Source: an uncultured Bacteroidales bacterium
Lineage (GTDB): Bacteria > Bacteroidota > Bacteroidia > Bacteroidales > Muribaculaceae
Reading direction: 5' to 3'
Assembly: GCA_902782465.1 (NCBI GenBank)
Contig: CACZNH010000006.1
Location: 62,001 to 126,000, forward strand
Length of the DNA stretch: 64,000 nt
Shown: one piece after another, positions 1 through 64,000 of the stretch
Layout of the letters: the number at the start of each line of letters is the position of its first letter
Position numbering within the stretch: the first letter of the stretch is position 1
Notes under the pieces: generated by a model
What the model was told of the DNA's origin: nothing
The model's input: only the letters and a program-made list of their open reading frames with translations
Databases searched by the model: none
Program-made: the position numbers and the translations under genes

Positions 1-22
1 ATCTTTACTTTTAGAATTGATG

Positions 23-30
23 CAAAATTA
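23..30 (-). promoter_or_regulatory. -7 box for a gene left of the window
   Basis: Read on the minus strand this is TAATTTTG, a full match to the Bacteroidetes TAnnTTTG element. It points left, so it probably drives a gene whose coding region lies outside the window. No clear -33 TTG is visible at the right distance. Confidence 0.4.
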
Positions 31-104
31 CTGAAAATACACCGTTTAGCGCATGATCAGGACAGTTTTTTCTCCAACAGTGACGAATAATGACAAAAAT
101 AGAC

Positions 105-112
105 TAATTTTG
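105..112 (+). promoter_or_regulatory. -7 box upstream of the cytidylyltransferase gene
   Basis: TAATTTTG matches the TAnnTTTG consensus and lies 27 nt before the ATG at 140. The -33 region is weak. Confidence 0.5.
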
Positions 113-139
113 CACGATTCTAATCATCAAATATAAGCT

Positions 140-574
140 ATGACAATAGGATATACTACAGGCGTTTATGACCTTTTCCATATCGGGCACCTGAACCTGC
201 TGAAGAATGCCAAGGGCATGTGTGACAAACTGATTGTGGGTGTCACCGTTGACGAGTTGGTCGCCTACAAAGGCAAGAAAGCTATGATACCCTTTGAGGA
301 CCGCATCGAGATTGTGCGCAGCATCAAGTATGTTGACGCCGCCGTTCCGCAATATGACATGAACAAGCTGGAGGCGTGCAAGAAGCTGGGTGCCAAGTTC
401 CTGTTCGTCGGCGACGACTGGTACGGAACCGAGAAGTGGCAGCAGTACGAGAAGGAATTTGCCGAGGCAGGCATCAAAATCGTCTATTTCCCCTACACCA
501 AGGGCATCTCCTCGACCCAGATTACCAAGGCGCTCAATGCCGTGCGCGGCCATGACCTGCAAGACGTCAAATAA
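140..574 (+). CDS. cytidylyltransferase-family protein (TagD-like)
   Basis: A 144-residue nucleotidyltransferase, about the size of glycerol-3-phosphate cytidylyltransferases. Near the N terminus it has GVYDLFHIGHLNLL, which contains the HxGH nucleotide-binding signature, and near the C terminus GISSTQI, the ISSTxI-type motif of the cytidylyltransferase superfamily. The family joins CTP to a phosphorylated alcohol or sugar to give a CDP-activated precursor for envelope polymers or lipids. The substrate cannot be read here; glycerol-3-phosphate or another polyol phosphate is possible. The next gene starts 24 bp downstream on the same strand and encodes an asparagine-synthase-like enzyme, so the two are probably co-transcribed and may modify a surface glycan. 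The ATG start follows a -7 box at 105. Confidence 0.8.
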   Translation: MTIGYTTGVYDLFHIGHLNLLKNAKGMCDKLIVGVTVDELVAYKGKKAMIPFEDRIEIVRSIKYVDAAVPQYDMNKLEACKKLGAKFLFVGDDWYGTEKWQQYEKEFAEAGIKIVYFPYTKGISSTQITKALNAVRGHDLQDVK

Positions 575-598
575 CCAACAAACATCATAACCAAAATC

Positions 599-1645
599 AT
601 GATTGACAAAGATTTTTGTCTGAGTTCCTATATCGCCTTCCGCTACATCTGGAAGGACGGTGTGGACTTTGCCGAAGGGCTGCATCACGAGAATTTCACG
701 CCCTACCCTGCCGAAGAACTCATCTCCATTGGCACATCAGAGGATATTGACCGCGCTATCCAGGCGCAGATTGACGAACTGTACAAACAGTACAACAATC
801 TGGGCATCCTGTTGTCTGGCGGTATGGACAGCGCTATTCTGGCATCTTACCTGAAGCCAGGAAGCCACGCCTATACCTTTAAGGCGACAGGCACCGCCAT
901 CTTTAATGCCGATGTGGAGCGAGCTGCGTATTATTGCCGCAAGTATGGCCTGCAACATCACCTGGTGGACATCTCGTTTGACGACTACAAGGAGTTCACC
1001 CCTATTGTGATGAAAAGCAAATGCTCGCCCGTCCACTCCATTGAGCCGCAGATTTACAAGGCTGCCACACTTGCCAAGAATGATGGCGTGGAACTGCTGG
1101 TTATCGGCGACGGAGCCGACTACGTCTTCGGCGGTATGGACAAACTGCTAAGCAAAGATTGGAAATATGACGACTTCGTCAAGCGGTACATTTCGCTTGA
1201 TCCCGAGATGGTCTTGACCAATCCCGTCTATGTCTATCAGCCCTTCGAAAAATTCAAGATCGGAGAGGATGGAATTGATTTTCTGGGCTTTATGAACGAC
1301 TTGTGTACCAATGAGAGTTACAGTTCCTATATGAACGCCCTGAACACCGCCGGTATGCCCTACTGTGACCCCTACGAGCGGATGTTGATGCGCGACCCGC
1401 TGGACCTGAGCCGCATCAGAAACGGCGAGTCCAAATATCTTATCCGTGGTCTTTACGCGATGAAGTATCCCGAGCTGCCCATCCCTGAGAAGATTCCGAT
1501 GCCGCGTCCCGTAGATATGATCTTCAAGGACTGGGAAGGTCCCAAGCGCCCTGAATTCCGCCAGGACATCCCGATGGACACCCTTACAGGCAACCAGAAG
1601 TGGCAGCTGTGGTGCGCCGAGCAGTTCCTCAACTCACTGGACTAA
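599..1645 (+). CDS. stand-alone asparagine-synthase-like ATP-dependent ligase
   Basis: A 348-residue protein with the ATP-pyrophosphatase P-loop LLSGGMDSA (about residues 92-100) and a later GDGADYVFGG, matching the synthetase domain of class B asparagine synthetases. That domain adenylates a carboxylate, which is then attacked by ammonia. The N-terminal glutaminase domain with its catalytic Cys2 is absent: the protein begins MIDKDF and only about 90 residues precede the P-loop. It therefore either uses free ammonia, borrows a glutaminase, or has a different acceptor, as known for amidotransferase-like enzymes in O-antigen and capsule clusters. It sits 24 bp behind a cytidylyltransferase gene. 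True asparagine synthetase AsnB is unlikely because of the missing domain and the short length. Confidence 0.75.
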   Translation: MIDKDFCLSSYIAFRYIWKDGVDFAEGLHHENFTPYPAEELISIGTSEDIDRAIQAQIDELYKQYNNLGILLSGGMDSAILASYLKPGSHAYTFKATGTAIFNADVERAAYYCRKYGLQHHLVDISFDDYKEFTPIVMKSKCSPVHSIEPQIYKAATLAKNDGVELLVIGDGADYVFGGMDKLLSKDWKYDDFVKRYISLDPEMVLTNPVYVYQPFEKFKIGEDGIDFLGFMNDLCTNESYSSYMNALNTAGMPYCDPYERMLMRDPLDLSRIRNGESKYLIRGLYAMKYPELPIPEKIPMPRPVDMIFKDWEGPKRPEFRQDIPMDTLTGNQKWQLWCAEQFLNSLD

Positions 1646-1669
1646 CGGTATCACAAGAAACCATATAAC

Positions 1670-1715
1670 AAGCCGCCAAGGCGCTATTTCTAAAAACTTA
1701 GCACCTTGGCGGCTT
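1670..1715. terminator. hairpin between convergent genes
   Basis: Fifteen-base arms at 1670-1684 and 1701-1715 (AAGCCGCCAAGG against CCTTGGCGGCTT, one internal mismatch) with a 16-nt loop. It lies between the convergent genes ending at 1645 and 1737 and could serve both, although neither side has a strong T run. The core GCCAAGGCG resembles motifs found at other gene ends in the window. Confidence 0.55.
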
Positions 1716-1736
1716 AGTGTAACTGATCAGTAAATC

Positions 1737-2243
1737 TTACTTTTGTTTCAGTCTTAATGCAATTGCGAAGACTGCGGCGAAGACGACAGCGACAATTAAT
1801 TGAAGCTGCCAGTTGGCAATCAGGTCGCTGGTAGTCATCGCTCCCTGGGCAATGACCGTCCATTTCAACAAACGGAAAACCACCTTCGATACAACAATGC
1901 CCGTGAGCATTCCCACAAAAGCGCTCTTGGTGGCCTTTGTAATCAGATGGAACAGGAAGACATTGAGCATCAGCTCAAGTATCATCAAGGCGCAGATGGG
2001 AGGCGTCGGCATCCCTGAAATCAGCAACGATGCGAGCGGGAGCAATGCGGCCAACACATAACCGTTTTTCCTGTCATTTACCATCAGCAATCCCAAGAAA
2101 AGGGCTATTCTCATGGGTTCAAAATAGTGGTAAGACAGTCCAAAATAATGTGAGATGGCCGGTGTGACACACATTAACACAATTAGAGCAGCATCGATGA
2201 TGACGGTTCTAAGATTTGACTTTACTACTGATGAGGTCTGCAT
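1737..2243 (-). CDS. multi-pass inner membrane protein, ECF S-component-like
   Basis: A 168-residue, very hydrophobic protein with about five likely membrane segments, a basic N terminus (SSVVKSNLR) and a basic C terminus (LRLKQK). Size, topology and the cluster of prolines and glycines in the middle (ISGMPTPP) resemble substrate-binding S components of energy-coupling-factor vitamin transporters, but no specific ligand motif is visible and no ECF ATPase genes are nearby. It lies 33 bp downstream of galE on the same strand and could be the last gene of the glycan operon, or be read through into the hairpin at 1670-1715. The function should be treated as unknown. Confidence 0.55.
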   Translation of the reverse strand: MQTSSVVKSNLRTVIIDAALIVLMCVTPAISHYFGLSYHYFEPMRIALFLGLLMVNDRKNGYVLAALLPLASLLISGMPTPPICALMILELMLNVFLFHLITKATKSAFVGMLTGIVVSKVVFRLLKWTVIAQGAMTTSDLIANWQLQLIVAVVFAAVFAIALRLKQK

Positions 2244-2276
2244 ATTCTTTCTACTTGAAAATTAGTTATTTATCCA

Positions 2277-3311
2277 TCACATGATGCCGCGCTCACGCAG
2301 TTTCTTCTGCCAGTTCCAGGCGCTGAGCATGGTGTCGTCGAGAGAAATCTCGGCATGCCAGCCCAGGACTTCGTTAGCGCGTTTGGGGTCGGCCCAAATC
2401 TGGATGATGTCGCCGGGACGGCGCGGAGCAATCTTGTGGGGCACCTTCACACCCGTGGCACGCTCAAACGAGTGCAGCAGTTCCAGCACCGAAGCGCCGT
2501 TACCTGTACCGATGTTGAAAATCTCGAGGGCCTCGTCGCTCTTGTCCTCAAGCATGCGCTCCAGGGCCTTGACATGGGCCTTGGCGAGGTCAACGACGTT
2601 GATGAAGTCGCGGATGCAGGAGCCATCACGCGTGGGATAATCGTCGCCGAAGATGCTCAGTTCCTTGCGCACGCCGATGGCGGTCTGCGTCAGGTAGGGC
2701 ACCAGGTTCTGGGGTACACCATTGGGCAATTCGCCGATTTCGGCACTGGGATGGGCACCAATGGGATTGAAGTAGCGCAACAGGATGGCCTTGATGGGGC
2801 TACCGCTGCGAATGACGTCAGTGATGATGTCCTCGCAAATCTGCTTGGTGGCACCATAGGGCGATGTGGCCTTCTTGGTGGGCGCATCCTCGGTAATGGG
2901 GTTCTTGTCGGGCTCGCCATAGACGGTGCAGGACGATGAGAACACAAATCCCTTGACGCCGAACTCAGGCATCAGTTCCAGCAGATTAAGCAGGATATTG
3001 ATGTTGTTGCGGTAATACATGATGGGCTTCTCAATGCTCTCGCCCACCGCCTTGCTGGCCGCAAAGTTGATGATGCCTTGAATACCGGGATTGTCCTCAA
3101 ACAGCTTGCGCACCACGGAACGGTCGGTGCAGTCGCCCTCTACAAACACGGGACGAATGCCCGTGATGTGCTCAATGCCGTCGAGCACGTCAACATTACT
3201 GTTACTCAGGTTGTCGATGATGACCACCTCATAGCCTGCCTGCTGCAGTTCAACCGTAGTGTGGGAACCGATGAATCCGGTGCCGCCAGTCACTAAAATT
3301 TTACCTTTCAT
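2277..3311 (-). CDS. galE: UDP-glucose 4-epimerase
   Basis: A 344-residue extended short-chain dehydrogenase. The N terminus has the NAD-binding motif GGTGFIGSH, the middle has SSSCTVYG and the catalytic YxxxK as YGATK, and the C-terminal half has the sugar-nucleotide-binding features of GalE (RYFNPIGAH, GDDYPTRDGSCIRDF). It interconverts UDP-glucose and UDP-galactose for envelope glycans and galactose metabolism. The ATG at 3311 is chosen because the protein then starts MKGKILVTGG; an upstream extension to 3392 would add 27 residues reaching back into the flippase gene and is not expected. It starts 13 bp after the flippase stop, so it belongs to the same operon. Confidence 0.93.
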   Translation of the reverse strand: MKGKILVTGGTGFIGSHTTVELQQAGYEVVIIDNLSNSNVDVLDGIEHITGIRPVFVEGDCTDRSVVRKLFEDNPGIQGIINFAASKAVGESIEKPIMYYRNNINILLNLLELMPEFGVKGFVFSSSCTVYGEPDKNPITEDAPTKKATSPYGATKQICEDIITDVIRSGSPIKAILLRYFNPIGAHPSAEIGELPNGVPQNLVPYLTQTAIGVRKELSIFGDDYPTRDGSCIRDFINVVDLAKAHVKALERMLEDKSDEALEIFNIGTGNGASVLELLHSFERATGVKVPHKIAPRRPGDIIQIWADPKRANEVLGWHAEISLDDTMLSAWNWQKKLRERGIM

Positions 3312-3324
3312 TGTCTTTTCTTTT

Positions 3325-4797
3325 TTATTGTTGTTGATGATTTGATTTCTTGGAACGGATAAACTCAATGCACTCCTCGAGGATGCGCGCATGCAGCAGC
3401 TTCATCGTCAACACATAAAGTGTGGCGGCAAGAAGGATGCGAACCACCAGCAGGAGATACATATTACTGATGAATTGCGTGACGAGATAGGTCACTCCCA
3501 TCACCACAAGGGCAATGAGCATGAACGGCAACAGGTCACGCAACATGGTTACAAAACGGTAACCGATGAGCTTGGATGCAAACAGTTGCCAAGCCAGCAG
3601 CCACAGGATGTTGATGCAGGCAAAAGCAATGACCATTGCCATGATACCCAGCTTGTGACACGCCAGCACAGCGATAAGCATGATGGCAATCTGGGAGATG
3701 GTGAGCCACATGTAGGTGTCGGATTTCCCTTGACTCAGGAACAAATTCTGGTAAACCGTGTACAGGGGGATGAATGCGCCGCTGATACACAGAATCTGCA
3801 ACAGGGGAATACTGTTCACCCACTTCTCGCCAATGGCTATCAGGATAACCTGCGGTGCCACCATTGCCAGACCGAACATGGCAGGAAACGCCAGGAAAGC
3901 CGTGAAACGCAGCATCTTGCCGAACACCCTGCACTGACGCTCCTTGTCATCGGTGACACTGGTGAGAACAGGTTGTGCCACTTGCGACACAGTATTGGTA
4001 ACCAGCTGGTTGGCCATCGTGTTCCACTTGTTGGCCTGGGTGAAATTGCCCACGGCCTGAGCGGGGAACAGGCGGCCGAAAATGACCGTCAAGACATTGT
4101 TGTTGATGGTGGTCAACACAGCGGTAATCAGCACCTTATAACTGAAGGAGAACATCCGCCTGACGGGAGTGAAGTCCACCTTAAGAGTGGGACACCAGCG
4201 GGTATAGTAATAACGCCCAATGCAGATGACGACGTTATATAGCACCTGTTGCGTTGCCAGACTCCAATAGGAGAAGCCGTTGAAAGCCATTATCACAGCC
4301 ACAGTACCCGAAATAACCAGTGCCGACAGCGAGGTGATTGCCTTCTCCTTCATCTTCAGGTTCCTCACGAGCATCGCATTGGGCGAAATGCACAGCGAGG
4401 TAATGATGAATGCCAAGAAGAGGAAACGGGACAAGGGAACCAAACAAGGTTGATGGAAGAATCTTGCTATCAACGGGGCACACAGGAACAGTATCAGGTA
4501 CAACAGGAGACTCATGCCCACGTTGAACCAAAATACCGAATTATAGTCGTTGTGCTTGATGTCCTTGATGTTGACGAGCGCAACACCAAAGCCGCTCTCT
4601 TGCAAGTTGTTGGCTAACAGTGTGAAGATGGCGAGCATACCCACAATACCATACTCGCCCGGTGAGAGCAGACGTGCAAGAAAGATACCGATAACCAGAT
4701 TGAGCAGCTGGACGCCGCCACTGCTGAGGAACGCCCAGTACAATCCTTGGGCGGTTTTTTCCTTCAGGTTCTGATTATCGATTCCTTCGTTGTTCAT
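3325..4797 (-). CDS. polysaccharide flippase (Wzx/RfbX-type exporter)
   Basis: A 490-residue integral membrane protein with about twelve to fourteen hydrophobic segments, the pattern of the polysaccharide-specific MOP flippases. The N-terminal QGLYWAFLSSGGVQLLN and the glycine/proline-rich LARLLSPGEYGIVGM are characteristic of Wzx/TuaB-like proteins that move lipid-linked glycans across the inner membrane. The preceding HAD gene overlaps its start by 4 bp (ATGA), which supports the ATG at 4797 rather than a longer start, and galE follows 13 bp downstream. With the GT2 upstream it probably handles a lipid-linked sugar or repeat unit made by this operon. Confidence 0.85.
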   Translation of the reverse strand: MNNEGIDNQNLKEKTAQGLYWAFLSSGGVQLLNLVIGIFLARLLSPGEYGIVGMLAIFTLLANNLQESGFGVALVNIKDIKHNDYNSVFWFNVGMSLLLYLILFLCAPLIARFFHQPCLVPLSRFLFLAFIITSLCISPNAMLVRNLKMKEKAITSLSALVISGTVAVIMAFNGFSYWSLATQQVLYNVVICIGRYYYTRWCPTLKVDFTPVRRMFSFSYKVLITAVLTTINNNVLTVIFGRLFPAQAVGNFTQANKWNTMANQLVTNTVSQVAQPVLTSVTDDKERQCRVFGKMLRFTAFLAFPAMFGLAMVAPQVILIAIGEKWVNSIPLLQILCISGAFIPLYTVYQNLFLSQGKSDTYMWLTISQIAIMLIAVLACHKLGIMAMVIAFACINILWLLAWQLFASKLIGYRFVTMLRDLLPFMLIALVVMGVTYLVTQFISNMYLLLVVRILLAATLYVLTMKLLHARILEECIEFIRSKKSNHQQQ

Positions 4798-5312
4798 TGT
4801 CGTGCCAAAATCTGATCTATCCACTCGCGCACACAAGCGTCACCGCCACGTCGCGTCAGGATGCGGATGTGAGGGATTTTCTTCACCTTGTCGCAGGCAT
4901 CGGCGGGACATGCCGCCCACCCTACTGCAGCCAGCAGTTCAAAGCAGTTCACATCATCACCGATGTAAGCCACCTGCTCCATCGTGATGCCCATCTCTTC
5001 GCAGATTTCCAAGGTCGCCGCCAACTTACCGCCGTCACGGGCACCCTGCTTGAGGTAGTCCAGACCCAGTTTGCGGGCACGATTCACGTTGATGGCGATA
5101 TTCTCGCTGGTGACGATGCCCACCTTGACGCCGGCGCGCTGCAGCATCTGCAGGCCCATGCCGTCGCGGGTATTGAATTTCTTGAATTCTGTGCCGTCGC
5201 TACCGTAGTACATTCCTCCGTCGGTGAGCGTGCCGTCCACGTCAGTCAAGAACAGGCGGATGTCACTTGGGCGGGGAACCGTGGGCAAGGAAAATGGCTT
5301 AAAATCTTCCAT
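4794..5312 (-). CDS. KdsC-like HAD phosphatase
   Basis: A 172-residue C0-type HAD hydrolase. FLTDVDGTLTDGG carries the nucleophile Asp and the DxDGT/S motif, VGIVTSEN is motif II, and YIGDDVNCFELL is motif III. Members of this size class remove phosphate from 3-deoxy-manno-octulosonate 8-phosphate or from a related acidic sugar. In motif III the residue that is usually a second Asp (GDDxxD) is Cys here, while the first two Asp that bind magnesium are kept. The start at 5312 lies 1 bp after the GT2 stop, and the gene overlaps the flippase by 4 bp, so translation is probably coupled. KDO, nonulosonate or another sugar phosphate are all possible substrates. Confidence 0.8.
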   Translation of the reverse strand: MEDFKPFSLPTVPRPSDIRLFLTDVDGTLTDGGMYYGSDGTEFKKFNTRDGMGLQMLQRAGVKVGIVTSENIAINVNRARKLGLDYLKQGARDGGKLAATLEICEEMGITMEQVAYIGDDVNCFELLAAVGWAACPADACDKVKKIPHIRILTRRGGDACVREWIDQILARQ

Positions 5313-5313
5313 A

Positions 5314-6261
5314 TCATTTTTTGTATTTTTCGATGTTATAACGCGGGCGATGTTTTCCCTCGGTGTAGATTCGTCCAATGTAGGCCGCAATGACACTCAA
5401 GCAGATGAGCAGACAACCACCCACAAACCAGATGGACAGCATCAACGAAGCCCAGCCCTGAACGCCACGGCCCTGGCACAATGCCGCAATCACATATACC
5501 AGGATGCCCAAACTGATGAGCAGGAACAAAGCACCTAAATAAAATATCAGTCGCAAGGGTTTGACGCTGAACGAGGTAACGCCGTCAATCGCAAACGAAA
5601 GCATCTTGCTCAACGGATACTTGCTCTCACCGGCCTGACGCTCCAAGCGGTCGTAATAGACCGAATCGGTCTTGTAGCCCAGCAGCGGCACCAGGCCACG
5701 CAGGAACAAGTTGCGTTCCTCATATTGGCACAAGGCGTTCACAGCCCGCTGGCTCATCAGCCTGAAGTCGGCATGGTTATATACCGATTTCACGCCCATT
5801 CCGGTCATGAACTTGTAGAACAACTGGGCCGTCGTGCGCTTGAACCAGGTGTCGGTCGTGCGTTTACGGCGCACGCCATAGACGATGTCGCAGCCGTCAT
5901 TGTATTTCTTCACCATCTCGGGGATGGCATGGATGTCATCCTGCAGGTCGGCGTCAATCGAGACCGTCACGTCGGCATCCTCACGCGCCGTTTCCAGGCC
6001 TGCCATTAGGGCATTCTGGTGCCCCACGTTGCCTGCCAGCTTCAAACCGCGCACATGGGCGCTGGCCTCGCTGTACTGGGCAATGAGCTGCCACGTGTGG
6101 TCACGGGAGCCGTCATTGACATACAAAATATAACTCTCCTGGCTTACCAAGCGCTTATCGATCATCTCGTTAAGCAAGGCGCACAGTTGCAGATTGGTCT
6201 GTGGCAAGACTTCTTCCTCGTTATAACAAGGGACTATAATTGCTAAAGTCGAGTTTTCCAT
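5314..6261 (-). CDS. family 2 glycosyltransferase, DPM1/GtrB-like, membrane anchored
   Basis: A 315-residue protein with an N-terminal GT-A fold (IIVPCYNEEEVLP, then SIDADLQDD as the metal-binding DxD-type motif, then HADFRLMSQRAV) followed by two hydrophobic segments near the C terminus. This matches polyprenyl-phosphate glycosyltransferases such as GtrB/ArnC, which load a sugar on undecaprenyl phosphate at the inner membrane. The ATG at 6261 is preferred: an upstream in-frame start at 6300 would lie inside the -7 box at 6298-6305. It is the first gene of a four-gene glycan operon continuing through the HAD phosphatase, flippase and galE. Confidence 0.87.
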   Translation of the reverse strand: MENSTLAIIVPCYNEEEVLPQTNLQLCALLNEMIDKRLVSQESYILYVNDGSRDHTWQLIAQYSEASAHVRGLKLAGNVGHQNALMAGLETAREDADVTVSIDADLQDDIHAIPEMVKKYNDGCDIVYGVRRKRTTDTWFKRTTAQLFYKFMTGMGVKSVYNHADFRLMSQRAVNALCQYEERNLFLRGLVPLLGYKTDSVYYDRLERQAGESKYPLSKMLSFAIDGVTSFSVKPLRLIFYLGALFLLISLGILVYVIAALCQGRGVQGWASLMLSIWFVGGCLLICLSVIAAYIGRIYTEGKHRPRYNIEKYKK

Positions 6262-6297
6262 ATTGATGCGGTAGCTGGTATAATCCAGACTAATCGG

Positions 6298-6329
6298 CAA
6301 AGATACATTTTATTCGTGGAATGTGCAAG
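6298..6329 (-). promoter_or_regulatory. promoter of the glycan operon
   Basis: On the minus strand TTG (6327-6329), a 21-bp spacer and TATCTTTG (6298-6305) form a Bacteroidetes-type promoter. The expected start of transcription leaves a leader of roughly 30 nt before the ATG at 6261. Confidence 0.65.
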
Positions 6330-6388
6330 CCGAAAGCAGATTATTGACATTTTCAACAATATGTTGGCTTCAAGAAAGATATTTTTAG

Positions 6389-6396
6389 TAATTTTG
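6389..6396 (+). promoter_or_regulatory. -7 box of yicC
   Basis: TAATTTTG matches TAnnTTTG and lies 26 nt before the yicC ATG at 6423. A possible -33 TTG is at 6364-6366 with a 22-bp spacer. Confidence 0.55.
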
Positions 6397-6422
6397 CCAC
6401 ATAAAGTAAAAACTAATTGACT

Positions 6423-7304
6423 ATGATACTATCAATGACCGGATTTGGCAAGGCGGTGAAAGTGTATAACAACAAGAAAATCACTGCCGAAGTCAAGTCG
6501 CTGAACAGCAAACAACTGGATTTTGGGGTGCGTACGCCTCAAAGCCACCGTGAGATTGAAATGGAACTGCGCAACCATGTGTCACAGGCACTGAAGCGTG
6601 GTAAAATTGACCTGTTTGTCTATTGCGAGCCCATCGAGGGCTCCCCCTCAGGGACTATAAATATCCCGATGATTGAGCAATACAAGACTCAAATCGAGGA
6701 GATGGCTGCTAAACTCAACCTGCCTCAACCTGAGGACTGGTATGCCACATTGCTGCGTATGCCTGACGCCCTCAAAACCGAAGCAAAAGCCACCGAAGCC
6801 GACGAGGAAGAACTGCAGATTGTCAAGGACGTCGTTGCACAAGCCACCGAGCAACTGATTGAGTTCCGCCGCCAGGAAGGTGCGAGACTGGAAGCTTTCT
6901 TTGAGGAAAAAATCGCTGCCATCCAGGAATTGCTTAACGAGGTGCCGCGCTATGAGGAACCGCGCATCCAGAAAATTAAAGGCCGCATTCTGGACTCGCT
7001 TGCCAAAATCAAAGAGGTGGATTACGACAAGAACCGCTTTGAGCAGGAACTCATCTATTATATCGAGAAACTCGATATCACCGAGGAGAAGACCCGACTG
7101 CAGAACCACCTGAACTACTTCCTGGAAACCATGCACAGCGAGGAGCCCGGTCAGGGCAAGAAACTGGGCTTCATCAGCCAGGAAATCGGTCGTGAGGTGA
7201 ACACGATGGGCTCCAAGGCCAATCAGGCCGATCTGCAGAACCTGGTCGTTCACATGAAGGACCACTTGGAGCAAATCAAGGAGCAGGTGTTGAATGTGCT
7301 ATAG
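6423..7304 (+). CDS. yicC: YicC-family endoribonuclease
   Basis: A 293-residue YicC/YloC-family protein. The N terminus MILSMTGFGKA is the family hallmark, and the C-terminal portion (KLGFISQEIGREVNTMGSKA) matches the conserved DUF1732 end. The E. coli relative acts as an endoribonuclease affecting sRNA turnover. The length matches the family. A TTG six bases upstream keeps the frame open, but the ATG at 6423 gives the conserved N terminus. In Bacteroidetes yicC commonly sits close to gmk, as here, with one outer membrane protein gene between them. Confidence 0.92.
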   Translation: MILSMTGFGKAVKVYNNKKITAEVKSLNSKQLDFGVRTPQSHREIEMELRNHVSQALKRGKIDLFVYCEPIEGSPSGTINIPMIEQYKTQIEEMAAKLNLPQPEDWYATLLRMPDALKTEAKATEADEEELQIVKDVVAQATEQLIEFRRQEGARLEAFFEEKIAAIQELLNEVPRYEEPRIQKIKGRILDSLAKIKEVDYDKNRFEQELIYYIEKLDITEEKTRLQNHLNYFLETMHSEEPGQGKKLGFISQEIGREVNTMGSKANQADLQNLVVHMKDHLEQIKEQVLNVL

Positions 7305-7372
7305 GCTATAGGTTTTAGGCTTTAGTTCATGTGAGTTTATAAGTATTTAATAACATCAATAATTATAGAAAT

Positions 7373-7849
7373 ATGAAAAAGTACATCTTATTGGCCATCG
7401 TAGCCATCGCAGCCGCCATCAACATTCATGCTGAACAGGGTGATGTTTCCCTTGGTGCCGAATTTGTGTATGCCTCCAAGCATTCCATGGCCGGCCTGGG
7501 CGCACAAGTGCAATATGAGCCCATCACCAACTGGCGTTTCGCTCCCGAGTTCATCTATTTCTTCAAGAATGACGGCTTGAGCGCACTGAATGTCAACTTC
7601 AACGTGCATTATATCATCCCCACGAGTTCATCCTTCGCCATTTACCCGTTGGTCGGCTTCACCTACGGACATTACAAGGCTGACGCTTTAGTCGGCAGTG
7701 TCACCGAAGACCGCTGTGGTGCCAATGTGGGTTTGGGTGCCCAATACCGAATCAAAGACAACCTGCACTTCTTCACTGAGGAACGTTTCCAAATCATGAA
7801 GAACTTCAACCAGTCGGTAACGGTACTGGGCCTGAAGTATACGTTCTGA
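7373..7849 (+). CDS. small outer membrane beta-barrel protein
   Basis: A 158-residue protein with a signal peptide (MKKYILLAIVAIAAAINIHA) and then alternating polar/hydrophobic strands typical of an eight-stranded OmpA/OmpX-like barrel, ending in the aromatic LGLKYTF expected for BAM recognition. No peptidoglycan-binding domain is present. Its role is unknown; candidates are a structural barrel, an adhesin or an envelope-stress protein. It lies between yicC and gmk on the same strand, and the 45 bp after its stop are filled mostly with a GTTAGGA repeat array. Confidence 0.75.
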   Translation: MKKYILLAIVAIAAAINIHAEQGDVSLGAEFVYASKHSMAGLGAQVQYEPITNWRFAPEFIYFFKNDGLSALNVNFNVHYIIPTSSSFAIYPLVGFTYGHYKADALVGSVTEDRCGANVGLGAQYRIKDNLHFFTEERFQIMKNFNQSVTVLGLKYTF

Positions 7850-7850
7850 C

Positions 7851-7884
7851 AGTTAGGAGTTAGGAGTTAGGAGTTTGGAGTTGA
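7851..7884 (+). repeat. GTTAGGA heptamer array, about four degenerate units
   Basis: Directly after the barrel-protein stop codon the sequence repeats GTTAGGA/GTTTGGA in tandem. The same unit occurs at 37866-37895 and 51481-51562. Confidence 0.75.
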
Positions 7885-7894
7885 GAACCTAATT

Positions 7895-8467
7895 ATGGAA
7901 CAAGGCAAATTAATCATCATCTCGGCGCCATCGGGGTCGGGAAAATCTACCATCATCGGGCGCATCATGCAGGACGAGTCGTTGCGTCTTGCCTTCTCGG
8001 TATCGGCCACTACCCGCCCCCGCCGCGGCAAGGAAAAACATGGCGTTGACTACTACTACCTGACGCCCGACGAGTTCAGGAAGATGATTGAGAACGACGA
8101 ACTGGTGGAGTATCAGGAGGTGTACGAGGGACGTTTCTACGGCACGCTCAAGAGCGAGGTGGAACGCATCACCGGCATGGGCAAGAACGTCGTGCTCGAC
8201 CTTGACGTGCTTGGCGGTGTAAACGTCAAGCAGATGTATGGCGACCGCGCCATCAGCATCTTCATCCAGCCGCCTAGCGTGGAAGTGCTGCGCCAGCGTC
8301 TCATCAACCGCGGCACCGACAGCATGGAGGACATCAAGGCTCGCGTGGATAAGGCTGAATATGAAATCTCCATCGGACCGCAATTTGACCACACCGTCAT
8401 CAACGACGACCTGGACACAGCCGTCGCCCAGGTCCACGACCTCATCGCCGACTTCATCAGCCAATAA
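7895..8467 (+). CDS. gmk: guanylate kinase
   Basis: A 190-residue P-loop kinase that phosphorylates GMP (and dGMP) to the diphosphate with ATP. The P-loop is APSGSGKST near residue 11, followed by the GMP-binding SATTRPRRGKEKHGVDYYY and the lid region with the arginine-rich LRQRLINRGTDS. The length is normal for the family. A perfect 17-bp hairpin lies 35 bp downstream. In many Bacteroidetes nadD follows gmk; it does not here. Confidence 0.96.
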   Translation: MEQGKLIIISAPSGSGKSTIIGRIMQDESLRLAFSVSATTRPRRGKEKHGVDYYYLTPDEFRKMIENDELVEYQEVYEGRFYGTLKSEVERITGMGKNVVLDLDVLGGVNVKQMYGDRAISIFIQPPSVEVLRQRLINRGTDSMEDIKARVDKAEYEISIGPQFDHTVINDDLDTAVAQVHDLIADFISQ

Positions 8468-8475
8468 CTCTTTGC

Positions 8476-8490
8476 CTCACGCTAAGACGC
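8476..8490 (+). repeat. CACGCTAAGNCGC motif after gmk
   Basis: CTCACGCTAAGACGC lies 9 nt after the gmk stop. Nearly the same string is found at 19852-19866 and 41999-42012, each time at the 3' end of a gene. Confidence 0.5.
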
Positions 8491-8501
8491 TATAATCTAA
8501 T

Positions 8502-8551
8502 AATAACGACGGTTCAAAAAACGTTTTACATCACTTTGAACCGTCGTTATT
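8502..8551. terminator. perfect 17-bp inverted repeat between convergent genes
   Basis: AATAACGACGGTTCAAA (8502-8518) is followed after 16 nt by its exact reverse complement at 8535-8551. It separates gmk from the convergent SUMF-type lipoprotein gene and is a likely bidirectional terminator, though the downstream T runs are short. Confidence 0.7.
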
Positions 8552-8568
8552 GTATTATGCTTATTCTA

Positions 8569-9417
8569 CTATAGGGCAAGACGCAAGCCAACGACAGAAT
8601 AATAATATTGAAAAGCTGAGTGGCCACCACGTCCTCCACCATGGAAAGCAACAGTACAGTATTCTGGCCCATCGTTGTATGAACCACCGCGAATCACCAT
8701 CCACGTGCCTTCATAGGGGCCATACGGATAATTCCCCCATAAATCCTCACACCATTCACAGACATTTCCGCACATATCATATAAGCCCAATTCATTCGGG
8801 GCTTTCAATGCAACACGATTAGTCCTGGCTAGTGAGCTAAAGTCCTCTATTTCACTTATATTATTGGTATAATTTGAATACCAATTATCAATACACCAAG
8901 CGACATCATCAATGGTATTGCTTCCAGCAAACCTATAACTGTGGCTCTTATTGCCGCCACGGGCAGCATACTCCCATTCTGCCTCAAAAGGTAAACGGAA
9001 TTCTTTACCGGTCAATTCATTCAACTTAGTGATAAATTCCTTGCATTGCCTCCAAGAAACATATTCTACAGGCCGTTGCAAATCCTCTGGATAACCATTC
9101 TTGCCTGAAAAACGACTGGGATTCTCACCCATCACCGCCTGCCACAAAGCTTGTGTCACCTCTGTCTGACCTATACTAAAATCGGCAACGGTCTCCATGT
9201 GAGGAGATGGTTTATTAAAATAAGAAAAAGCCGTGTCCTCTTCTGCCGTCTCTCCCATCAAGAAAGAACCACCCTCGACTTTCACCATGGTGAATGAGAC
9301 GCCATTTACTGTAAAAGTCTCGGTTCGTGGAACGTCAGGCTCATTGTCACTGCAAGAGATCATTAATGAGCAAAAGCACAATAACAAAAAGATAAATTCT
9401 AAATGTTTGTTTTTCAC
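8569..9417 (-). CDS. SUMF1/FGE-fold lipoprotein
   Basis: A 282-residue predicted lipoprotein: hydrophobic signal ending in the lipobox LMISC, so Cys about residue 22 would be lipidated. The rest matches the formylglycine-generating-enzyme/SUMF1 fold: VEGGSFLMG near the start, IGQTEVTQALWQAVMG, RLPFEAEWEYAARGG, MCGNVCEWCEDLW and the terminal VIRGGSYNDG ... GLRLAL. Many Bacteroidetes members of this fold are not sulfatase activators and serve as GldJ/GldK-like or sugar-binding envelope proteins. Only one Cys is seen in the region where true FGE has its reactive pair, so catalysis is doubtful. It is separated from rsgA by about 220 bp with no obvious gene. Confidence 0.8.
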   Translation of the reverse strand: MKNKHLEFIFLLLCFCSLMISCSDNEPDVPRTETFTVNGVSFTMVKVEGGSFLMGETAEEDTAFSYFNKPSPHMETVADFSIGQTEVTQALWQAVMGENPSRFSGKNGYPEDLQRPVEYVSWRQCKEFITKLNELTGKEFRLPFEAEWEYAARGGNKSHSYRFAGSNTIDDVAWCIDNWYSNYTNNISEIEDFSSLARTNRVALKAPNELGLYDMCGNVCEWCEDLWGNYPYGPYEGTWMVIRGGSYNDGPEYCTVAFHGGGRGGHSAFQYYYSVVGLRLAL

Positions 9418-9635
9418 TTTAATAGGTTAATTAATGGAAAAACTATGAAGGGTTCAAATAATCTATTTTTTAGCAGCGTTGAAGCAAGAACCCACTTACT
9501 TCCTCAATGCATCCATTCTTTTAGTCACAAAGTTATCACTTTTGATGGATTAATCAGTCATCTCACTGTTTTTAACGTTTATTCAACATATAAGAGCAAT
9601 TATCACATCGTAATTAATTGACCTAGAAACAATAT

Positions 9636-10571
9636 TTAAAACGGTTTGCGGTACTTGTTGTTGGGGTCCTCGTCGAGGATACTCAGGTAACTGGTGAACC
9701 GTGTCGGGGAGATTTCGCCTGCCTCGACTGCAGCAAGAACGGCACAACCCGGCTCGTGGGTGTGCGTACAGTTGTTGAAGCGGCAATCGCTGGAAATCTT
9801 GAAAATTTCGGGGAAATAATGGGCCACCTCGGCGCGTTCAAAGTCGATGGTACCGAAGGCCTTCACGCCCGGCGTGTCGATGATGGCGCCGCCACCTGGC
9901 AGGTCCAGCAGTTCGCTGAAGGTCGTCGTGTGCATACCCTTGTGATGGGTGTGGCTCACGTCACCCACACGCACATGAGCCTCAGGAACCATCAGATTGA
10001 TGATGGACGACTTGCCCACGCCGCTATTGCCCGACAGCAGCGACATCTTGCCGGCAAGGATTTCCCTTAACGAGTCAGCGCCCTCACCCGTTGTCGCCGA
10101 CATGGTGACAACCGGATAGCCGATGCGTTCATACAGCGCCTTCATCTCGGCCAGGTATTCACGGGACTCCTCGGTAATCAGCAGATCGATTTTATTGAAT
10201 GCCAACACGGCAGGCACCTGATAGGCCTCGGCAGTGGCGAGGAAGCGGTCGATGAATGTGGTGCTGGTCTCGGGATGGATAATCGTGGCGACAAGGACCG
10301 CCTGGTCAAGGTTGGCAGCGATAATCTGGAACTCCTTGGAGAGGTTGCTGGAACGGCGGATGATATAGTTCTTGCGCGGCTCGATGGCTCCCACGACAGG
10401 CGCGTCACCACCCTTGTCCTCGACCTGGACGATATCGCCCACAGCAACGGGATTGGTGCAACGCATCCCCTTGAGACGCAACACACCACGCATTTTGCAA
10501 TTCACCTCGTTGCCGTCTTCAAAACGAACGGTGACCCAGCTGCCTGTATTTTTTATTACCAGTCCTTTCAT
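9636..10571 (-). CDS. rsgA: ribosome small subunit-dependent GTPase A
   Basis: A 311-residue circularly permuted GTPase that acts late in 30S subunit maturation. An N-terminal OB-fold ([20 protein letters not shown]) is followed by FNKIDL (G4), [13 protein letters not shown] (G1 P-loop) and DTPGVKAFG (G3), the permuted G4-G1-G3 order of YjeQ. The C-terminal zinc knuckle is visible as [14 protein letters not shown]. Length and order match the family. Confidence 0.95.
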
Positions 10572-10691
10572 TATCTATATCAAACAACTATTCTTTTTTT
10601 TCAAACAACTTGAACAACGATGAACAACCTAAACAACATATTTATATAATTATAGTGGTTCAAATTGTTTTTTGTTTTTTGATAGTTATAT

Positions 10692-12110
10692 TTACTGCCA
10701 TGCGTCGAGTTCATCGGCAACCTCGGGAAGGTCGCTGCGGTGGAAAACGGGATTTTTAATGCCACGGCGACGCTGGTCGCGATAGTTTTTCAGCAACTTG
10801 AAGGCATATTTGCTGAGGAATGCCAGGGCAACCAGGTTGCACAGGGTGACGAGTGCCATAAAAAGGTCGCCGAGGTTCCACACAAACTCAAAACTGGCTA
10901 CTGCGCCCAGGAAAACGAAGGCACCGCCCGAAAGGATGCGGAAAACCGTGAGCACCCACTTCTTGTCGGTCAGGTAGCGGATGTTGGCCTCGCCATAATA
11001 GTAGTTGCCGATGATGCTGCTGAAGGCGAACAGGAACAGAGCGATGGCTACATATATAGCACCCCAACTGCCCACCTGCGACTCAAGAGAAGCCTGCGTG
11101 AGCTGGATGCCTTCGAGGCCTTCGGTCGTATACAAGCCGCTGATGAGCACCATGAATGCGGTACAGCTGCACACAAGCAGGGTGTCGGTAAACACGCCGA
11201 GAGCCTGGATAAGCCCCTGCTTGACAGGATGCGAGATATCGGCCGTAGCTGCCACATTGGGGGCACTACCCTCGCCCGCCTCGTTACTGAACAGGCCTCG
11301 TTTGATACCGACCATGATGGTCATGCCCAAACCGCCGCCAGCCACCTGCTCAAAGCCGAATGCGTTCTCCACAATCAACTTCAGCACATGAGGTATCATG
11401 TTGATATTCGTAATGACGACATACAGCGCAAGGATGAAATAGCCGATGGCCATGATAGGCACTATGACACTGCTCACATGGGCAATGCGACGAATGCCGC
11501 CAAAAGCGATGAACAAGGCAATCGCAGTAATAATCGCACCCACTACCAGCGGGTCAAACCCGAAGGCCTTGTTCAATGCCCCGCAGATGGCGTTGCTCTG
11601 GATGGAATTATAGGAGAGACCAAAGGTGAGCGTGATGAGCACCGCAAACAAGCCAGCCATCCACTTGCTGTGCAAGCCGCGACTGATGTAATAGGCAGGG
11701 CCGCCGATAAAAGAATCACTTGACGGACGCTTGAACAGCTGGGCCAGCGTTGCCTCGACAAAGGCCGTCGCCGAACCAAAGAGTGCAATCAGCCACATCC
11801 AGAAGATGGCCCCGGGACCACCCACAGCGATAGCCGTCGCCACTCCAGCCAAGTTGCCCGTGCCGACTCGTGTCGCCATCGAAACGGCAAAAGCCTGGAA
11901 AGAAGATATGTGCTTTCTCTTGCCGCTATGGGTCGAAGTAGAGTCCACGAGTTGGCGGAACATATCGCCAATCATGGTGAATTGCACGAAGCGAGAGCGA
12001 ATTGTGAAATACAACCCACACAAAATCAAGGCACCTATCAGCAGATAGGCCCACAGCGCATCGTTGATTTGTGTTATCGCAGTATTTAGTGCATCAAGGT
12101 TGAGCGTCAT
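10692..12110 (-). CDS. alanine/glycine:cation symporter (AGCS family)
   Basis: A 472-residue polytopic symporter with about eleven membrane segments. Family signatures include VGTGNLAGVATAIAVGGPG and GLFSNEAGEGSAPNVAA. The family imports small neutral amino acids with sodium. On the minus strand 120 bp upstream of rsgA in transcription order; the intergenic stretch is A/T- and AAC-rich without a clear signal. A near -7 box TACCTTTA is at 12135-12142. A second AGCS symporter lies at 43868-45253. The C-terminal tail is charged and cytoplasmic. Confidence 0.9.
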   Translation of the reverse strand: MTLNLDALNTAITQINDALWAYLLIGALILCGLYFTIRSRFVQFTMIGDMFRQLVDSTSTHSGKRKHISSFQAFAVSMATRVGTGNLAGVATAIAVGGPGAIFWMWLIALFGSATAFVEATLAQLFKRPSSDSFIGGPAYYISRGLHSKWMAGLFAVLITLTFGLSYNSIQSNAICGALNKAFGFDPLVVGAIITAIALFIAFGGIRRIAHVSSVIVPIMAIGYFILALYVVITNINMIPHVLKLIVENAFGFEQVAGGGLGMTIMVGIKRGLFSNEAGEGSAPNVAATADISHPVKQGLIQALGVFTDTLLVCSCTAFMVLISGLYTTEGLEGIQLTQASLESQVGSWGAIYVAIALFLFAFSSIIGNYYYGEANIRYLTDKKWVLTVFRILSGGAFVFLGAVASFEFVWNLGDLFMALVTLCNLVALAFLSKYAFKLLKNYRDQRRRGIKNPVFHRSDLPEVADELDAWQ

Positions 12111-12172
12111 ATCAATTCTATTGAAATTTGACCCTAAAGGTACTGCTTTTTCCCGAAACCGAGGATAAATAG

Positions 12173-12203
12173 TTTGAAATTTGCTCTTTATTGAGTATAT
12201 TTG
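12173..12203 (+). promoter_or_regulatory. near-consensus promoter of the GH2-GH3 operon
   Basis: TTTG (12173-12176), a 19-bp spacer and TATATTTG (12196-12203) match the Bacteroidetes sigma-factor consensus at both elements. The expected start of transcription lies about 15 nt before the ATG at 12224. Confidence 0.75.
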
Positions 12204-12223
12204 CGACTTAATTGCAAAAAATC

Positions 12224-15200
12224 ATGAAACAGAATCGACTTATATTTATCTTAGTATCGATATTGGCACTGGGTGCCACGGCACAAGTGATGAACCGCCC
12301 CATCGGGCAATATCCAGGTAATCCTAACGAGTATTTTGGGCCGGAGCTAGTGCATGACAACGGATACGGTTATCGTAATCTTGCACTCTACCGCACTGTC
12401 TATCAATCCTCGTCATGGGATTTTAATCTCACGTCACAACTGTTGACCGACGGCATCATCGACGACCAAGTTCCCGCTTGGCTCAACGTCACCACCCCTG
12501 AGGGACCGCTGCCACCCCACAAGCGTGAGGCTTGCATCGACGGCAACGAGTGGACCTGCAACATCCTGATGGGCGGCGACACGTGGCTGCAGTATGACTG
12601 GGAAGGCATGGCCATCGATATCGATGAGGTGGAGATGGTGTGCAGCATGGCGTATCGTGAGGATGCGCCACAAGGATTCAAGATTAAGTTGCTCACATCA
12701 ACAAACGGCAAAAAATGGAAAGTCGCCGATGAATGGACAGGCGACTCGCTTCCAGGCGAACCGTCATGGAACCGCGTCCATAGTGATCCCAACAAAAACT
12801 CGGGAGATGACCTGTTGCCCACGCGCAACATCGACCACACTTTCCACCTGAAAGGCAAGCCCTTCTCTCACATGAAACTGGAAATGGTCACTTCTGCTGC
12901 TGCTCATTGGACCATCACTGAATTGAAGATGCAAAAAGACGGCAAACGTGCCACAGGCATCCTGCCGTCAGAGCATTTCGTGAGTGCCTGGCGCAGCTTA
13001 GGCAACCGGGATGAATGGATTACCGTTGATTTGGGCACAAAAGCCGAAATTGGCACGTTTAACCTTTACTGGGTCAACAGACCATCAAGCGGCAATCTCC
13101 AAATCAGCGATGACAACATTCACTGGAAGACAGTTGCCCAATTCTCAGAGAACTCCACACTACCATTTAATAACATCGTGCTGGATCAACCAGGTAGGTA
13201 TGTTCGCATCAATATGATCGAGCCAAACAAAAACGGCCAACCATTTTGCTTAAGAGAAATTTACATCGGTGGTAATAGTCATAGCGGATTGCAAGTCAAG
13301 GCTCATGCCGAGGGCGGCTGGCAGGAAGACAAATGGTTGCTTAATGGCGGTGACTGGAGACTGACGAGGGCATCACATCCCAATGTCCAGCCACTCGTAG
13401 CCACCGTTCCAGCAACGGTATTGTCGAGTTACGTCAACGCTGGGGCTTTGCCCGACATGAATCATGACGATAACCTGATGCTGTCTTCGGAATCGTTCTT
13501 TAACGGAGATTTCATTTATAAGCGGGCATTTGACTTGCCTAAGGAGATGCAAGGCAGGCGTGTATTCCTCAATTTTGACGGTATCAACTGGAAAGCAGAG
13601 GTGACACTCAACGGCACCAACTTGGGACGCATCGAGGGTGCCTTCAAGCGCGGGAAATTTGACATCACGCCCTATCTCAAGCCATTTGGCAACGAGTTGG
13701 AGGTACTCATCATTGCTAATGCCAATCCTGGCGGCGTAAAGGTCAAGACTGAGAAAAATACCGACTTCAACGGCGGTCTCCTCGGAGCCGATAACCCCAC
13801 TTTCCACGCCACCATCGGTTGGGACTGGATTTCTTCCATCCGCGGGCGTGACATCGGCATCTGGGACGACGTTTACCTCACCACTTCGAGCGACGTGACC
13901 GTGAGTGACCCTGTCGTGACGACCACACTGGCCGACGGCGATACCCTCGCTACGATGACGCCTGCCGTAATCCTGACCAACCACAGCAACCAGCCCATTA
14001 CGGGAACGCTACATGGCCACATCGGGGAAATCTGCTTCGAGAAGCAAGTCACGATAGCCGCTGGACAGGAAATTGAAGAAACCTTCAACCCTAATGAGTT
14101 CACGCAACTCAAGCAGCAACGCATGCGGCTGTGGTGGCCCAACGGCTATGGCGAGCCTTACCTGTATGATGCCAGTTTCTCATTTACAGTCAATGGGGAG
14201 CAGAGCGATGCCATTAGTTACAAGGTAGGCATACGTGAAGTCAAGACGGTAGATAAAGACACCAAACTGCGCATCTACGTCAACAACAGACGATTGGTGC
14301 CGCTGGGTGGCAACTGGGCGTTTAGCGAAAACAACCTGAATTACCGTGGCAGGGAGTTTGACGCCGCCGTGCGCCACCACCGCGAAATGAACTACAACAT
14401 GATTCGTAACTGGGTGGGCATGACAGGCGACAAGGAGTTCTTTGAGGCTTGCGACCGCTACGGTATCATGGTGTGGCAGGACTTTTGGCTTGCCAATCCC
14501 GCCGACGGTCCCGACCCCGACGACGAGACAATGTTTATGGAGAATGCCCGAGACTTTGTGCTGAAAATCCGCAACCATCCCAGTATCGGCATCTATTGCG
14601 GCCGCAACGAGGGCTATCCACCCAAGACGCTTGACGACGGGCTGCGCGAACTAGTGGCCAGCAGGCATACGGGATTGGATTACATTTCCAGTTCGGCAGA
14701 TGATGGCGTGAGCGGTCACGGACCCTATTGGGCATTGAGTCCTAAGGAGTATTTCGAGAAACAGACGGGTAAGTTGCACACCGAGCGCGGCATGCCCAAC
14801 GTGATGACCTACGAAGGCTTGAGTCGTACACTCGACGCTGACCACCTGTGGCCGCAAAACCTCTACTGGGGTCGTCACGATTACACGATGGAAGGTGCCC
14901 AGCGCGGAGCCTCGTTCAACCAACTCATCGTTGACAACTTCGGTGAGCCGACATCGGCCGAGGAATTCTGCGAGTGGGCACAATGGATCAACTACGAGGG
15001 TTACCGTGCCATGTACGAGAGCGGCAGCAGTGACCGCATGGGACTGCTCATCTGGATGAGCCATCCCTGCTGGCCGTCGATGGTATGGCAGACCTATGAC
15101 TACTACCTGGAACCTACTGCAGCCTACTTTGGCGTCAAGCATGCCTGTGAGCCGCTGCATGTGCAATGGAACCCCGTGAGCAACTATGTCGAGGTGGTCA

Positions 15201-15760
15201 ACCGCTCGGCAGGCAAGCAACAGGGTATGGCCAAAGCCGCCATCATCGACCTGAACGGCAAGACCTTGTGGGAAGAGGAGCAGGGTTACGTCTGCGACGA
15301 GGATATGACGCTTGACATGATGCAAGTTCAGTTGCCACAGGGTTATGACGGTGTCTATTTCTTGAGGTTGACACTGACTGACAGGAACGGCAACATCCTC
15401 TCACAAAACGACTATGTGAACAGCACTGTCGAGAACAATCGCAAGGCTTTGAGACTCATCGACCATGCAGAGTGTGAGGCAAGCGTCAAGCAATATACTT
15501 GTCAAGGCAACATCTGCCGAGCAACCGTTACACTCTGCAATGCGGGTAGTATTCCGGCTGTGATGGTAAGACTGAATCTCGTGGGAGATGACGGAGAACA
15601 GATTCTGCCTGTCATCTACAGCGACAACTATGTCCACCTCATGCCCGGCGAGGTGCGTGACATCGACATCGAGTGGAAGATTGAGGATGCCCGTGGCTGC
15701 ATAGCCACTGTCGTTGTCCAGGGCGACAATACCGCATACCAAACCATCATTATCAAATGA
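12224..15760 (+). CDS. secreted GH2-family glycosidase with discoidin-like N-terminal region
   Basis: A 1178-residue exported enzyme (signal peptide ending LALGATA). Residues about 30-350 look like F5/8 type C (discoidin-like) carbohydrate-binding modules, with paired motifs such as DEWITVDLGTKAEIGTFNLY. The sugar-binding, immunoglobulin-like and TIM-barrel domains of GH2 follow. The barrel has CGRNEGYPP with Glu about 796 and MTYEGLSR with Glu about 864, a spacing close to that of the acid/base and nucleophile of exo-beta-glucosaminidase and beta-mannosidase relatives. Substrate is unproven; a beta-mannoside or chitosan/glycan-derived beta-hexosaminide is plausible. The ATG at 12224 fits the promoter; a TTG at 12212 is less likely. 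It overlaps the GH3 gene by 4 bp. Confidence 0.85.
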   Translation: MKQNRLIFILVSILALGATAQVMNRPIGQYPGNPNEYFGPELVHDNGYGYRNLALYRTVYQSSSWDFNLTSQLLTDGIIDDQVPAWLNVTTPEGPLPPHKREACIDGNEWTCNILMGGDTWLQYDWEGMAIDIDEVEMVCSMAYREDAPQGFKIKLLTSTNGKKWKVADEWTGDSLPGEPSWNRVHSDPNKNSGDDLLPTRNIDHTFHLKGKPFSHMKLEMVTSAAAHWTITELKMQKDGKRATGILPSEHFVSAWRSLGNRDEWITVDLGTKAEIGTFNLYWVNRPSSGNLQISDDNIHWKTVAQFSENSTLPFNNIVLDQPGRYVRINMIEPNKNGQPFCLREIYIGGNSHSGLQVKAHAEGGWQEDKWLLNGGDWRLTRASHPNVQPLVATVPATVLSSYVNAGALPDMNHDDNLMLSSESFFNGDFIYKRAFDLPKEMQGRRVFLNFDGINWKAEVTLNGTNLGRIEGAFKRGKFDITPYLKPFGNELEVLIIANANPGGVKVKTEKNTDFNGGLLGADNPTFHATIGWDWISSIRGRDIGIWDDVYLTTSSDVTVSDPVVTTTLADGDTLATMTPAVILTNHSNQPITGTLHGHIGEICFEKQVTIAAGQEIEETFNPNEFTQLKQQRMRLWWPNGYGEPYLYDASFSFTVNGEQSDAISYKVGIREVKTVDKDTKLRIYVNNRRLVPLGGNWAFSENNLNYRGREFDAAVRHHREMNYNMIRNWVGMTGDKEFFEACDRYGIMVWQDFWLANPADGPDPDDETMFMENARDFVLKIRNHPSIGIYCGRNEGYPPKTLDDGLRELVASRHTGLDYISSSADDGVSGHGPYWALSPKEYFEKQTGKLHTERGMPNVMTYEGLSRTLDADHLWPQNLYWGRHDYTMEGAQRGASFNQLIVDNFGEPTSAEEFCEWAQWINYEGYRAMYESGSSDRMGLLIWMSHPCWPSMVWQTYDYYLEPTAAYFGVKHACEPLHVQWNPVSNYVEVVNRSAGKQQGMAKAAIIDLNGKTLWEEEQGYVCDEDMTLDMMQVQLPQGYDGVYFLRLTLTDRNGNILSQNDYVNSTVENNRKALRLIDHAECEASVKQYTCQGNICRATVTLCNAGSIPAVMVRLNLVGDDGEQILPVIYSDNYVHLMPGEVRDIDIEWKIEDARGCIATVVVQGDNTAYQTIIIK

Positions 15761-18072
15761 ACATGAACAGGATTTCATTGATAACGCTGCTTGTGCTCCT
15801 GGCTGGTCTGGGGGCGGCTGCAGCCAATAAATATCCCTATCAGGACGCCAAATTGTCTGTTGAGCAGCGTGTTGAGGACCTGCTCTCGCGAATGACCGTT
15901 GAGGAGAAGGCGGGGCAGCTCGTGTGTCTGATGGGTTGGAATTCCTACCAGATTAACGGCAAGCGGGTGGATGTCAGCGACAAGTTCAAGGGCGAGGTCG
16001 ATAGCTTGCATGTGGGCATGTACTGGGCGGTGTTCCGTGCCGACCCATGGACCCGCAAGACCATTGCCAACGGTCTGAATCCCGCATTGGCGGCTCAGGC
16101 TGCCAACGCGATGCAACGCTATGCCATCGAAAAGACCCGCCTGGGCATTCCCATCTTCCTTGCCGAGGAAGCGCCTCACGGCCACATGGCCATCGGGGCG
16201 ACGGTGTTCCCGACGGGCTTGGGTATGGCAGCGACCTGGGATCCAGAGCTGATGGAGCAAGCGGGCGCCGTCATCGGCAAGGAAATCAGGCTGCAAGGCG
16301 GACACATCAGTTACGGTCCTGTGTTAGACCTGGCTCGCGAACCCCGCTGGTCGCGTGTCGAGGAGACCATGGGCGAAGATCCCTATCTAAGCGGCACGAT
16401 GGGTGCATCAATGATTAGCGGACTTGGTGGTGGCGACCTTTCTCTGCCCTACTCGACCATCGCCACATTGAAGCACTTTATCGCCTATGGCGTCAGCGAG
16501 GGTGGCCAAAACGGTGCCCGCAGCATCGTGGGACCGCGGGAACTGAAACAGGTCTTTCTGCCGCCGTTCAAGCAAGCCATTGATGCAGGAGCCTTGTCGG
16601 TGATGACTTCCTATAACTCGCTCGATGGCGTGCCCTGCACGTCTAACCGTCAACTGCTCACCGATGTGTTGCGTGGTGAATGGGGCTTTGACTGCGGCAT
16701 TGTTGTGAGCGACCTGTTCAGCATCGATGGTCTTAAAGGTACGCATCGCACAGCTGTGTCGTCACAAGATGCCGCGATTCAGGCATTGCTGGCTGGTGTT
16801 GACATGGATTTGGGCGGAAACTGCTATGCCCAACTGGTTGATGCCGTCAAGCAGGGGAAAGTGAGCGATGAAGCCCTTAACACAGCCGTAAGGCGTGTCT
16901 TGAGGCTGAAGTTCGAGATGGGACTGTTTGAGCATCCCTACGTTGAGGCAAAAACGGCAACCCGCGAGGTCCATAACGATGCCGCTATCGCCACAGCGCG
17001 TCAGGTGGCTCGCGAGTCCATCACCCTGCTTAAAAATGACGGAATCCTCCCGCTAAGCAAGGACAAGAAAGTGGCAATAATCGGCCCCAATGCCGACAAT
17101 ATATATAATATGCTGGGCGACTACACGGCGCCGCAACCCGACGGCAAGGTCATCACTGTCTATCAAGGTATCAAGGCAATGTTGGGCGAAACAAATTGCG
17201 TCTATGCCAAGGGCTGTGCCATCCGCGACACGATGGACTGCGACATTGCGGCCGCTGTCGATGCCGCCCGTCAGGCCGATGTGGTCATTGCCGTGGTCGG
17301 GGGTTCATCAGCAAGGGATTTCAAGACTTCCTACGAGGACACGGGAGCCGCCAGTGCCGAACAACAAACCATCAGCGACATGGAGTGCGGCGAGGGCTTT
17401 GACCGAGCCACGCTGGACTTGCTGGGTCGCCAGATGGAACTGCTTGAAGCCTTGAAAAACACTGGCAAACCCCTCGTGGTGGTTTATATCGAGGGACGGC
17501 CGCTTAACAAGAACTGGGCAGACGAGAATGCTAACGCTCTGCTCACCGCCTATTATCCTGGTGAACAAGGCGGCAATGCCATCGCCGATGTGCTGTTCGG
17601 TGACTACAACCCTGCCGGCCGTCTGCCCGTAAGCGTGCCACGCCATGTGGGCCAGTTGCCCGTCTATTACAACAAACCTGCGCCTGCTGCTCATGACTAT
17701 GTTGAAATGAGTGCCCAGCCGCTCTACCCCTTCGGCTACGGCTTGAGCTACACGACATTTGAATACAGTGATTTGCGGATTACCGATAATAGTATCTCTT
17801 TCAACATCACCAACACAGGAGCCCGAGATGGTGACGAAGTGGCACAGCTATATGTGAGCAACACTGGCACATCGGTTGTTCAGCCCGAGCGACAGTTGAA
17901 AGCATTCATGCGTATAACACTTGAGCCAGGTGAGACTCAAATGGTAAAATTCAATATCAACGACCTCGACCTTCCCATCGTCAACGACAGGATGCAATGG
18001 GCTACCGAAGGTCAACACGAATTCTTCATCGGCAGTTCCAGCGCGGACATCCGACTGACACACCAACGATAA
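15757..18072 (+). CDS. family 3 beta-glycosidase (BglX-like)
   Basis: A 771-residue exported GH3 enzyme. After a signal peptide (LLVLLAGLGAAAA) come the (beta/alpha)8 domain, with KHFIAYG and the nucleophile region GIVVSDLFSIDG (Asp about 319), then the alpha/beta sandwich (PGEQGGNAIADVLFGDYNP) and the C-terminal fibronectin III-like domain. This is the full three-domain layout of periplasmic beta-glucosidase/xylosidase BglX. The nucleophile motif reads SDLF where many relatives have SDW. It starts inside the stop of the GH2 gene (ATGA overlap), so the two enzymes are co-expressed and probably act in sequence on one oligosaccharide. Confidence 0.9.
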   Translation: MNMNRISLITLLVLLAGLGAAAANKYPYQDAKLSVEQRVEDLLSRMTVEEKAGQLVCLMGWNSYQINGKRVDVSDKFKGEVDSLHVGMYWAVFRADPWTRKTIANGLNPALAAQAANAMQRYAIEKTRLGIPIFLAEEAPHGHMAIGATVFPTGLGMAATWDPELMEQAGAVIGKEIRLQGGHISYGPVLDLAREPRWSRVEETMGEDPYLSGTMGASMISGLGGGDLSLPYSTIATLKHFIAYGVSEGGQNGARSIVGPRELKQVFLPPFKQAIDAGALSVMTSYNSLDGVPCTSNRQLLTDVLRGEWGFDCGIVVSDLFSIDGLKGTHRTAVSSQDAAIQALLAGVDMDLGGNCYAQLVDAVKQGKVSDEALNTAVRRVLRLKFEMGLFEHPYVEAKTATREVHNDAAIATARQVARESITLLKNDGILPLSKDKKVAIIGPNADNIYNMLGDYTAPQPDGKVITVYQGIKAMLGETNCVYAKGCAIRDTMDCDIAAAVDAARQADVVIAVVGGSSARDFKTSYEDTGAASAEQQTISDMECGEGFDRATLDLLGRQMELLEALKNTGKPLVVVYIEGRPLNKNWADENANALLTAYYPGEQGGNAIADVLFGDYNPAGRLPVSVPRHVGQLPVYYNKPAPAAHDYVEMSAQPLYPFGYGLSYTTFEYSDLRITDNSISFNITNTGARDGDEVAQLYVSNTGTSVVQPERQLKAFMRITLEPGETQMVKFNINDLDLPIVNDRMQWATEGQHEFFIGSSSADIRLTHQR

Positions 18073-18201
18073 GGAAAACAATAAGCACAATGAATACTCT
18101 GCCATCCAGTGTGCAGCAATTAACGAATACAACTTGAACAACTAAGACAAATTTTGAAGTGTTTTCAAAAAAAACTTCATTTTTTGTAGTTTTTTGGTAC
18201 A

Positions 18202-18214
18202 CATGTGCGTCTAA
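18202..18214 (+). repeat. leader motif shared by two paralogues, copy 1
   Basis: CATGTGCGTCTAA occurs 30 nt before the ATG at 18245. The same 13 bases recur 29 nt before the ATG of the downstream paralogue. It may be a promoter part, a leader element or a relic of duplication. Confidence 0.5.
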
Positions 18215-18244
18215 CGGTTGAAAAATAACCAATAAATACGAGTC

Positions 18245-18826
18245 ATGATGGGAACTGCAGACATAGACAACCTGAACCGACGGGAATTATTTGAGACGCT
18301 CGCGAACAAGTGCAAATCAAGAGCTAGAAAAGATATCTACTGCATACTGATCGGCTTGATTATTATCATCGCGTTCTTTATCTACTTTCCGCAAAATCAG
18401 CATGTTCAAAATAGTACTCCTCATCACAGAATTGATGTCATGGTATACACAGCTCTTTTTGGAGTTATTTGCTGCACGGGGATATGGCTAATCCTGCACG
18501 ATTATTGGTATCAAAAGAGAATTGACACTCTTGACACTCCGGTTCAGTTATTGGAATGCCTCCAAAAGAAAATACGCATCGGCAACTTTAGTGTTCTGCC
18601 CATAAAATTAGGCTCTTGGCTTCTAACGCTTTACGGATCAGTAAGCATATTTTATTCTGGCAGCACTAAAATAACCAAATCTGAAACTTACGATTTGATT
18701 GCTGCAATGACAATCGGGGTTGTGTTATTTGCACTCTATGTCATCTTCTTCTTTAAACGTGACAAGATGAATCGTAAAGATGAGGAAATCATAGACCAAC
18801 TGCAAGACCTTGTCGAGATGTATTAG
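18245..18826 (+). CDS. membrane protein of unknown function, tandem paralogue A
   Basis: A 193-residue protein not assigned to a known family. About four membrane segments in two pairs are separated by a charged cytoplasmic loop with RIDTLDTPVQLLECLQKK; the C terminus is charged (KDEEIIDQLQDLV). The N terminus DIDNLNRRELFE and the segment NKCKSRA are closely shared with the next gene, so the two are duplicates. Codon use is visibly A/T-richer than in the glycosidases upstream. A second ATG follows directly at 18248. No enzymatic motif is seen. Confidence 0.7.
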   Translation: MMGTADIDNLNRRELFETLANKCKSRARKDIYCILIGLIIIIAFFIYFPQNQHVQNSTPHHRIDVMVYTALFGVICCTGIWLILHDYWYQKRIDTLDTPVQLLECLQKKIRIGNFSVLPIKLGSWLLTLYGSVSIFYSGSTKITKSETYDLIAAMTIGVVLFALYVIFFFKRDKMNRKDEEIIDQLQDLVEMY

Positions 18827-18856
18827 CAAGACGTCTTTGTATAGTAACCGGCTACT

Positions 18857-18869
18857 CATGTGCGTCTAA
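18857..18869 (+). repeat. leader motif shared by two paralogues, copy 2
   Basis: Exact repeat of CATGTGCGTCTAA, 29 nt before the ATG at 18899, mirroring the copy at 18202. Confidence 0.5.
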
Positions 18870-18898
18870 AGAGATAACATAAACCAATTAATCAGGAC

Positions 18899-19474
18899 AT
18901 GATGAAAGCAGCAGACATAAATAACCTGAACCGACGGGAAACATTCGAGATGTTCGCGGACAAGTGCAAATCAAGGGCAAACGTCTCAATCTGCGCCGGA
19001 CTGATTATATTGGGCCTCGCAATTGCGGCTTTGGTTTGGGCCTTGAACTGCCATCCGCAGAGTCCGTATTTTGATGATATTGATGCCATTTTTTTCTTCG
19101 CCTATTTCATCAGTATAGTTTGTGCGACGGGATGTTCTGTTCTGTTCAATTACCGGTATAAAAAAGAAATTGACCGTCTGGACACCCCAGACCAGTTGTT
19201 GGACTTGTTTGAAAAAAAACTCCGTTACGAAAAGAGGTTTTTTATAGTCCCCGTGATTATCCTGATGGCTTACATTTTTTACGACGGATTAATCCAACCT
19301 TTTGTCCGACTTGATACGAATCGGGCTGATATGTTCTATACCTTTGAGAAATTGGCTTACGTGATCGGGACTGTGTTATGTACACTCTATGTATGCAAAC
19401 CCAGAATCATCAGTCGAAGAGATGAAAAGCTGATAGACCAGCTATACGATTTCATCTGGGCAGGCAAACAATGA
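18899..19474 (+). CDS. membrane protein of unknown function, tandem paralogue B
   Basis: A 191-residue paralogue of the preceding protein. It shares INNLNRRETFE, KCKSRA, the loop EIDRLDTPDQLLDLFEKK and the tail DEKLIDQLYDF, while the membrane segments have diverged strongly. Conserved soluble ends with divergent membrane spans suggest that the loop and tail do the work. It is followed by about 460 bp of repeat-rich DNA without a convincing gene. Confidence 0.7.
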   Translation: MMKAADINNLNRRETFEMFADKCKSRANVSICAGLIILGLAIAALVWALNCHPQSPYFDDIDAIFFFAYFISIVCATGCSVLFNYRYKKEIDRLDTPDQLLDLFEKKLRYEKRFFIVPVIILMAYIFYDGLIQPFVRLDTNRADMFYTFEKLAYVIGTVLCTLYVCKPRIISRRDEKLIDQLYDFIWAGKQ

Positions 19475-19494
19475 CACTACCTCGACACAACAAC

Positions 19495-19810
19495 GATAAG
19501 GAAAACAATAAATACAATAAATTGTAGTGTCCGCAAAAAAGGCCGTAGGCCTGACAAGAAAATAGGCAGGGGTGAAAGGAGGCATAGCCGACTGCAATCC
19601 CTGTGCATTTGTACCCCAGACCCCAAACTCCGAAGGAGTGACGGAAAACCAATGCTGGAATTCATTCCGTCGAAGCTATATCAAAACTTACGCTCGTAAC
19701 GATTATCGAGCTTTGCTCGAGAAATTAAACATAATTACAATAAAAAAAAATTTAATTTGCTTGATTTCTCGGCCGTTAGGCCGATTAAAAATCCAGATAC
19801 GAATTATGAC
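19495..19810. repeat. composite intergenic repeat region, copy 1
   Basis: This stretch holds no convincing gene. It contains AAGGCCGTAGGCCTGACAA (19539-19557), a palindromic GGCC core, and a roughly 44-base segment beginning AATAGGCAGGGGTGAA (19561) that closely resembles 45300-45343. Further on, CGAGAAAT ... ATTTCTCG and GGCCGTTAGGCC form more inverted repeats around an A/T tract. This looks like a dispersed non-coding element. Confidence 0.6.
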
Positions 19811-19851
19811 ACACCTTCTTTGGGCTGACACCAATAATAAAACAAAAAAGG

Positions 19852-19907
19852 CTCACGCTAAGTCGCGTGGTCGCATCGATATTGGCGACTGGGCGGCTTA
19901 GCGTGAG
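19852..19907 (-). terminator. long hairpin downstream of mutB
   Basis: Fifteen-base arms CTCACGCTAAGTCGC (19852-19866) and GCGGCTTAGCGTGAG (19893-19907) with one mismatch; the loop contains a smaller GTCGC/GCGAC hairpin. It lies 33 bp beyond the mutB stop, followed in the minus-strand direction by a CTTTTTTGTTTT tract, so it fits an intrinsic terminator. Confidence 0.7.
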
Positions 19908-19940
19908 AACCTATAGTCAGTAATAGGGCTTATCGCTCTA

Positions 19941-22079
19941 TTATTCCTCGTCGTTGAGTAGGATGTGCATCACGTCGATGGCACTCTTCATGACACTGGT
20001 GCCGGGGCCGTGGATGGCGGCAACACCTGCCTTGTAGAGGAAGTCATAGTCCTGCATGGGGATTACACCGCCTGCGGTGACGATGATGTCCTCACGACCG
20101 AGCCTCTTGAGCTCCTCGATGACGGCGGGAATCAGGGTCTTGTGACCTGCGGCGAGCGACGACACGCCGAGGACGTTCACGTCGTTCTCGACAGCCTCGC
20201 GGGCGCTCTCCTCGGGAGTCTGGAACAAGGGACCCATGTCCACGTCGAAGCCACAGTCGGCATAGCCGGTGGCAACAACCTTAGCACCACGGTCGTGGCC
20301 GTCCTGACCCATCTTGGCAATCATGATGCGCGGCTGGCGGCCTTCCTTCTTGGCGAAGAGGGCGGTCAAGCGACGAGCCTCCTCGAGGTCGGGATTGGAT
20401 TTTGTTTCGGATGAATACACGCCTGAAATAGTTTTAACAACTGCTTTATAACGTCCAACAACTTCCTCGCAAGCGTCGCTGATTTCACCCAGCGATGCGC
20501 GGTCCTTAGCGGCCTCGACAGCGAGTTCGAGCAGATTGCCCTTACCCGTCTTGACACACTCGGTGATGGCGGCGAGGTCGGCCTTAACCTTAGCCTCGTC
20601 ACGGTTGGCGCGCAGCTTCTCAAGTCCTTCAACCTGTTCCTTGCGAACCTCGGTGTTGTCAATCTCCAGGATGTCGATGGGATCCTCCTTCTCGAGGGCA
20701 TACTTGTTGATGCCGACGATGGTCTGACGGCCACTGTCGATGCGGGCCTGGGTGCGGGCTGCAGCCTCCTCGATACGCATCTTGGGCACACCGGTCTCGA
20801 TAGCCTTGGCCATACCGCCGAGTTTCTCAATTTCCTCGATGTGGGCCCATGCCTTCTGCACGAGTTCGTTGGTCAGCGCCTCTACATAGTAGGAACCTGC
20901 CCAGGGGTCAATAGCCTTGGTGATATAGGTCTCCTGCTGAATGTAGATTTGGGTGTTACGGGCGATACGTGCCGAGAAGTCGGTGGGCAGTGCGATGGCC
21001 TCGTCGAGGGCGTTGGTGTGCAGCGACTGGGTGTGACCCAGAGCGGCAGCCATAGCCTCGATACAGGTGCGGCCCACGTTGTTGAAGGGATCCTGAGCGG
21101 TCAGCGACCAGCCAGAGGTCTGGCTATGGGTGCGCAGCGACATCGACTTGGGATTCTCGGAACCGAAGCTCTTCACAATCTTGGCCCACAACAGACGGCC
21201 TGCGCGCATCTTGGCAATCTCGGTGAAGAAGTTCATCGAGATACCCCAGAAGAACGACAGACGCGGAGCGAAGGCGTCAACTGACAAGCCTGCATTGATA
21301 CCGGTGCGGATGTAGTCCATACCATCGGCCAGGGTATAAGCCAGCTCGATGTCTGCGGTAGCGCCGGCCTCCTGCATGTGGTAACCCGAGATGGAGATGG
21401 AGTTGAACTTGGGCATATACTTTGAGGTGTACTCAAAGATGCTGGCGATAATCTCCATCGAGAACTTGGGAGGATAGATATAGGTGTTGCGCACCATGAA
21501 CTCCTTCAAGATATCGTTCTGGATGGTACCTGCCATCTGTTCGAGCTTGGCACCCTGCTCCAGACCTGACACGATGTAGAATGCCATGATGGGCAGCACG
21601 GCACCGTTCATGGTCATGGAAACTGACATCTCGTTCAAGGGGATACCGTCGAAGAGCACCTTCATGTCCTCTACCGAGCAGATGGATACGCCAGCCTTGC
21701 CGACGTCACCGACCACACGCTGGTTATCGGCGTTGTAGCCACGGTGGGTGGGAAGGTCAAATGCTACGGACAGACCCTTCTGACCCGAGGCCAGGTTGCG
21801 GCGATAGAAGGCGTTGGACTCGGCAGCGGTCGAGAAACCTGCGTACTGACGGACTGTCCACGGACGGAACGGGTACATCAACGAATAGGGGCCACCCAGG
21901 AAGGGAGGAATACCGGCAACGAACTCCAGGTGCTCCAGACCCTCGATGTCCTCATGAGTGTAAATGGGCTTGATGTCGATGAGTTCGGCATTCTTCCACA
22001 CTTCGCCCTCGGGCAGGGGATTGTGCTTTACATTAAAAGCATCATTGGCAATATCTATATTCTTAAAATTCGGTCTCAT
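19941..22079 (-). CDS. mutB: methylmalonyl-CoA mutase large (alpha) subunit
   Basis: A 712-residue adenosylcobalamin-dependent mutase subunit interconverting succinyl-CoA and (R)-methylmalonyl-CoA, the step used by Bacteroidales to make propionate. The TIM barrel has [18 protein letters not shown] and [15 protein letters not shown]; the C-terminal cobalamin domain has [10 protein letters not shown] with the DxHxxG lower-ligand His about residue 595, then AGG in VTAGGVIP. Length is as expected for the catalytic subunit. It begins 10 bp after the small-subunit gene, so the subunits are translated from one mRNA. Confidence 0.96.
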
Positions 22080-22089
22080 AGTCGTCTCG

Positions 22090-23934
22090 TCATTTTAACA
22101 GTTTAGCATTGAAGGCTTTTAACGTAGCAAGCACGTTGGTGCGCACATTGATGAAGTTGGTGATGCCCATGGCCTTGAATTCGTCGGTCTCGGGACCTGC
22201 GAGCACGAGCTCGGCACGGCCGTTGAGTTCCTTGACGGCATCGGGGATGAGGGCAGCATACTCGTCGTCGCTGGAGCAGAGCACGACAACGTCGGCCTTC
22301 TTCTCCATAGCGGCATCCATACCCTCCTTGACGGTCTTGAAACCGTTGTTGTCGATGAGCTCATAACCAGCGCAGGCAAAGAAGTTGTCGCTGAACTGGG
22401 CACGGGCAAGGCGCATGGCCAGGTTGCCGATGGTGAGCATGAACACCTTGGGGGTGTTGGCGGCGTGCTCGGTCTGGAGGCGTACCTCCTCGAACTGCTC
22501 GGCCAAACGCTTGGTGTTGAGCTTCACGGCACCCTCAGCCTCCTCGTGGTTGCAGCCGCAGTGGCAGCAGCAAGCCTCACGAGCGTCGGCCTTGTCGGCA
22601 CACTTCTCGGTGAAGTTGGGGAACTGGTTGGTACCCAGCAGCTGCTCACGACGCTTGGCGACCTTGTCAAAGCGCTCCTTGGCGGTAGCGTTGACGGCAT
22701 TGATGATGTCGCCGCTCTCCAGCGCAGCCTTGAAACCACCCTTGTCCTCGACATCGAGGAAGAGCTTCCAGCCCTGCTCGGCGAGGTTCTTGGTCAGCAT
22801 CTCCACATAGTAGGAACCGCCAGCGGGGTCAACGACCTTGTCGAGGTGGCTCTCTTCCTTGAGCAGAATCTGCTGGTTGCGGGCAATGCGCTCGCTGAAG
22901 TCGTCACTCTTCTGATAGGGAGCATCAAACGGAGTCACAACAATCGAGTCAACACAGGCGAGTGCAGCACTCATGGCCTCGGTCTGACTGCGCAGCAGGT
23001 TCACATAGCTGTCGTAAATCGTCTGGTTGAAACGGCTGGTCTCGGCATTGACATTCATCATGCACGAGTAGTCGTTGGCGGGATTGAACTGCTTCACGAT
23101 GAGAGCCCACAGCTCGCGTGCAGCGCGGAACTTGGCAATCTCCATGAAGTAAACCGTCGAAACGCCCATGTTGAACTTGATGCGGTTAGCCACCTCGTCG
23201 GCGGTGAAGCCAGCCTCGGTCAGCATAGCCATCCACTCGGCGCCCCAAGCCAGAGCATAACCCAGCTCCTGGTAGATGTAGGCACCAGCGTTGTTCAGTG
23301 CCAGCGAGTCAACGCTGAGCACGCGCAGGTGGGCGACGGGCTTAACGGTGTTCATCAACTCGGTAGCCATGGCAACGATGTCGCCGGGGAACGGCTCACC
23401 GTGCTTGAACGTGCGCTTGAACGGGTTGAAGGCGATGCTGCCCACGAAGGTGTCAACACAGCCAGCCTCCTTGCAGAGTTCAACGAGTTCCTTGGCATAC
23501 TTCAGCGCGCACTTGGGGCAGCACTGCAGGTTGATTTCACAAGCGGGAAGGACGATGCCTTTCAAGAGCGCCTTCAGGTCCACGTCACCGTTGTGGAGGT
23601 GGAAACCGATGGAGTTGATGCCCTTGTCGAGCACCTCAAGCGCCTTGGCATTGGCGGCCTGCACATCGTCAACGTCGATGTTCTGGCGCACCTTCCAGTC
23701 GTTGTTGTGGCGAGTACCGCGGACATAGGGGAACTCACCGGGGAGTGATTTGGTCTGCTTCAGGTCAGCAATGTCCACGCTGCGATACAGCGGCTGGGCA
23801 CTGAAACCCTCGTTTGTCCGCCAAACCATTTTTTTCTCAAAGTCGGCCCCCTTGAGGTCAACTTCGGCCTTGGCACGCCACTCCTCGGGAGTGACAGGCG
23901 CGAATTGGTCGAACAATTTCTTTGTTTCTGCCAT
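22090..23934 (-). CDS. mutA: methylmalonyl-CoA mutase small (beta) subunit
   Basis: A 614-residue non-catalytic partner of MutB. It has the mutase barrel fold ([33 protein letters not shown]) and a C-terminal cobalamin-like domain lacking the DxHxxG motif, as expected for the small subunit. An oddity lies in the linker between the two domains: [20 protein letters not shown], with five Cys and two His within about ten residues. That cluster could bind metal or be a neutral insertion. A -7 box is 135 bp upstream, past a simple-sequence region. Confidence 0.94.
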
Positions 23935-23971
23935 AAATTTTGAAAATTATATAGTAACCTAAAAATTCTCT

Positions 23972-24049
23972 GAGTTTTAAGTTTTGAGTTTTAAGTTTTA
24001 AGTATGATAGGTATCGCCTAAAACCTAAAGCCTGATGCCTAAAACCTAA
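23972..24049. repeat. simple repeats upstream of mutA
   Basis: GAGTTTTAAGTTTT-type units (23972-24002) are followed by two copies of GCCTAAAACCTAA or close variants (24016-24049). They lie inside the predicted mutA leader. Together with promoters at both ends they fill most of the roughly 300 bp between mutA and the DHH phosphoesterase gene. Confidence 0.65.
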
Positions 24050-24068
24050 TTATTACAATTCCAATCTG

Positions 24069-24076
24069 CAAAGGTA
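24069..24076 (-). promoter_or_regulatory. -7 box of the mutAB operon
   Basis: On the minus strand this reads TACCTTTG, a full TAnnTTTG match. The leader to the mutA ATG would be about 130 nt. The -33 element is not clear. Confidence 0.5.
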
Positions 24077-24202
24077 CGACTATTTCTTGAACTATGGCCG
24101 ACATTTTTCAATATTCCTTATAAAATAATGAAAAAAGCGTTAATGGTGATGAACAGATGCCATTTTCATCGGGTTATCGAGGGCAGATATTGAAAAAAGC
24201 AG

Positions 24203-24210
24203 TATCTTTG
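24203..24210 (+). promoter_or_regulatory. -7 box of the DHH phosphoesterase gene
   Basis: TATCTTTG, 26 nt before the ATG at 24237. The -33 element is weak. Confidence 0.55.
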
Positions 24211-24236
24211 CAAATTCATGCGTAAAGAAATTGACG

Positions 24237-25274
24237 ATGATCAGTCCTATTATAGACGAGAACACGATAGAACGGTTGCGGGCGCTGGTTAATGGCGTGA
24301 GCCGCATCGTCATCACTTGCCACAAGTCGCCCGACGGTGATGCCCTGGGTTCATCGTTGGCTTTGTGCCATGTGCTCAGGCGCTTGGGCAAGTCGGCTGT
24401 CGTGGTCACACCCGACATGGCCCCCAAGTCGCTGGAGTTCGTCCCAGGTGTGCGTGAACTGGTGGTTTACACCAAGAATGAATTGCGGGCACGCAACGTC
24501 CTGAATGATGCCCAGCTCATCTTTTGCCTCGATTACAACTCATTCAAGCGCATTGACCGCCTGGCCGAACTCATCGAACCGCTCAAGGTCAAGCGGGTGC
24601 TCATCGACCATCATCTGGACCCTGATGATGTCTTCGATGTCAAGATTTCGTTTCCCGAGGCGTCATCGACCTGTGAGCTGGTCTTCCGCGTGCTGATGCA
24701 GATGGGACTGCTGCGGTTCATGGACCGCCATGCCGCCAGCTGCCTGTATGTGGGCCTGCTGACCGACACGGGCGGCTTTGCCTACAGCTGCGACAATCCG
24801 GAGTTCTACGAAATTCTGGCTTCGGTGATGCGCCGCCGCTTTGACCGCATCGGTCTTTACAACAAGGCGATGAACACCTTCAGCGCCGACAGCCTGCGCC
24901 TGCAGGGTTATGCCATCAACGAGAAGATGCAGCTCTTCCCCGAATATGGAGCCGCACTCATCGTGCTAGACAAGGAAGAGTTGGAACGCTATCACTACAA
25001 CCGCGGCGATACCGAGACCCTGGTCAACAAGCCGCTCGCCATCCCCGAAGTTTATTGGAGCGTTTTCATGCGTGAAGATGCCGACCGCATCAAGATTTCG
25101 TGCCGTTCCCAGGGCGATTTCTCGGTAAGTGACATCTGTGCACGCTATTTTGGCGGTGGTGGTCACCTGAATGCTGCCGGAGGCGACTTCACCGGTACGC
25201 TGGAAGAAGCAATTGCAGTCTTCCACCAGGTGCTGGCCGATTTAAAAGCCGCTAACACCGCCGAAGAGAGTTGA
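24237..25274 (+). CDS. DHH-family phosphoesterase (NrnA-like)
   Basis: A 345-residue DHH/DHHA1 protein. CHKSPDGDALGSSLAL contains the DGDALGS motif, VLIDHHLDP is the DHH motif, and GGGGHLNAAGG near the C terminus is the DHHA1 substrate motif. NrnA-type enzymes degrade nanoRNA and dephosphorylate pAp; related ones hydrolyse linear cyclic-dinucleotide products. The ATG at 24237 is chosen over a TTG two codons upstream. The DUF4827 lipoprotein gene follows 32 bp downstream, an arrangement common in Bacteroidales. Confidence 0.9.
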   Translation: MISPIIDENTIERLRALVNGVSRIVITCHKSPDGDALGSSLALCHVLRRLGKSAVVVTPDMAPKSLEFVPGVRELVVYTKNELRARNVLNDAQLIFCLDYNSFKRIDRLAELIEPLKVKRVLIDHHLDPDDVFDVKISFPEASSTCELVFRVLMQMGLLRFMDRHAASCLYVGLLTDTGGFAYSCDNPEFYEILASVMRRRFDRIGLYNKAMNTFSADSLRLQGYAINEKMQLFPEYGAALIVLDKEELERYHYNRGDTETLVNKPLAIPEVYWSVFMREDADRIKISCRSQGDFSVSDICARYFGGGGHLNAAGGDFTGTLEEAIAVFHQVLADLKAANTAEES

Positions 25275-25306
25275 TTAACTAGAAACAAAACCAAATAACG
25301 ATAAGA

Positions 25307-25891
25307 ATGAAAAGATTTTTTTATGACAACCGCGTGCTCTTGCTCGCTATGACCGTGCTGATGGCACTCACCGCATGTGATGACAACGAGAGCTATGCCG
25401 ACAAGCTGAACGAGGAACGCAACGCCGTGAACGCTTATCTCGCCAATCACCGCCTGGTGATGTCCGTCCCCGAGGACACCGTCTTTGAGGTCGGCGAGAA
25501 CGCACCGTTTTATCGCATCGACCCCGACGGCAACGTGTATATGCAGGTGCTGAAACCTGGCGACCGCATCAATGACCGCGCCAAGACAAGCGAACCCATT
25601 TACTTCCGTTACTCACGCTACAACCTCGCCACATGGTATGCCGACGGCACTTGGACAATCACCAGCGGTAACGAGAATACGATGGACGCCTCCTCATGCT
25701 CTTTCAATTACTTGGACTACACCCTGCCCTCATCATCTCAATGGGGTTATGGCCTGCAGTATCCGTTGTTGTTCCTGGGCGTGGAATGTGAAGTGAACCT
25801 CATCATCAAGTCACAGTACGGCTTCACAAGCGAATTGTCCTATGTGACCCCGTTCTTCTTCCACGTTCGTTATTACCACAGCCAAATTTAA
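25307..25891 (+). CDS. DUF4827-type lipoprotein
   Basis: A 194-residue predicted lipoprotein (signal peptide ending in the lipobox LTAC, Cys about residue 24). The body (NESYADKLNEERNAVNAYL, then VMSVPEDTVFEVGENAPFY) resembles the Bacteroidales DUF4827 family, thought to be distantly related to FKBP-type folds; no peptidyl-prolyl isomerase activity can be claimed. It lies between the DHH phosphoesterase and glmM genes, all on the same strand. Confidence 0.75.
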   Translation: MKRFFYDNRVLLLAMTVLMALTACDDNESYADKLNEERNAVNAYLANHRLVMSVPEDTVFEVGENAPFYRIDPDGNVYMQVLKPGDRINDRAKTSEPIYFRYSRYNLATWYADGTWTITSGNENTMDASSCSFNYLDYTLPSSSQWGYGLQYPLLFLGVECEVNLIIKSQYGFTSELSYVTPFFFHVRYYHSQI

Positions 25892-25972
25892 ACAAGCTGT
25901 CAGCAATTAATCTTCGCGGATACCCGACAATTGCCAAAAGCTAATTGCTAACAGCTAAAAGCTAATATAATT

Positions 25973-27358
25973 ATGTCACTGATTAAATCAATATCCGGAA
26001 TACGCGGTACCATCGGCGGCCCTGCCGGTGATGGACTCACACCGCTTGACATCGTGAAATTCACTTCGGCCTATGCCACTTTTATGCGCCGCAATTCGCC
26101 CGTCAAGAGCAATGTCATTGTCGTGGGACGTGACGCCCGCCTGTCAGGCCGCATGGTGCTCAACACCGTCGTGGGAACCTTGACCGGCATGGGCTTTGAA
26201 GTGGTCAACATCGGCCTCGCCACCACTCCGACCACCGAACTTGCCGTGGTGGGTGAACACGCTTGCGGCGGCATCATCATCACCGCATCGCACAACCCCA
26301 AACAGTGGAATGCGCTCAAGCTGCTCAATCACAATGGCGAATTCCTCACTGATGCCGAGGGCAAGGAGGTATTGCGACTTGCCGAGGACGAGGACTTTGA
26401 CTATGCCGACGTGGACCACCTGGGCCGCGAACAGAAAAATTACACCTGGCTGCGCCGTCACATCGACCACGTACTTTCGTTGGAACTTGTCGATGTGGAC
26501 GCTATCCGCAAGGCCGACTTTACCGTTGCCGTAGATGCCGTTAACTCGGTAGGCGGCGTTGCCATACCCCAACTGCTCGAAGCCCTGGGAGTGAAAAAAG
26601 TGGAGAAACTCTTCTGTGAGCCAACGGGCCATTTCGGACATACTCCGGAGCCGATTCCCGAGAACTTGACCGCCATCAGCGACTTTATGCGCCAAGGCAA
26701 GGCCGACGTTGGTTTTGTCGTAGACCCTGATGTGGACCGCCTGGCCATCGTTATGGAAAACGGCGAGTTCTTTGTCGAGGAATACACCCTTGTGGCAGTT
26801 GCCGATTACGTGCTGTCACACACCCCCGGCTCAACAGTGAGCAACCTGTCGTCGTCGCGTGCTCTGCGTGACGTGACTGTGAACCACGGCTGCTCTTACA
26901 CCGCTGCCGCTGTGGGCGAGGTCAATGTCACCACCGAGATGCGCCGCACGGGTGCCGTCATCGGCGGTGAGGGCAATGGCGGCGTCATCTATCCCGCCAG
27001 CCACTATGGCCGTGATGCCCTCGTTGGCGTTGCCCTGTTCCTGTCGCTGCTTGCCAAGAGCGGCAAGACCGTGAGCCAGCTGAAGCAGACCTATCCTCAG
27101 TACAGCATCGCCAAGACCAAGCTGGAACTCAAGCCCGAGATGGATGTTGACGCAATTCTCAAGGCTGTCGAGAAGCACTATCAGGGCGAGCAGATGACCA
27201 CTATCGACGGCGTGAAGATTGACTTTGCCGACGGCTGGGCACACCTGCGCAAGAGCAACACCGAGCCCATCATCCGCATCTACAGTGAGGCGCATACCAT
27301 GCAAGAGGCTGAAAAACTTGGCAATGACGTCAAGCAGATTGTGCTTTCGCTGATTTAA
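25973..27358 (+). CDS. glmM: phosphoglucosamine mutase
   Basis: A 461-residue alpha-D-phosphohexomutase. The phosphoserine loop is TASHNPKQWN (Ser about 106), the metal-binding loop is DPDVDRLAIV, the sugar-binding loop is GGEGNGGV and the phosphate-binding end is RKSNTEPIIRIY. It converts glucosamine-6-phosphate to glucosamine-1-phosphate for UDP-GlcNAc and hence peptidoglycan and LPS. A phosphomannomutase/phosphoglucomutase role is the main alternative, but the N terminus (SISGIRGTIGG) and the GEGNGG loop favour the Bacteroidetes GlmM type. A terminator follows 25 bp downstream. Confidence 0.88.
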   Translation: MSLIKSISGIRGTIGGPAGDGLTPLDIVKFTSAYATFMRRNSPVKSNVIVVGRDARLSGRMVLNTVVGTLTGMGFEVVNIGLATTPTTELAVVGEHACGGIIITASHNPKQWNALKLLNHNGEFLTDAEGKEVLRLAEDEDFDYADVDHLGREQKNYTWLRRHIDHVLSLELVDVDAIRKADFTVAVDAVNSVGGVAIPQLLEALGVKKVEKLFCEPTGHFGHTPEPIPENLTAISDFMRQGKADVGFVVDPDVDRLAIVMENGEFFVEEYTLVAVADYVLSHTPGSTVSNLSSSRALRDVTVNHGCSYTAAAVGEVNVTTEMRRTGAVIGGEGNGGVIYPASHYGRDALVGVALFLSLLAKSGKTVSQLKQTYPQYSIAKTKLELKPEMDVDAILKAVEKHYQGEQMTTIDGVKIDFADGWAHLRKSNTEPIIRIYSEAHTMQEAEKLGNDVKQIVLSLI

Positions 27359-27383
27359 GCGGTTGAGGAAACAGCATGATATA

Positions 27384-27415
27384 AAGAGGGAACGCGATGC
27401 GTATCCCTCTTTTTT
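27384..27415 (+). terminator. intrinsic terminator after glmM
   Basis: AAGAGGGA and TCCCTCTT arms (27384-27391, 27404-27411), with inner ACGC/GCGT pairing, followed by TTTTT. This is a classic Rho-independent terminator. Confidence 0.85.
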
Positions 27416-27510
27416 CGTCGGCATTGCCGACGACTACGGGACAGCACAGCACCTCAATTCTAGGGATAGTCAAGAGGAAGGCGCTATTTTTAGTTTATTT
27501 TGGGATTACA

Positions 27511-27527
27511 GTGCCAAATAGTGGCAC
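27511..27527 (+). promoter_or_regulatory. inverted repeat, possible operator
   Basis: GTGCCA (27511-27516), a 5-nt spacer and TGGCAC (27522-27527) form a perfect dyad centred about 19 bp upstream of the -7 box at 27538. That is where the -33 element would be, and no TTG is present there. It may bind a regulator. Confidence 0.5.
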
Positions 27528-27537
27528 TTGGTCATTC

Positions 27538-27545
27538 TACCTTTG
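27538..27545 (+). promoter_or_regulatory. -7 box of the 102-residue protein gene
   Basis: TACCTTTG, a full TAnnTTTG match, 32 nt before the ATG at 27578. Confidence 0.6.
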
Positions 27546-27577
27546 CAGTGTAAAAACTAAATAAAGGAGGAATGACT

Positions 27578-27886
27578 ATGAACAAGTACATCAGCAACAT
27601 CGTGAATCCCGGTGACCAAATCTGCGCCACGCTAGAATGTGCAGGACAGCGTCTCGCCAGTGTTAACGGCATGAATTTCAGCAGTCTCGAATCGGTGAAA
27701 AGGGCTTTACTCGACCTTGCCGGCCGATTTGCCGGTCTGGCGGTCATTACCGTGCGCAACTGCACCCAGGGCTGGCGTGATGTGACCACGCTGTCGAGAA
27801 TGCGCCGTCCTGCTGCCCTACCCTCGCCCGAACTTGCTTCCACACCGCACAGGGGTGCTCAATATCTGATACCTTGGGCTTCGTGA
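27578..27886 (+). CDS. small protein of unknown function with a strong ribosome site
   Basis: A 102-residue protein I do not recognise. The ribosome site AAAGGAGG (27563-27570) is a near-perfect Shine-Dalgarno sequence, rare in this phylum, and is 7 nt from the ATG at 27578; an ATG at 27572 would be too close. The N-terminal 60 residues contain NPGDQICATLECAGQRLAS and a possible amphipathic helix (SLESVKRALLDLAG); the C-terminal third is basic and proline-rich (RMRRPAALPSPEL) and looks disordered. No signal peptide or membrane segment. It has its own promoter and a dyad in the -33 region. The next gene encodes an ADP-ribosylglycohydrolase with a separate -7 box. Confidence 0.6.
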   Translation: MNKYISNIVNPGDQICATLECAGQRLASVNGMNFSSLESVKRALLDLAGRFAGLAVITVRNCTQGWRDVTTLSRMRRPAALPSPELASTPHRGAQYLIPWAS

Positions 27887-27930
27887 CAAAAAATAATCGC
27901 GCCCAAGCATGCCGTTTGTCAAAAAACCAC

Positions 27931-27938
27931 TAAATTTG
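27931..27938 (+). promoter_or_regulatory. -7 box of the ADP-ribosylglycohydrolase gene
   Basis: TAAATTTG, 24 nt before the ATG at 27963. A TTTG at 27915-27918 is too close to serve as the -33 element. Confidence 0.4.
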
Positions 27939-27962
27939 TCATCTCAATACACATCATCAATT

Positions 27963-28772
27963 ATGAAAGGAATCATTGGAGCTATTGCCGGCGACGTCAT
28001 CGGCTCAGCTTACGAGTTTAACCCAACACGTGAATACGACTTTGAACTGTTCACGCCCAAGAGCACTTATACCGACGATACGGTGCTCACCATGGCCAAC
28101 GCCATCTGGCTGCTGGAGGACGAGCAACACACCCATGAACAACTGGTTAGAATCATGCTTGACCTGTGCAGAAAATATCCCGGCAGAGGGTATGGCGGCC
28201 GTTTTGCCCAATGGATACACAGTCCAAACCCCGAACCTTACAACTCGTTTGGCAATGGGTCTGCAATGCGCGTGAGTCCTGTGGGATATTACGCCAAGAC
28301 TCTTGAGGAAACCCTCGAACTGGCACGTATTTCGGCCGAAGTCACCCACAACCATCCCGAGGGCATCAAGGGTGCTCAGGCCACTGCAGCTGCCATCTTC
28401 CTGGCTCGACAAGGCAAGAACAAACAGGAAATCCGCGACTATGTGACGCAGACCTTCGGCTACAACCTGTCACGCACACTTGACGAAATCAGGCCGACGT
28501 TCACCTTCGATGAGACCTGCCAGCGCACGGTCCCCGAAGCTATCACTTGCTTTATGGAGGGCAAGGACTATGAGGACGTGGTACGCCTTTCGGTGGCACT
28601 GGCGGGCGATGCCGATACAATTGCCGCCATTGCGGGTTCCATTTCTTCGGCAGTCGATGATGTGCCCAATGATATTACTCAGCCTGTCATTGCGCTGCTG
28701 AGTGAGGAATTTTGTACAACCCTGCTGCGATTCAATCAACTCGTGGCCAAAAGAGAACATGAAGCCATATGA
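27963..28772 (+). CDS. ADP-ribosylglycohydrolase family protein
   Basis: A 269-residue protein of the DraG/ARH family. GAIAGDVIGSAYEFN at the N terminus, YTDDTVLTMA (metal-binding TDDT) and ALAGDADTIAAIAGSI near the C terminus (the GDxDT metal-binding pair) are all present, so the di-magnesium site looks intact. The family removes ADP-ribose from arginine or other acceptors on proteins, or from small molecules. The ATG at 27963 is used because the conserved MKGIIGAIAGD starts there; an in-frame ATG at 27909 would place the -7 box inside the gene. It overlaps the SpoU gene by 4 bp. Confidence 0.88.
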   Translation: MKGIIGAIAGDVIGSAYEFNPTREYDFELFTPKSTYTDDTVLTMANAIWLLEDEQHTHEQLVRIMLDLCRKYPGRGYGGRFAQWIHSPNPEPYNSFGNGSAMRVSPVGYYAKTLEETLELARISAEVTHNHPEGIKGAQATAAAIFLARQGKNKQEIRDYVTQTFGYNLSRTLDEIRPTFTFDETCQRTVPEAITCFMEGKDYEDVVRLSVALAGDADTIAAIAGSISSAVDDVPNDITQPVIALLSEEFCTTLLRFNQLVAKREHEAI

Positions 28773-29518
28773 TGGACATGAACAACGGCATCCTCAAGGT
28801 GGTCAAGAGCCTGGGAGCCAAGAAATACCGTGACGATGAGGGTCTGTTTGTCGCCGAGGGCACCAAGTGCGTGCGCGACACGTGGCAGCACTTCAACTGC
28901 CGCTGGCTCATCGCCAAGCGCTCATGGTATGAGCAGTGCGGCACCGCCGAGCACTATGACAAGATTGTGTTTGCCAACGGCCAACAGATGGCGCGCATCT
29001 CACAGTTTGACACGCCCAGCGATGTCATTGCCGTCTATGAGAAGCCCGAGGATGTCATCGACAAGGAACGGGTCGCCAAGAGTCTGAACATTGTCCTCGA
29101 CAACCTGCAGGACCCCGGCAATCTGGGCACCATCATCCGTCTGGCGGACTGGTTCGGCATCCGTGACATCTTTGCCAGCCGCACGACAGTCGATGTCTAT
29201 AACCACAAGGTGGTGCAGGCAACGATGGGTGCCATCGCCCGCGTCAAGGTCCATTACGTGGATTTGGAAGCCTTGTTTGAGGAATATCCTGACCTGCCTG
29301 TATATGGCACTTTCCTCGACGGCAAGGACATCTACCACAGCGAGTTGGGCAAGACGGGCTTTGTGGTATTCGGCAACGAGGGCCAGGGCATCAGCGCCAA
29401 GGTGGGCAAGCATGCCAACCACCGCCTGCTCATCCCCAAGGCCAAGACTGCCGGCAGCGAGTCGCTCAACGTGGGCGTCGCAGCAGCCATCACCATCAGC
29501 GAATTCTTCCGCCGTTAA
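28769..29518 (+). CDS. SpoU/TrmH-family RNA 2'-O-methyltransferase
   Basis: A 249-residue SPOUT methyltransferase with an N-terminal RNA-binding segment (RDDEGLFVAEGTKCV) and the three knot motifs: DNLQDPGNLGTIIRLADWFG (motif 1), VFGNEGQGIS (motif 2) and LLIPKAKTAGSESLNVGVA (motif 3). It uses S-adenosylmethionine to methylate a ribose 2'-OH in rRNA or tRNA; the target is not determinable, although RlmB-like 23S rRNA modification is typical. Three ATGs (28769, 28772, 28778) compete for the start; the first overlaps the preceding stop. Confidence 0.9.
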   Translation: MMDMNNGILKVVKSLGAKKYRDDEGLFVAEGTKCVRDTWQHFNCRWLIAKRSWYEQCGTAEHYDKIVFANGQQMARISQFDTPSDVIAVYEKPEDVIDKERVAKSLNIVLDNLQDPGNLGTIIRLADWFGIRDIFASRTTVDVYNHKVVQATMGAIARVKVHYVDLEALFEEYPDLPVYGTFLDGKDIYHSELGKTGFVVFGNEGQGISAKVGKHANHRLLIPKAKTAGSESLNVGVAAAITISEFFRR

Positions 29519-29558
29519 TTCCATTATCTCCGTTTAATCCGTATCATCCGTTATCCCC
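29519..29558 (+). repeat. ATCCGTT-type short repeat upstream of radA
   Basis: The 43 bp between the SpoU gene and radA consist of degenerate copies of ATCCGTTT/ATCCGTAT. It is another of the short intergenic repeat types in this window. Confidence 0.5.
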
Positions 29559-29561
29559 GTC

Positions 29562-30947
29562 ATGGCCAAGCAACAGACAAAGACCACCTACTTCTGCAAG
29601 AATTGCGGCAACGAGTCACCCAAGTGGCTCGGCAAGTGCCCCGCTTGCGGCGAGTGGAACACCTATATCGAGGAACCCAAGGCGCCCAAGACATCGGCGA
29701 TGCGCTACAGTCCCGCAGGCGACAGCGGCTACAAGGCTGTCGAGCCTGTCAAGATTTCGGAAATCCGCGCCGAAGACCAGCCACGCATCAACCTGCCCAG
29801 CGGAGAGCTGAACCGTGTGTTGGGTGGCGGACTCGTGCCCGGTAGCATCGTGCTGCTTGGTGGCGAGCCGGGTATCGGCAAATCGACGCTGGTGCTACAG
29901 AACGTGCTGCGCATCCGTTCGCGCCGCGTTCTCTATGTTTCGGGCGAGGAAAGCCCGCAGCAGCTGCGCATGCGTGCCGACCGCATCGCCGGTGGACGAA
30001 TGGACTGCGAGTGTTACCTGCTGTGCGAGACCTCGCTGGACAACATCTTCAACAGCATCCGCAGTTTCCAGCCTGGACTGATTATCGTTGACTCCATCCA
30101 GACCATCGCCAGCGAACAGCTGGAAAGCGCTCCTGGCAGCGTGACGCAGGTGCGCGAGTGTGCCGCGGCATTCCAGCGCTATGCCAAGGAGACCTATACG
30201 CCGGTCATCCTCATCGGCCACATCAATAAAGAAGGCAGCATTGCCGGCCCCAAGGTGCTGGAACATATCGTGGATGCCGTCATCCAGTTCGAGGGCGACC
30301 GCAACTACCTGTACAGGATTCTCAGGCCCATCAAAAACCGCTTTGGCAACACCAACGAAATCGGCATCTATGAGATGAAAGAGGACGGCCTGCGTGAGGT
30401 GACCAATCCCAGCGAGCTGCTATTGAGTGACCGTGACGGCGACTTGTCAGGCACCGCCATCGGCGTGACCATCGACGGCATGCGTCCCTTCCTGATTGAG
30501 GTGCAGGCACTGGTGAGCACAGCGGCCTATGGCACCGCCCAGCGGTCGGTCACGGGATTTGAGCAACGTCGCATGAATATGCTGCTTGCCGTGCTGGAAA
30601 AAAGATTGGGCTTCAAGTTGGCGCAAAAAGACGTTTTCCTCAACATTGTGGGCGGCATCAAGGTCAACGACCCCGCCCTGGATTTGGCAGTTATCAGCGC
30701 CATCCTGTCGTCTAACGTCGATATGGCCATCAATGCCAATGTGTGCTTTGCAGGCGAAGTGGGACTTTCGGGCGAAATCCGTCAAGTGACCCGCTGTGAA
30801 CAACGCGTCACCGAGGCCCAAAAACTAGGTTTCGAGACCATCATCATCCCCAAGAATAACCTGAAGGGCGTCAAGCGCGACGCGTGGACCATCAAGGTCG
30901 TCGAGGTTTCCCGCGTCGAGGACGCCTTCCGCTATCTCTTCGGCTAG
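29562..30947 (+). CDS. radA: DNA repair protein RadA/Sms
   Basis: A 461-residue RecA-like branch-migration helicase. It starts with a four-Cys zinc finger (Cys 12, 15, 26, 29: FCKNCG ... CPACGEW), then the Walker A GGEPGIGKST, the RadA-specific KNRFGNTNE, and a C-terminal Lon-protease-like domain (VGGIKVNDPALDLAV). It processes recombination intermediates. The last 4 bases, including the stop, overlap the stop end of a convergent 53-codon gene at 30944. Confidence 0.96.
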   Translation: MAKQQTKTTYFCKNCGNESPKWLGKCPACGEWNTYIEEPKAPKTSAMRYSPAGDSGYKAVEPVKISEIRAEDQPRINLPSGELNRVLGGGLVPGSIVLLGGEPGIGKSTLVLQNVLRIRSRRVLYVSGEESPQQLRMRADRIAGGRMDCECYLLCETSLDNIFNSIRSFQPGLIIVDSIQTIASEQLESAPGSVTQVRECAAAFQRYAKETYTPVILIGHINKEGSIAGPKVLEHIVDAVIQFEGDRNYLYRILRPIKNRFGNTNEIGIYEMKEDGLREVTNPSELLLSDRDGDLSGTAIGVTIDGMRPFLIEVQALVSTAAYGTAQRSVTGFEQRRMNMLLAVLEKRLGFKLAQKDVFLNIVGGIKVNDPALDLAVISAILSSNVDMAINANVCFAGEVGLSGEIRQVTRCEQRVTEAQKLGFETIIIPKNNLKGVKRDAWTIKVVEVSRVEDAFRYLFG

Positions 30948-31105
30948 AACTTCTTTACAGATTTGTGCTTACAATCCTTGCCGCAGCCACAGCCGCAATC
31001 GCCGTGGTTGCGTGTGACCTTGATGACACGTCGCAAGACATAAACCAGTGCAATGGCGACAATGCCAAGCACCACGATGGTCTGTATAATTGTTGATTTA
31101 TCCAT
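30944..31105 (-). CDS. FeoB-associated Cys-rich membrane protein
   Basis: A 53-residue protein read directly from the minus strand. It starts MDKSTIIQTIVVLGIVAIAL, giving one membrane helix (about residues 5-24), followed by an arginine/lysine-rich segment (LRRVIKVTR) and then a Cys cluster, GDCGCGCGKDCKHK (Cys 37, 39, 41, 45). This is the FeoB-associated Cys-rich family seen beside feoB in Bacteroidetes and Firmicutes. It lies 44 bp downstream of feoB on the same strand. The Cys cluster may hand over ferrous iron or an Fe-S unit at the FeoB pore; that is inference. Its stop overlaps that of radA by 4 bp. Confidence 0.85.
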   Translation of the reverse strand: MDKSTIIQTIVVLGIVAIALVYVLRRVIKVTRNHGDCGCGCGKDCKHKSVKKF

Positions 31106-31132
31106 AAGAATCCAATGCTTTCATCTGACGGC

Positions 31133-31144
31133 CACGCCAAGGCG
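31133..31144 (+). repeat. CACGCCAAGGCG motif at the feoB 3' end
   Basis: Five bases beyond the feoB stop; it differs from CACGCTAAGGCG (after the fRMsr gene) by one base. Confidence 0.4.
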
Positions 31145-31149
31145 AGGCC

Positions 31150-33531
31150 CTACAATCTGATTGCTATCTGATAGAAGGCAAATGACACGAGCCATGCCAC
31201 AGCGGTAGTGTAAACCACTTCAAATGCCACCCATTTCCAGCCTGCCTCTCGCCTGATGGCAGCCAGTGCCGCAATGCAGGGGAAATAGAGCAGGATAAAC
31301 AGCATGAATGAGTAAGCGACGATCGGGTTGAACACATGACTGCCGTCGGGTTTGGTAGCCGTCTGCAGTTTCTCTTTGAGCGACGCGCTCTCCTCGTCGG
31401 CATCGGCCTCACCCGTATAGAGCACGCCCATGGTCGAGACGACAATCTCCTTGGCGGCGGCACCAGTGAGCACACTCACACCCATCTGCCAGTTGAAGCC
31501 CAGCGGCTCCACCAGCGGCTCGATGGCCTTGCCCATGCGTCCCATGTAGGAATTCTCGATCTGTTCCTGAGGTGTCTGTCCCTCATGACGGGGGAAATAG
31601 CCCAGTGCCCACACGATAATTGATGCAGCGAGGATGATGGTACCCATCTTCTGCAAGTACTGCTTACCCTTGCTCCACATGTGGATAGTGGCATTGCGGG
31701 CAGTGGGTTTGCGGTAAGGCGGCAGTTCCATAACGAATTGGGTCTTGTCGTGCTTGAGGATGGTTTTGCTCAAGATGATGGCGGTTATCGCTGCTACCAG
31801 GATGCCGATGAGGTAAATGCTCATCAGGATAAGGGCCTGCTTGGCTGTGAAAAAGGCGGCCACCAGCAGCAGATAGGCCGGGAGACGTGCCGAGCACGAC
31901 ATGAACGGGATGGTGAGGATGGTGACGATGCGGTCGCGACGGTTCTCCAGGGTGCGGGTCGCCATGATGGCGGGAACGCCACAGCCAAAGCCGATGAGGT
32001 AAGGGATGAACGACTTGCCGTGCAAGCCCACGCGGTGCATGATGCGGTCCACGATGAAGGCGGCACGCGCCATATAACCGCTGTCCTCGAGCAGCGAGAT
32101 GCAGAAGAAAAGTATCAGAATCTGCGGCAGGAAGACGAGCACGCCGCCCACACCGCCAATGATGCCGTCAACAATCAAATCCTTGAGGATGCCGTCGGGC
32201 ATAGCCTTGCCTATCCACTCTCCCAGCCAGCCGACACCGGTTTCAATCCATTCCTGGGGGTATGCTCCCAGGGTGAACGTGGCTTCAAACATCAGCCACA
32301 TCAGCACCAGCAGGATGGGTAACGCCAACCAGCGGTTGGTCAGCAGGCGGTCCATCGAATAGCCAGGTTTGGTGTCGCCCGTGGCACGCTCGGGATTGGG
32401 CGTTAGGGCCTCGGCAAGTGCGCCGCGCACAAAGCCGTATTTCAGGTCGGTGATGATGCTCGTGATGTCGTCGTTAAAATCGCGCTCGATGCGCCCACGC
32501 ATTTCGGTTGCAGCGGCTTTTACCTGCTCGGCATTCTCCTTACCGTCAAGCAGTTGGATGGCGTGCTGGTCGTTCTCGATAATCTTGAGCACGGTGTAGC
32601 GGTCAAGTTCGGGACACATTTCGCCCAGTTGCTTGAGAGAGTCCTCGATGAGGGTGCCATAGTTCACGTTGTGGTGCAGGGTGTCCTGTTCGCTCTCGTC
32701 AATGGCCTCCATCGTGGCCTGCAGCACCTCTTTCACACCATGGCCGTTATAGGCGGTGAGCGGCACCATGCGGGCACCCAGCAGACGGCTCATCATCTCG
32801 ATGTCGAGACGGTCGCCGCTCTTCTCCAGCTCGTCCCACATGTTCAAGGCGATGACCATGGGGATGTTCATGTCCATAATCTGCGTCGTCAGGTAGAGGT
32901 TGCGCTCCAGATTGCCCGCATCCACGATGTTGAGGATGGCATCAGGGTGGTTGTCGCGGATATAGGTGCGCACATACATCTCCTCGGGTGTGTATTCGGT
33001 CAACGAGTAGGTGCCCGGCAGGTCCACCAACTGCACCTTGCGGCCACCGATGCTGAACCAGCCTTCCTTGCTGTCAACCGTGACACCGCCGTAGTTGCCT
33101 ACCTTCTCTTTGGCTCCCGTCACATTGTTGAACAGGGACGTCTTTCCGCAGTTCGGGTTGCCCACGAGCACAACACGCAGCACGTTATCGGCCATCGGGT
33201 CCACGCCGGCGACTTCGGTCTCGATAATGCCGTTGAAGGCATCCTCCATGTCGCAGAATTCCGCATCCTTGTCGGTGACCTCGACCTGCGCCGCCTCACT
33301 GTGGCGCAGCGAGATGTGCGAACCCATAATCATATACTCCACAGGGTCTTGCAGCGGGGCGTTCTTGAGGACGGTGACCTTAGCGCCACGCACAAAACCC
33401 ATCTCGAGCAGACGCTGGCGGAAGGCGCCATCGCCCATGACGCGCACCACCTGCACCGTCATGCCCACAGGCTCATTATCCAGCAGCCTAGCTGTCAAGG
33501 AGTTATTATCGTTATTGTGTTTGTCTGCCAT
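31150..33531 (-). CDS. feoB: ferrous iron transporter FeoA-FeoB fusion
   Basis: A 793-residue fusion. Residues about 11-86 form a FeoA-like SH3 domain (RVMGDGAFRQRLLEMGFVRG). The FeoB G domain follows with G1 GNPNCGKTS (124-132), G2 GNYGGVTVDS, G3 DLPGTYSL and G4 NMWDE. After a helical linker come the FeoB membrane segments with the gate motif GFGCGVPAIMATRT. It imports Fe2+ across the inner membrane, controlled by GTP. The ATG at 33531 is chosen because a promoter lies at 33559-33589 and a start at 33573 would fall within it. Fusion of FeoA to FeoB is usual in Bacteroidetes. A Cys-rich partner gene follows. Confidence 0.96.
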   Translation of the reverse strand: MADKHNNDNNSLTARLLDNEPVGMTVQVVRVMGDGAFRQRLLEMGFVRGAKVTVLKNAPLQDPVEYMIMGSHISLRHSEAAQVEVTDKDAEFCDMEDAFNGIIETEVAGVDPMADNVLRVVLVGNPNCGKTSLFNNVTGAKEKVGNYGGVTVDSKEGWFSIGGRKVQLVDLPGTYSLTEYTPEEMYVRTYIRDNHPDAILNIVDAGNLERNLYLTTQIMDMNIPMVIALNMWDELEKSGDRLDIEMMSRLLGARMVPLTAYNGHGVKEVLQATMEAIDESEQDTLHHNVNYGTLIEDSLKQLGEMCPELDRYTVLKIIENDQHAIQLLDGKENAEQVKAAATEMRGRIERDFNDDITSIITDLKYGFVRGALAEALTPNPERATGDTKPGYSMDRLLTNRWLALPILLVLMWLMFEATFTLGAYPQEWIETGVGWLGEWIGKAMPDGILKDLIVDGIIGGVGGVLVFLPQILILFFCISLLEDSGYMARAAFIVDRIMHRVGLHGKSFIPYLIGFGCGVPAIMATRTLENRRDRIVTILTIPFMSCSARLPAYLLLVAAFFTAKQALILMSIYLIGILVAAITAIILSKTILKHDKTQFVMELPPYRKPTARNATIHMWSKGKQYLQKMGTIILAASIIVWALGYFPRHEGQTPQEQIENSYMGRMGKAIEPLVEPLGFNWQMGVSVLTGAAAKEIVVSTMGVLYTGEADADEESASLKEKLQTATKPDGSHVFNPIVAYSFMLFILLYFPCIAALAAIRREAGWKWVAFEVVYTTAVAWLVSFAFYQIAIRL

Positions 33532-33558
33532 TGCATTTTTGTGTTTTATTCCATGGTG

Positions 33559-33589
33559 CAAAAATACTACCATCCCACCATAGCCACAA
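33559..33589 (-). promoter_or_regulatory. promoter of feoAB
   Basis: TTG (33587-33589), a 20-bp spacer and TATTTTTG (33559-33566) on the minus strand. The leader to the ATG at 33531 would be about 20 nt. No Fur box is evident by eye. Confidence 0.6.
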
Positions 33590-33941
33590 TCCCCTTTTTT
33601 TGCATTTCCACCCTATTTTCATCCCCATTTTTGGGGATAAGCCAGCGTGAATGAGTGTCTATCTACGTTTGTCGGGTTCTATGCCCAGGCCAGCACAAAT
33701 TTTACAAAAAACATTTACAATCCAGAAGGTGTGTAATAAATCACCGAAATCTAAGAGACAGTATTTGTAATTAGCTTTTTGTATGTGTTAGTATCTAATT
33801 TGTCGATTATATCTACTTGTCGGTCTATTGTATGCAAAATGCGATTTTACCTTTTGCTCAATTTTATATCTAAGAAATATAAAAGATGATGTTTAATTCG
33901 TCCTAATATTTCGATTCATCAGGACACAAAATACAATTATC
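33590..33941. other. AT-rich intergenic stretch between feoB and a lipoprotein gene
   Basis: About 350 bp with no coding potential that I can support. The sequence is clearly richer in A and T than its left neighbour. The only structure noticed is TTTTATAT ... ATATAAAA around 33864-33886. No exact TAnnTTTG box precedes the lipoprotein gene at 33942. Confidence 0.4.
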
Positions 33942-34256
33942 ATGAAATATCTTAAAATCATATCGGCTTTAATAGTTTTGATCTGCACACTCCTATCTTC
34001 ATGCACAATCGATTTGACGAAACCACAGCCAGAGAGTCCAGTACCAAGATACGGATTGTATGTTCCGCCAGTAAGCACCTATACCCCTAATGAAAAGCCG
34101 ATGGAAAAGCCAAAGAGTGTGCCAAATAGCACACCAAATACGAATACTGGCTACGGTTCATGCACGCAGTGTTCTTGCACTCATTTTGTAAAACAAAAGT
34201 GTTATTGTTTACATCCTCCTTGTGTATGTGGTCATTCAAGCTCTGCCCATAGATAA
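33942..34256 (+). CDS. small Cys-rich lipoprotein of unknown function
   Basis: A 104-residue predicted lipoprotein: MKYLKIISALIVLICTLLSS followed by the lipobox Cys (residue 21). The middle is proline-, serine- and asparagine-rich and probably extended (PMEKPKSVPNSTPNTNTG). The C-terminal 35 residues hold seven Cys and two to three His (CTQCSCTHFVKQKCYCLHPP, then CVCGHSSSAHR), a compact arrangement suggesting disulfides or metal binding. I know no family match. A strong terminator follows 23 bp after the stop, so it is a single-gene unit. Confidence 0.65.
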   Translation: MKYLKIISALIVLICTLLSSCTIDLTKPQPESPVPRYGLYVPPVSTYTPNEKPMEKPKSVPNSTPNTNTGYGSCTQCSCTHFVKQKCYCLHPPCVCGHSSSAHR

Positions 34257-34274
34257 ACCCTGCATTATCCAGTT

Positions 34275-34356
34275 ATACGCGGTTGATTTTCCTCTCACAA
34301 AGGAGAATCAACCGCTTTTTCTATAATGTTTTTGTGATTTTTCGCCCCGATAGCGT
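34275..34356 (+). repeat. duplicated terminator-plus-flank element, copy A
   Basis: Besides the hairpin, the flank GTGATTTTTCGCCCCGATAGC is shared with copy B (36783-36857), where only a few bases differ. The two copies bracket the hicB and dockerin-protein genes. Confidence 0.7.
34279..34320 (+). terminator. intrinsic terminator, copy A of a duplicated element
   Basis: GCGGTTGATT and AATCAACCGC arms with inner TCCT/AGGA pairing give a 15-bp stem with one G-U pair, a 7-nt loop and TTTTT. It forms the first half of a repeat (34275-34356) found again at 36783-36857. Confidence 0.85.
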
Positions 34357-34420
34357 CCCGAAATAATAGCTTATATGCGCCTTATAGACAGTTAATTAAT
34401 CTTTATTTCGCGTTCGATTG

Positions 34421-34765
34421 TTATACGACCATTTCTGATTCTGCCTTTTCTTCAAGCGTCTTGCGGATAAAGGCATTGATGGTGAGGCCAGCCTGTTTGG
34501 CAAGCATGGCAATTCTGCGGTGGATGGCTGGAGTAAGCCTTACATTCAAGGCACCCGAATAACTTTTATCCGGTTCGATGCCCTCATCGGCGCAATAAGC
34601 GAGGTAATCGTCCACGGCCTCATGAAATGCCTCGGTCAGTTCCTTCACGCTCTCGCCCTCAAAGTTCACCAAACCGTTGATGCCCTCAACCTTGCCGTAG
34701 AAAACACCATCCTGTTCGCTAAAAGCGACTGAGCCTAAATAGCCCTTATAACTCAATGTATTCAT
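34421..34765 (-). CDS. orphan HicB-like antitoxin
   Basis: A 114-residue HicB-family protein. The N-terminal half (YKGYLGSVAFSEQDGVFYGK, then SVKELTEAFHEAVDDYL) is the partial RNase H-like fold; the C-terminal half (GALNVRLTPAIHRRIAMLA, NAFIRKTLEE) is a ribbon-helix-helix DNA-binding domain. HicB normally neutralises the small mRNA interferase HicA encoded next to it. No HicA-like reading frame is visible within several hundred bases on either side. It may be a stand-alone regulator or the remnant of a pair. The ATG is 7 nt from the -7 box, so the mRNA is probably leaderless. Confidence 0.82.
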   Translation of the reverse strand: MNTLSYKGYLGSVAFSEQDGVFYGKVEGINGLVNFEGESVKELTEAFHEAVDDYLAYCADEGIEPDKSYSGALNVRLTPAIHRRIAMLAKQAGLTINAFIRKTLEEKAESEMVV

Positions 34766-34772
34766 AATGCTG

Positions 34773-34780
34773 CAAATGTA
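34773..34780 (-). promoter_or_regulatory. -7 box of hicB
   Basis: TACATTTG on the minus strand, 7 nt from the hicB start codon. Confidence 0.6.
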
Positions 34781-34946
34781 ACGGAAAAATAGTTGCTAAC
34801 TAAATATTATACAACAATATTGTCAAAATCTCCGAAAAAGCAGATTGATTGCGTGTTTAACGACAGATATTGGCAGAGAAAACGTAAAAATTTTGGACAC
34901 TTTTTGGTGAAAAATGCATCATTGGTTCAAATAACTCTTGTTTTTC

Positions 34947-34977
34947 TTGTACGGTGTTCTTGTTTAACCTATATTTG
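34947..34977 (+). promoter_or_regulatory. promoter of the frameshifted dockerin-like gene
   Basis: TTG (34947-34949), a 20-bp spacer and TATATTTG (34970-34977). The expected leader to the GTG at 35016 is about 30 nt. Confidence 0.65.
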
Positions 34978-35015
34978 CAAAATGTAAATGTATTAACTGA
35001 ATAAAACATATAATC

Positions 35016-36759
35016 GTGAAGAACGGAATCTTTTCAATTTTTGTGGCTATTATTTCGTTGTTGACGGTAAATGGCCAAGTGACGTTTACCGGCGTAGGGG
35101 CGTACCATTTATAACACCAATGGGGTCGGGATGACCTATCACTCGGCATCGGGTGAGCGGGCTGTATGGTATAGTTATGATTCACGAGGAGCCGACTATG
35201 CTGAGGAGATTACTGGCATTAGCTGTGATAGCTCAGTCACCTCACTCAGTCAGGTTTTGTCCAACTCTGGCTATATCATCGTGGATGGCAACGAGCGCTA
35301 TTGTTGTTGGGTGGTCAACTATGCCGACTATTATCTGGAACTGAACGACATGTATTTTAACCCCCAAACCTCGTGCGACCTGCTCTCATTCAATGTTGAC
35401 GGTCACGCTGACGCCATCCCCTACTACACGACCGATGGCCGCCGCCAAGTGCTGGATAGGGAAATAAAACTGTCTTACAACACACTGATTTGGAACGATG
35501 ATGATGCTAACTGGTGGGAACAATGGATGGTTGAGACCTTTGCCGCATTGGACCAGGACGTTGAGATTGTGCCGCCGTTGTGTGACACTGATTTTATGTT
35601 GACCGGGGACCGTTTCCTTCAAGCGTGGGGGCTTGAGAATGCCATTGAGAGCGAGTATTACCAAACACAGGCTGTGGATTGCCGCTCAACTGCCGAACAG
35701 GATTATAGTGTGTATGATTATAGTGATGACTTGGGCGGCTGGGCGCCATGCCATATTGTGTTCTCAGGTTATCCTACCGACGCTGTCGTTTATCGTCTAT
35801 GGGAAATGGCCACCGATGCTGAATTTGAGAACGTCATCAAGCGGTTCGACCAAGATGAGGTGGATTGTACCTTCATGGAAGCAGGAACCTATTATATGCG
35901 CTTTATGGTCACCAATGAAGACGGTTCGTGCAAGGCCTGTGGCAACACCCATGTGATTAAAGTGAAATCTTTCCCCATTCGTGGTGATGTCAACGGCGAT
36001 CGCGAGGTCAACATTGCTGATATCAATGCCGTCATCGACATCATTCTGGGCAGTGACGTTAGTGATTATGTTCGCTCTCGAGCTGATGTGAACAGCGATG
36101 GTGAGGTCAATATCGCCGACATCAATGTCATCATCGACATCATTTTGAAAGGGCAACCAGCCGTCAGCACCAAAGATTGGGTGGATCTGGGACTGCCCAG
36201 CGGAACGTTGTGGGCAACATGCAACGTGGGAGCCAACTGCCCCGAGGAGTATGGTGACTACTTCGCCTGGGGCGAGACCTTTTCCAAGGATTATTATGAC
36301 TGGACGACCTACAAGTGGTGCATCGGGGGTATGGACGGTATAACTAAGTATAGTTACGGTGTCAATGGCTTTGCTGATTTCAAAAGCGAGCTGGAACCTG
36401 AAGATGATGTTGCCTATGTGCACTGGGGACCTTCGTGGCGCATGCCGACCTTGGCTCAGCAAGACGAGTTGCGAGAGCATTGCACATGGACTTGGACAAC
36501 GCTGAACGGCGTGAATGGCTGTTTAGTGACAGGCCCTAACGGGAACAGCATCTTTTTGCCCGCTGCCGGCTACCGCTGGCGCGAGATGCTCCTCGGAGTG
36601 GGCGAGGACAGCGACGGCATCAATTGGTCGCGTTCGCTCAATCTGGAACTCTCCGAAGTCGCCTACTGTCTGTACTTCAATTCGGATAACTCGGGCAGGG
36701 GCTGCAACGATCGCAGCCTCGGATTAACCGTCCGCGCTGTGCGTGTGACGCAAAATTAG
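35016..36759 (+). pseudogene. secreted dockerin/FISUMP-domain protein, split by a frameshift
   Basis: A GTG at 35016 opens a signal peptide (VKNGIFSIFVAIISLLTVNG) whose frame stops at 35112. The rest of the protein is open in the next frame from 35098 to 36759; the first ATG there is 35131. One extra base within 35098-35111, most likely in GGGG (35097-35100), would explain the split; removing it joins TGVGRTIYNTNG. The body has about 280 residues of unrecognised domain, a two-repeat dockerin-like EF-hand segment (DVNGDREVNIADINAVIDII and DVNSDGEVNIADINVIIDII), and a C-terminal FISUMP-like domain (WVDLGLPSGTLWATCNVGA to VRAVRVTQN). It could be a true pseudogene, a phase-variable gene or a sequencing error. 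Without the signal peptide the product would stay inside the cell. Confidence 0.75.
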
Positions 36760-36782
36760 CTTAACGCCAGTCTCTTCAAGGC

Positions 36783-36857
36783 ATATGCGGTTGATTTACC
36801 TTTAAGGAGAATCAACCGCTTGTTATTATGATTTAGTGATTTTTCGTCCCTATAGCA
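36783..36857 (+). repeat. duplicated terminator-plus-flank element, copy B
   Basis: Second copy of the 34275-34356 element. The hairpin GCGGTTGATT/AATCAACCGC is at 36787-36819, with a shorter loop and one mismatch, followed by GTGATTTTTCGTCCCTATAGC. Confidence 0.7.
36787..36825 (+). terminator. terminator after the dockerin-like gene
   Basis: Stem of 10 bp plus an inner partial stem, followed by TTGTTATTAT. The T run is weaker than in copy A. Confidence 0.7.
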
Positions 36858-36961
36858 TACTGGAAAGGGTGGGAGTCTTTCTCCGCTGCGCTTCGAAAGC
36901 GACCTGAAGGTCGATGGCGAACCCTGTGTGTTCGAATCTGCAGCGCCTGACACGTAAAATG

Positions 36962-36990
36962 AAAAAAGAAGCCCACAAGGGACTTCTTTT
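36962..36990 (-). terminator. terminator downstream of tRNA-Ser
   Basis: On the minus strand AAAAAGAAGTCCC, a TTGT loop and GGGCTTCTTTTTT. It lies 9 bp beyond the tRNA 3' end. Confidence 0.8.
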
Positions 36991-36998
36991 TCATTTTG

Positions 36999-37084
36999 CG
37001 GAAAGGGAGGGATTCGAACCCACGGTACGCAAAGCGTACAACGGTTTTCGAGACCGCCCCGATCGACCACTCCGGCACCTTTCC
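36999..37084 (-). tRNA. tRNA-Ser (anticodon CGA)
   Basis: An 86-nt tRNA on the minus strand. The acceptor stem is GGAAAGG paired with CCTTTCC, the anticodon stem is GCGGT/ACCGT around the loop CTCGAAA (anticodon CGA, reading UCG), the long variable arm is GTACGC/GCGTAC, and the T loop region is GGGTTCGAATCCC. The long variable arm is the serine identity feature. CCA is not encoded. Confidence 0.95.
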
Positions 37085-37216
37085 AGTCAAGCTAACGGTT
37101 TTCTCTCCGAAAGCGGGTGCAAAATTACGGCAAATATTTCACCCGACAAAATTTTTTCACGTTTTTTTCCTATACACCATGTTTTCAAGGGTTTTCACTG
37201 GTGCTTAATCCAATGA

Positions 37217-37861
37217 TTACAGGGCCTTGAGGCCTGCTATGGTTTTGATGGGGTCCTGGGCACCAAAAACGTAGCTGCCGGCGACAAGAATATCAGCACC
37301 CGCCTCAGCGAGTTGGGCTCCGGTAACGTCATTGACGCCGCCGTCAATCTCGATGACGGCATTGGAGCCGTTGAGGGCGATGAGCTGGCGCAGCTCGCGC
37401 ACCTTGTTGAGCGTCTGGACGATGAACTTTTGGCCGCCGAAGCCGGGGTTAACCGACATGAGCAGCACGAGGTCCACGTCGCAGATGATGTCGCGCAGCA
37501 TCATCACGGGAGTGGCGGGGTTGAGGGCTACGCCTGCCTGCATGCCGGCGTCGTGAATCTGCTGCACGACCCTATTCAAGTGGATGCAGGCTTCTTGATG
37601 CACGGTCATGATGTGTGCGCCACAGTCACGCACCTGGGAGATGAACTTCTGGGGCTCGACAATCATCAGGTGGGCGTCAAGAGGCTTGTTGCACAGGCTC
37701 TGCACGTGCTTGATGACGGGGAAACCGAAGGAAATGTTGGGGACGAACACGCCGTCCATCACGTCGAGGTGCAACAGGTCGGCATCGCTGCGGTTGATCA
37801 TGTCGATGTCGCGGGCGAGGTTGCCAAAGTCGGCTGACAGCAATGAGGGGGATACTTTCAT
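37217..37861 (-). CDS. rpe: ribulose-phosphate 3-epimerase
   Basis: A 214-residue TIM-barrel enzyme interconverting ribulose-5-phosphate and xylulose-5-phosphate in the pentose phosphate pathway. Visible features: PSLLSADF at the start, HLDVMDGVFVPN with the metal-binding His/Asp, MTVHQEA, the flexible loop MSVNPGFGGQKF and EIDGGVN near the C terminus with the second metal Asp. It begins 26 bp after dedA on the same strand, with a short GTTAGGA-type repeat between them. Confidence 0.96.
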   Translation of the reverse strand: MKVSPSLLSADFGNLARDIDMINRSDADLLHLDVMDGVFVPNISFGFPVIKHVQSLCNKPLDAHLMIVEPQKFISQVRDCGAHIMTVHQEACIHLNRVVQQIHDAGMQAGVALNPATPVMMLRDIICDVDLVLLMSVNPGFGGQKFIVQTLNKVRELRQLIALNGSNAVIEIDGGVNDVTGAQLAEAGADILVAGSYVFGAQDPIKTIAGLKAL

Positions 37862-37865
37862 AGCA

Positions 37866-37895
37866 ATGAGAAGTTAGGAGTGAGAAGTTAGGAGT
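37866..37895 (+). repeat. GTTAGGA-type repeat overlapping the dedA 3' end
   Basis: GAAGTTAGGAGTGAGAAGTTAGGAGTTGG fills the rpe-dedA gap. The dedA stop codon (TAA) and its last residues Thr-Asn-Ser are encoded by the repeat. Confidence 0.65.
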
Positions 37896-38610
37896 TGGTT
37901 GGGCGCTTGCGGATGGCCTGGTAGGCGAGGAAGAGGACGATGAAGATGGCCAGTGCATAGCCTGCCCACGAGAGGTAGCGGTTGTAGTGCTCGAGCTGGG
38001 CGAGCAACTCCTGCTCGGGGAAGTGCTGGCTGAGCCAGTAGCCTAGCGTGGCGAGCACGATGTTCCAGATGCCGGCACCCAGCGAAGTGAACAATACAAA
38101 GGTGCCGAAGTTCATGCGCGACAGTCCGGCAGGGATGGAGATGAGCTGGCGGATGGCGGGGATAAGGCGGCCCAGGAAGGTGGAGATGGCACCATGACGG
38201 TCAAAGTAGGCCTCGGCCTTCTGCACCTTCGGGGCATCGATGAGGCACATGTGGCCGATGCGGCTGTTGGCAAAGGCATAGACCACTGGTCGCCCGATGA
38301 GCAGCGAGAGGACGTAGTTGATGACTGCGCCGATGAGGGCGCCCAGTGTGGCAATGACGACTATCATGATGATGTTCATGTCGCCGTTGCGCGCGGCAAA
38401 ATAGGCTGCCGGGGGTATAACGACCTCGCTGGGAAACGGGATGAACGAACTCTCGATGGCCATGAGCAGCAGGATGGTGCCATAGGTCAGGTGCTCCTTG
38501 TACCAATTATAAATAGTTACAATGTCGTGAGGCATATACATGACAATGGCCACCACGACAGCAAGCAGCAGCAATAAAATAATAATGAGTTGAATGGTGT
38601 CTTTTTTCAT
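37888..38610 (-). CDS. DedA-family membrane protein
   Basis: A 240-residue integral membrane protein of the DedA/VTT (SNARE-associated) family. It contains ESSFIPFPSEVVIPPA, typical of the re-entrant segment, and FLGRLIPAIRQLISIPAG, the family's most conserved motif with the essential Arg. DedA proteins are implicated in undecaprenyl-phosphate or phospholipid recycling and in proton-motive-force homeostasis. The -7 box ends 8 nt before the ATG, so the mRNA is nearly leaderless. The C terminus is formed by an intergenic repeat. Confidence 0.9.
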   Translation of the reverse strand: MKKDTIQLIIILLLLLAVVVAIVMYMPHDIVTIYNWYKEHLTYGTILLLMAIESSFIPFPSEVVIPPAAYFAARNGDMNIIMIVVIATLGALIGAVINYVLSLLIGRPVVYAFANSRIGHMCLIDAPKVQKAEAYFDRHGAISTFLGRLIPAIRQLISIPAGLSRMNFGTFVLFTSLGAGIWNIVLATLGYWLSQHFPEQELLAQLEHYNRYLSWAGYALAIFIVLFLAYQAIRKRPTNS

Positions 38611-38618
38611 ATCAGGGG

Positions 38619-38626
38619 CAAAGATA
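38619..38626 (-). promoter_or_regulatory. -7 box of dedA
   Basis: TATCTTTG on the minus strand; a possible -33 TTG is at 38649-38651 (22-bp spacer). Confidence 0.6.
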
Positions 38627-38694
38627 GTGAATTTTCACGATTGCATGGCAAAACGACTATTTATTTAAGTGGATTTTATTTTTTGCTATTATTT

Positions 38695-38726
38695 TTTGTA
38701 AAAAATAGATATTTTTCTTACATTTG
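38695..38726 (+). promoter_or_regulatory. promoter of the repetitive secreted protein gene
   Basis: TTTG (38695-38698), a 20-bp spacer and TACATTTG (38719-38726). The leader to the ATG at 38841 is about 105-110 nt, unusually long here, and A/T-rich. Confidence 0.65.
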
Positions 38727-38840
38727 CAGCGAAATGGTTGAAGAGCCATACACAAAATGCATAAACTTTACATTTGATGACGATTTAACTTATTTAACCA
38801 CAATTATTTAATAACTTTTATTAACCAAATTTTCTCATTT

Positions 38841-41420
38841 ATGAAAAAATTATCATTACTATTGGCGGCATTAACCATGGCGTTTGCCGCATCGGCAATT
38901 ACGCCGATTCACAGTAGCAACATGACCGAGTTGAAGTCCAAGAAACAGGTCCGCAGCTTGGTTAAGCAAGAGACCCCGCGCATGGCTGGCGTTGTTACCG
39001 ATCAGCCCGAGGGCACGCTGGTAGTGCTGCAGCGTGGCTCAACGGGTGGCTGCATCTACGTTAGCAATGGCAACCTCTACAACGGCTATCAGTCAGGTAA
39101 TGTGATGGCTGTCATCTCGGACGACGGCAAGACCATGTGGATCAAAGACATCATCTCGAGCCTTGCTTTTGATTCTTGGGTATATGGCGAGCTGAGCGAG
39201 GATGGCACTACGCTGACCGTTCCCATGGGACAGCCCGTTTATGTACAAAATGGAACTGAGATTCTGTTAGGCTGGACTCAGAGCCAAGTTGTCTATGACG
39301 AAGATGGTAACGCTGATCTTGAAGTTGCCCTCATCGAGCGCGAGACCGAGGCCGTATTCGCCATCGATGGCGACGTGCTGACGCTGCTCAACAGCCAGGG
39401 CGCTACCGAGATTACCGGTCAGGACCTCAGTGAGTATGAGGCTACTGGTCTGGGTGTGTATGACATGGCGAGCGGTGAGCCCTATGCCTATGCTTACATC
39501 GACTGGAACACCACCTTCACCAACAAGGGCCCCATCAATGTTCTGCCCGTTATCACCGAGCAGCCCGAGGGCGAGCTGGTAACCTACGTTCGCGGCGGTA
39601 ACTCGCTGTATCTGGAATCAGTTCTGTGGTTCACGTTCGTTTCTGTAGGCGAGCAGAGCGGTAAGGTTGATGTAGTTTATGCTCCCGACGGCAAGACCGT
39701 TTACATCAAGGACATCATGTACGGTTATGAAATCAACACTTGGGTAAAGGGTGAACTTGACGAGCAAGGCTTGATTCATGTTCCCGCTGGCCAGTGCATC
39801 TACTGGAGCGACCAATACATGGGTGGCGTAGTCCTGACCATGGGCACAATTGGTGCTATGATCGACGCCGAGGGCTTTGAGATTGCTGAGCCCATCGACG
39901 ACGAGATTTTATTCCAGGTTGACGGTGAGACCATCACCCTGGTAGGCTCAAGCGCCGATGTTGATGATGATTACTACTATGTAATTGGTTTGACCGGTTT
40001 CTGGACCGATGACGACAGCAACCTGGGTAGCATCGACTGGAACACCACCTTGAATGAGTTGCACATTGAGCCCGCTGTTCCCGCCAATCCCACTGCTAAC
40101 GACTGGGATGACAAGGGTAATGAGAATGGTAACAACCGCTTCTACTTCACCATCAATCTGGAGGATGTTGACGGCAACCCGCTGGATGCTGACTATGTAT
40201 ATTACAGCATCTACACCGACAATGACCAGATCTTCACCTTCGATGCTGCAACCTATGGCTATAGCGGCCTCACCGAGGACATGACCGAGGTTCCCTACAG
40301 CATCCAGAACTACGACCTGCATCCCGAGAGCGGTTATGTTTACTTCTACCGCACCAATGCTGATGGTTATGAGACCTTCTTCAACGAGCGCATCGGTATC
40401 CAGGTTCACTACATCGTTGACGGCGTTAAGAACTCTTCGGACATCGTTTACTGGTACAAGCCCATCGCTGTTCCCGCTGTTCCCGCTAACCCCACCGCCG
40501 ACGATTGGTATGACTGCGGTAGCGAGGGCGGTTACAGCCGCTTCTACTTCACCATCGACCTGCATGATGTTGACGGCAATGCTCTGGTTAAGGACAACGT
40601 TTACTACAGCATCTACACCGACAATGATGAGATCTTCACCTTCGATGCTGCAACCTATGGCTCGAGCGGCCTCACCGAGAACATGACCGAGGTTCCCTAC
40701 AGCATCCAGAACTACGACCTGCACCCCGAGAGCGGTTACATTTACTTCTACCGCACCAACAAGGGCGACAATCCGTTCTTCAACGAGCGCATTGGTATCC
40801 AGGTACACTACATCGTTGACGGTATCGACAATGCAAGCGACATCGTTTACTGGTATCTGCCCCAGGCTCCTGAGGAAGCTGCTACTCCCGCCGATCCCGT
40901 TGCTGTTGATTGGTATGACAGTGGCGATGTAGAGGGTTACAGCTACTTCCAGTTCGAGCTTCCCACGGTTGACACCGAGGGCAATCCTCTGGTTCAGGAA
41001 TACTTGAGCTACAGCATCTACACTGATAACGATGAGCTCTTCGTCTTCGACGCTAATACTTATTATAGCGACCTCGACGAAGACATGGAGGCTATTCCTT
41101 ACGAAATCTGGAGCAACGGTTGGGACTTCTACAGCGGCCGTGTATACTTCTACTACACCAACGAGGGCGACAATCCCCTGTTCAACAACCGCATTGGTAT
41201 CCAGGTACACTACACCACTGGTGAGGGTGTCTTCTCGTCGAACATCGTTTACTTGGATGTTGACCACACCGCTGTTAATGAGCTCAACGCTGGCAAGACT
41301 GTTGCTAACGTACGCTACTTCAACATCGCCGGTCAGGAGATGGCTCAGCCCGAGGGCATGACCATCCAGGTTACCACCTACACCGATGGTACCACCAGCA
41401 CCAGCAAGGTTGTGAAGTAA
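38841..41420 (+). CDS. large repetitive secreted protein with C-terminal sorting-like tail
   Basis: An 859-residue exported protein (MKKLSLLLAALTMAFAASA signal). Two N-terminal repeats of roughly 200 residues start with QPEGTLVVLQRG and QPEGELVTYVRGG and share DGKTMWIKDI/DGKTVYIKDI. Three C-terminal repeats of about 130 residues follow, each with a WYD-type start, YYSIYTDND, FDAATYG, NERIGIQVHYIVDG and DIVYWY. The end (VRYFNIAGQEM ... TYTDGTTSTSKVVK) resembles the C-terminal domain of Bacteroidetes type IX-secreted proteins. It is strongly acidic and Asn/Asp/Tyr-rich, codon-biased as in abundant proteins. The role is unknown; a surface adhesin or structural protein is a reasonable guess. Confidence 0.78.
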   Translation: MKKLSLLLAALTMAFAASAITPIHSSNMTELKSKKQVRSLVKQETPRMAGVVTDQPEGTLVVLQRGSTGGCIYVSNGNLYNGYQSGNVMAVISDDGKTMWIKDIISSLAFDSWVYGELSEDGTTLTVPMGQPVYVQNGTEILLGWTQSQVVYDEDGNADLEVALIERETEAVFAIDGDVLTLLNSQGATEITGQDLSEYEATGLGVYDMASGEPYAYAYIDWNTTFTNKGPINVLPVITEQPEGELVTYVRGGNSLYLESVLWFTFVSVGEQSGKVDVVYAPDGKTVYIKDIMYGYEINTWVKGELDEQGLIHVPAGQCIYWSDQYMGGVVLTMGTIGAMIDAEGFEIAEPIDDEILFQVDGETITLVGSSADVDDDYYYVIGLTGFWTDDDSNLGSIDWNTTLNELHIEPAVPANPTANDWDDKGNENGNNRFYFTINLEDVDGNPLDADYVYYSIYTDNDQIFTFDAATYGYSGLTEDMTEVPYSIQNYDLHPESGYVYFYRTNADGYETFFNERIGIQVHYIVDGVKNSSDIVYWYKPIAVPAVPANPTADDWYDCGSEGGYSRFYFTIDLHDVDGNALVKDNVYYSIYTDNDEIFTFDAATYGSSGLTENMTEVPYSIQNYDLHPESGYIYFYRTNKGDNPFFNERIGIQVHYIVDGIDNASDIVYWYLPQAPEEAATPADPVAVDWYDSGDVEGYSYFQFELPTVDTEGNPLVQEYLSYSIYTDNDELFVFDANTYYSDLDEDMEAIPYEIWSNGWDFYSGRVYFYYTNEGDNPLFNNRIGIQVHYTTGEGVFSSNIVYLDVDHTAVNELNAGKTVANVRYFNIAGQEMAQPEGMTIQVTTYTDGTTSTSKVVK
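40066..41262 (+). repeat. three tandem coding repeats of about 390 bp
   Basis: Units begin near 40066, 40471 and 40870. The first two are very similar at DNA level (for instance the stretch encoding VPYSIQNYDLHPESGY is almost identical), the third is more diverged. This suggests recent duplication of units 1 and 2. Confidence 0.8.
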
Positions 41421-41473
41421 ATGATTAGGCTTTAGCTATTAGCAGTTAGCTTTTAGCACATAGCGAAATTAAG

Positions 41474-41508
41474 GTGGAGACGCAAAATTTTGCGTCTCCA
41501 CTTTTTTT
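41474..41508 (+). terminator. perfect palindromic terminator
   Basis: GTGGAGACGCAAAA and its exact complement TTTTGCGTCTCCAC (41474-41501), followed by TTTTTTT. A related palindrome sits inside the NRPS gene near 57655. Confidence 0.9.
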
Positions 41509-41524
41509 ATTGGTCCAAATGGTG

Positions 41525-41532
41525 TAACTTTG
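41525..41532 (+). promoter_or_regulatory. -7 box of the fRMsr gene
   Basis: TAACTTTG, only 4 nt before the ATG at 41537. This implies a leaderless mRNA if the box is used. Confidence 0.55.
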
Positions 41533-41536
41533 CAAT

Positions 41537-42007
41537 ATGGACAAGAATGCAACTTATCAACTGCTCGCCAAGCAGGTCGAGAGCCTGATTGAGGGCGAGA
41601 ACAACCCTGTGGGGCAGCTGGCCAACGCAGTGGCCATCCTTCACGAGACAATGGGCTGGTGGTGGACGGGGTTCTACATGGTCAAGGACGACTCGCTGCA
41701 GCTGGGCGTGTTCCAGGGGCCCGTGGCATGCTACAACATCAAGAAGGGCCGCGGCGTGTGCGGCACGGCCTGGCAACAGGACCGCACCATCGTCGTCCCC
41801 GACGTGGAGCAATTCCCAGGCCACATCGCTTGCAGCAGCGAGTCGCGCAGCGAGATTGTGGTTCCGATGCATGACGAGGGCGGCGAGGTCATCGGCGTGC
41901 TAGACATCGACAGCAGGGAGTTGGCAACATTTGACGATGTTGACGCCCGCTGGCTGGAGGAAATCGTGCGCGTCATCGAGCGTCATGTCATGATGTCCCC
42001 ACGCTAA
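41537..42007 (+). CDS. msrC: free methionine-(R)-sulfoxide reductase (GAF-domain)
   Basis: A 156-residue GAF-domain enzyme reducing free methionine-R-sulfoxide. The three redox Cys at positions 65 (GPVAC), 75 (GRGVCGTAW) and 99 (GHIACSS) have the 10- and 24-residue spacing of the E. coli YebR enzyme. SRSEIVVP is also conserved. It acts in the cytoplasm in oxidative-stress defence. The gene ends inside a CACGCTAAGGCG repeat, whose TAA is the stop codon. The downstream neighbour is rarA. Confidence 0.92.
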   Translation: MDKNATYQLLAKQVESLIEGENNPVGQLANAVAILHETMGWWWTGFYMVKDDSLQLGVFQGPVACYNIKKGRGVCGTAWQQDRTIVVPDVEQFPGHIACSSESRSEIVVPMHDEGGEVIGVLDIDSRELATFDDVDARWLEEIVRVIERHVMMSPR

Positions 42008-42012
42008 GGCGT
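41999..42012 (+). repeat. CACGCTAAGGCG motif containing the msrC stop
   Basis: The string CCACGCTAAGGCGT spans the last codon and TAA stop of msrC. The same motif family appears at 8476, 19852 and 31133. Confidence 0.45.
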
Positions 42013-42061
42013 TAAGTATTTTCCCAAAAAGACAGACAATAGATATCACCATATCATCACT

Positions 42062-43363
42062 ATGAGTTACGAACCACTTGCTGAACGGTTGAGGCCACGG
42101 TCGCTCGATGACTACATCGGGCAGCGCCACCTCGTGGGCGAGGGAGCAGTCATCCGCCGGATGATAGAGAGCGGCAACATCTCTTCCTTCATTCTATGGG
42201 GACCTCCAGGCGTGGGCAAGACCACGTTGGCCCGCATCATCGCCGAGCAGACACAAGTGCCGTTCTACACCTTGAGCGCTGTGACATCGGGCGTGAAAGA
42301 TGTGCGCGAGGTGCTGGACCGCTGCCAGGCCGACGCACGGAGCGTGTTTGCCAAGGGCCGTCCCGTGCTGTTCATCGACGAGATTCACCGTTTCAACAAG
42401 TCCCAGCAGGACTCCCTGCTGGGAGCCGTGGAACGTGGCACGGTGACCCTCATCGGCGCTACGACCGAGAACCCCTCGTTTGAGGTCATCCGTCCCCTAC
42501 TCTCCCGTGCCCAGGTCTATGTGCTCAACCCGCTCGACAGTGAAGACCTGCTGCAGCTGCTCGACCACGCGATCAAGAGAGACAAAGCCTTTCAGGGGCG
42601 CGAGGTGCGCGTCGAGGAGACCGAAGCGCTGTTGCGTTTCTCTGGCGGCGATGCGCGCAAACTGCTTAATATCCTGGACCTGATTCTGCAGTCATTGACT
42701 GACAATGAGCCTGTTGTCATTAATGATGACATCGTCACGAACTTGCTGCAGCAGAACCCGCTCGCGTTTGACAAGGGCGGCGAGATGCACTACGACATCA
42801 TCTCGGCGTTCATCAAGAGTATCCGTGGCAGCGACCCTGACGCAGCGGTCTATTGGCTGGCACGCCTCATCGCTGGCGGTGAAGACCCCAAATTCATCGC
42901 CCGCCGCCTGTGTATCCTTGCCGCCGAGGACATCGGCCTCGCCAATCCCAATGCCCTGTTGCTGGCCAACACCACGTTTGACATCATCAACAAAATCGGG
43001 TGGCCCGAAGGCCGCATCCCGCTCAGCGAGTGTGCCATCTACCTGGCCACAAGCGCCAAGAGCAACAGCGCCTACCTCGCCATCGACGATGCCCTGGCCC
43101 TGGTAAATCAAACGGGCAACGCTGCAGTACCACTACATCTGCGCAATGCCCCGACTGAACTGATGAAGCAACTGGGTTACGGCAAGGATTACCGCTATGC
43201 CCACGACTACCCCGGACATTTCGTCAATCAGCAGTATATGCCCGAGGAGCTAAACCATCCGCAGCTGTGGCACCCCCAGGACAATCCCGCCGAGAACCAG
43301 ATGACAGCACGCCAACAAGCCCGTTGGGGCGACCAAGCGGGGCACGGACCTAAGAAAGATTAA
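42062..43363 (+). CDS. rarA: replication-associated recombination protein A (RarA/MgsA)
   Basis: A 433-residue AAA+ ATPase of the clamp-loader-like family. [20 protein letters not shown] is the N-terminal signature, GPPGVGKTT is Walker [16 protein letters not shown] is Walker B with sensor region, and [15 protein letters not shown] includes the Arg finger. The C-terminal tetramerisation part follows ([13 protein letters not shown]). RarA acts at stalled replication forks and single-strand gaps. The length is normal. Confidence 0.95.
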
Positions 43364-43396
43364 ACCATCACTTGAATATCGACATCACAAAACACT

Positions 43397-43777
43397 ATGG
43401 CAAAGACTAATGTCATTGGAAAAGCAGGAGAAAATGCCGCTTGTGAATTCCTCATCAGCAAGGGCTATGTCGTGCGTGATATCAACTGGCGCCTAGGGCA
43501 TCTTGAGATAGATATTGTTGCACAAGAGGTGAATGCCAATCGCTTGCACATCGTTGAGGTCAAAACACGCACCAATACTGAACATTTTGACCCGATGCAG
43601 GCCATCAACCGCAGGAAAATCAGCAATCTGGTCAATGCTGCCAACGGTTATATCCAATACCACAACCTGCAGATGTATGTTCAGTTTGACGTGATGATTC
43701 TCACGGGTCAAGCGCCCGACTTCGAGATTCAATACGTGCCCAATGCCTTTGACCCGTCATTAAAGACCATACACTGA
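43397..43777 (+). CDS. yraN: YraN family (UPF0102) endonuclease-like protein
   Basis: A 126-residue protein. GKAGENAACEFLISKGY and DINWRLGHLEIDIVAQE contain the Asp/Glu residues of a PD-(D/E)xK nuclease core, and HIVEVKTRT carries the ExK. This is the standard UPF0102 layout, and its exact role is unknown. It is 33 bp downstream of rarA on the same strand, so co-transcription is likely. Confidence 0.92.
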   Translation: MAKTNVIGKAGENAACEFLISKGYVVRDINWRLGHLEIDIVAQEVNANRLHIVEVKTRTNTEHFDPMQAINRRKISNLVNAANGYIQYHNLQMYVQFDVMILTGQAPDFEIQYVPNAFDPSLKTIH

Positions 43778-43867
43778 TAAAATATAAATAATCACTTTAA
43801 ATACAATAAATCAATACACTATATATAAATAGATTACGCATCTTGATAAACCTCTAAATACTATAAC

Positions 43868-45253
43868 ATGATGGAAACATTGAATGACTTTTTCGCTACA
43901 ATGAGCGACTACTTGTGGGGCTGGCCGATGATCATTCTGCTGCTGGGAACCCACATATATTTGACTTTTAGATTGGGTGTGCCACAGCGCAAGCTGCTGA
44001 CTGCAATCCGTCTGTCAGTAAGCCGCGACAAGGGCTCGTCGGGCGACGTGTCGCAGTTCGGCGCCCTGGCCACTGCCCTGGCTGCTACCATCGGCACCGG
44101 CAACATCGTTGGTGTCGCCACTGCCGTTGCACTGGGTGGCCCTGGAGCCGTGCTTTGGTGCTGGTTGTCAGGCGTTTTTGGCATAGCCACGAAATATAGC
44201 GAAGGTCTTCTTGCCATCAAATATCGCGTCAAGGCCAAGGACGGCCGCATGCTGGGTGGACCCATGTATGCCCTGGAACGCGGCTTGGGCTGGAAATGGC
44301 TTGCCGTGCTGTTCGCCGTGTTCACCGCACTGGCGTCATTCGGTATCGGCAATACGGTTCAGGCCAATGCCATCTCAACCATCGCCAACGAATCCTACGG
44401 CATTCCCGCCTGGCTCACAGGCGGCGGTGTGTGCCTGCTGACGGCCCTGGTGCTGCTGGGCGGCATCAAGAGCATCGCCCGCGTGTGTGGCGCACTGGTT
44501 CCTTTCATGGCATTCTTCTACGTCATCGGCTGCATCTATATCCTGTTTGCCAACGGCCAATATGTGTGGCCCGCCATCAAGCTCATCTGTGAGTCGGCAT
44601 TCACACCTCAGGCGGCCGGCGGCGGTTTTGTGGGCACGACGGTCATCATCGCCGCACGCATGGGTATCGCCCGCGGCCTGTTCAGCAACGAGTCCGGTCT
44701 GGGTTCAGCGCCCATCGTCGCTGCCGCCGCCAAGACGCGTAACCCTGTGCGCCAGGCGCTGGTTTCCTCGACGGGCACATTCTGGGACACGGTCGTCATC
44801 TGCGCCTTCACGGGTCTGGTCATTGTCAGTTCCATCATCGCCCACCCCGACATCAGCGCCAGCGACGGAGCAGCGCTCACCAAGGCCGCCTTCTCCAAAA
44901 TTCCCTATGTGGGCAAGCCGCTGTTGACCTTCGGGTTACTGACCTTCGCTTTCACCACCATTCTGGGATGGTGCTATTACGGTGAGCGAGCCGTGGAATA
45001 CCTCAAGGGCAAGCGCTGGATGCTGGCCTACCGCATCCTGTTTGTGGCCATGGTGTTTGTTGGCAGTATCGTCAGCCTTGACATCGTGTGGAACGCCGCC
45101 GACTGCATGAATGCACTGATGGCCATTCCCAACCTTGTGGCTCTGTTGCTGTTAAGTGGCGTCATTGCCCGCGAGACAAAGCATTACCTGTATGGCGGAC
45201 GACTTGACGACCATGCACCCATCGACCCCGAAGAGGAAAAGGCCGAGAACTAA
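43868..45253 (+). CDS. alanine/glycine:cation symporter (AGCS family), second copy
   Basis: A 461-residue sodium-coupled amino-acid importer with about eleven membrane segments. Motifs: AATIGTGNIVGVATAVALGG near the N terminus, GMARGLFSNESG-like MGIARGLFSNESGLGSAPI in the middle. It is clearly divergent from the AGCS protein at 10692-12110 (which lacks the N-terminal LGTHIYLTFRLG), so these are not recent duplicates and may differ in substrate. The C terminus is acidic. Confidence 0.92.
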   Translation: MMETLNDFFATMSDYLWGWPMIILLLGTHIYLTFRLGVPQRKLLTAIRLSVSRDKGSSGDVSQFGALATALAATIGTGNIVGVATAVALGGPGAVLWCWLSGVFGIATKYSEGLLAIKYRVKAKDGRMLGGPMYALERGLGWKWLAVLFAVFTALASFGIGNTVQANAISTIANESYGIPAWLTGGGVCLLTALVLLGGIKSIARVCGALVPFMAFFYVIGCIYILFANGQYVWPAIKLICESAFTPQAAGGGFVGTTVIIAARMGIARGLFSNESGLGSAPIVAAAAKTRNPVRQALVSSTGTFWDTVVICAFTGLVIVSSIIAHPDISASDGAALTKAAFSKIPYVGKPLLTFGLLTFAFTTILGWCYYGERAVEYLKGKRWMLAYRILFVAMVFVGSIVSLDIVWNAADCMNALMAIPNLVALLLLSGVIARETKHYLYGGRLDDHAPIDPEEEKAEN

Positions 45254-45280
45254 ACAACCATTGTTGTCCGGTAAAAGAGT

Positions 45281-45617
45281 CCCGTTAGGGACGCAAGGTC
45301 ATAGGCAGGGATGAAGTGAGGCGTAGCCGAACGGAATCCCTGTACAATACGGCTATCCACAAACATTATAGCCCCGTCGGGGCGGTACTAATTCCTTGAA
45401 ATACAATCTGTCGCCCCGATGGGGCTATGTTATTGGATGTTATGTAAACAGGGGTTACGCTTCGCTCCACCCCTGCCCCTTTTTTGAGAAATCACAATTA
45501 TAGCATTGAAACTTAATGATTTGTGCTTGCTGTATCTCTTTTTAGCGGACACTATTGCTAAACAACTGTTATTAGCATCTGCTAAAAAGGCCATAGGCCT
45601 GACAATAATCCCATCCT
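45281..45617. repeat. composite intergenic repeat region, copy 2
   Basis: About 340 bp without a gene. It contains a 44-base segment starting ATAGGCAGGGATGAAG (45301) related to 19561-19605, an inverted pair AGCCCCGTCGGGGCG (45370-45384) and CGCCCCGATGGGGCT (45412-45426), and AAAAAGGCCATAGGCCTGACAA (45584-45605) matching 19535-19557 with one or two changes. The order of the modules differs from copy 1. Confidence 0.65.
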
Positions 45618-46859
45618 CTAGCGGGTTGCTTCGATTGCCTGGAGTTTCTGCGCTTCGCCCAGCTTGTAATAGATGTCACGCAGGGCATTAATCAGGTCCT
45701 GGTTGTTGGGATTGATGGCATAGGATTTTTCCAGGTAAGGCAAAGCCTCACGGTACATGGGATTGACCAGGTTGGCAAGCTGCCGGCCGTAAAGACGGCT
45801 GTTGCGGCGTGTTTCCTGTGCCTTATTGTAGAAATAGCGTCCCACGTTGAACAGTCCCAGCGCGTTGCTGTCGTTCAACTCGATGCAACGCTGGTAGTAA
45901 GGAAATGCCTCGAAGATATCATTCTGGTTCTCGATAATCAGCCCCTTGAGGTTGTAGAGTTCGTCATCGAGGGAATCGGTTACCATTGCATCGTCAATCA
46001 GGTCGTTGGCGCCCGAGTAGTCCTCGCGGCTGATATAGTCGTTGATAAGGATGCGGATGTATTGCGGGTCACTCGTTCCGAACTTGAGGAAAGCCTCCCA
46101 CGCCAGTTTCACCACCTCGGCATCATTGCCCAAATCGCTCAGACACACCAGTGCATAATCGTAGGCCTCCTTGTGGTTATATCCCATGTGGCGAGCCGTG
46201 CTGAAGAGACGAATGGCATCGATCGTATCGGCCTTCTGCCATGCAGCGATACCCTGATAGTAGCGCACCTCGCCCACCAGGCTGTCAGGCACACGCCATC
46301 TCGAGTCATCGGTGCGTGCAGCCATCCGGCAATAGTAATCCCATGCCTTGTAAGCGCCGTCCCAGTCCTTAATGTTATAAAGTTCGCTGCCCACGATGCG
46401 GTAATTGTCGTGGTGCTCGACCAGACGGTTGACCACATCCTTGCTGTACTTAGTCCTCACCTTGGGTCGCTTGGTCTTCTTGTCGATGACAGGTTCACCC
46501 TTCTTGTCAAGGATGTGGATAGTGTCGAGTTTGAGGGCATTCAGGCTGTAGTCATAGGCATCCAGCAGTGTGTGGCCCATCACCTTGGCGTCAATCTTCT
46601 TGCCCACACGGCGGTTATCCATGTATTTGTCATACTGCTCAATTTTGATGCGGTTGGCGAGTGCCCAGGTCTCAGCACGGTTACGCGTCTCGTCGTTGGT
46701 GAGCGCCGGTTGGAGCTTGTTGAAGGCCTTGTTGTAGCTGTCCACAGTCATCGTCAGACCGGTAATCGCTTTCTTGGCCTGGTCCACAAGCAGTTGCTGT
46801 GCCGCAGCATCAGTAGCCAGCGACACAACGGCAAGAAATATGATGACAATCTTTTTCAC
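45618..46859 (-). CDS. TPR-repeat periplasmic protein A
   Basis: A 413-residue exported protein (signal MKKIVIIFLAVVSLATDAAA, then Gln). It consists mostly of helical repeats with TPR spacing, such as AYKAWDYYCRMA, DAIRLFSTARHMGYNHKEAY and PYYQRCIELNDSNALGLFNV. It is a paralogue of the next gene: both contain DKKTKRPKVRTKYSKDVV or KDGSKKIKTKYSKEII and a C-terminal EAxPxLxKxxxxxPNN pattern. A protein-interaction scaffold in the periplasm is likely; the partner is unknown. It has its own promoter. Confidence 0.82.
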   Translation of the reverse strand: MKKIVIIFLAVVSLATDAAAQQLLVDQAKKAITGLTMTVDSYNKAFNKLQPALTNDETRNRAETWALANRIKIEQYDKYMDNRRVGKKIDAKVMGHTLLDAYDYSLNALKLDTIHILDKKGEPVIDKKTKRPKVRTKYSKDVVNRLVEHHDNYRIVGSELYNIKDWDGAYKAWDYYCRMAARTDDSRWRVPDSLVGEVRYYQGIAAWQKADTIDAIRLFSTARHMGYNHKEAYDYALVCLSDLGNDAEVVKLAWEAFLKFGTSDPQYIRILINDYISREDYSGANDLIDDAMVTDSLDDELYNLKGLIIENQNDIFEAFPYYQRCIELNDSNALGLFNVGRYFYNKAQETRRNSRLYGRQLANLVNPMYREALPYLEKSYAINPNNQDLINALRDIYYKLGEAQKLQAIEATR

Positions 46860-46883
46860 AATCTTTATTACCTAATGAGGCGG

Positions 46884-46914
46884 CAAAATTAGTCATTATT
46901 TGCCGATTACACAA
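46884..46914 (-). promoter_or_regulatory. promoter of TPR protein A
   Basis: TTG (46912-46914), a 20-bp spacer and TAATTTTG (46884-46891) on the minus strand. Confidence 0.65.
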
Positions 46915-46987
46915 CACCCGAGGGCGGTAGAAAAAATAGCGGGCAGTGGAAAATCCACTGTCCGCTATAATTATCTCAAATAAATGA

Positions 46988-48127
46988 TTAGATCTTGACA
47001 CCCATCATCTCAAACTTGTAGAGGATGTCATCAAGCACGCTCTGGGGCTTGGTGTTGCTGGGATCCAGTTCGATGGCCTTCTTCAGGAAAGGAATGGCCT
47101 CGTCGTAGATGGGTTTCAGCTTAGGAACAAGGTCCTTGGTGGTTGCGCTGGGATTATCATCGATAATCTTCTGAGCCTGCAGGTAGAGGCAACGGCCGAC
47201 GTCAAACTGAGCGTTGGCATAGGTAGGATCAACCTCGGTAGCATGACGGTAGAACGGCAGTGCAGCGTCAATGCCATCCTTGAGCTCAACGGTGAAGCCC
47301 ATGATGTCGTGCAGCGTAGCGTTGGCAGGATCACTCTTGAGAGCGTTCTCGATGAAGTTCTTGGCCTTGTCAAACTGGTTCTGGTCAAGCATAGTCTGAA
47401 CCATATTGGCGAGAGATGAGGTCTGGAACTCAACAATCTGATTCTCGGTATAACCCATCTTGCGAGCCTTGGTGAAGTTCTCGTAGGCGCTAGCAAAGTC
47501 CTGAATCTGGTACTGCGAATAGGCCTGGAAGAAACGCACCTGACTCAGCACGCTGTCGGCAGGAGACACTTCATTTGCGATAGCGAACGGTGAACGTGCA
47601 ATCTCGGCATAGTTACCAAAAGCATCAGCAGCATTCTTCCAATCGCTGGCTTGGAGGTATTCGTTACCTGCATTGGCAACGTCACCCATGTGCGATACGA
47701 GAGCGCCGATGATTTCCTTGCTGTATTTGGTCTTGATTTTCTTGCTGCCGTCCTTGTTGAGCTTGGGAGCACCATTCTTGTCCACCTCAACTACACTGTC
47801 AAGGGGCAATGCGGTCTGATAGAACATGTAGGCAGCGTTCAAAGCCTCATTCATCGCCTCTTTGTCAACGGCATCGGGCTGAATGAGTTTCATCTTGAAC
47901 ATCTCGTCATAGAGACCGAAGGCGGCCTTACCGGCGGTGTACCATGTGAGCACGTCGTTAGCCGACTCGGGGTTGGTAAGAGCGGGCTCAATGGCCTGCA
48001 ATGCTTCGGCCAAAGCCTGAGGATTGCCGGAGGCAACCTTCTTGGCGAGGTCTTTCACGAGGCTCATCTGAGCCGATGCGCCGAACGCCATGATGGCGGC
48101 TGCGGCAAAAAGAATCATCTTTTTCAT
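46988..48127 (-). CDS. TPR-repeat periplasmic protein B
   Basis: A 379-residue exported TPR protein; the signal peptide MKKMILFAAAAIMAFGASAQ sets the start at 48127. Repeats include SAYENFTKARKMGYTENQI and AALPFYRHATEVDPTYANAQ, ending with YDEAIPFLKKAIELDPSN. It lies 32 bp after gyrA and is probably on the gyrA transcript. The paralogue with its own promoter follows, suggesting duplication and separate regulation. Confidence 0.83.
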   Translation of the reverse strand: MKKMILFAAAAIMAFGASAQMSLVKDLAKKVASGNPQALAEALQAIEPALTNPESANDVLTWYTAGKAAFGLYDEMFKMKLIQPDAVDKEAMNEALNAAYMFYQTALPLDSVVEVDKNGAPKLNKDGSKKIKTKYSKEIIGALVSHMGDVANAGNEYLQASDWKNAADAFGNYAEIARSPFAIANEVSPADSVLSQVRFFQAYSQYQIQDFASAYENFTKARKMGYTENQIVEFQTSSLANMVQTMLDQNQFDKAKNFIENALKSDPANATLHDIMGFTVELKDGIDAALPFYRHATEVDPTYANAQFDVGRCLYLQAQKIIDDNPSATTKDLVPKLKPIYDEAIPFLKKAIELDPSNTKPQSVLDDILYKFEMMGVKI

Positions 48128-48159
48128 TTTTCTTAACAATTTAAGCTAGTTTATAATGT

Positions 48160-50730
48160 TTATTCGTTCTCGTTTTGTTGTTCCTCGGTGGTCTCGGGAT
48201 TCTCGGAGTTCTCAGGGGTCTCAGAGATCTCGGGAGCATCGGGAGTATTTTCATTGAACGCGTCGCGAACGCTCTCCTCGTCGGTCGTCTCGGGCTCGGT
48301 ATCCACCTTGCAAACGCTGGCTATCTCGTCGTTCTTCTTCTCCAGGTTGATGAGCCTTACGCCCTGAGTGGCGCGGCCCACAACACGCAGCGAGCTGACG
48401 CGGAGCCTGATAGCGATACCGCTCTTGTTGATGATAACAAGGTCGTTGTCGTCGTTCACATTCTTAATAGCAATAAGCTTGCCAGTCTTGGGAGTAATGT
48501 TAATAGTTTTAACACCCTTGCCGCCACGGTTGGTCACGCGGTAGTCCTCAAGGGCACTGCGCTTGCCCATACCCAGCTCTGAAACGACGAGCACGTCGTC
48601 GCGGGTACCGGCTCGCATGCAAATCATGCCGATGACCTCGTCACCCTCGGTCAGGGTCATACCCTTAACACCGGTTGCGGTGCGGCCCATAGCGCGAACC
48701 TTGGTCTCAGCAAAGCGGATTGCGTAGCCCTTGCTGTTGGCCAGGATGACCTCGCTGTTGCCCTCGGTAAGGATAGCGCCCACGAGCTGGTCGTCCTCGG
48801 CAATGTTCAAGGCGCGCACGCCGTTGGCGCGGGGACGTGAGTAGGCACTCAGACTCGTGCGCTTAACAATTCCCTTCTTGGTGGCAAATACAATATAATG
48901 TGACTGGTTGTACTCGGGATCGGTAAGAGCCGTTGCACGGACAAATGCCATGATGCGGTTCTCGCTGTCCAGATTCAGCAGGTTCTGGATAGCACGTCCC
49001 TTGCTGTTCTTGGTGCCCTCAGGAATCTCGAACACACGCAGCCAGAAGCAACGTCCGGTTGCGGTAAAGAACAGCATATAATTGTGGTTGGTAGCCTCAT
49101 AGACATACTCGATGAAGTCCTCATCGCGTGTGTCGCTGCCCTTGGCGCCCACGCCGCCTCGTGCCTGAGCACGGTACTCCTTGAGCGGGGTGCGCTTGAT
49201 ATAACCGAAGTGGGAGATGGTAATAATCATGGGATCGTCGCTGTAGAAGTCTTCAGCATTCATCTCCTCACTGGAATAAACGATTTGGGTGCGGCGCTCG
49301 TCGCCGAATTTCTCCTTGACCTCGAGCAGTTCCTGCTCGATAACCTTGCGGCACTCGGCGGGGTCGTCGAGGATGGCCTGCAGGTGCTCGATGGTCTTGC
49401 GCACCTCGGCCAACTCGTTGTGCAGTTTCTCCTGCTCCAAGCCGGTGAGCTGACGCAGACGCATCTCGACGATGGCACGGGCCTGAACCTCGGTGAGGTT
49501 GAAGCGCTCGCACAGGCGCTGGATGGCATGGTCGGTCGAGTCACTGCTCTTAATGATGGCGATGACCTCGTCAATGTTGTCGCTGGCAATAATCAGACCT
49601 TCCAGGATGTGGGCACGCTCCTTGGCCTTCTTGAGGTCATACTGGGTGCGGCGGATAACCACCTCGTGGCGGTGCTCCAGGAAGTAGTGCAACAACTCCT
49701 TGAGGTTGAGCAACATGGGACGGCCGTTAACCAGACACACGTTGTTCACGCTGAAGGAAGACTGCAGCTCAGTCATCTTGTAGAGCTTGTTGAGCAGCAC
49801 GTTGGGGTTGAAGTCCTTCTTCACGTCAATGACGATGCGCATACCATGGCGGTCGCTCTCGTCGTTGATGTCGGCAATGCCTTCAATCTTCTTCTCCTCG
49901 ACCAGACGGGCGATGTTCTCGATAAGGTCCTTCTTGTTGACGTTGTAAGGAATCTCGTTAACGACGATGCGCTCGTGGTTGTGCTCAGTCTCAATCTCGG
50001 CCTTGGCACGCACGACGATGCGTCCGCGTCCAGTCTCGAAGGCGTCTTTCACGCCCTGATAGCCGTAGATGATACCTCCCGTGGGGAAGTCAGGAGCCTT
50101 GATGTAGTTCATCAGGTCGCTTACCTCCATCTCGGGGTCCTCAAGCAGTGCCAGGCATCCATCGATGCACTCACCCAGATTATGGGGAGCCATGTTGGTT
50201 GCCATACCGACAGCGATACCCGTGGCACCATTCACCAGCAGGTTAGGGATGCGGGTGGGCAGCACCGAGGGTTCCTCGAGGGTGTTGTCGAAGTTGGGCA
50301 CGAAATCAACGGTATCCTTATCCATGTCCTCCATCATGCTCTCGCCCATCTTGTCGAGACGCACCTCGGTGTAACGCATGGCAGCAGGGCTGTCACCGTC
50401 GACCGAGCCGAAGTTACCCTGTCCGTCAACCAGCGGATAACGCATTGCCCACTCCTGGGCCAGACGGACCATGGCAAAGTAAACCGACGAATCGCCGTGG
50501 GGATGGTACTTACCCAGCACGTCACCCACGATACGTGCCGATTTCTTGTAGGGGGCATTGGAGTAGTTGCGCAACTTGTCCATGCCATAGAGAACCCTGC
50601 GGTGCACCGGCTTGAAGCCGTCGCGCACATCGGGTAGCGCACGAGCGACGATGACCGACATCGAATAATCGATGTAACTGGTCTTCATCTCGTTCTCAAT
50701 GTTGATCTCTAGAATTCGATCGTTGTCCAT
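48160..50730 (-). CDS. gyrA: DNA gyrase subunit A
   Basis: An 856-residue type IIA topoisomerase subunit. The active-site Tyr is about residue 120 (AAMRYTE) and the N-terminal [17 protein letters not shown] is typical. The six-bladed C-terminal domain starts near [12 protein letters not shown], a form of the GyrA box, which distinguishes it from ParC. The C terminus is a Glu/Asn/Pro-rich acidic tail. In the quinolone region Ser81 (E. coli Ser83) is present, but Phe85 is found where E. coli has Asp87; this may be the lineage norm. It introduces negative supercoils with GyrB, which is not encoded here. Confidence 0.95.
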
Positions 50731-50827
50731 TTGTATTTTTACAATTTTAAATCTGTTCCGGGCACCGCACCGCAGGCAAAACTCCGCCCCAGGCTAGCAC
50801 GAGAGCCACGATATTAGGTTTAACTTA

Positions 50828-50857
50828 CAAAAATACGCATAATTTCTCATACGGCAA
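50828..50857 (-). promoter_or_regulatory. promoter of gyrA
   Basis: TTG (50855-50857), a 19-bp spacer and TATTTTTG (50828-50835). The predicted leader is about 90 nt. Confidence 0.6.
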
Positions 50858-50952
50858 GGCGTTTTGAGCCACTTTTTGACTGAAATGTCAATAAAATGTT
50901 TAATTGGCAAGGAAAAATCTATTTTACTAGCGGTTTTTAGGGGGATAAGTAG

Positions 50953-50960
50953 TACTTTTG
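50953..50960 (+). promoter_or_regulatory. -7 box of the exonuclease gene
   Basis: TACTTTTG, 27 nt before the ATG at 50988; the -33 element is unclear. Confidence 0.5.
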
Positions 50961-50987
50961 CTGCTAATTAGGACACCAAAATCAGAA

Positions 50988-51479
50988 ATGGATAACTTTG
51001 CCGCCATAGACTTCGAGACCGCCAACAGCGAACGCACCAGCGTGTGTGCCGTCGGCGTGGTCGTCGTGCGCAACGGCAGGATTGCCGACACGTTCTACTC
51101 CCTCATCCAACCCGAGCCCAACTATTACAACTACTGGTGCCAGCAGGTGCATGGACTGGGGCATGAAGACACCGACAATGCGCCCGTGTTCCCCGACGTG
51201 TGGGCACAGATTGAGCCGCTCATCGAGGGGCTGCCACTGGTTGCCCACAACAAGGCGTTTGACGAGAGCTGTCTGAAAGCGGTCTTCCGCTGCTATCAGA
51301 TGGATTATCCCGATTATGAGTTCTATTGCACCTGCCAGACGGCCAAACGCCTGCTCAAGTTCTTACCCAACCATCAGTTGCAGACCGTTGCCGCCTACTG
51401 CGGCTATGACCTGCTGCGCCACCACCACGCCCTTGCCGACGCCGAAGCCTGCGCCCACATCGCTTTGCAAATTCTTTAG
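50988..51479 (+). CDS. DnaQ-like 3'-5' exonuclease (DEDDh)
   Basis: A 163-residue stand-alone exonuclease domain. IDFETAN carries the first Asp/Glu pair, LVAHNKAFDES the second motif and HHALADAEA the HxxxxD motif of the DEDDh group. It resembles the proofreading epsilon subunit but is short, with no polymerase-binding tail, so it may trim RNA or DNA ends independently. The ATG at 50988 is chosen from the conserved MDNFAAIDFE; the frame extends upstream to 50958, which would overlap the -7 box. Confidence 0.9.
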   Translation: MDNFAAIDFETANSERTSVCAVGVVVVRNGRIADTFYSLIQPEPNYYNYWCQQVHGLGHEDTDNAPVFPDVWAQIEPLIEGLPLVAHNKAFDESCLKAVFRCYQMDYPDYEFYCTCQTAKRLLKFLPNHQLQTVAAYCGYDLLRHHHALADAEACAHIALQIL

Positions 51480-51480
51480 T

Positions 51481-51562
51481 TAGAAGTTAGGGGTTAGGAG
51501 TTAGGAGTTAGGAGTTAGGAGTTAGGAGTTAGGAATTAGGAGTTAGGAGTCAGGAGTTGGGA
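51481..51562 (+). repeat. GTTAGGA heptamer array, about ten units
   Basis: Tandem GTTAGGA units with a few variants (GAATTAGGA, GTCAGGA, GTTGGGA) fill the gap between convergent genes and run about 13 bp into the PPTase gene, supplying its stop codon. Confidence 0.85.
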
Positions 51563-52113
51563 GTGCAGACGGTGCAGATGAAACGGGGATAAATGGTGGT
51601 CTGGAAATGGTAGTCGGCGACATTGGCAAGCATTGAACGGATGTCTTCGTCCTTATATTTTCCCGTAAGCTTATAGAGGCTTTCCTTCATGGTCCACAGG
51701 CGGGTAAATTCCACCTCTGGGCACTGCGATGCAGCAATGCGTGCACACTCCTCGTAGCTCATGATTGCGGATGCCACCTCGGGGTCATATCGGTCTAAAC
51801 TCTCCACGTCAATGCCTATCGGTGAGGTACCGACGGCACACGCCACTGCCATGTTGCAATGACTCAGGCTGAAGTGAATTTCGGGATGACCCTCAAGATG
51901 CGGTTTTCCATTGGTTTCACGGATGATTGGCGGTACCTCGTTCATGCCAAACTCAATCGACAACGCCCGCTTTAACAGTAGGAACGCAGCGACACTGAGG
52001 CGCTGGTCACGCTCATGACGGTAACGCAGGGCATAGGCACGACGCTCTGGACTGACGGCAGCCAGAGCTGCCGTCAGGTCAAAATCGTCGATATGGTCAT
52101 CAATGTAAATCAC
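51550..52113 (-). CDS. 4'-phosphopantetheinyl transferase (Sfp-type)
   Basis: A 187-residue Sfp-superfamily protein. SPIGIDVESLDRYD carries the magnesium-binding Asp/Glu and LWTMKESLYKLTG the second WxxKE motif; HFSLSHC is the conserved substrate loop. It moves phosphopantetheine from CoA to a Ser on carrier domains, here most likely the two carrier domains of the NRPS upstream. It overlaps the MATE exporter gene by 4 bp, which puts it firmly in the operon. The last residues (Thr-Pro-Asn-Ser) and the TGA stop come from the heptamer array, so the true ancestral C terminus may have been longer. Confidence 0.92.
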   Translation of the reverse strand: MIYIDDHIDDFDLTAALAAVSPERRAYALRYRHERDQRLSVAAFLLLKRALSIEFGMNEVPPIIRETNGKPHLEGHPEIHFSLSHCNMAVACAVGTSPIGIDVESLDRYDPEVASAIMSYEECARIAASQCPEVEFTRLWTMKESLYKLTGKYKDEDIRSMLANVADYHFQTTIYPRFICTVCTPNS

Positions 52114-53450
52114 TGCTGCTTGAGTTCAAAGCGTACATGGGTGGCCCGGTGCAGCACAAAGATGGCGATGGCCTCGATGAGATAAGCGATGAGATAGCTG
52201 TACCATAGCCAGTCAGGCAGGGTGCGTGCCATGAGCCACAGCACGGGAATTACGGTCAGCGACAAGGCGAAGGAGATAAACAGCGCCATGTGGTGATGAC
52301 CGTAAAGCTTATAGACTATCATCAGCACATAGATATAGCAGAAGGGGATGAAACTCAAAGCAAAAACACGCAAGGCCGGTATGCTCTGAGTCAACATATC
52401 GGGTTCATCACAGCCGAACAGACGAGCGATGCCCTGGGGGTATAGCCACACCAGCAGACATGTGGCAATCATAGCCATAGTGATGAAACGGAAACCCCGC
52501 TTGATGACCATGCGCACACCATAGTTATCCTTCTTGCCCACCTGGATGGCACCAAGCGACTGCAACGTTTGGCAAGTGCCTGACAGGAACAGGTTATATA
52601 CCTGCAACAGATTCATACACAAGGCAAACACAAACATACCCGTGCGTCCTGTGGTCGATAGCACGATTCTGTTGGCACTAAAAAGCAGCAATGTCAAGCA
52701 AATCGACGCCACGGCAAGCGGCGCACCCTGATTGATGATGCGTTGCAGCGAGACGAGCAAGCCGTCACCGGTAAAGACAGGCACAAGGCGACGGTTCTCG
52801 GGTTTGCGCCAATGGGTAAGCAGGATGGCTATTCCCACGAGGTGCCCCACAACCGTCGCTGCCGACGAGCCCGTAATGCCCCAGTCAAACCACTGGATGA
52901 ACACGATATCAAGCAACAGGTTGACAACGTTGTCAACAATGACCGCCAGCGATACCAAACGCGGGCTGCCGTCAACGCCCACCATGGTCGAGAGTCCCCA
53001 CATCAGGATAAATGCAGGATTGCCGATGAGTAGTACTTGGATGTAGTCCTGGGCTAACGGCAGAATCCTCTCGTTGTCGCACATGAGGCGCGCTGTCTGG
53101 TTGGGGAACATCAATCCCCCCACCAGAGCAAGCAGCAAACCAAGCCCCACGCTCAACGACAGTGCTCGTGTGAAGAAGCGGCGTGCATCGTCAATCTTCT
53201 TTTGTCCTATCGCATAGGCTACCAGCATACCCGCACCTGCGTTGATGAGCAGGTGCATGGTGAAGATAAACTGGTTGATGGGCTTCGCCAGGGCAATGGC
53301 GCTCACGCCATCCTCACTGATGAGGTTGCCCACGATAATACCGTCCACCACGTTGCCAAGGCAACCCGAGAGGGCCACCAGGATATAAGCCCACAGGTAG
53401 CGGTAGAATTGAACGGTGATGTCACCGTCTTGCGGTCGCTTGTCCATCAT
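52110..53450 (-). CDS. MATE-family exporter
   Basis: A 446-residue multidrug and toxic compound extrusion transporter with about twelve membrane segments in two related halves; GCLGNVVDGIIVGNLISEDG near the N terminus is typical. MATE proteins export small organic molecules using sodium or protons. Its start overlaps the NRPS stop (TAATG) and its end overlaps the PPTase gene, so the simplest reading is export of the NRPS product or protection against it. A second Met at codon 2 is possible. Confidence 0.9.
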   Translation of the reverse strand: MMDKRPQDGDITVQFYRYLWAYILVALSGCLGNVVDGIIVGNLISEDGVSAIALAKPINQFIFTMHLLINAGAGMLVAYAIGQKKIDDARRFFTRALSLSVGLGLLLALVGGLMFPNQTARLMCDNERILPLAQDYIQVLLIGNPAFILMWGLSTMVGVDGSPRLVSLAVIVDNVVNLLLDIVFIQWFDWGITGSSAATVVGHLVGIAILLTHWRKPENRRLVPVFTGDGLLVSLQRIINQGAPLAVASICLTLLLFSANRIVLSTTGRTGMFVFALCMNLLQVYNLFLSGTCQTLQSLGAIQVGKKDNYGVRMVIKRGFRFITMAMIATCLLVWLYPQGIARLFGCDEPDMLTQSIPALRVFALSFIPFCYIYVLMIVYKLYGHHHMALFISFALSLTVIPVLWLMARTLPDWLWYSYLIAYLIEAIAIFVLHRATHVRFELKQQ

Positions 53451-56400
53451 TATAACATATCAAAGAAGCCCAACGAGCCGATTGCAGACAACATGCGCTC
53501 CACATAGTCCCATGACGTGGGCGACCAGGCGAAATCCAAACGGTAGAGCACCTGGGTGGTGTAGTCATTGTCGCGCTTCACGTCGGCGGTCTTTTGTCCG
53601 TGTGCCATATCCTGATAGGCCAGCAGCGAAGACATCGCCTTGGCCTTGGCGGGGTCGTTCTTGGCCTCGTCCATCTTTTGCTGGAATTCTTCCTGCTCAA
53701 CAAACTTCACGCCATCACCCACAGACAGCAGTCCCATGAGCACATCGCCCAGGAACTGACCATGGATGTTATAGGGGTGGAAGACGGTGCATTCACGCGG
53801 CGTGGAGCTCAGCAGCACGATGGCATGAGCCACCTCGTTGATGGGCGAGAACTCAACCTGCTTGTTGCGCACGCTGTGGGGACAGCAACCCAGCATGTTA
53901 TAGACCTTGATGCGGCCCATGAACGAGTTGGTGGCAAAGTTGGCCTGAAACTCGCCGTCGGTAGAACGGGCAGCCAGGTTGCCCACACGCATAATCTTGG
54001 CATTCAATCCCTTGCGCGCTACAGCATCGAGAATCAGGCGCTCGGCCATAAACTTGGAGTAGATGTACTTGTTGCCCAGGAACTGGCCCATATACAGGCG
54101 CTGCTCGGTGAAGATGTCACCCTTGATTTCACCTGCCCACAGACCGCGCGTGCTGGCGGTCGAGATGTGGACGAGTTTTGCACCGGTCTTGAGGCAGTAG
54201 TCCACGCAACGCTGTGCGCCGCCGATGTTCACATCCTCAATCTCGGTGCCCTCGCTGAAGTGTTTCACGATAGCGGCACAATTGAAAACGGTGTCCACCT
54301 GCAGCCCCTCGCCAAAGTCGCCTGTCACATCGCCAAGGACGATGTGCAGACGCTGGCCAAACAGGTCCTTGAAGGCATCGGAGAAGTAGTAGAACAACAG
54401 GGTGCGCAAGCGACTCTCGGCGGCCTCAAGGCTCTTGCCGCGCACGAGGCAGTAGATGTTCTGTGCATCCGAGTCGATGAGTTCGCGCAGGATGTGTATG
54501 CCCAGGTATCCCGTAGCACCCGTCAGCAGGACGTTGCCCAACTGCTGTCGCTCACCGTTGCGGAAACTGTCGAGCGTATTGTGCTGCAACAGTTCATTGA
54601 TGGCACTGTAGTCAAATGCCGTCACCTCGTCATTGCCCTCGTCGTCGCTCTCGCCCGTGATGAGGCGTGCCAGCTTGCGCGGCGTCGGGTTGGCGAACAC
54701 GTCACCATAAGCAACATGCAAGCCGGCCTTGTCGGCCTCGATGATGACGCGGGTCACGACGAGTGAAGTGCCGCCCAACTCAAAGAAGTTGTCGGTAGCG
54801 CCCACCTTGTCCATCTGCAGGATGTCGGCAAAGATGCTGCAGAAGGTGCGTTCCGTGTCGTTGGCAGGCTCCACATAGGCCGAACTGATGGCCAGTTCGG
54901 GCTCGGGCAGAGCCTTGACATCGGTCTTGCCGTTAGGCGTCATGGGCATCTCCTTCAACTGCAGGTAGGCCGTCGGCACCATGTACTGGGTCAGGCTCTT
55001 GGAAATCTCGGCCTTGAGCGCATCGGGTGCAATCTCGCGGTCGGCAGTATAATAAGCACACAGGTGCTCCTTGTCATTGATTTTGCGGATGAGGATGACG
55101 ACTTTCTTCAGTCCCTCGACCTTGAGGATGACGTTCTCAATCTCGCCCAACTCGATGCGCAGGCCGCGCAACTTGATTTGGTGGTCGGTACGTCCCAGGA
55201 TGACGACATCGCCGTCAGGCAGCCACTTGGCATAGTCACCCGACTTGTAGATGCGCGTCCCGTGGTAATCGACAAAGCGCTCGCGAGTCATCTCGTCCAG
55301 GTTGTTGTAACCGTGTGCCACGCCGCGGCCACCAATGTACAGTTCACCGACAACGCCAACAGGCAGTTCGTTACCATCCTGGTCAACGATGTACTCGATA
55401 ACGTTCAGCTGGGGCTTACCCACCGTCACGACGTCGGCATGAGTCAGTTCCTTGTTATTGGAAGCCACGGTAATCTCGGTGGGGCCATAGCAGTTGAAGA
55501 TGCGCGCCTTGGTCACCTTCCTGAGCTGGTCAAGCAACTGGTCGGAGAATTTCTCACCACCGGCACGCACGATATTGATGCGGCTGATGGCGTCGCAGAA
55601 GTCTTCGCTCGTGAGCCAGGTCATCCAGCGCGACGGGGTGCCCGATACCATATTGATTTGCTCAGTGTTGATGAGTTGGGCCAGGTCAAGCGGGTTGTTG
55701 GCCTGTTCCTCGGTCGCCACGATGAGCGTCTTGCCGTTGAAGTAAGCGGTACCGATGTCCTGCAGGGCGGCGTCAAACGAGATGGTCGTCACACTCAGGA
55801 TGCGACGGGCATCGGTCATCACACCGTTGGCGAACACATTGGCGGGATGCCCGTACAGGTAGTTGCAGATGCCGCGATGGTGGAGCATCACACCCTTGGG
55901 ACGACCCGTCGAGCCGCTGGTGTAAATCAGGTAAGCCAAGTCATCGGGCGTGATATCGGTCACGATGGTGCCATCGTTGTCGTCATTGATGAGGTCTTCC
56001 ACATCGATCGCCTTGCCTGCGGGAACGGTGTCCATACGGTCGGCAGTGGTGATGATATAACGGGCCTCGCTATCCTCGAGAATCAGCTTCACACGGTCGG
56101 CGGGATACTCGGGGTCGCAGGGGATATAGGCAGCGCCTGACTTGAGCACACCGAACAGGGCAAGAATCAAGCGGCTTGTGCGCGGCAGCAGCAGGGCCAC
56201 ACGGTCACGTTCCTGCACACCGCGTTTCCTTAATGCGGCGGCAATGCGGCTGGTGATTTCGTCCATCTGCTTATAGGTGAATCTGCCATCAATGGCGACA
56301 ATCGCCTCGTGGTCGGGCTGCGACTGGGCAAAGTGGCCGATACACTCATGGAACAGGGAGAAGGGCGCGTCGCCCGTTGCCGTCTGGCGCAAGTGGCGCA

Positions 56401-59400
56401 ATTCTGTCTCCTGATTCTCGCTCACGATGGACAGTTGGCGCAATTTGGCCTTCGGCTCAGCCATCATCCTGTTGGCGACAGCAACGATGCTCTCGGCCAT
56501 GCCGCGTCCCACGCGCTCACTGTAAACCGAATCGTCATATTGAACCACGACACCGCGTGACTCGATTTTGATATTGATTTTGAACTTGGGCACATTCAGC
56601 TCCAGCAGTTCCTGACCGATGGACTTGCCGTCAACGGTGTACTGCGAAAGCACACCCACCTGATAAGCATAGGCGATGGCAGGACGGAAGCCATAGTCGG
56701 TAGCGATGCGGGCAAAGGGGTAATCCTCATGCCTGAGCGTCTGGTCAAACGTGTCGCTGGTCTGTTTCAGGAACTCGCTCACGGTCACATCGTCAATGCT
56801 CATGCCCAGGGCGAGCGTGTTGACAAACATGCCCACGGTGTCAGCAATCTTGAGGTTGCTGCGGCCGCTGCTCACGGTACACAGATAAACGTCGCGGTTG
56901 TTGGTGTAGCGCGATACGACGTATGACGTGGCAGCAAGGAACAGATGGGCAGGAGTGATTTCCTGCTGGCGGCAGAAGTCCGTTGCCTTGTCCAGGTCAG
57001 CCGGACAAACAGCCTCGCCAATGAAGCCCTGCTCATCGTTCTTGGGCAGGTCGGCCGGAATCTCGCTGGCCCCCTCGCAGGTCTGCAGTTTCTCGGCAAA
57101 GAACTGCTGAGCCTCCTTGAAGGTGTCGGTTTCCTCGGCAGCCTGCTGGTCGGCAACGAAGTCCAGGTAATTGTAGGATTCCTTCTCTACCGCCTTGCCC
57201 TCGAGTGCCGCATTGAGTTGGCGAATGAGCAAATCGGCCGAGCCACCGTCAAACAACAGGTGGTGAACATCCATCAGCAAATACACGCCGCCAGGGGTCT
57301 TAACGACCTCAAAGCGGTAAAGCGGCGCCTTCTGCAGATTGAAGGGACGCACAAACTCGTTCTTGTATTTCGCCAGTTCATCCTCACTCATCTCGGTGAT
57401 GGGCACCTCGACAGGCACGCTGTCCTCAAGGGTCTGGAGGATGGTGTCGCCCTCGGTCGTGAAGTGGACACTCAACTCAGGATGCGCCTCAACGACGTGC
57501 TTAACGGTGTCGGCAAGGCGATTGGCATCGGTTCCATTGGGATAAGAGAGCAGGTACGGGATGTTATAGATAGTCGATGCGGGATTCTTCAGGCAGTCGA
57601 AATAAACACCCGTCTGGGCATAGGACAGCGGGGCGCTGGTGCGTGTTTCCCGGGTGGGAGATGCAATTTTTTGCGTCTCTACCAATTCTCCGCTAAGCAT
57701 CGATTTCAGGATTTCGTTCTCGATGGTCTGGATGGTGCCTGTCTTGACCAGACTGCGGGAGTCGAGGGCCACGCCATAGCGTTTGTTGACCTGCACAGCC
57801 AACTTGATGGCCGAGATGGAGGTCAAGCCCGCATAACCCAGCAAGGTGGTCACGCCAAAGTCGGTGTTGTTGACAATGTCGGCGACAATCTGGTGCAATT
57901 CCTGCTCCAGCACGTTCATCGGCACGTTGACAGCCTCGGTTGCGGCAGCCTTTTTCTCGGGCTTGGGCAGGGCACGTTTGTTCACCTTCTGGTTCTGGTT
58001 CAGGGGGATGGCATCAATCTGCATCGTCACGGCGGGCACCATATAGGGCGGTTTCTCCTCCATGATGAAGTTGTTCAGCGCCTCGATATCCACTGGGTTG
58101 TCGCTCACGATGTAGGCAGCGATGAACTTGCCGCCGCCTTCCTCGTCAAAGGCTTGTACCGTTGCGTCCTTGATGCCGGGGAACTCGCGGATGATGCCCT
58201 CGACCTCCTTGAGCTCGATGCGGAAACCGCGAATCTTCACCTGACCGTCGCGGCGTCCCACAAACTGGATATCTCCCGAAGGCAGGTAGCGAACGATGTC
58301 GCCCGTGCGATAGATGCGGGCATATTTCTCCTCGTCGGTAAAGGGGTTGGTGATATAGACCTCGGCTGTCTTCTCGGGGCGATTCAGGTAGCCGCGGCTC
58401 ACCTGCGGACCAGCCACCCAGAGTTCACCGGCGGCGCCAACGGGCAAGCGATGGCCCTGCGGGTCAACGATGTACAACCGCATGTTGTCCAGCGGTTTGC
58501 CGATTGGTATTTCCTTCATCTTCTTGTCAACCAGATAGGTAGTGGTGAAGATGGTGCATTCGGTGGGACCATATCCGTTATAGAAACGGAAGCCTTGAGG
58601 CGGAGTGAGCGATGCCAGTTTCTCACCTCCCGTCGAGAGGTGCTGCAGCGAGTGGTTCTCGATGCTGGTAGCGAACTGGTAGCCCACCTGGGTCGTCATA
58701 AACGAGTGGGTGATGCCATTCTGCTCAAAGTATTCGTTCAAGGCGATAAGGTCCAGACGCAGTTCCTCGGGGACGATGTGGAGGGTAGCACCGCAAGTCA
58801 ATGCGGGGTACATATCCATCATGCAGGCATCAAAGCCGTAGCTGGCATAGGCAGCCACCTTGTGCTCGGGTTTGAGGTCATAGTAACGATGGTACCAGTG
58901 GATGAAGGCCACAAGATTGCCGTGAATCAACTGGCAACCCTTGGGCACTCCTGTCGAGCCCGACGTATAGAGCAGGATGAAAAGCTGATCAGGGGTAATG
59001 GTCAACTCGGGAGCCGATGCTGCGGGCAATGACATGATATCCTTGGTAAGCAGCACGTCGCCCTGATATTCGTCAACGATGGGGCGCAGTTCCTCGTCAG
59101 CGATAAGCAACTTGGCACTGGCGTCCTGCATCATGAAGTTGAGGCGCTCCTTGGGGTAACTCGGGTCAAGCGGCTGATAGGCGCAGCCGGCCTTCAACAC
59201 ACCCAGCGAGGCGATGGGCATCCACTCGCAGCGAGGGATGAGAACCGAGACGACATCCTCGGCACCGAGGCCTTTACTGGCCACATAGGCTGCGATGCGG
59301 TTGCTGATTTCATCCACCTGAACATAGGTAAATCGCTTGTCCATATAGACGACCGCAAGCGCATCGGGAGTGCTTTTCACCTGCTGCTGGAACAGCGAGA

Positions 59401-60706
59401 CGATGGTCTGGCTTGCGTCATAATCCAATTCAGCAGGATTGAAGCCGTCGAGGGTCGCGACCTGGCCAGCCGTCGCGATATTGATGTCACGCAGGTATTC
59501 CAGGGTCAGGAAACCCTCCAGCACAGCCTCATAGCTCTCCAAAATCTGTGCAATGAACTCGCGGGAGTATTCGTTGGAATTGTATTCGGCCTTGGCCTGC
59601 ACCTTATCATCTTGGATAAAGACTTTCATGTAGAAAGAGGCATCCAGCGTGCTGTTTCCCAATCTGATGGTCTTCATGGGCTTGTCACCCATCGTTGCGT
59701 TGTCAAACAGTAGGCCGTGCCATGCGAACATCGAGTTGCTCTGCAGATTCAGGTCGGTGGCGATGTCACTATAGCTGTAAATCTCATGCTTGCGGCATCC
59801 GCTCATCTGCTCCTGTCCATTCTGTAACAATTCCAGCACCGTGTTCTCGGGGGTGAATTTGGTATAGACGGGCAACGTCTTTACCGTCATGCCCACCGAA
59901 TGGTCATAGCGCTTGTCAGAGCGGCCATTATAGACCGTGGTGAACAGCGACTCCTGCTCGTTGTTGAATTTTGCCAGCAGAAAGGCATAGGCGGCGGTAA
60001 ACACGGTGCTCTTGAAAACGCCGTTCCGCTTGCAGAATTCATCCACACGGTTCAGGTCCAGCGAGAGGGTACGCAGCAAGTTGTCCTCGCTGTGTTCGGG
60101 CTCTTCCAGGTAGGGCATGAACTGGGTAAAGGTATCGCTGCAATCAAAATTCCGGGCATACCACTGTTTGGCCTCGTCAAATGCGGGAGACTCGCGGCGG
60201 GCAGCCTCGGCGATGGCTATATCCATGAGGGTCAGTTCCTCGGGTGCGATTGCCTCGCCATGATAGGCCTTGTCGATATCCTTGAGCATGATTTGCATCG
60301 AGGTGCCGTCCACAATGATGTGGTGATAGTCGAGGAACAGGTAAAAGTGTTCCCTATCACGCAACACATTGACGTGGAAGAGGCGATCGCCATAGATGTT
60401 GAACGGCCGCACCAGACGCTGTTTTTCCTGCTCAATGTCCTGAATATCCTCAATGGCGAGTGACCACTGTTCATTATCCATGTCGATGGTCTGGACAGGT
60501 TCACCGTCGTCGGCAAGTTCAATGCGGGTAAACAGTGTGGGATGGGCCTTGAATGCCGTCTCGACGGCAGCAAGCAACCTATTGCCGTCAAGGCTATCGT
60601 CGAGCACATAAATGTATGGAAGATTATAATAGGGTTCACCGTTGTGGCTTACACTTTCCACATAAATCCCGTATTGGGATTTTGTTAGGGGTGCTGAACG
60701 TTTCAT
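53450..60706 (-). CDS. two-module NRPS with terminal reductase (C-A-T-C-A-T-R)
   Basis: A 2418-residue nonribosomal peptide synthetase. C1 (about 1-430) has YHHIIVDG with His 128/129 and Asp133. A1 (about 425-930) has LLYTSGSTGVPKG (about 578) and NGYGPTE. T1 has its serine in GLTSIS near 961. C2 has VHHLLFDGG near 1148. A2 (about 1444-1920) has LIYTSGSTGRPKG near 1593 and NCYGPTE. T2 has FFELGGTSL, Ser about 1981. R (about 2055-2418) has the NADPH motif TGATGYLG near 2060 and a YxxxK site in YIYSK near 2216. A starter C domain suggests N-acylation or an upstream donor. The reductase predicts release as a peptide aldehyde. By alignment to GrsA the pocket residues read about DAMFSGGIFK (A1) and DAQSVACVAK (A2), which point only loosely to a hydrophobic and a possibly aromatic residue. 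No epimerase or thioesterase is present. Confidence 0.95.
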   Translation of the reverse strand: MKRSAPLTKSQYGIYVESVSHNGEPYYNLPYIYVLDDSLDGNRLLAAVETAFKAHPTLFTRIELADDGEPVQTIDMDNEQWSLAIEDIQDIEQEKQRLVRPFNIYGDRLFHVNVLRDREHFYLFLDYHHIIVDGTSMQIMLKDIDKAYHGEAIAPEELTLMDIAIAEAARRESPAFDEAKQWYARNFDCSDTFTQFMPYLEEPEHSEDNLLRTLSLDLNRVDEFCKRNGVFKSTVFTAAYAFLLAKFNNEQESLFTTVYNGRSDKRYDHSVGMTVKTLPVYTKFTPENTVLELLQNGQEQMSGCRKHEIYSYSDIATDLNLQSNSMFAWHGLLFDNATMGDKPMKTIRLGNSTLDASFYMKVFIQDDKVQAKAEYNSNEYSREFIAQILESYEAVLEGFLTLEYLRDINIATAGQVATLDGFNPAELDYDASQTIVSLFQQQVKSTPDALAVVYMDKRFTYVQVDEISNRIAAYVASKGLGAEDVVSVLIPRCEWMPIASLGVLKAGCAYQPLDPSYPKERLNFMMQDASAKLLIADEELRPIVDEYQGDVLLTKDIMSLPAASAPELTITPDQLFILLYTSGSTGVPKGCQLIHGNLVAFIHWYHRYYDLKPEHKVAAYASYGFDACMMDMYPALTCGATLHIVPEELRLDLIALNEYFEQNGITHSFMTTQVGYQFATSIENHSLQHLSTGGEKLASLTPPQGFRFYNGYGPTECTIFTTTYLVDKKMKEIPIGKPLDNMRLYIVDPQGHRLPVGAAGELWVAGPQVSRGYLNRPEKTAEVYITNPFTDEEKYARIYRTGDIVRYLPSGDIQFVGRRDGQVKIRGFRIELKEVEGIIREFPGIKDATVQAFDEEGGGKFIAAYIVSDNPVDIEALNNFIMEEKPPYMVPAVTMQIDAIPLNQNQKVNKRALPKPEKKAAATEAVNVPMNVLEQELHQIVADIVNNTDFGVTTLLGYAGLTSISAIKLAVQVNKRYGVALDSRSLVKTGTIQTIENEILKSMLSGELVETQKIASPTRETRTSAPLSYAQTGVYFDCLKNPASTIYNIPYLLSYPNGTDANRLADTVKHVVEAHPELSVHFTTEGDTILQTLEDSVPVEVPITEMSEDELAKYKNEFVRPFNLQKAPLYRFEVVKTPGGVYLLMDVHHLLFDGGSADLLIRQLNAALEGKAVEKESYNYLDFVADQQAAEETDTFKEAQQFFAEKLQTCEGASEIPADLPKNDEQGFIGEAVCPADLDKATDFCRQQEITPAHLFLAATSYVVSRYTNNRDVYLCTVSSGRSNLKIADTVGMFVNTLALGMSIDDVTVSEFLKQTSDTFDQTLRHEDYPFARIATDYGFRPAIAYAYQVGVLSQYTVDGKSIGQELLELNVPKFKINIKIESRGVVVQYDDSVYSERVGRGMAESIVAVANRMMAEPKAKLRQLSIVSENQETELRHLRQTATGDAPFSLFHECIGHFAQSQPDHEAIVAIDGRFTYKQMDEITSRIAAALRKRGVQERDRVALLLPRTSRLILALFGVLKSGAAYIPCDPEYPADRVKLILEDSEARYIITTADRMDTVPAGKAIDVEDLINDDNDGTIVTDITPDDLAYLIYTSGSTGRPKGVMLHHRGICNYLYGHPANVFANGVMTDARRILSVTTISFDAALQDIGTAYFNGKTLIVATEEQANNPLDLAQLINTEQINMVSGTPSRWMTWLTSEDFCDAISRINIVRAGGEKFSDQLLDQLRKVTKARIFNCYGPTEITVASNNKELTHADVVTVGKPQLNVIEYIVDQDGNELPVGVVGELYIGGRGVAHGYNNLDEMTRERFVDYHGTRIYKSGDYAKWLPDGDVVILGRTDHQIKLRGLRIELGEIENVILKVEGLKKVVILIRKINDKEHLCAYYTADREIAPDALKAEISKSLTQYMVPTAYLQLKEMPMTPNGKTDVKALPEPELAISSAYVEPANDTERTFCSIFADILQMDKVGATDNFFELGGTSLVVTRVIIEADKAGLHVAYGDVFANPTPRKLARLITGESDDEGNDEVTAFDYSAINELLQHNTLDSFRNGERQQLGNVLLTGATGYLGIHILRELIDSDAQNIYCLVRGKSLEAAESRLRTLLFYYFSDAFKDLFGQRLHIVLGDVTGDFGEGLQVDTVFNCAAIVKHFSEGTEIEDVNIGGAQRCVDYCLKTGAKLVHISTASTRGLWAGEIKGDIFTEQRLYMGQFLGNKYIYSKFMAERLILDAVARKGLNAKIMRVGNLAARSTDGEFQANFATNSFMGRIKVYNMLGCCPHSVRNKQVEFSPINEVAHAIVLLSSTPRECTVFHPYNIHGQFLGDVLMGLLSVGDGVKFVEQEEFQQKMDEAKNDPAKAKAMSSLLAYQDMAHGQKTADVKRDNDYTTQVLYRLDFAWSPTSWDYVERMLSAIGSLGFFDML
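57652..57684. repeat. degenerate GAGACGCAA palindrome inside the NRPS linker
   Basis: GAGATGCAATTTTTTGCGTCTC (two near-complementary 9-mers) with GGT/ACC flanks. It encodes the linker between T1 and C2 (about residues 1008-1018, VETQKIASPT). It resembles the terminator palindrome at 41474-41501. Confidence 0.6.
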
Positions 60707-60730
60707 ATCATTGCTTTGGGCTAAATTGCT

Positions 60731-62080
60731 TTACCATTTTGTTGAAAAGATGCGAGGATTCACGCTCACCGAGAGCCAACCCCAACGCATCTGGTTGTTA
60801 TTACTTGTACGCTTGAGCAGTTCCATGGTTTCGCTGCCTTTCATCCATGAGAAACCAGCCGAAACATCCACGTCGCGGCTTAAGGCATAATGGGCATCCA
60901 ATTCCACCTCATGACCCAAAGGCGTGCCCATGCCTTCGAGCTTGGTGGCAGTTGCCAGATAATGATAGCTGGCGTTGAGCGTAAGCTTATCTATAGGCTT
61001 ATAAGTAGCTCCGACGTAAGCATTCTGTAAACCAGGCGTGAAGCCGTTCAGGTAGGCACTCACGTAGAAGAAATCCATAGCGCCGTAGAACTTGTGATGG
61101 GAGCCATAGACGGTACTGAAGCCCTTGATGACCTCATGCCGCATCATGCCGATGCCATCTTTAGGGGGAACGGCAAATTTCTTGTCACCGCTCAGATAGT
61201 CATAACCAACAGTGAAGGCATAATTACTGGCGGGCCTGAAACTGGCCTTGGCACTCGCCATCCAAGCGTCGATCTTCATGCCCAACTCACTCTTGCCGAA
61301 CTGGTGGTAATAGGAGAATTCGGTCTTCCATCGACGTGGCGAGAACGACACATAACCACCCAGCAGATGCTGGAACCACGTGTGTAGCGGCTCATCGGGG
61401 TCACTCTGCATACCGATGTTCATAAAAAGCAAGGAAGCACCCAGCGGGATGTTGCTGAAGTCGTAATGGTACCACAGGTCCTGCATCGTCTTGTAGGGCT
61501 GTCCCCCGTCCTGATAATAGGTATCTCCTGTCCAGACCACATCGGAATTCTGATTATAAGCCAGAATCACGTGCGCCTTGTGGCCGTGGCCTTCATAGCC
61601 CACTCGCAGCACATCGTGCGACGATGAGGCCATTGCCCAATCATCCGAGCCGATGATGCGCTCGTCATCATAGGAAAGCGCTACCCTGCCGACTTGAGCA
61701 AACAGGCCGAAAGGAGCTGTCAGTTTGGCCCACGTTTCATACAGGTTGAAGGCACCCTTTCCCGACTGTCCCCACACGCCCGTGTGCTGTGGAGTGACAC
61801 GGGCAGCGAGCCAATCTCTCTTGTAATTGATGGCCAAGCGGGAGCGACCTTGGATGAAGCTGTATTTGGCCTCATTCTCTTCTTCCTCGCCTGCAAAAGG
61901 CTGCACTTGTTTCAGACCTCCGTAGCGTGACTCGCCACGAGCCAGAAACTGAAAATCTACCGTCAGCTCATTCTCTTTAGAAGGGATGCTGTCGGTGGCA
62001 GCAGGCTGGGCAGCAAGTATCGGCTGCGACAACATAAAGGCTACGAATATCCACAGCCTGATGTCTTTAAGAAAACCCAT
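60731..62080 (-). CDS. outer membrane beta-barrel protein, alginate-export-like
   Basis: A 449-residue exported barrel. The ATG at 62080 begins the signal peptide (MGFLKDIRLWIFVAFMLSQP, then cleavage near LAAQP); the longer frame starts at a TTG and is rejected. The mature part alternates aromatic-rich strands (FAQVGRVALSYDDERIIGSD, FKTEFSYYHQFGK-like stretches) and ends in the aromatic PRIFSTKW. It resembles the alginate-export/carbohydrate-porin barrel family. It lies 24 bp upstream of the NRPS and 16 bp downstream of the STAS gene, so it is part of the operon and may let the product or a substrate cross the outer membrane. Confidence 0.78.
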   Translation of the reverse strand: MGFLKDIRLWIFVAFMLSQPILAAQPAATDSIPSKENELTVDFQFLARGESRYGGLKQVQPFAGEEEENEAKYSFIQGRSRLAINYKRDWLAARVTPQHTGVWGQSGKGAFNLYETWAKLTAPFGLFAQVGRVALSYDDERIIGSDDWAMASSSHDVLRVGYEGHGHKAHVILAYNQNSDVVWTGDTYYQDGGQPYKTMQDLWYHYDFSNIPLGASLLFMNIGMQSDPDEPLHTWFQHLLGGYVSFSPRRWKTEFSYYHQFGKSELGMKIDAWMASAKASFRPASNYAFTVGYDYLSGDKKFAVPPKDGIGMMRHEVIKGFSTVYGSHHKFYGAMDFFYVSAYLNGFTPGLQNAYVGATYKPIDKLTLNASYHYLATATKLEGMGTPLGHEVELDAHYALSRDVDVSAGFSWMKGSETMELLKRTSNNNQMRWGWLSVSVNPRIFSTKW

Positions 62081-62096
62081 GCGCGTGTTGCTCAAA

Positions 62097-62399
62097 TCAC
62101 TCTACTTCGAACAGATTGATTAACCCAGTCATCTTAAAGACGTTCTTGATATCGTCATTCATGTTGCGCAGGGTCACCTTGTTACCGCCAGCCTTGGCGC
62201 TCTTGAGGATGCCCAACAGGATACGCAAGCCACTGGATGCGATATACTCCAGCCCTTTGCACTCAATGATGATGTCACGGCCATTGCTGTTATACAGGGG
62301 CTGCATTTCCTTTTCCACCTGCAATGCTGCAGCGGTATCCAGTTCACCTTCGAGGGTGGCAACAATCTTGCCTTCCAGTTCTTCAATACTTGTTTTCAT
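62097..62399 (-). CDS. STAS-domain anti-sigma factor antagonist-like protein
   Basis: A 100-residue single STAS domain. EYIASSGLRILLGIL holds the Ser (about 56) that is phosphorylated in SpoIIAA/RsbV-type proteins. In partner-switching systems it binds the kinase when dephosphorylated, releasing a sigma factor or other target. It lies 11 bp after the SpoIIE/HATPase gene, which should dephosphorylate and phosphorylate it. Confidence 0.92.
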   Translation of the reverse strand: MKTSIEELEGKIVATLEGELDTAAALQVEKEMQPLYNSNGRDIIIECKGLEYIASSGLRILLGILKSAKAGGNKVTLRNMNDDIKNVFKMTGLINLFEVE

Positions 62400-62410
62400 T
62401 TATTTTCCAG

Positions 62411-64000
62411 TCATTTATGATTTATACTCTTTTTTAATGTCAATATATTCTTGCCATCAATGCGTTCGTAATTGATGGAATCCATCAATTCCCTTACAAG
62501 AAAGATGCCAAGTCCGCCGATAGGCCTTTCCTCGGCCGGCAAGGTGGTGTCCACCCTACCCCCCTCGGTCGGGTCAAAGGGCTTACCCATGTCGGTGATG
62601 ACGAATTTCAAGAAAGTCCCGTCGGTAGCGGCATCGACAGTAATTTCTCCTTGTGTCCCAACAGGATAAGCATAATCAATCACGTTAACCACGGCTTCCT
62701 CTACAGCCAGCTTGATTTGGCCGCCAAGAGTCGTATCAACCTTCATGCGGCTCAAGAACGACATCACAAAATTGTTGAGAACAGGTACCTGGCTCAAGTC
62801 GTTCTTCAACGTAATGGACTCTTGAGACACAAGGGTCTCCCCCTTGGGGGTGTAACGTATCGCGAGCAGCGTCAGGTCATCGCTCTGCTCGGCACCGTCA
62901 ACAAAGACATCCACATCATCGCGCACCGTTGCCAGCATCTGCTCCAACGAGTAGTCTTCCTTCTCGCAATAGATTTGCAAGGCATCGTTGGCACGCTGCA
63001 GTCTGTACTGTTCATGATTCTCGTCCATGGCCTCGGTCAATCCGTCGGTATAGAGGAACAGTGACGTGTTGGGTTCAAGGATGGTTTCCTGACCTTCATA
63101 CATAAAGTCATCAATAATGCCGAGCGGGAGGTTGGGCTCGACAGGAAGCATCGAAATCTGCTTACCGATAATCATGGGGGCATCATGACCCGCATTGCAG
63201 TAACGCAGGCGACCTGTGGGCAAGTCCAGCACACCGATGAAGAAGGTGACAAACATGTTGCGGTCGTTGTTGCGGGATGCCGTCTCGTTGAGGGTGCGCA
63301 TGATGAGTGCAGGATTGCTCTCGTGGCTTGACGTGGAGAAGAACAGCGCATGGGCAATCGACATCACCAATGCCGAAGGAACGCCCTTGCCGCTCACGTC
63401 GCCGATGCAGAAGAACAGTTTCTCGTCACGGATGAAGAAGTCGTACAGGTCACCACCCACCTCCCTGGCAGGCATCAGCAAACCATGCACGTCGATATCG
63501 GTGCGTTCGGGGAAAGCCGGATATTTCACTGGCAGCATCGACATCTGCAGCTCGCGGGCGATGCGCAACTCGCCACCGATGCGTTCCTGCTCGACAGCCG
63601 CGGCTCTCAAGCGTCGTTCGCTGCGTGCAAACCTGAGTATAATGAGCCCCAGCAATCCCATCGCTACCAGCATCGACAGCATGAGAAGGTTGCGCAAACG
63701 CTTGAGGGAACCATAGGCTTCCTTCTCATAGCACACTGCGGCCAGTTGCCAGTGGGGCTTGCCCCTCATGTTGGCGTAGAAGATGTAGCCCTTTTCTCCA
63801 TCATGAACAGACCGGAAATCGACGATGGTGGAACGGCCGCTGTGACTCTTGCGCCTAGCCACCGTACTGTCATTAATCAATTGATGGACCAGTTCAACAT
63901 CAGTGGCATTGACATGAGAGGCCCTGGGTTTGCAGACCAGTTTCCCACCTTCGGTCAGCAGCAGGTCAAACGACGAGGGATAGGCATGGCGGGCATTGAG
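62411..64000 (-). CDS. membrane sensor with SpoIIE phosphatase and RsbW-like ATPase domains (partial)
   Basis: At least 529 residues; the frame stays open to the window edge, so the N terminus is missing (a TTG at 63880 is not a real start). The visible N-terminal part looks like a Cache-type extracytoplasmic sensor (SFDLLLTEGGKLVCKPRA, GEKGYIFYANMRGKPHWQLA), followed by a membrane helix (LLMLSMLVAMGLLGLIILRF), the PP2C/SpoIIE phosphatase (REVGGDLYDFF, GDVSGKGVPSALVMS, CNAGHDAP, YTDGLTEAMD, SDDLTLL) and a GHKL ATPase (EEAVVNVIDYAYP, DMGKPFDPTE, GGLGIFLV). This joins RsbU- and RsbW-like functions in one protein. It probably senses an external signal and controls the STAS protein that follows. 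It is the first visible gene of the NRPS operon. Confidence 0.92.
   Translation of the reverse strand, partial: LNARHAYPSSFDLLLTEGGKLVCKPRASHVNATDVELVHQLINDSTVARRKSHSGRSTIVDFRSVHDGEKGYIFYANMRGKPHWQLAAVCYEKEAYGSLKRLRNLLMLSMLVAMGLLGLIILRFARSERRLRAAAVEQERIGGELRIARELQMSMLPVKYPAFPERTDIDVHGLLMPAREVGGDLYDFFIRDEKLFFCIGDVSGKGVPSALVMSIAHALFFSTSSHESNPALIMRTLNETASRNNDRNMFVTFFIGVLDLPTGRLRYCNAGHDAPMIIGKQISMLPVEPNLPLGIIDDFMYEGQETILEPNTSLFLYTDGLTEAMDENHEQYRLQRANDALQIYCEKEDYSLEQMLATVRDDVDVFVDGAEQSDDLTLLAIRYTPKGETLVSQESITLKNDLSQVPVLNNFVMSFLSRMKVDTTLGGQIKLAVEEAVVNVIDYAYPVGTQGEITVDAATDGTFLKFVITDMGKPFDPTEGGRVDTTLPAEERPIGGLGIFLVRELMDSINYERIDGKNILTLKKSINHK

Follow-up and report, generated by a model that had tools for sequence, protein, structure and literature searches.

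The window (the whole 64,000-nucleotide stretch of DNA analysed here) carries a six-gene operon that we predict, with a probability of roughly 0.6, to make, activate, and export an N-capped dipeptide aldehyde under the control of a phosphate-operated partner switch. As judged by their sequences, the PPTase, the two-module NRPS, the MATE exporter, the barrel, the STAS protein, and the sensor-phosphatase-kinase are intact in the window and recur together. The host is probably a gut bacterium of ruminant origin. Ruminant gut samples are named in many titles of related records.

The operon and its NRPS

All six genes lie on the minus strand (ORF calls and Pfam). The first, encoding a PDC/Cache-type sensor, a SpoIIE/PP2C phosphatase, and an RsbW-like HATPase kinase in one chain (62411..64000, running past the window end), is followed after 11 bp (62400–62410) by the gene for a stand-alone STAS protein of the RsbV/SpoIIAA type (62097..62399, 100 aa; Pfam, TIGR00377). 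The gap to the gene for an outer-membrane barrel, weakly Alginate_exp-like (60731..62080; Pfam and a 52-row alignment), is 16 bp with the ATG at 62080, or 1 bp with the possible TTG start at 62095. After 24 bp (60707–60730) comes the NRPS gene (53450..60706, 2418 aa), overlapping by one base, at 53450, the gene for the MATE exporter (52110..53450, 446 aa; Pfam MatE), which in turn overlaps by four bases (52110–52113) the gene for an Sfp-type phosphopantetheinyl transferase (PPTase; 51550..52113, 187 aa; Pfam ACPS-type). The ORF coordinates and Pfam matches bear out the earlier note, which had described six minus-strand genes with 24, 16, and 11 bp gaps and two overlaps, coding for a C-A-T-C-A-T-R NRPS, MATE, PPTase, barrel, STAS, and sensor phosphatase/kinase. 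An antiporter gene and gyrA adjoin the operon.

A promoter-like motif is enriched mainly ahead of the first gene: TAnnTTTG, which we take to be the Bacteroidetes -7 box, lies in the 150 bp before the switch gene in 35/59 loci (3.9 in shuffles), and before the barrel, NRPS, and MATE genes in 5/66, 5/81, and 5/64, respectively.

The NRPS has two Condensation, two AMP-binding, and two PP-binding domains and one NAD_binding_4 (thioester reductase) domain in Pfam, arranged as C1-A1-T1-C2-A2-T2-R; motifs and pockets were compared in 83 full-length non-identical sequences, the window's included, from 143 matching frames. The terminal reductase domain (53453..54535, about residues 2058–2418; NAD_binding_4 E 3.2e-34) carries TGATGYLG and YIYSK, of the TGxxGxxG and Tyr-x3-Lys type, and the motifs TGxxGxLG and YxxxK are present in all 83 sequences. 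With pocket positions taken as those of GrsA, the A1 pocket is hydrophobic and presumably resembles a Val/Leu-type site. The A2 pocket reads DAQSRGCVAK in 68/83 sequences; it fits no specificity code known to us, and an amino-acid prediction was dropped, its arginine only hinting at a polar or acidic side chain. The N-terminal condensation domain C1 (59432..60706; Pfam) keeps HHxxxDG in 81/83 sequences, including the window's, and has HHxxxDY in the other two. C1 is the least conserved domain (median 63%, versus 78–94% for the others); its best PDB match is the TycC condensation domain (86 bits), followed by others including PvdL, and its sequence does not clearly point to a starter type.

A profile search of the draft genome, about 95% complete, gives only two PF00668 matches, both in the operon NRPS; the N-terminal C domain thus has no upstream NRPS in this genome, as in N-acylating NRPSs. 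Because of this extra domain, and since the NRPS is the only C-domain protein found in the genome, the product is probably an N-capped dipeptide aldehyde: C1, with its intact HHxxxDG, should cap the amine, and a capped product could not close to a pyrazinone via its own amine. C1 appears to be preceded by a loading step in some relatives. A PaaK/F390-synthetase-like AMP ligase gene directly follows the NRPS in 9/127 scanned loci (scores below the curated cut-offs of those models) and in two genomes of other genera (G061 and G249), while all three scanned NRPSs of about 3000 aa (L180, L189, and L186) have a fused N-terminal A-T module. The ligase of locus L035 has no match in a search of the window's own genome, an empty answer that alone says little. 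Other AMP-binding frames are present there.

The earlier note had proposed an AusA-like pyrazinone; AusA is A-T-C-A-T-R and leaves a free amine, whereas the window NRPS has the extra C1 with its motif intact, and a pyrazinone was rejected as the main product on account of that domain. For it to form, C1 would have to be inactive or idle, so that a free-amine dipeptide aldehyde closes to a dihydropyrazinone and is oxidised to the pyrazinone, which we find very doubtful. The top NCBIfam models are indeed AusA for the NRPS and AusB for the PPTase, the A1 pocket is hydrophobic, as in a Val/Leu-type site, and the C1 motif is altered in 2/83 relatives; yet the scores are far under the cut-offs (1156.9 bits of 2500, and 62 of 225), the C1 motif is retained in the other 81, and loading modules or ligases accompany C1 in some relatives. 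Moreover, AusA as described has no N-terminal C domain (PMC12153313). The rest of the earlier idea finds support: a unit for making, activating, and exporting a product is the natural reading of the conserved reductase motifs, the PPTase, the MATE exporter, and the promoter-like motif.

The reductase of myxochelin synthetase makes an alcohol, and the model of that enzyme also matches our NRPS, by way of its R domain, at 679.4 bits (cut-off 2300); the reductase motifs examined do not separate aldehyde from alcohol. The window reductase may likewise continue to the alcohol, but two rounds of reduction yielding an N-capped dipeptide alcohol seem improbable, as the gut reductase-terminated NRPSs with known products that are described in PMC12327764 release aldehydes.

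The partner switch and its linkage to the NRPS

The sensor-phosphatase-kinase measures 752 aa in full if it starts at a TTG, and 739 aa if at an ATG at the equivalent of window position 64630, beyond the window end. Its sensor is of the PDC/Cache type (MCP-like_PDC_1 over the cut-off, dCache_1 below it), followed by SpoIIE (E 1.7e-45) and HATPase_c_2 (E 1.8e-25) domains in Pfam, each the sole match to its profile in the genome; an RsbW-like HATPase match is below the curated cut-off. The GGD aspartate, GDxxGKG, TDG, DD, the N-box Asn, and the G boxes are kept in 60 rows including the window. The STAS protein (Pfam STAS E 9.8e-15; TIGR00377 above the cut-off) has an SSG phosphosite whose first Ser is present in 88/88 and second in 87/88 rows, window included. 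By sequence, the operon thus has the PP2C phosphatase, HATPase kinase, and STAS protein with a phosphorylatable Ser of an RsbUVW-type system. Cache sensors have an amino-acid-binding motif; here, conservation covers a PYxD stretch and a D further along (60 rows), and an arginine lies near the expected place in 40/60, with tyrosine in the window protein. The sensor domain varies more than the NRPS core pockets and reductase.

No sigma factor is seen among the six operon genes or the adjoining antiporter and gyrA genes. In a classical output, possible but tentative here, the kinase domain would sequester a sigma factor, or another regulator of transcription, whose gene lies elsewhere, and operon transcription would be under the control of the switch. 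The RsbW-like HATPase, albeit below the cut-off, is consistent with this; against it stand the lack of a sigma factor among these eight genes, the single chain of kinase and phosphatase, unlike the separate RsbU and RsbW, and the fact that we know of no SigB-type factors in Bacteroidota. Sigma factors are targets of partner switches elsewhere; in Chlamydia, the target is the housekeeping sigma factor (PMC8256260).

Of 87 distinct loci, adjacency was counted in the 74, window included, that have 4.5 kb or more of upstream DNA, and downstream genes and all six genes in 77 or 68 loci; distinct here means not identical over a 1200-base stretch, close relatives being counted separately. The phosphatase-kinase and STAS genes lie beside the NRPS in 66/74 loci and the barrel in 59/74, and all six genes are present in 32/68. 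STAS abuts the NRPS within 150 bp, with no barrel between, in 13/87 loci; none of the three upstream genes is upstream in 5/74, and in one of these five (L060) the three are inverted and downstream of the NRPS. As the operon recurs in dozens of loci, it is not a chance arrangement, and the possibility that it is unique to the window's genome was rejected.

The linkage extends to other genera, where the switch is linked to the NRPS in seven of the eight NRPS-positive genomes, upstream or downstream and in shuffled gene orders, while G370 has no switch gene in the stretch examined (this inspection left out G412 and G038 of the order draw). Among 257 genomes outside the genus, eight have the NRPS, five a whole-length switch match, and five both (Fisher p 6e-9, ignoring kinship and with the whole-length criterion set after the hits were seen); counting all eight switch matches, five overlap with the NRPS (p 3e-7, kinship ignored). 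The barrel is found in only one of the eight other-genus genomes (G108), where it lies some 3 kb upstream of the NRPS. The combination of barrel and switch previously put forward as possibly new thus needs qualifying: what is widespread is the linkage of switch and NRPS.

Five genomes of the same genus (G001, G007, G010, G013, and G018), two of them incomplete (66% and 89%), have switch and barrel side by side and no family NRPS found. In G013 and G018 the PPTase directly follows the barrel, which looks like a loss of NRPS and MATE from between the two. The switch therefore seems to have another job at least in these genomes. The barrel was rejected as belonging to the core of the NRPS system, because it accompanies the switch even where no NRPS is found and was seen in just one of the eight other-genus genomes. 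In a switch tree of 60 rows, the three of these five genomes that passed the coverage and ATG filter fall in three separate places, implying three changes (a quick tree, with weak support at two). In other Bacteroidales families, related phosphatase-kinase/STAS pairs have unrelated genes as neighbours.

These observations would suit an independent envelope signalling module of switch and barrel, with the NRPS-MATE cassette merely co-transcribed: the two stay adjacent in the NRPS-less genomes, twice followed by the PPTase, the three of them in the tree fall apart from one another, and switch pairs of this kind have different neighbours in other families. We nevertheless judge this rather unlikely, as STAS abuts the NRPS in the 13 loci without an intervening barrel and other genera preserve the linkage despite differing gene orders. 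RelA/SpoT-domain proteins are seen near the phosphatase-kinase/STAS cassette in two other families.

Proposed mechanism and its implications

In the mechanism that we favour, the PPTase would load T1 and T2; C1 would couple a starter (acyl, aryl, or aminoacyl) with the amino acid selected by the hydrophobic A1 pocket; C2 would add the amino acid of A2, with its unusual, strongly conserved, arginine-containing pocket; and R would release the aldehyde with NAD(P)H. Export from the cytoplasm would fall to MATE, and the barrel may let the product, or a related compound, through the outer membrane. A signal would reach the sensor domain in the periplasm; the phosphatase would dephosphorylate the serine of STAS, and the kinase domain, part of the same chain, would phosphorylate it again. 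Since the operon has no sigma factor, the target of dephosphorylated STAS would most likely be something other than a dedicated sigma factor. A bolder version, which we regard as speculative and more probably wrong than right by a wide margin, makes STAS a direct, reversible post-translational gate: the periplasmic signal would set its phosphorylation, and the dephosphorylated form would bind the NRPS or MATE and switch aldehyde production on or off with no sigma factor, the same portable cassette gating other enzymes in Bacteroidales, e.g., RelA/SpoT-domain proteins.

With the core pockets and reductase strongly conserved, and C1 and the sensor more variable, we predict that a single dipeptide aldehyde is shared by the relatives, while its caps and the signals differ from species to species. 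Since peptide aldehydes are able to inhibit proteases, such a shared compound, produced by many Bacteroidales of the ruminant gut, could act on microbial, protozoal, or host proteases in this ecosystem, and protein use by livestock might be at stake. The presence of the switch in several gene orders makes it testable how anaerobes time the production of an aldehyde that is reactive, and which role a partner switch plays in a phylum that, to our knowledge, has no SigB-type factor.

Comparison with known systems

The operon resembles AusA/AusB in its two modules, terminal reductase, dedicated PPTase, and likely hydrophobic first residue. AusA of S. aureus, which makes the aureusimines, is described as A1-T1-C-A2-T2-R, encoded in the two-gene cluster ausAB (PMC12153313). 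It has no starter C domain, and its product closes through the free amine; the window NRPS starts with C and scores 1156.9 against the cut-off of 2500, which places it outside AusA, while the terminal R with TGxxGxxG and Tyr-x3-Lys places it among reductase-terminated NRPSs. Some members of the gut family of the Fischbach group reportedly also have a starter C domain. That family of 47, and ruminopeptin of Ruminococcus bromii, represent gut bacterial NRPSs yielding peptide aldehydes (PMC12327764, PMC12282076); the window NRPS shares their gut setting, with the aldehyde known there and predicted here, whereas the descriptions of these clusters consulted here name neither a Bacteroidales member from the rumen nor a partner switch.

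The barrel resembles the AlgE-type alginate export barrel (PF13372) by a weak profile match over part of the protein (Alginate_exp E 3.6e-8, best stretch residues 254–380), but there is no alginate gene among the operon genes, and a search of PDB sequences with the profile of the 52-row alignment gives no match at E 0.01.

No switch-coupled NRPS operon was found in the literature searched. That the switch is kept beside the NRPS in many relatives suggests an unfamiliar way of controlling such chemistry. The target of SypA is described as still unknown (PMC8256260). The operon shares with RsbU/RsbV/RsbW, SypE/SypA, and SiaA/B/C/D a PP2C phosphatase, a HATPase kinase, and a STAS protein with a conserved serine. 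The Sia system has a cyclase as partner. In contrast to RsbU/V/W, there is no cognate sigma factor here; in contrast to all three systems, the phosphatase and kinase are fused in one sensor protein; and, unlike in RsbU/V/W and Sia, the gene partner is an NRPS instead of a sigma factor or cyclase.

Genomic linkage of the NRPS operon to a partner switch

The six genes form a co-directional operon on the minus strand (window positions 51550–64000) in the order phosphatase-kinase, STAS, outer-membrane barrel, NRPS, MATE exporter, and PPTase. The first four lie 11, 16, and 24 bp apart, whereas NRPS and MATE share 1 base and MATE and PPTase share 4; the earlier note had described this arrangement accurately. 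The first gene (the switch gene) extends beyond the window end and is whole on the contig. A Na+/H+ antiporter gene lies divergently upstream of the operon, while gyrA is found downstream, past a 173-codon frame on the other strand. The source genome is a draft (3.13 Mb, 45 contigs, about 95% complete).

The operon family is real, widespread, and well conserved, and its newness resides in the coupling of an NRPS operon to a partner switch. Full-text literature searches, judged on titles and abstract openings, showed no such combination among the papers listed. Together with the window's own locus there are 87 distinct NRPS loci, of which 74 extend 4.5 kb or more ahead of the NRPS; here, genes within 6.5 kb and on the NRPS strand were considered. 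Phosphatase-kinase and STAS are upstream of the NRPS in 66/74 loci, the barrel in 59/74, and all three in 58/74. MATE is downstream in 64/77 loci, PPTase in 34/77, and the complete six-gene set is seen in 32/68. The STAS gene abuts the NRPS (≤150 bp) in 13 of the 87 loci. Several same-genus genomes carry a second, shorter reductase-terminated NRPS of about 1450 aa, a single C-A-T-R module by Pfam (L138); no switch genes occur near it in the four fetched stretches (L138, L139, L171, L172), and a fifth copy (L047) stands directly behind a family NRPS that does have switch genes. Neighboring reductase-family NRPS genes are paired also in L096 (adjacent, as in L047) and in L103, with a MATE gene between them.

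The family-level draw comprised 297 genomes, 40 of the same genus and 257 others, both tallied from listings that are shortened for genomes without a match (E-value cut-offs 1e-150 for the NRPS and 1e-80 for the switch protein). Within the genus, NRPS matches are present in 36/40 genomes, 33 with the family enzyme and three whose sole match, at 48%, is a shorter NRPS; switch-protein matches, some partial, are present in 37/40. Outside the genus, the NRPS matches in 8/257 genomes and the switch protein in 8/257, the two sets overlapping in part; five switch matches are whole-length, all in NRPS-positive genomes (Fisher p = 6e-9, or 3e-7 with all eight switch matches and the same overlap of five, both uncorrected for relatedness). 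When all eight NRPS-positive genomes were fetched, phosphatase-kinase and STAS were found beside the NRPS in seven, in varying order: upstream in G061 and, with only 31–42% identity, in G253 and G275; downstream in G085, G108, and G249; and on both sides in G160, where STAS precedes the NRPS and the phosphatase gene, cut by the stretch end, follows PPTase. In G210, the pair is 52 kb from the NRPS. G160 has a different barrel (OMP_b-brl_3, 659 aa; L185:13044-15023) between NRPS and MATE, so operons of this type may have acquired outer-membrane barrels repeatedly.

At the order level, 6/295 genomes match, source genome included. Linkage was considered in three of them, being seen in G582 and G571 and absent from the fetched stretch of G370; G412 and G038 were left out. 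A P-II-type nitrogen regulatory protein (L192:5828-6121) directly precedes the distant NRPS-STAS-phosphatase-PPTase set of G571. The phylum-level draw (395 genomes) yielded 11 other matches with 28–32% identity, none extending past query residue 2063, and therefore none covering the reductase.

The switch proteins and the candidate promoter

The product of the first gene is a single chain that combines a PDC/Cache-type sensor with a SpoIIE-type phosphatase and an RsbW-like HATPase. The catalytic residues are kept in the 60 aligned rows, the sensor being the most variable part (median identity 41% vs. 55% and 60%), and the first serine of the STAS motif SSG is present in 88/88 proteins. The SpoIIE and HATPase_c_2 matches are each unique in the source genome, both falling in this gene; STAS has two matches, the operon gene and, at another site, a frame of 573 residues that probably encodes a SulP-type transporter. 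No sigma factor gene occurs within the operon; STAS may gate the enzyme directly, work via a sigma factor encoded elsewhere, or chiefly serve the envelope.

The Bacteroidetes −7 motif TAnnTTTG was scored within 150 bp upstream of each gene, with expectations from single-base shuffles. It precedes the switch gene in 35/59 loci (3.9 expected), STAS in 9/87 (2.8), PPTase in 5/20 (0.6), NRPS in 5/81 (2.9), barrel in 5/66 (2.9), and MATE in 5/64 (2.8); before the switch gene, a −33 element seldom accompanies it (3/59). This distribution fits a main promoter ahead of the entire operon, yielding one transcript, perhaps with a second promoter before PPTase or STAS in some loci. The window operon has two copies, starting 29 and 44 bases ahead of the switch-gene ATG.

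A set of 37 same-genus genomes includes 27 with the family NRPS, three with distant ones only (G004, G021, G030), and seven with none. Five of these seven have the switch protein, adjoined by the barrel in 5/5 and by STAS in 4/5; the other two, G019 and G022 (74% and 62% complete), show neither an NRPS nor a switch match. The PPTase is directly 3′ of the barrel in G013 and G018, and in the latter a fragment of a distant reductase lies where a contig ends. The NRPS of G013 and G001 could be missing from the assembly only, as these genomes are 66% and 89% complete. A quick tree of switch proteins places three of the five in three separate positions, as repeated loss would give. Since switch and barrel stand together in these five NRPS-less genomes, they seem to have a separate function. 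Similar phosphatase-kinase/STAS pairs are found beside unrelated genes in other Bacteroidales families (six stretches from five genomes; besides those of G535 and G561, some of the neighbors were scanned in three of the other four). In G535 (L194:7058-12070) and G561 (L197:5872-10252), the pair accompanies a RelA/SpoT-domain protein and an APH-type phosphotransferase, and the switch could act on an alarmone enzyme.

NRPS domains, the predicted cap, and known systems

By Pfam, the NRPS contains two Condensation, two AMP-binding, and two PP-binding domains and one NAD_binding_4 reductase; its condensation domains are the only two found in the source genome. Of 143 matching frames among the fetched loci, 116 span the full length, and 83 remain, the window's among them, once identical sequences are removed. 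All 83 have the T2 serine and both reductase motifs (TGxxGxLG and YxxxK), whereas the T1 serine and the C2 motif HHxxxDG are each seen in 79/83, with the remaining four gapped; C1 has HHxxxDG in 81/83 and HHxxxDY in two. With pocket positions taken from GrsA, most rows show an A1 pocket that starts with DAMFSG and goes on with small hydrophobic variants, and A2 reads DAQSRGCVAK in 68/83 (four gapped). Judged by median identity to the window NRPS, 63% for C1 vs. 78–94% for the other domains, the predicted core chemistry is conserved and the cap step more variable. The T2-R end (window 53453–54892) matches PDB 6vtj/6vtz with 319 bits, a carrier-reductase pair of a rumen methanogen; gene exchange inside the rumen is a possible source of this resemblance.

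An AMP-ligase gene resembling PaaK and F390 synthetase is directly 3′ of the NRPS in 9/127 scanned loci (L035, L153, L060, L142, L079, L057, L114, L086, L094), and accompanies it also in G061 and G249; the family's matches fall below the curated cut-offs of named CoA-ligase models. Three scanned NRPSs of about 3000 residues (L180, L189, L186) have an extra A-T module fused ahead of C1. Since this module exceeds the cut-off of the amino-acid adenylation domain model in L189 (393 bits vs. 317) and falls under it in L180 (212 bits), the predicted product could have an acyl, aryl, or aminoacyl cap. The L035 ligase has no match in the source genome, where further AMP-binding frames exist outside the NRPS; the starter for the candidate starter domain C1 would thus come from another enzyme or cell pools.

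Many homologues have record titles naming rumen or ruminant gut, hence operons like this one have probably been counted in rumen surveys without description. One such survey, reporting by class, lists 5,346 NRPS clusters in 8,160 genomes, 934 of them in Bacteroidaceae, and places Prevotella NRPS clusters among those whose expression differs by feed efficiency (PMC8241843). Peptide aldehydes from gut NRPSs are already reported (PMC12327764, PMC12282076), and the predicted operon chemistry is of a known kind, plus a cap. The earlier note had proposed a peptide aldehyde or pyrazinone-type product and cited AusA, an A1-T1-C-A2-T2-R enzyme (PMC12153313) whose dipeptide aldehyde cyclizes to an imine through its free amine. 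A pyrazinone is an unlikely product here: AusA has no N-terminal condensation domain, whereas the window NRPS has C1 in the starter position, for which some relatives encode a candidate loading step.
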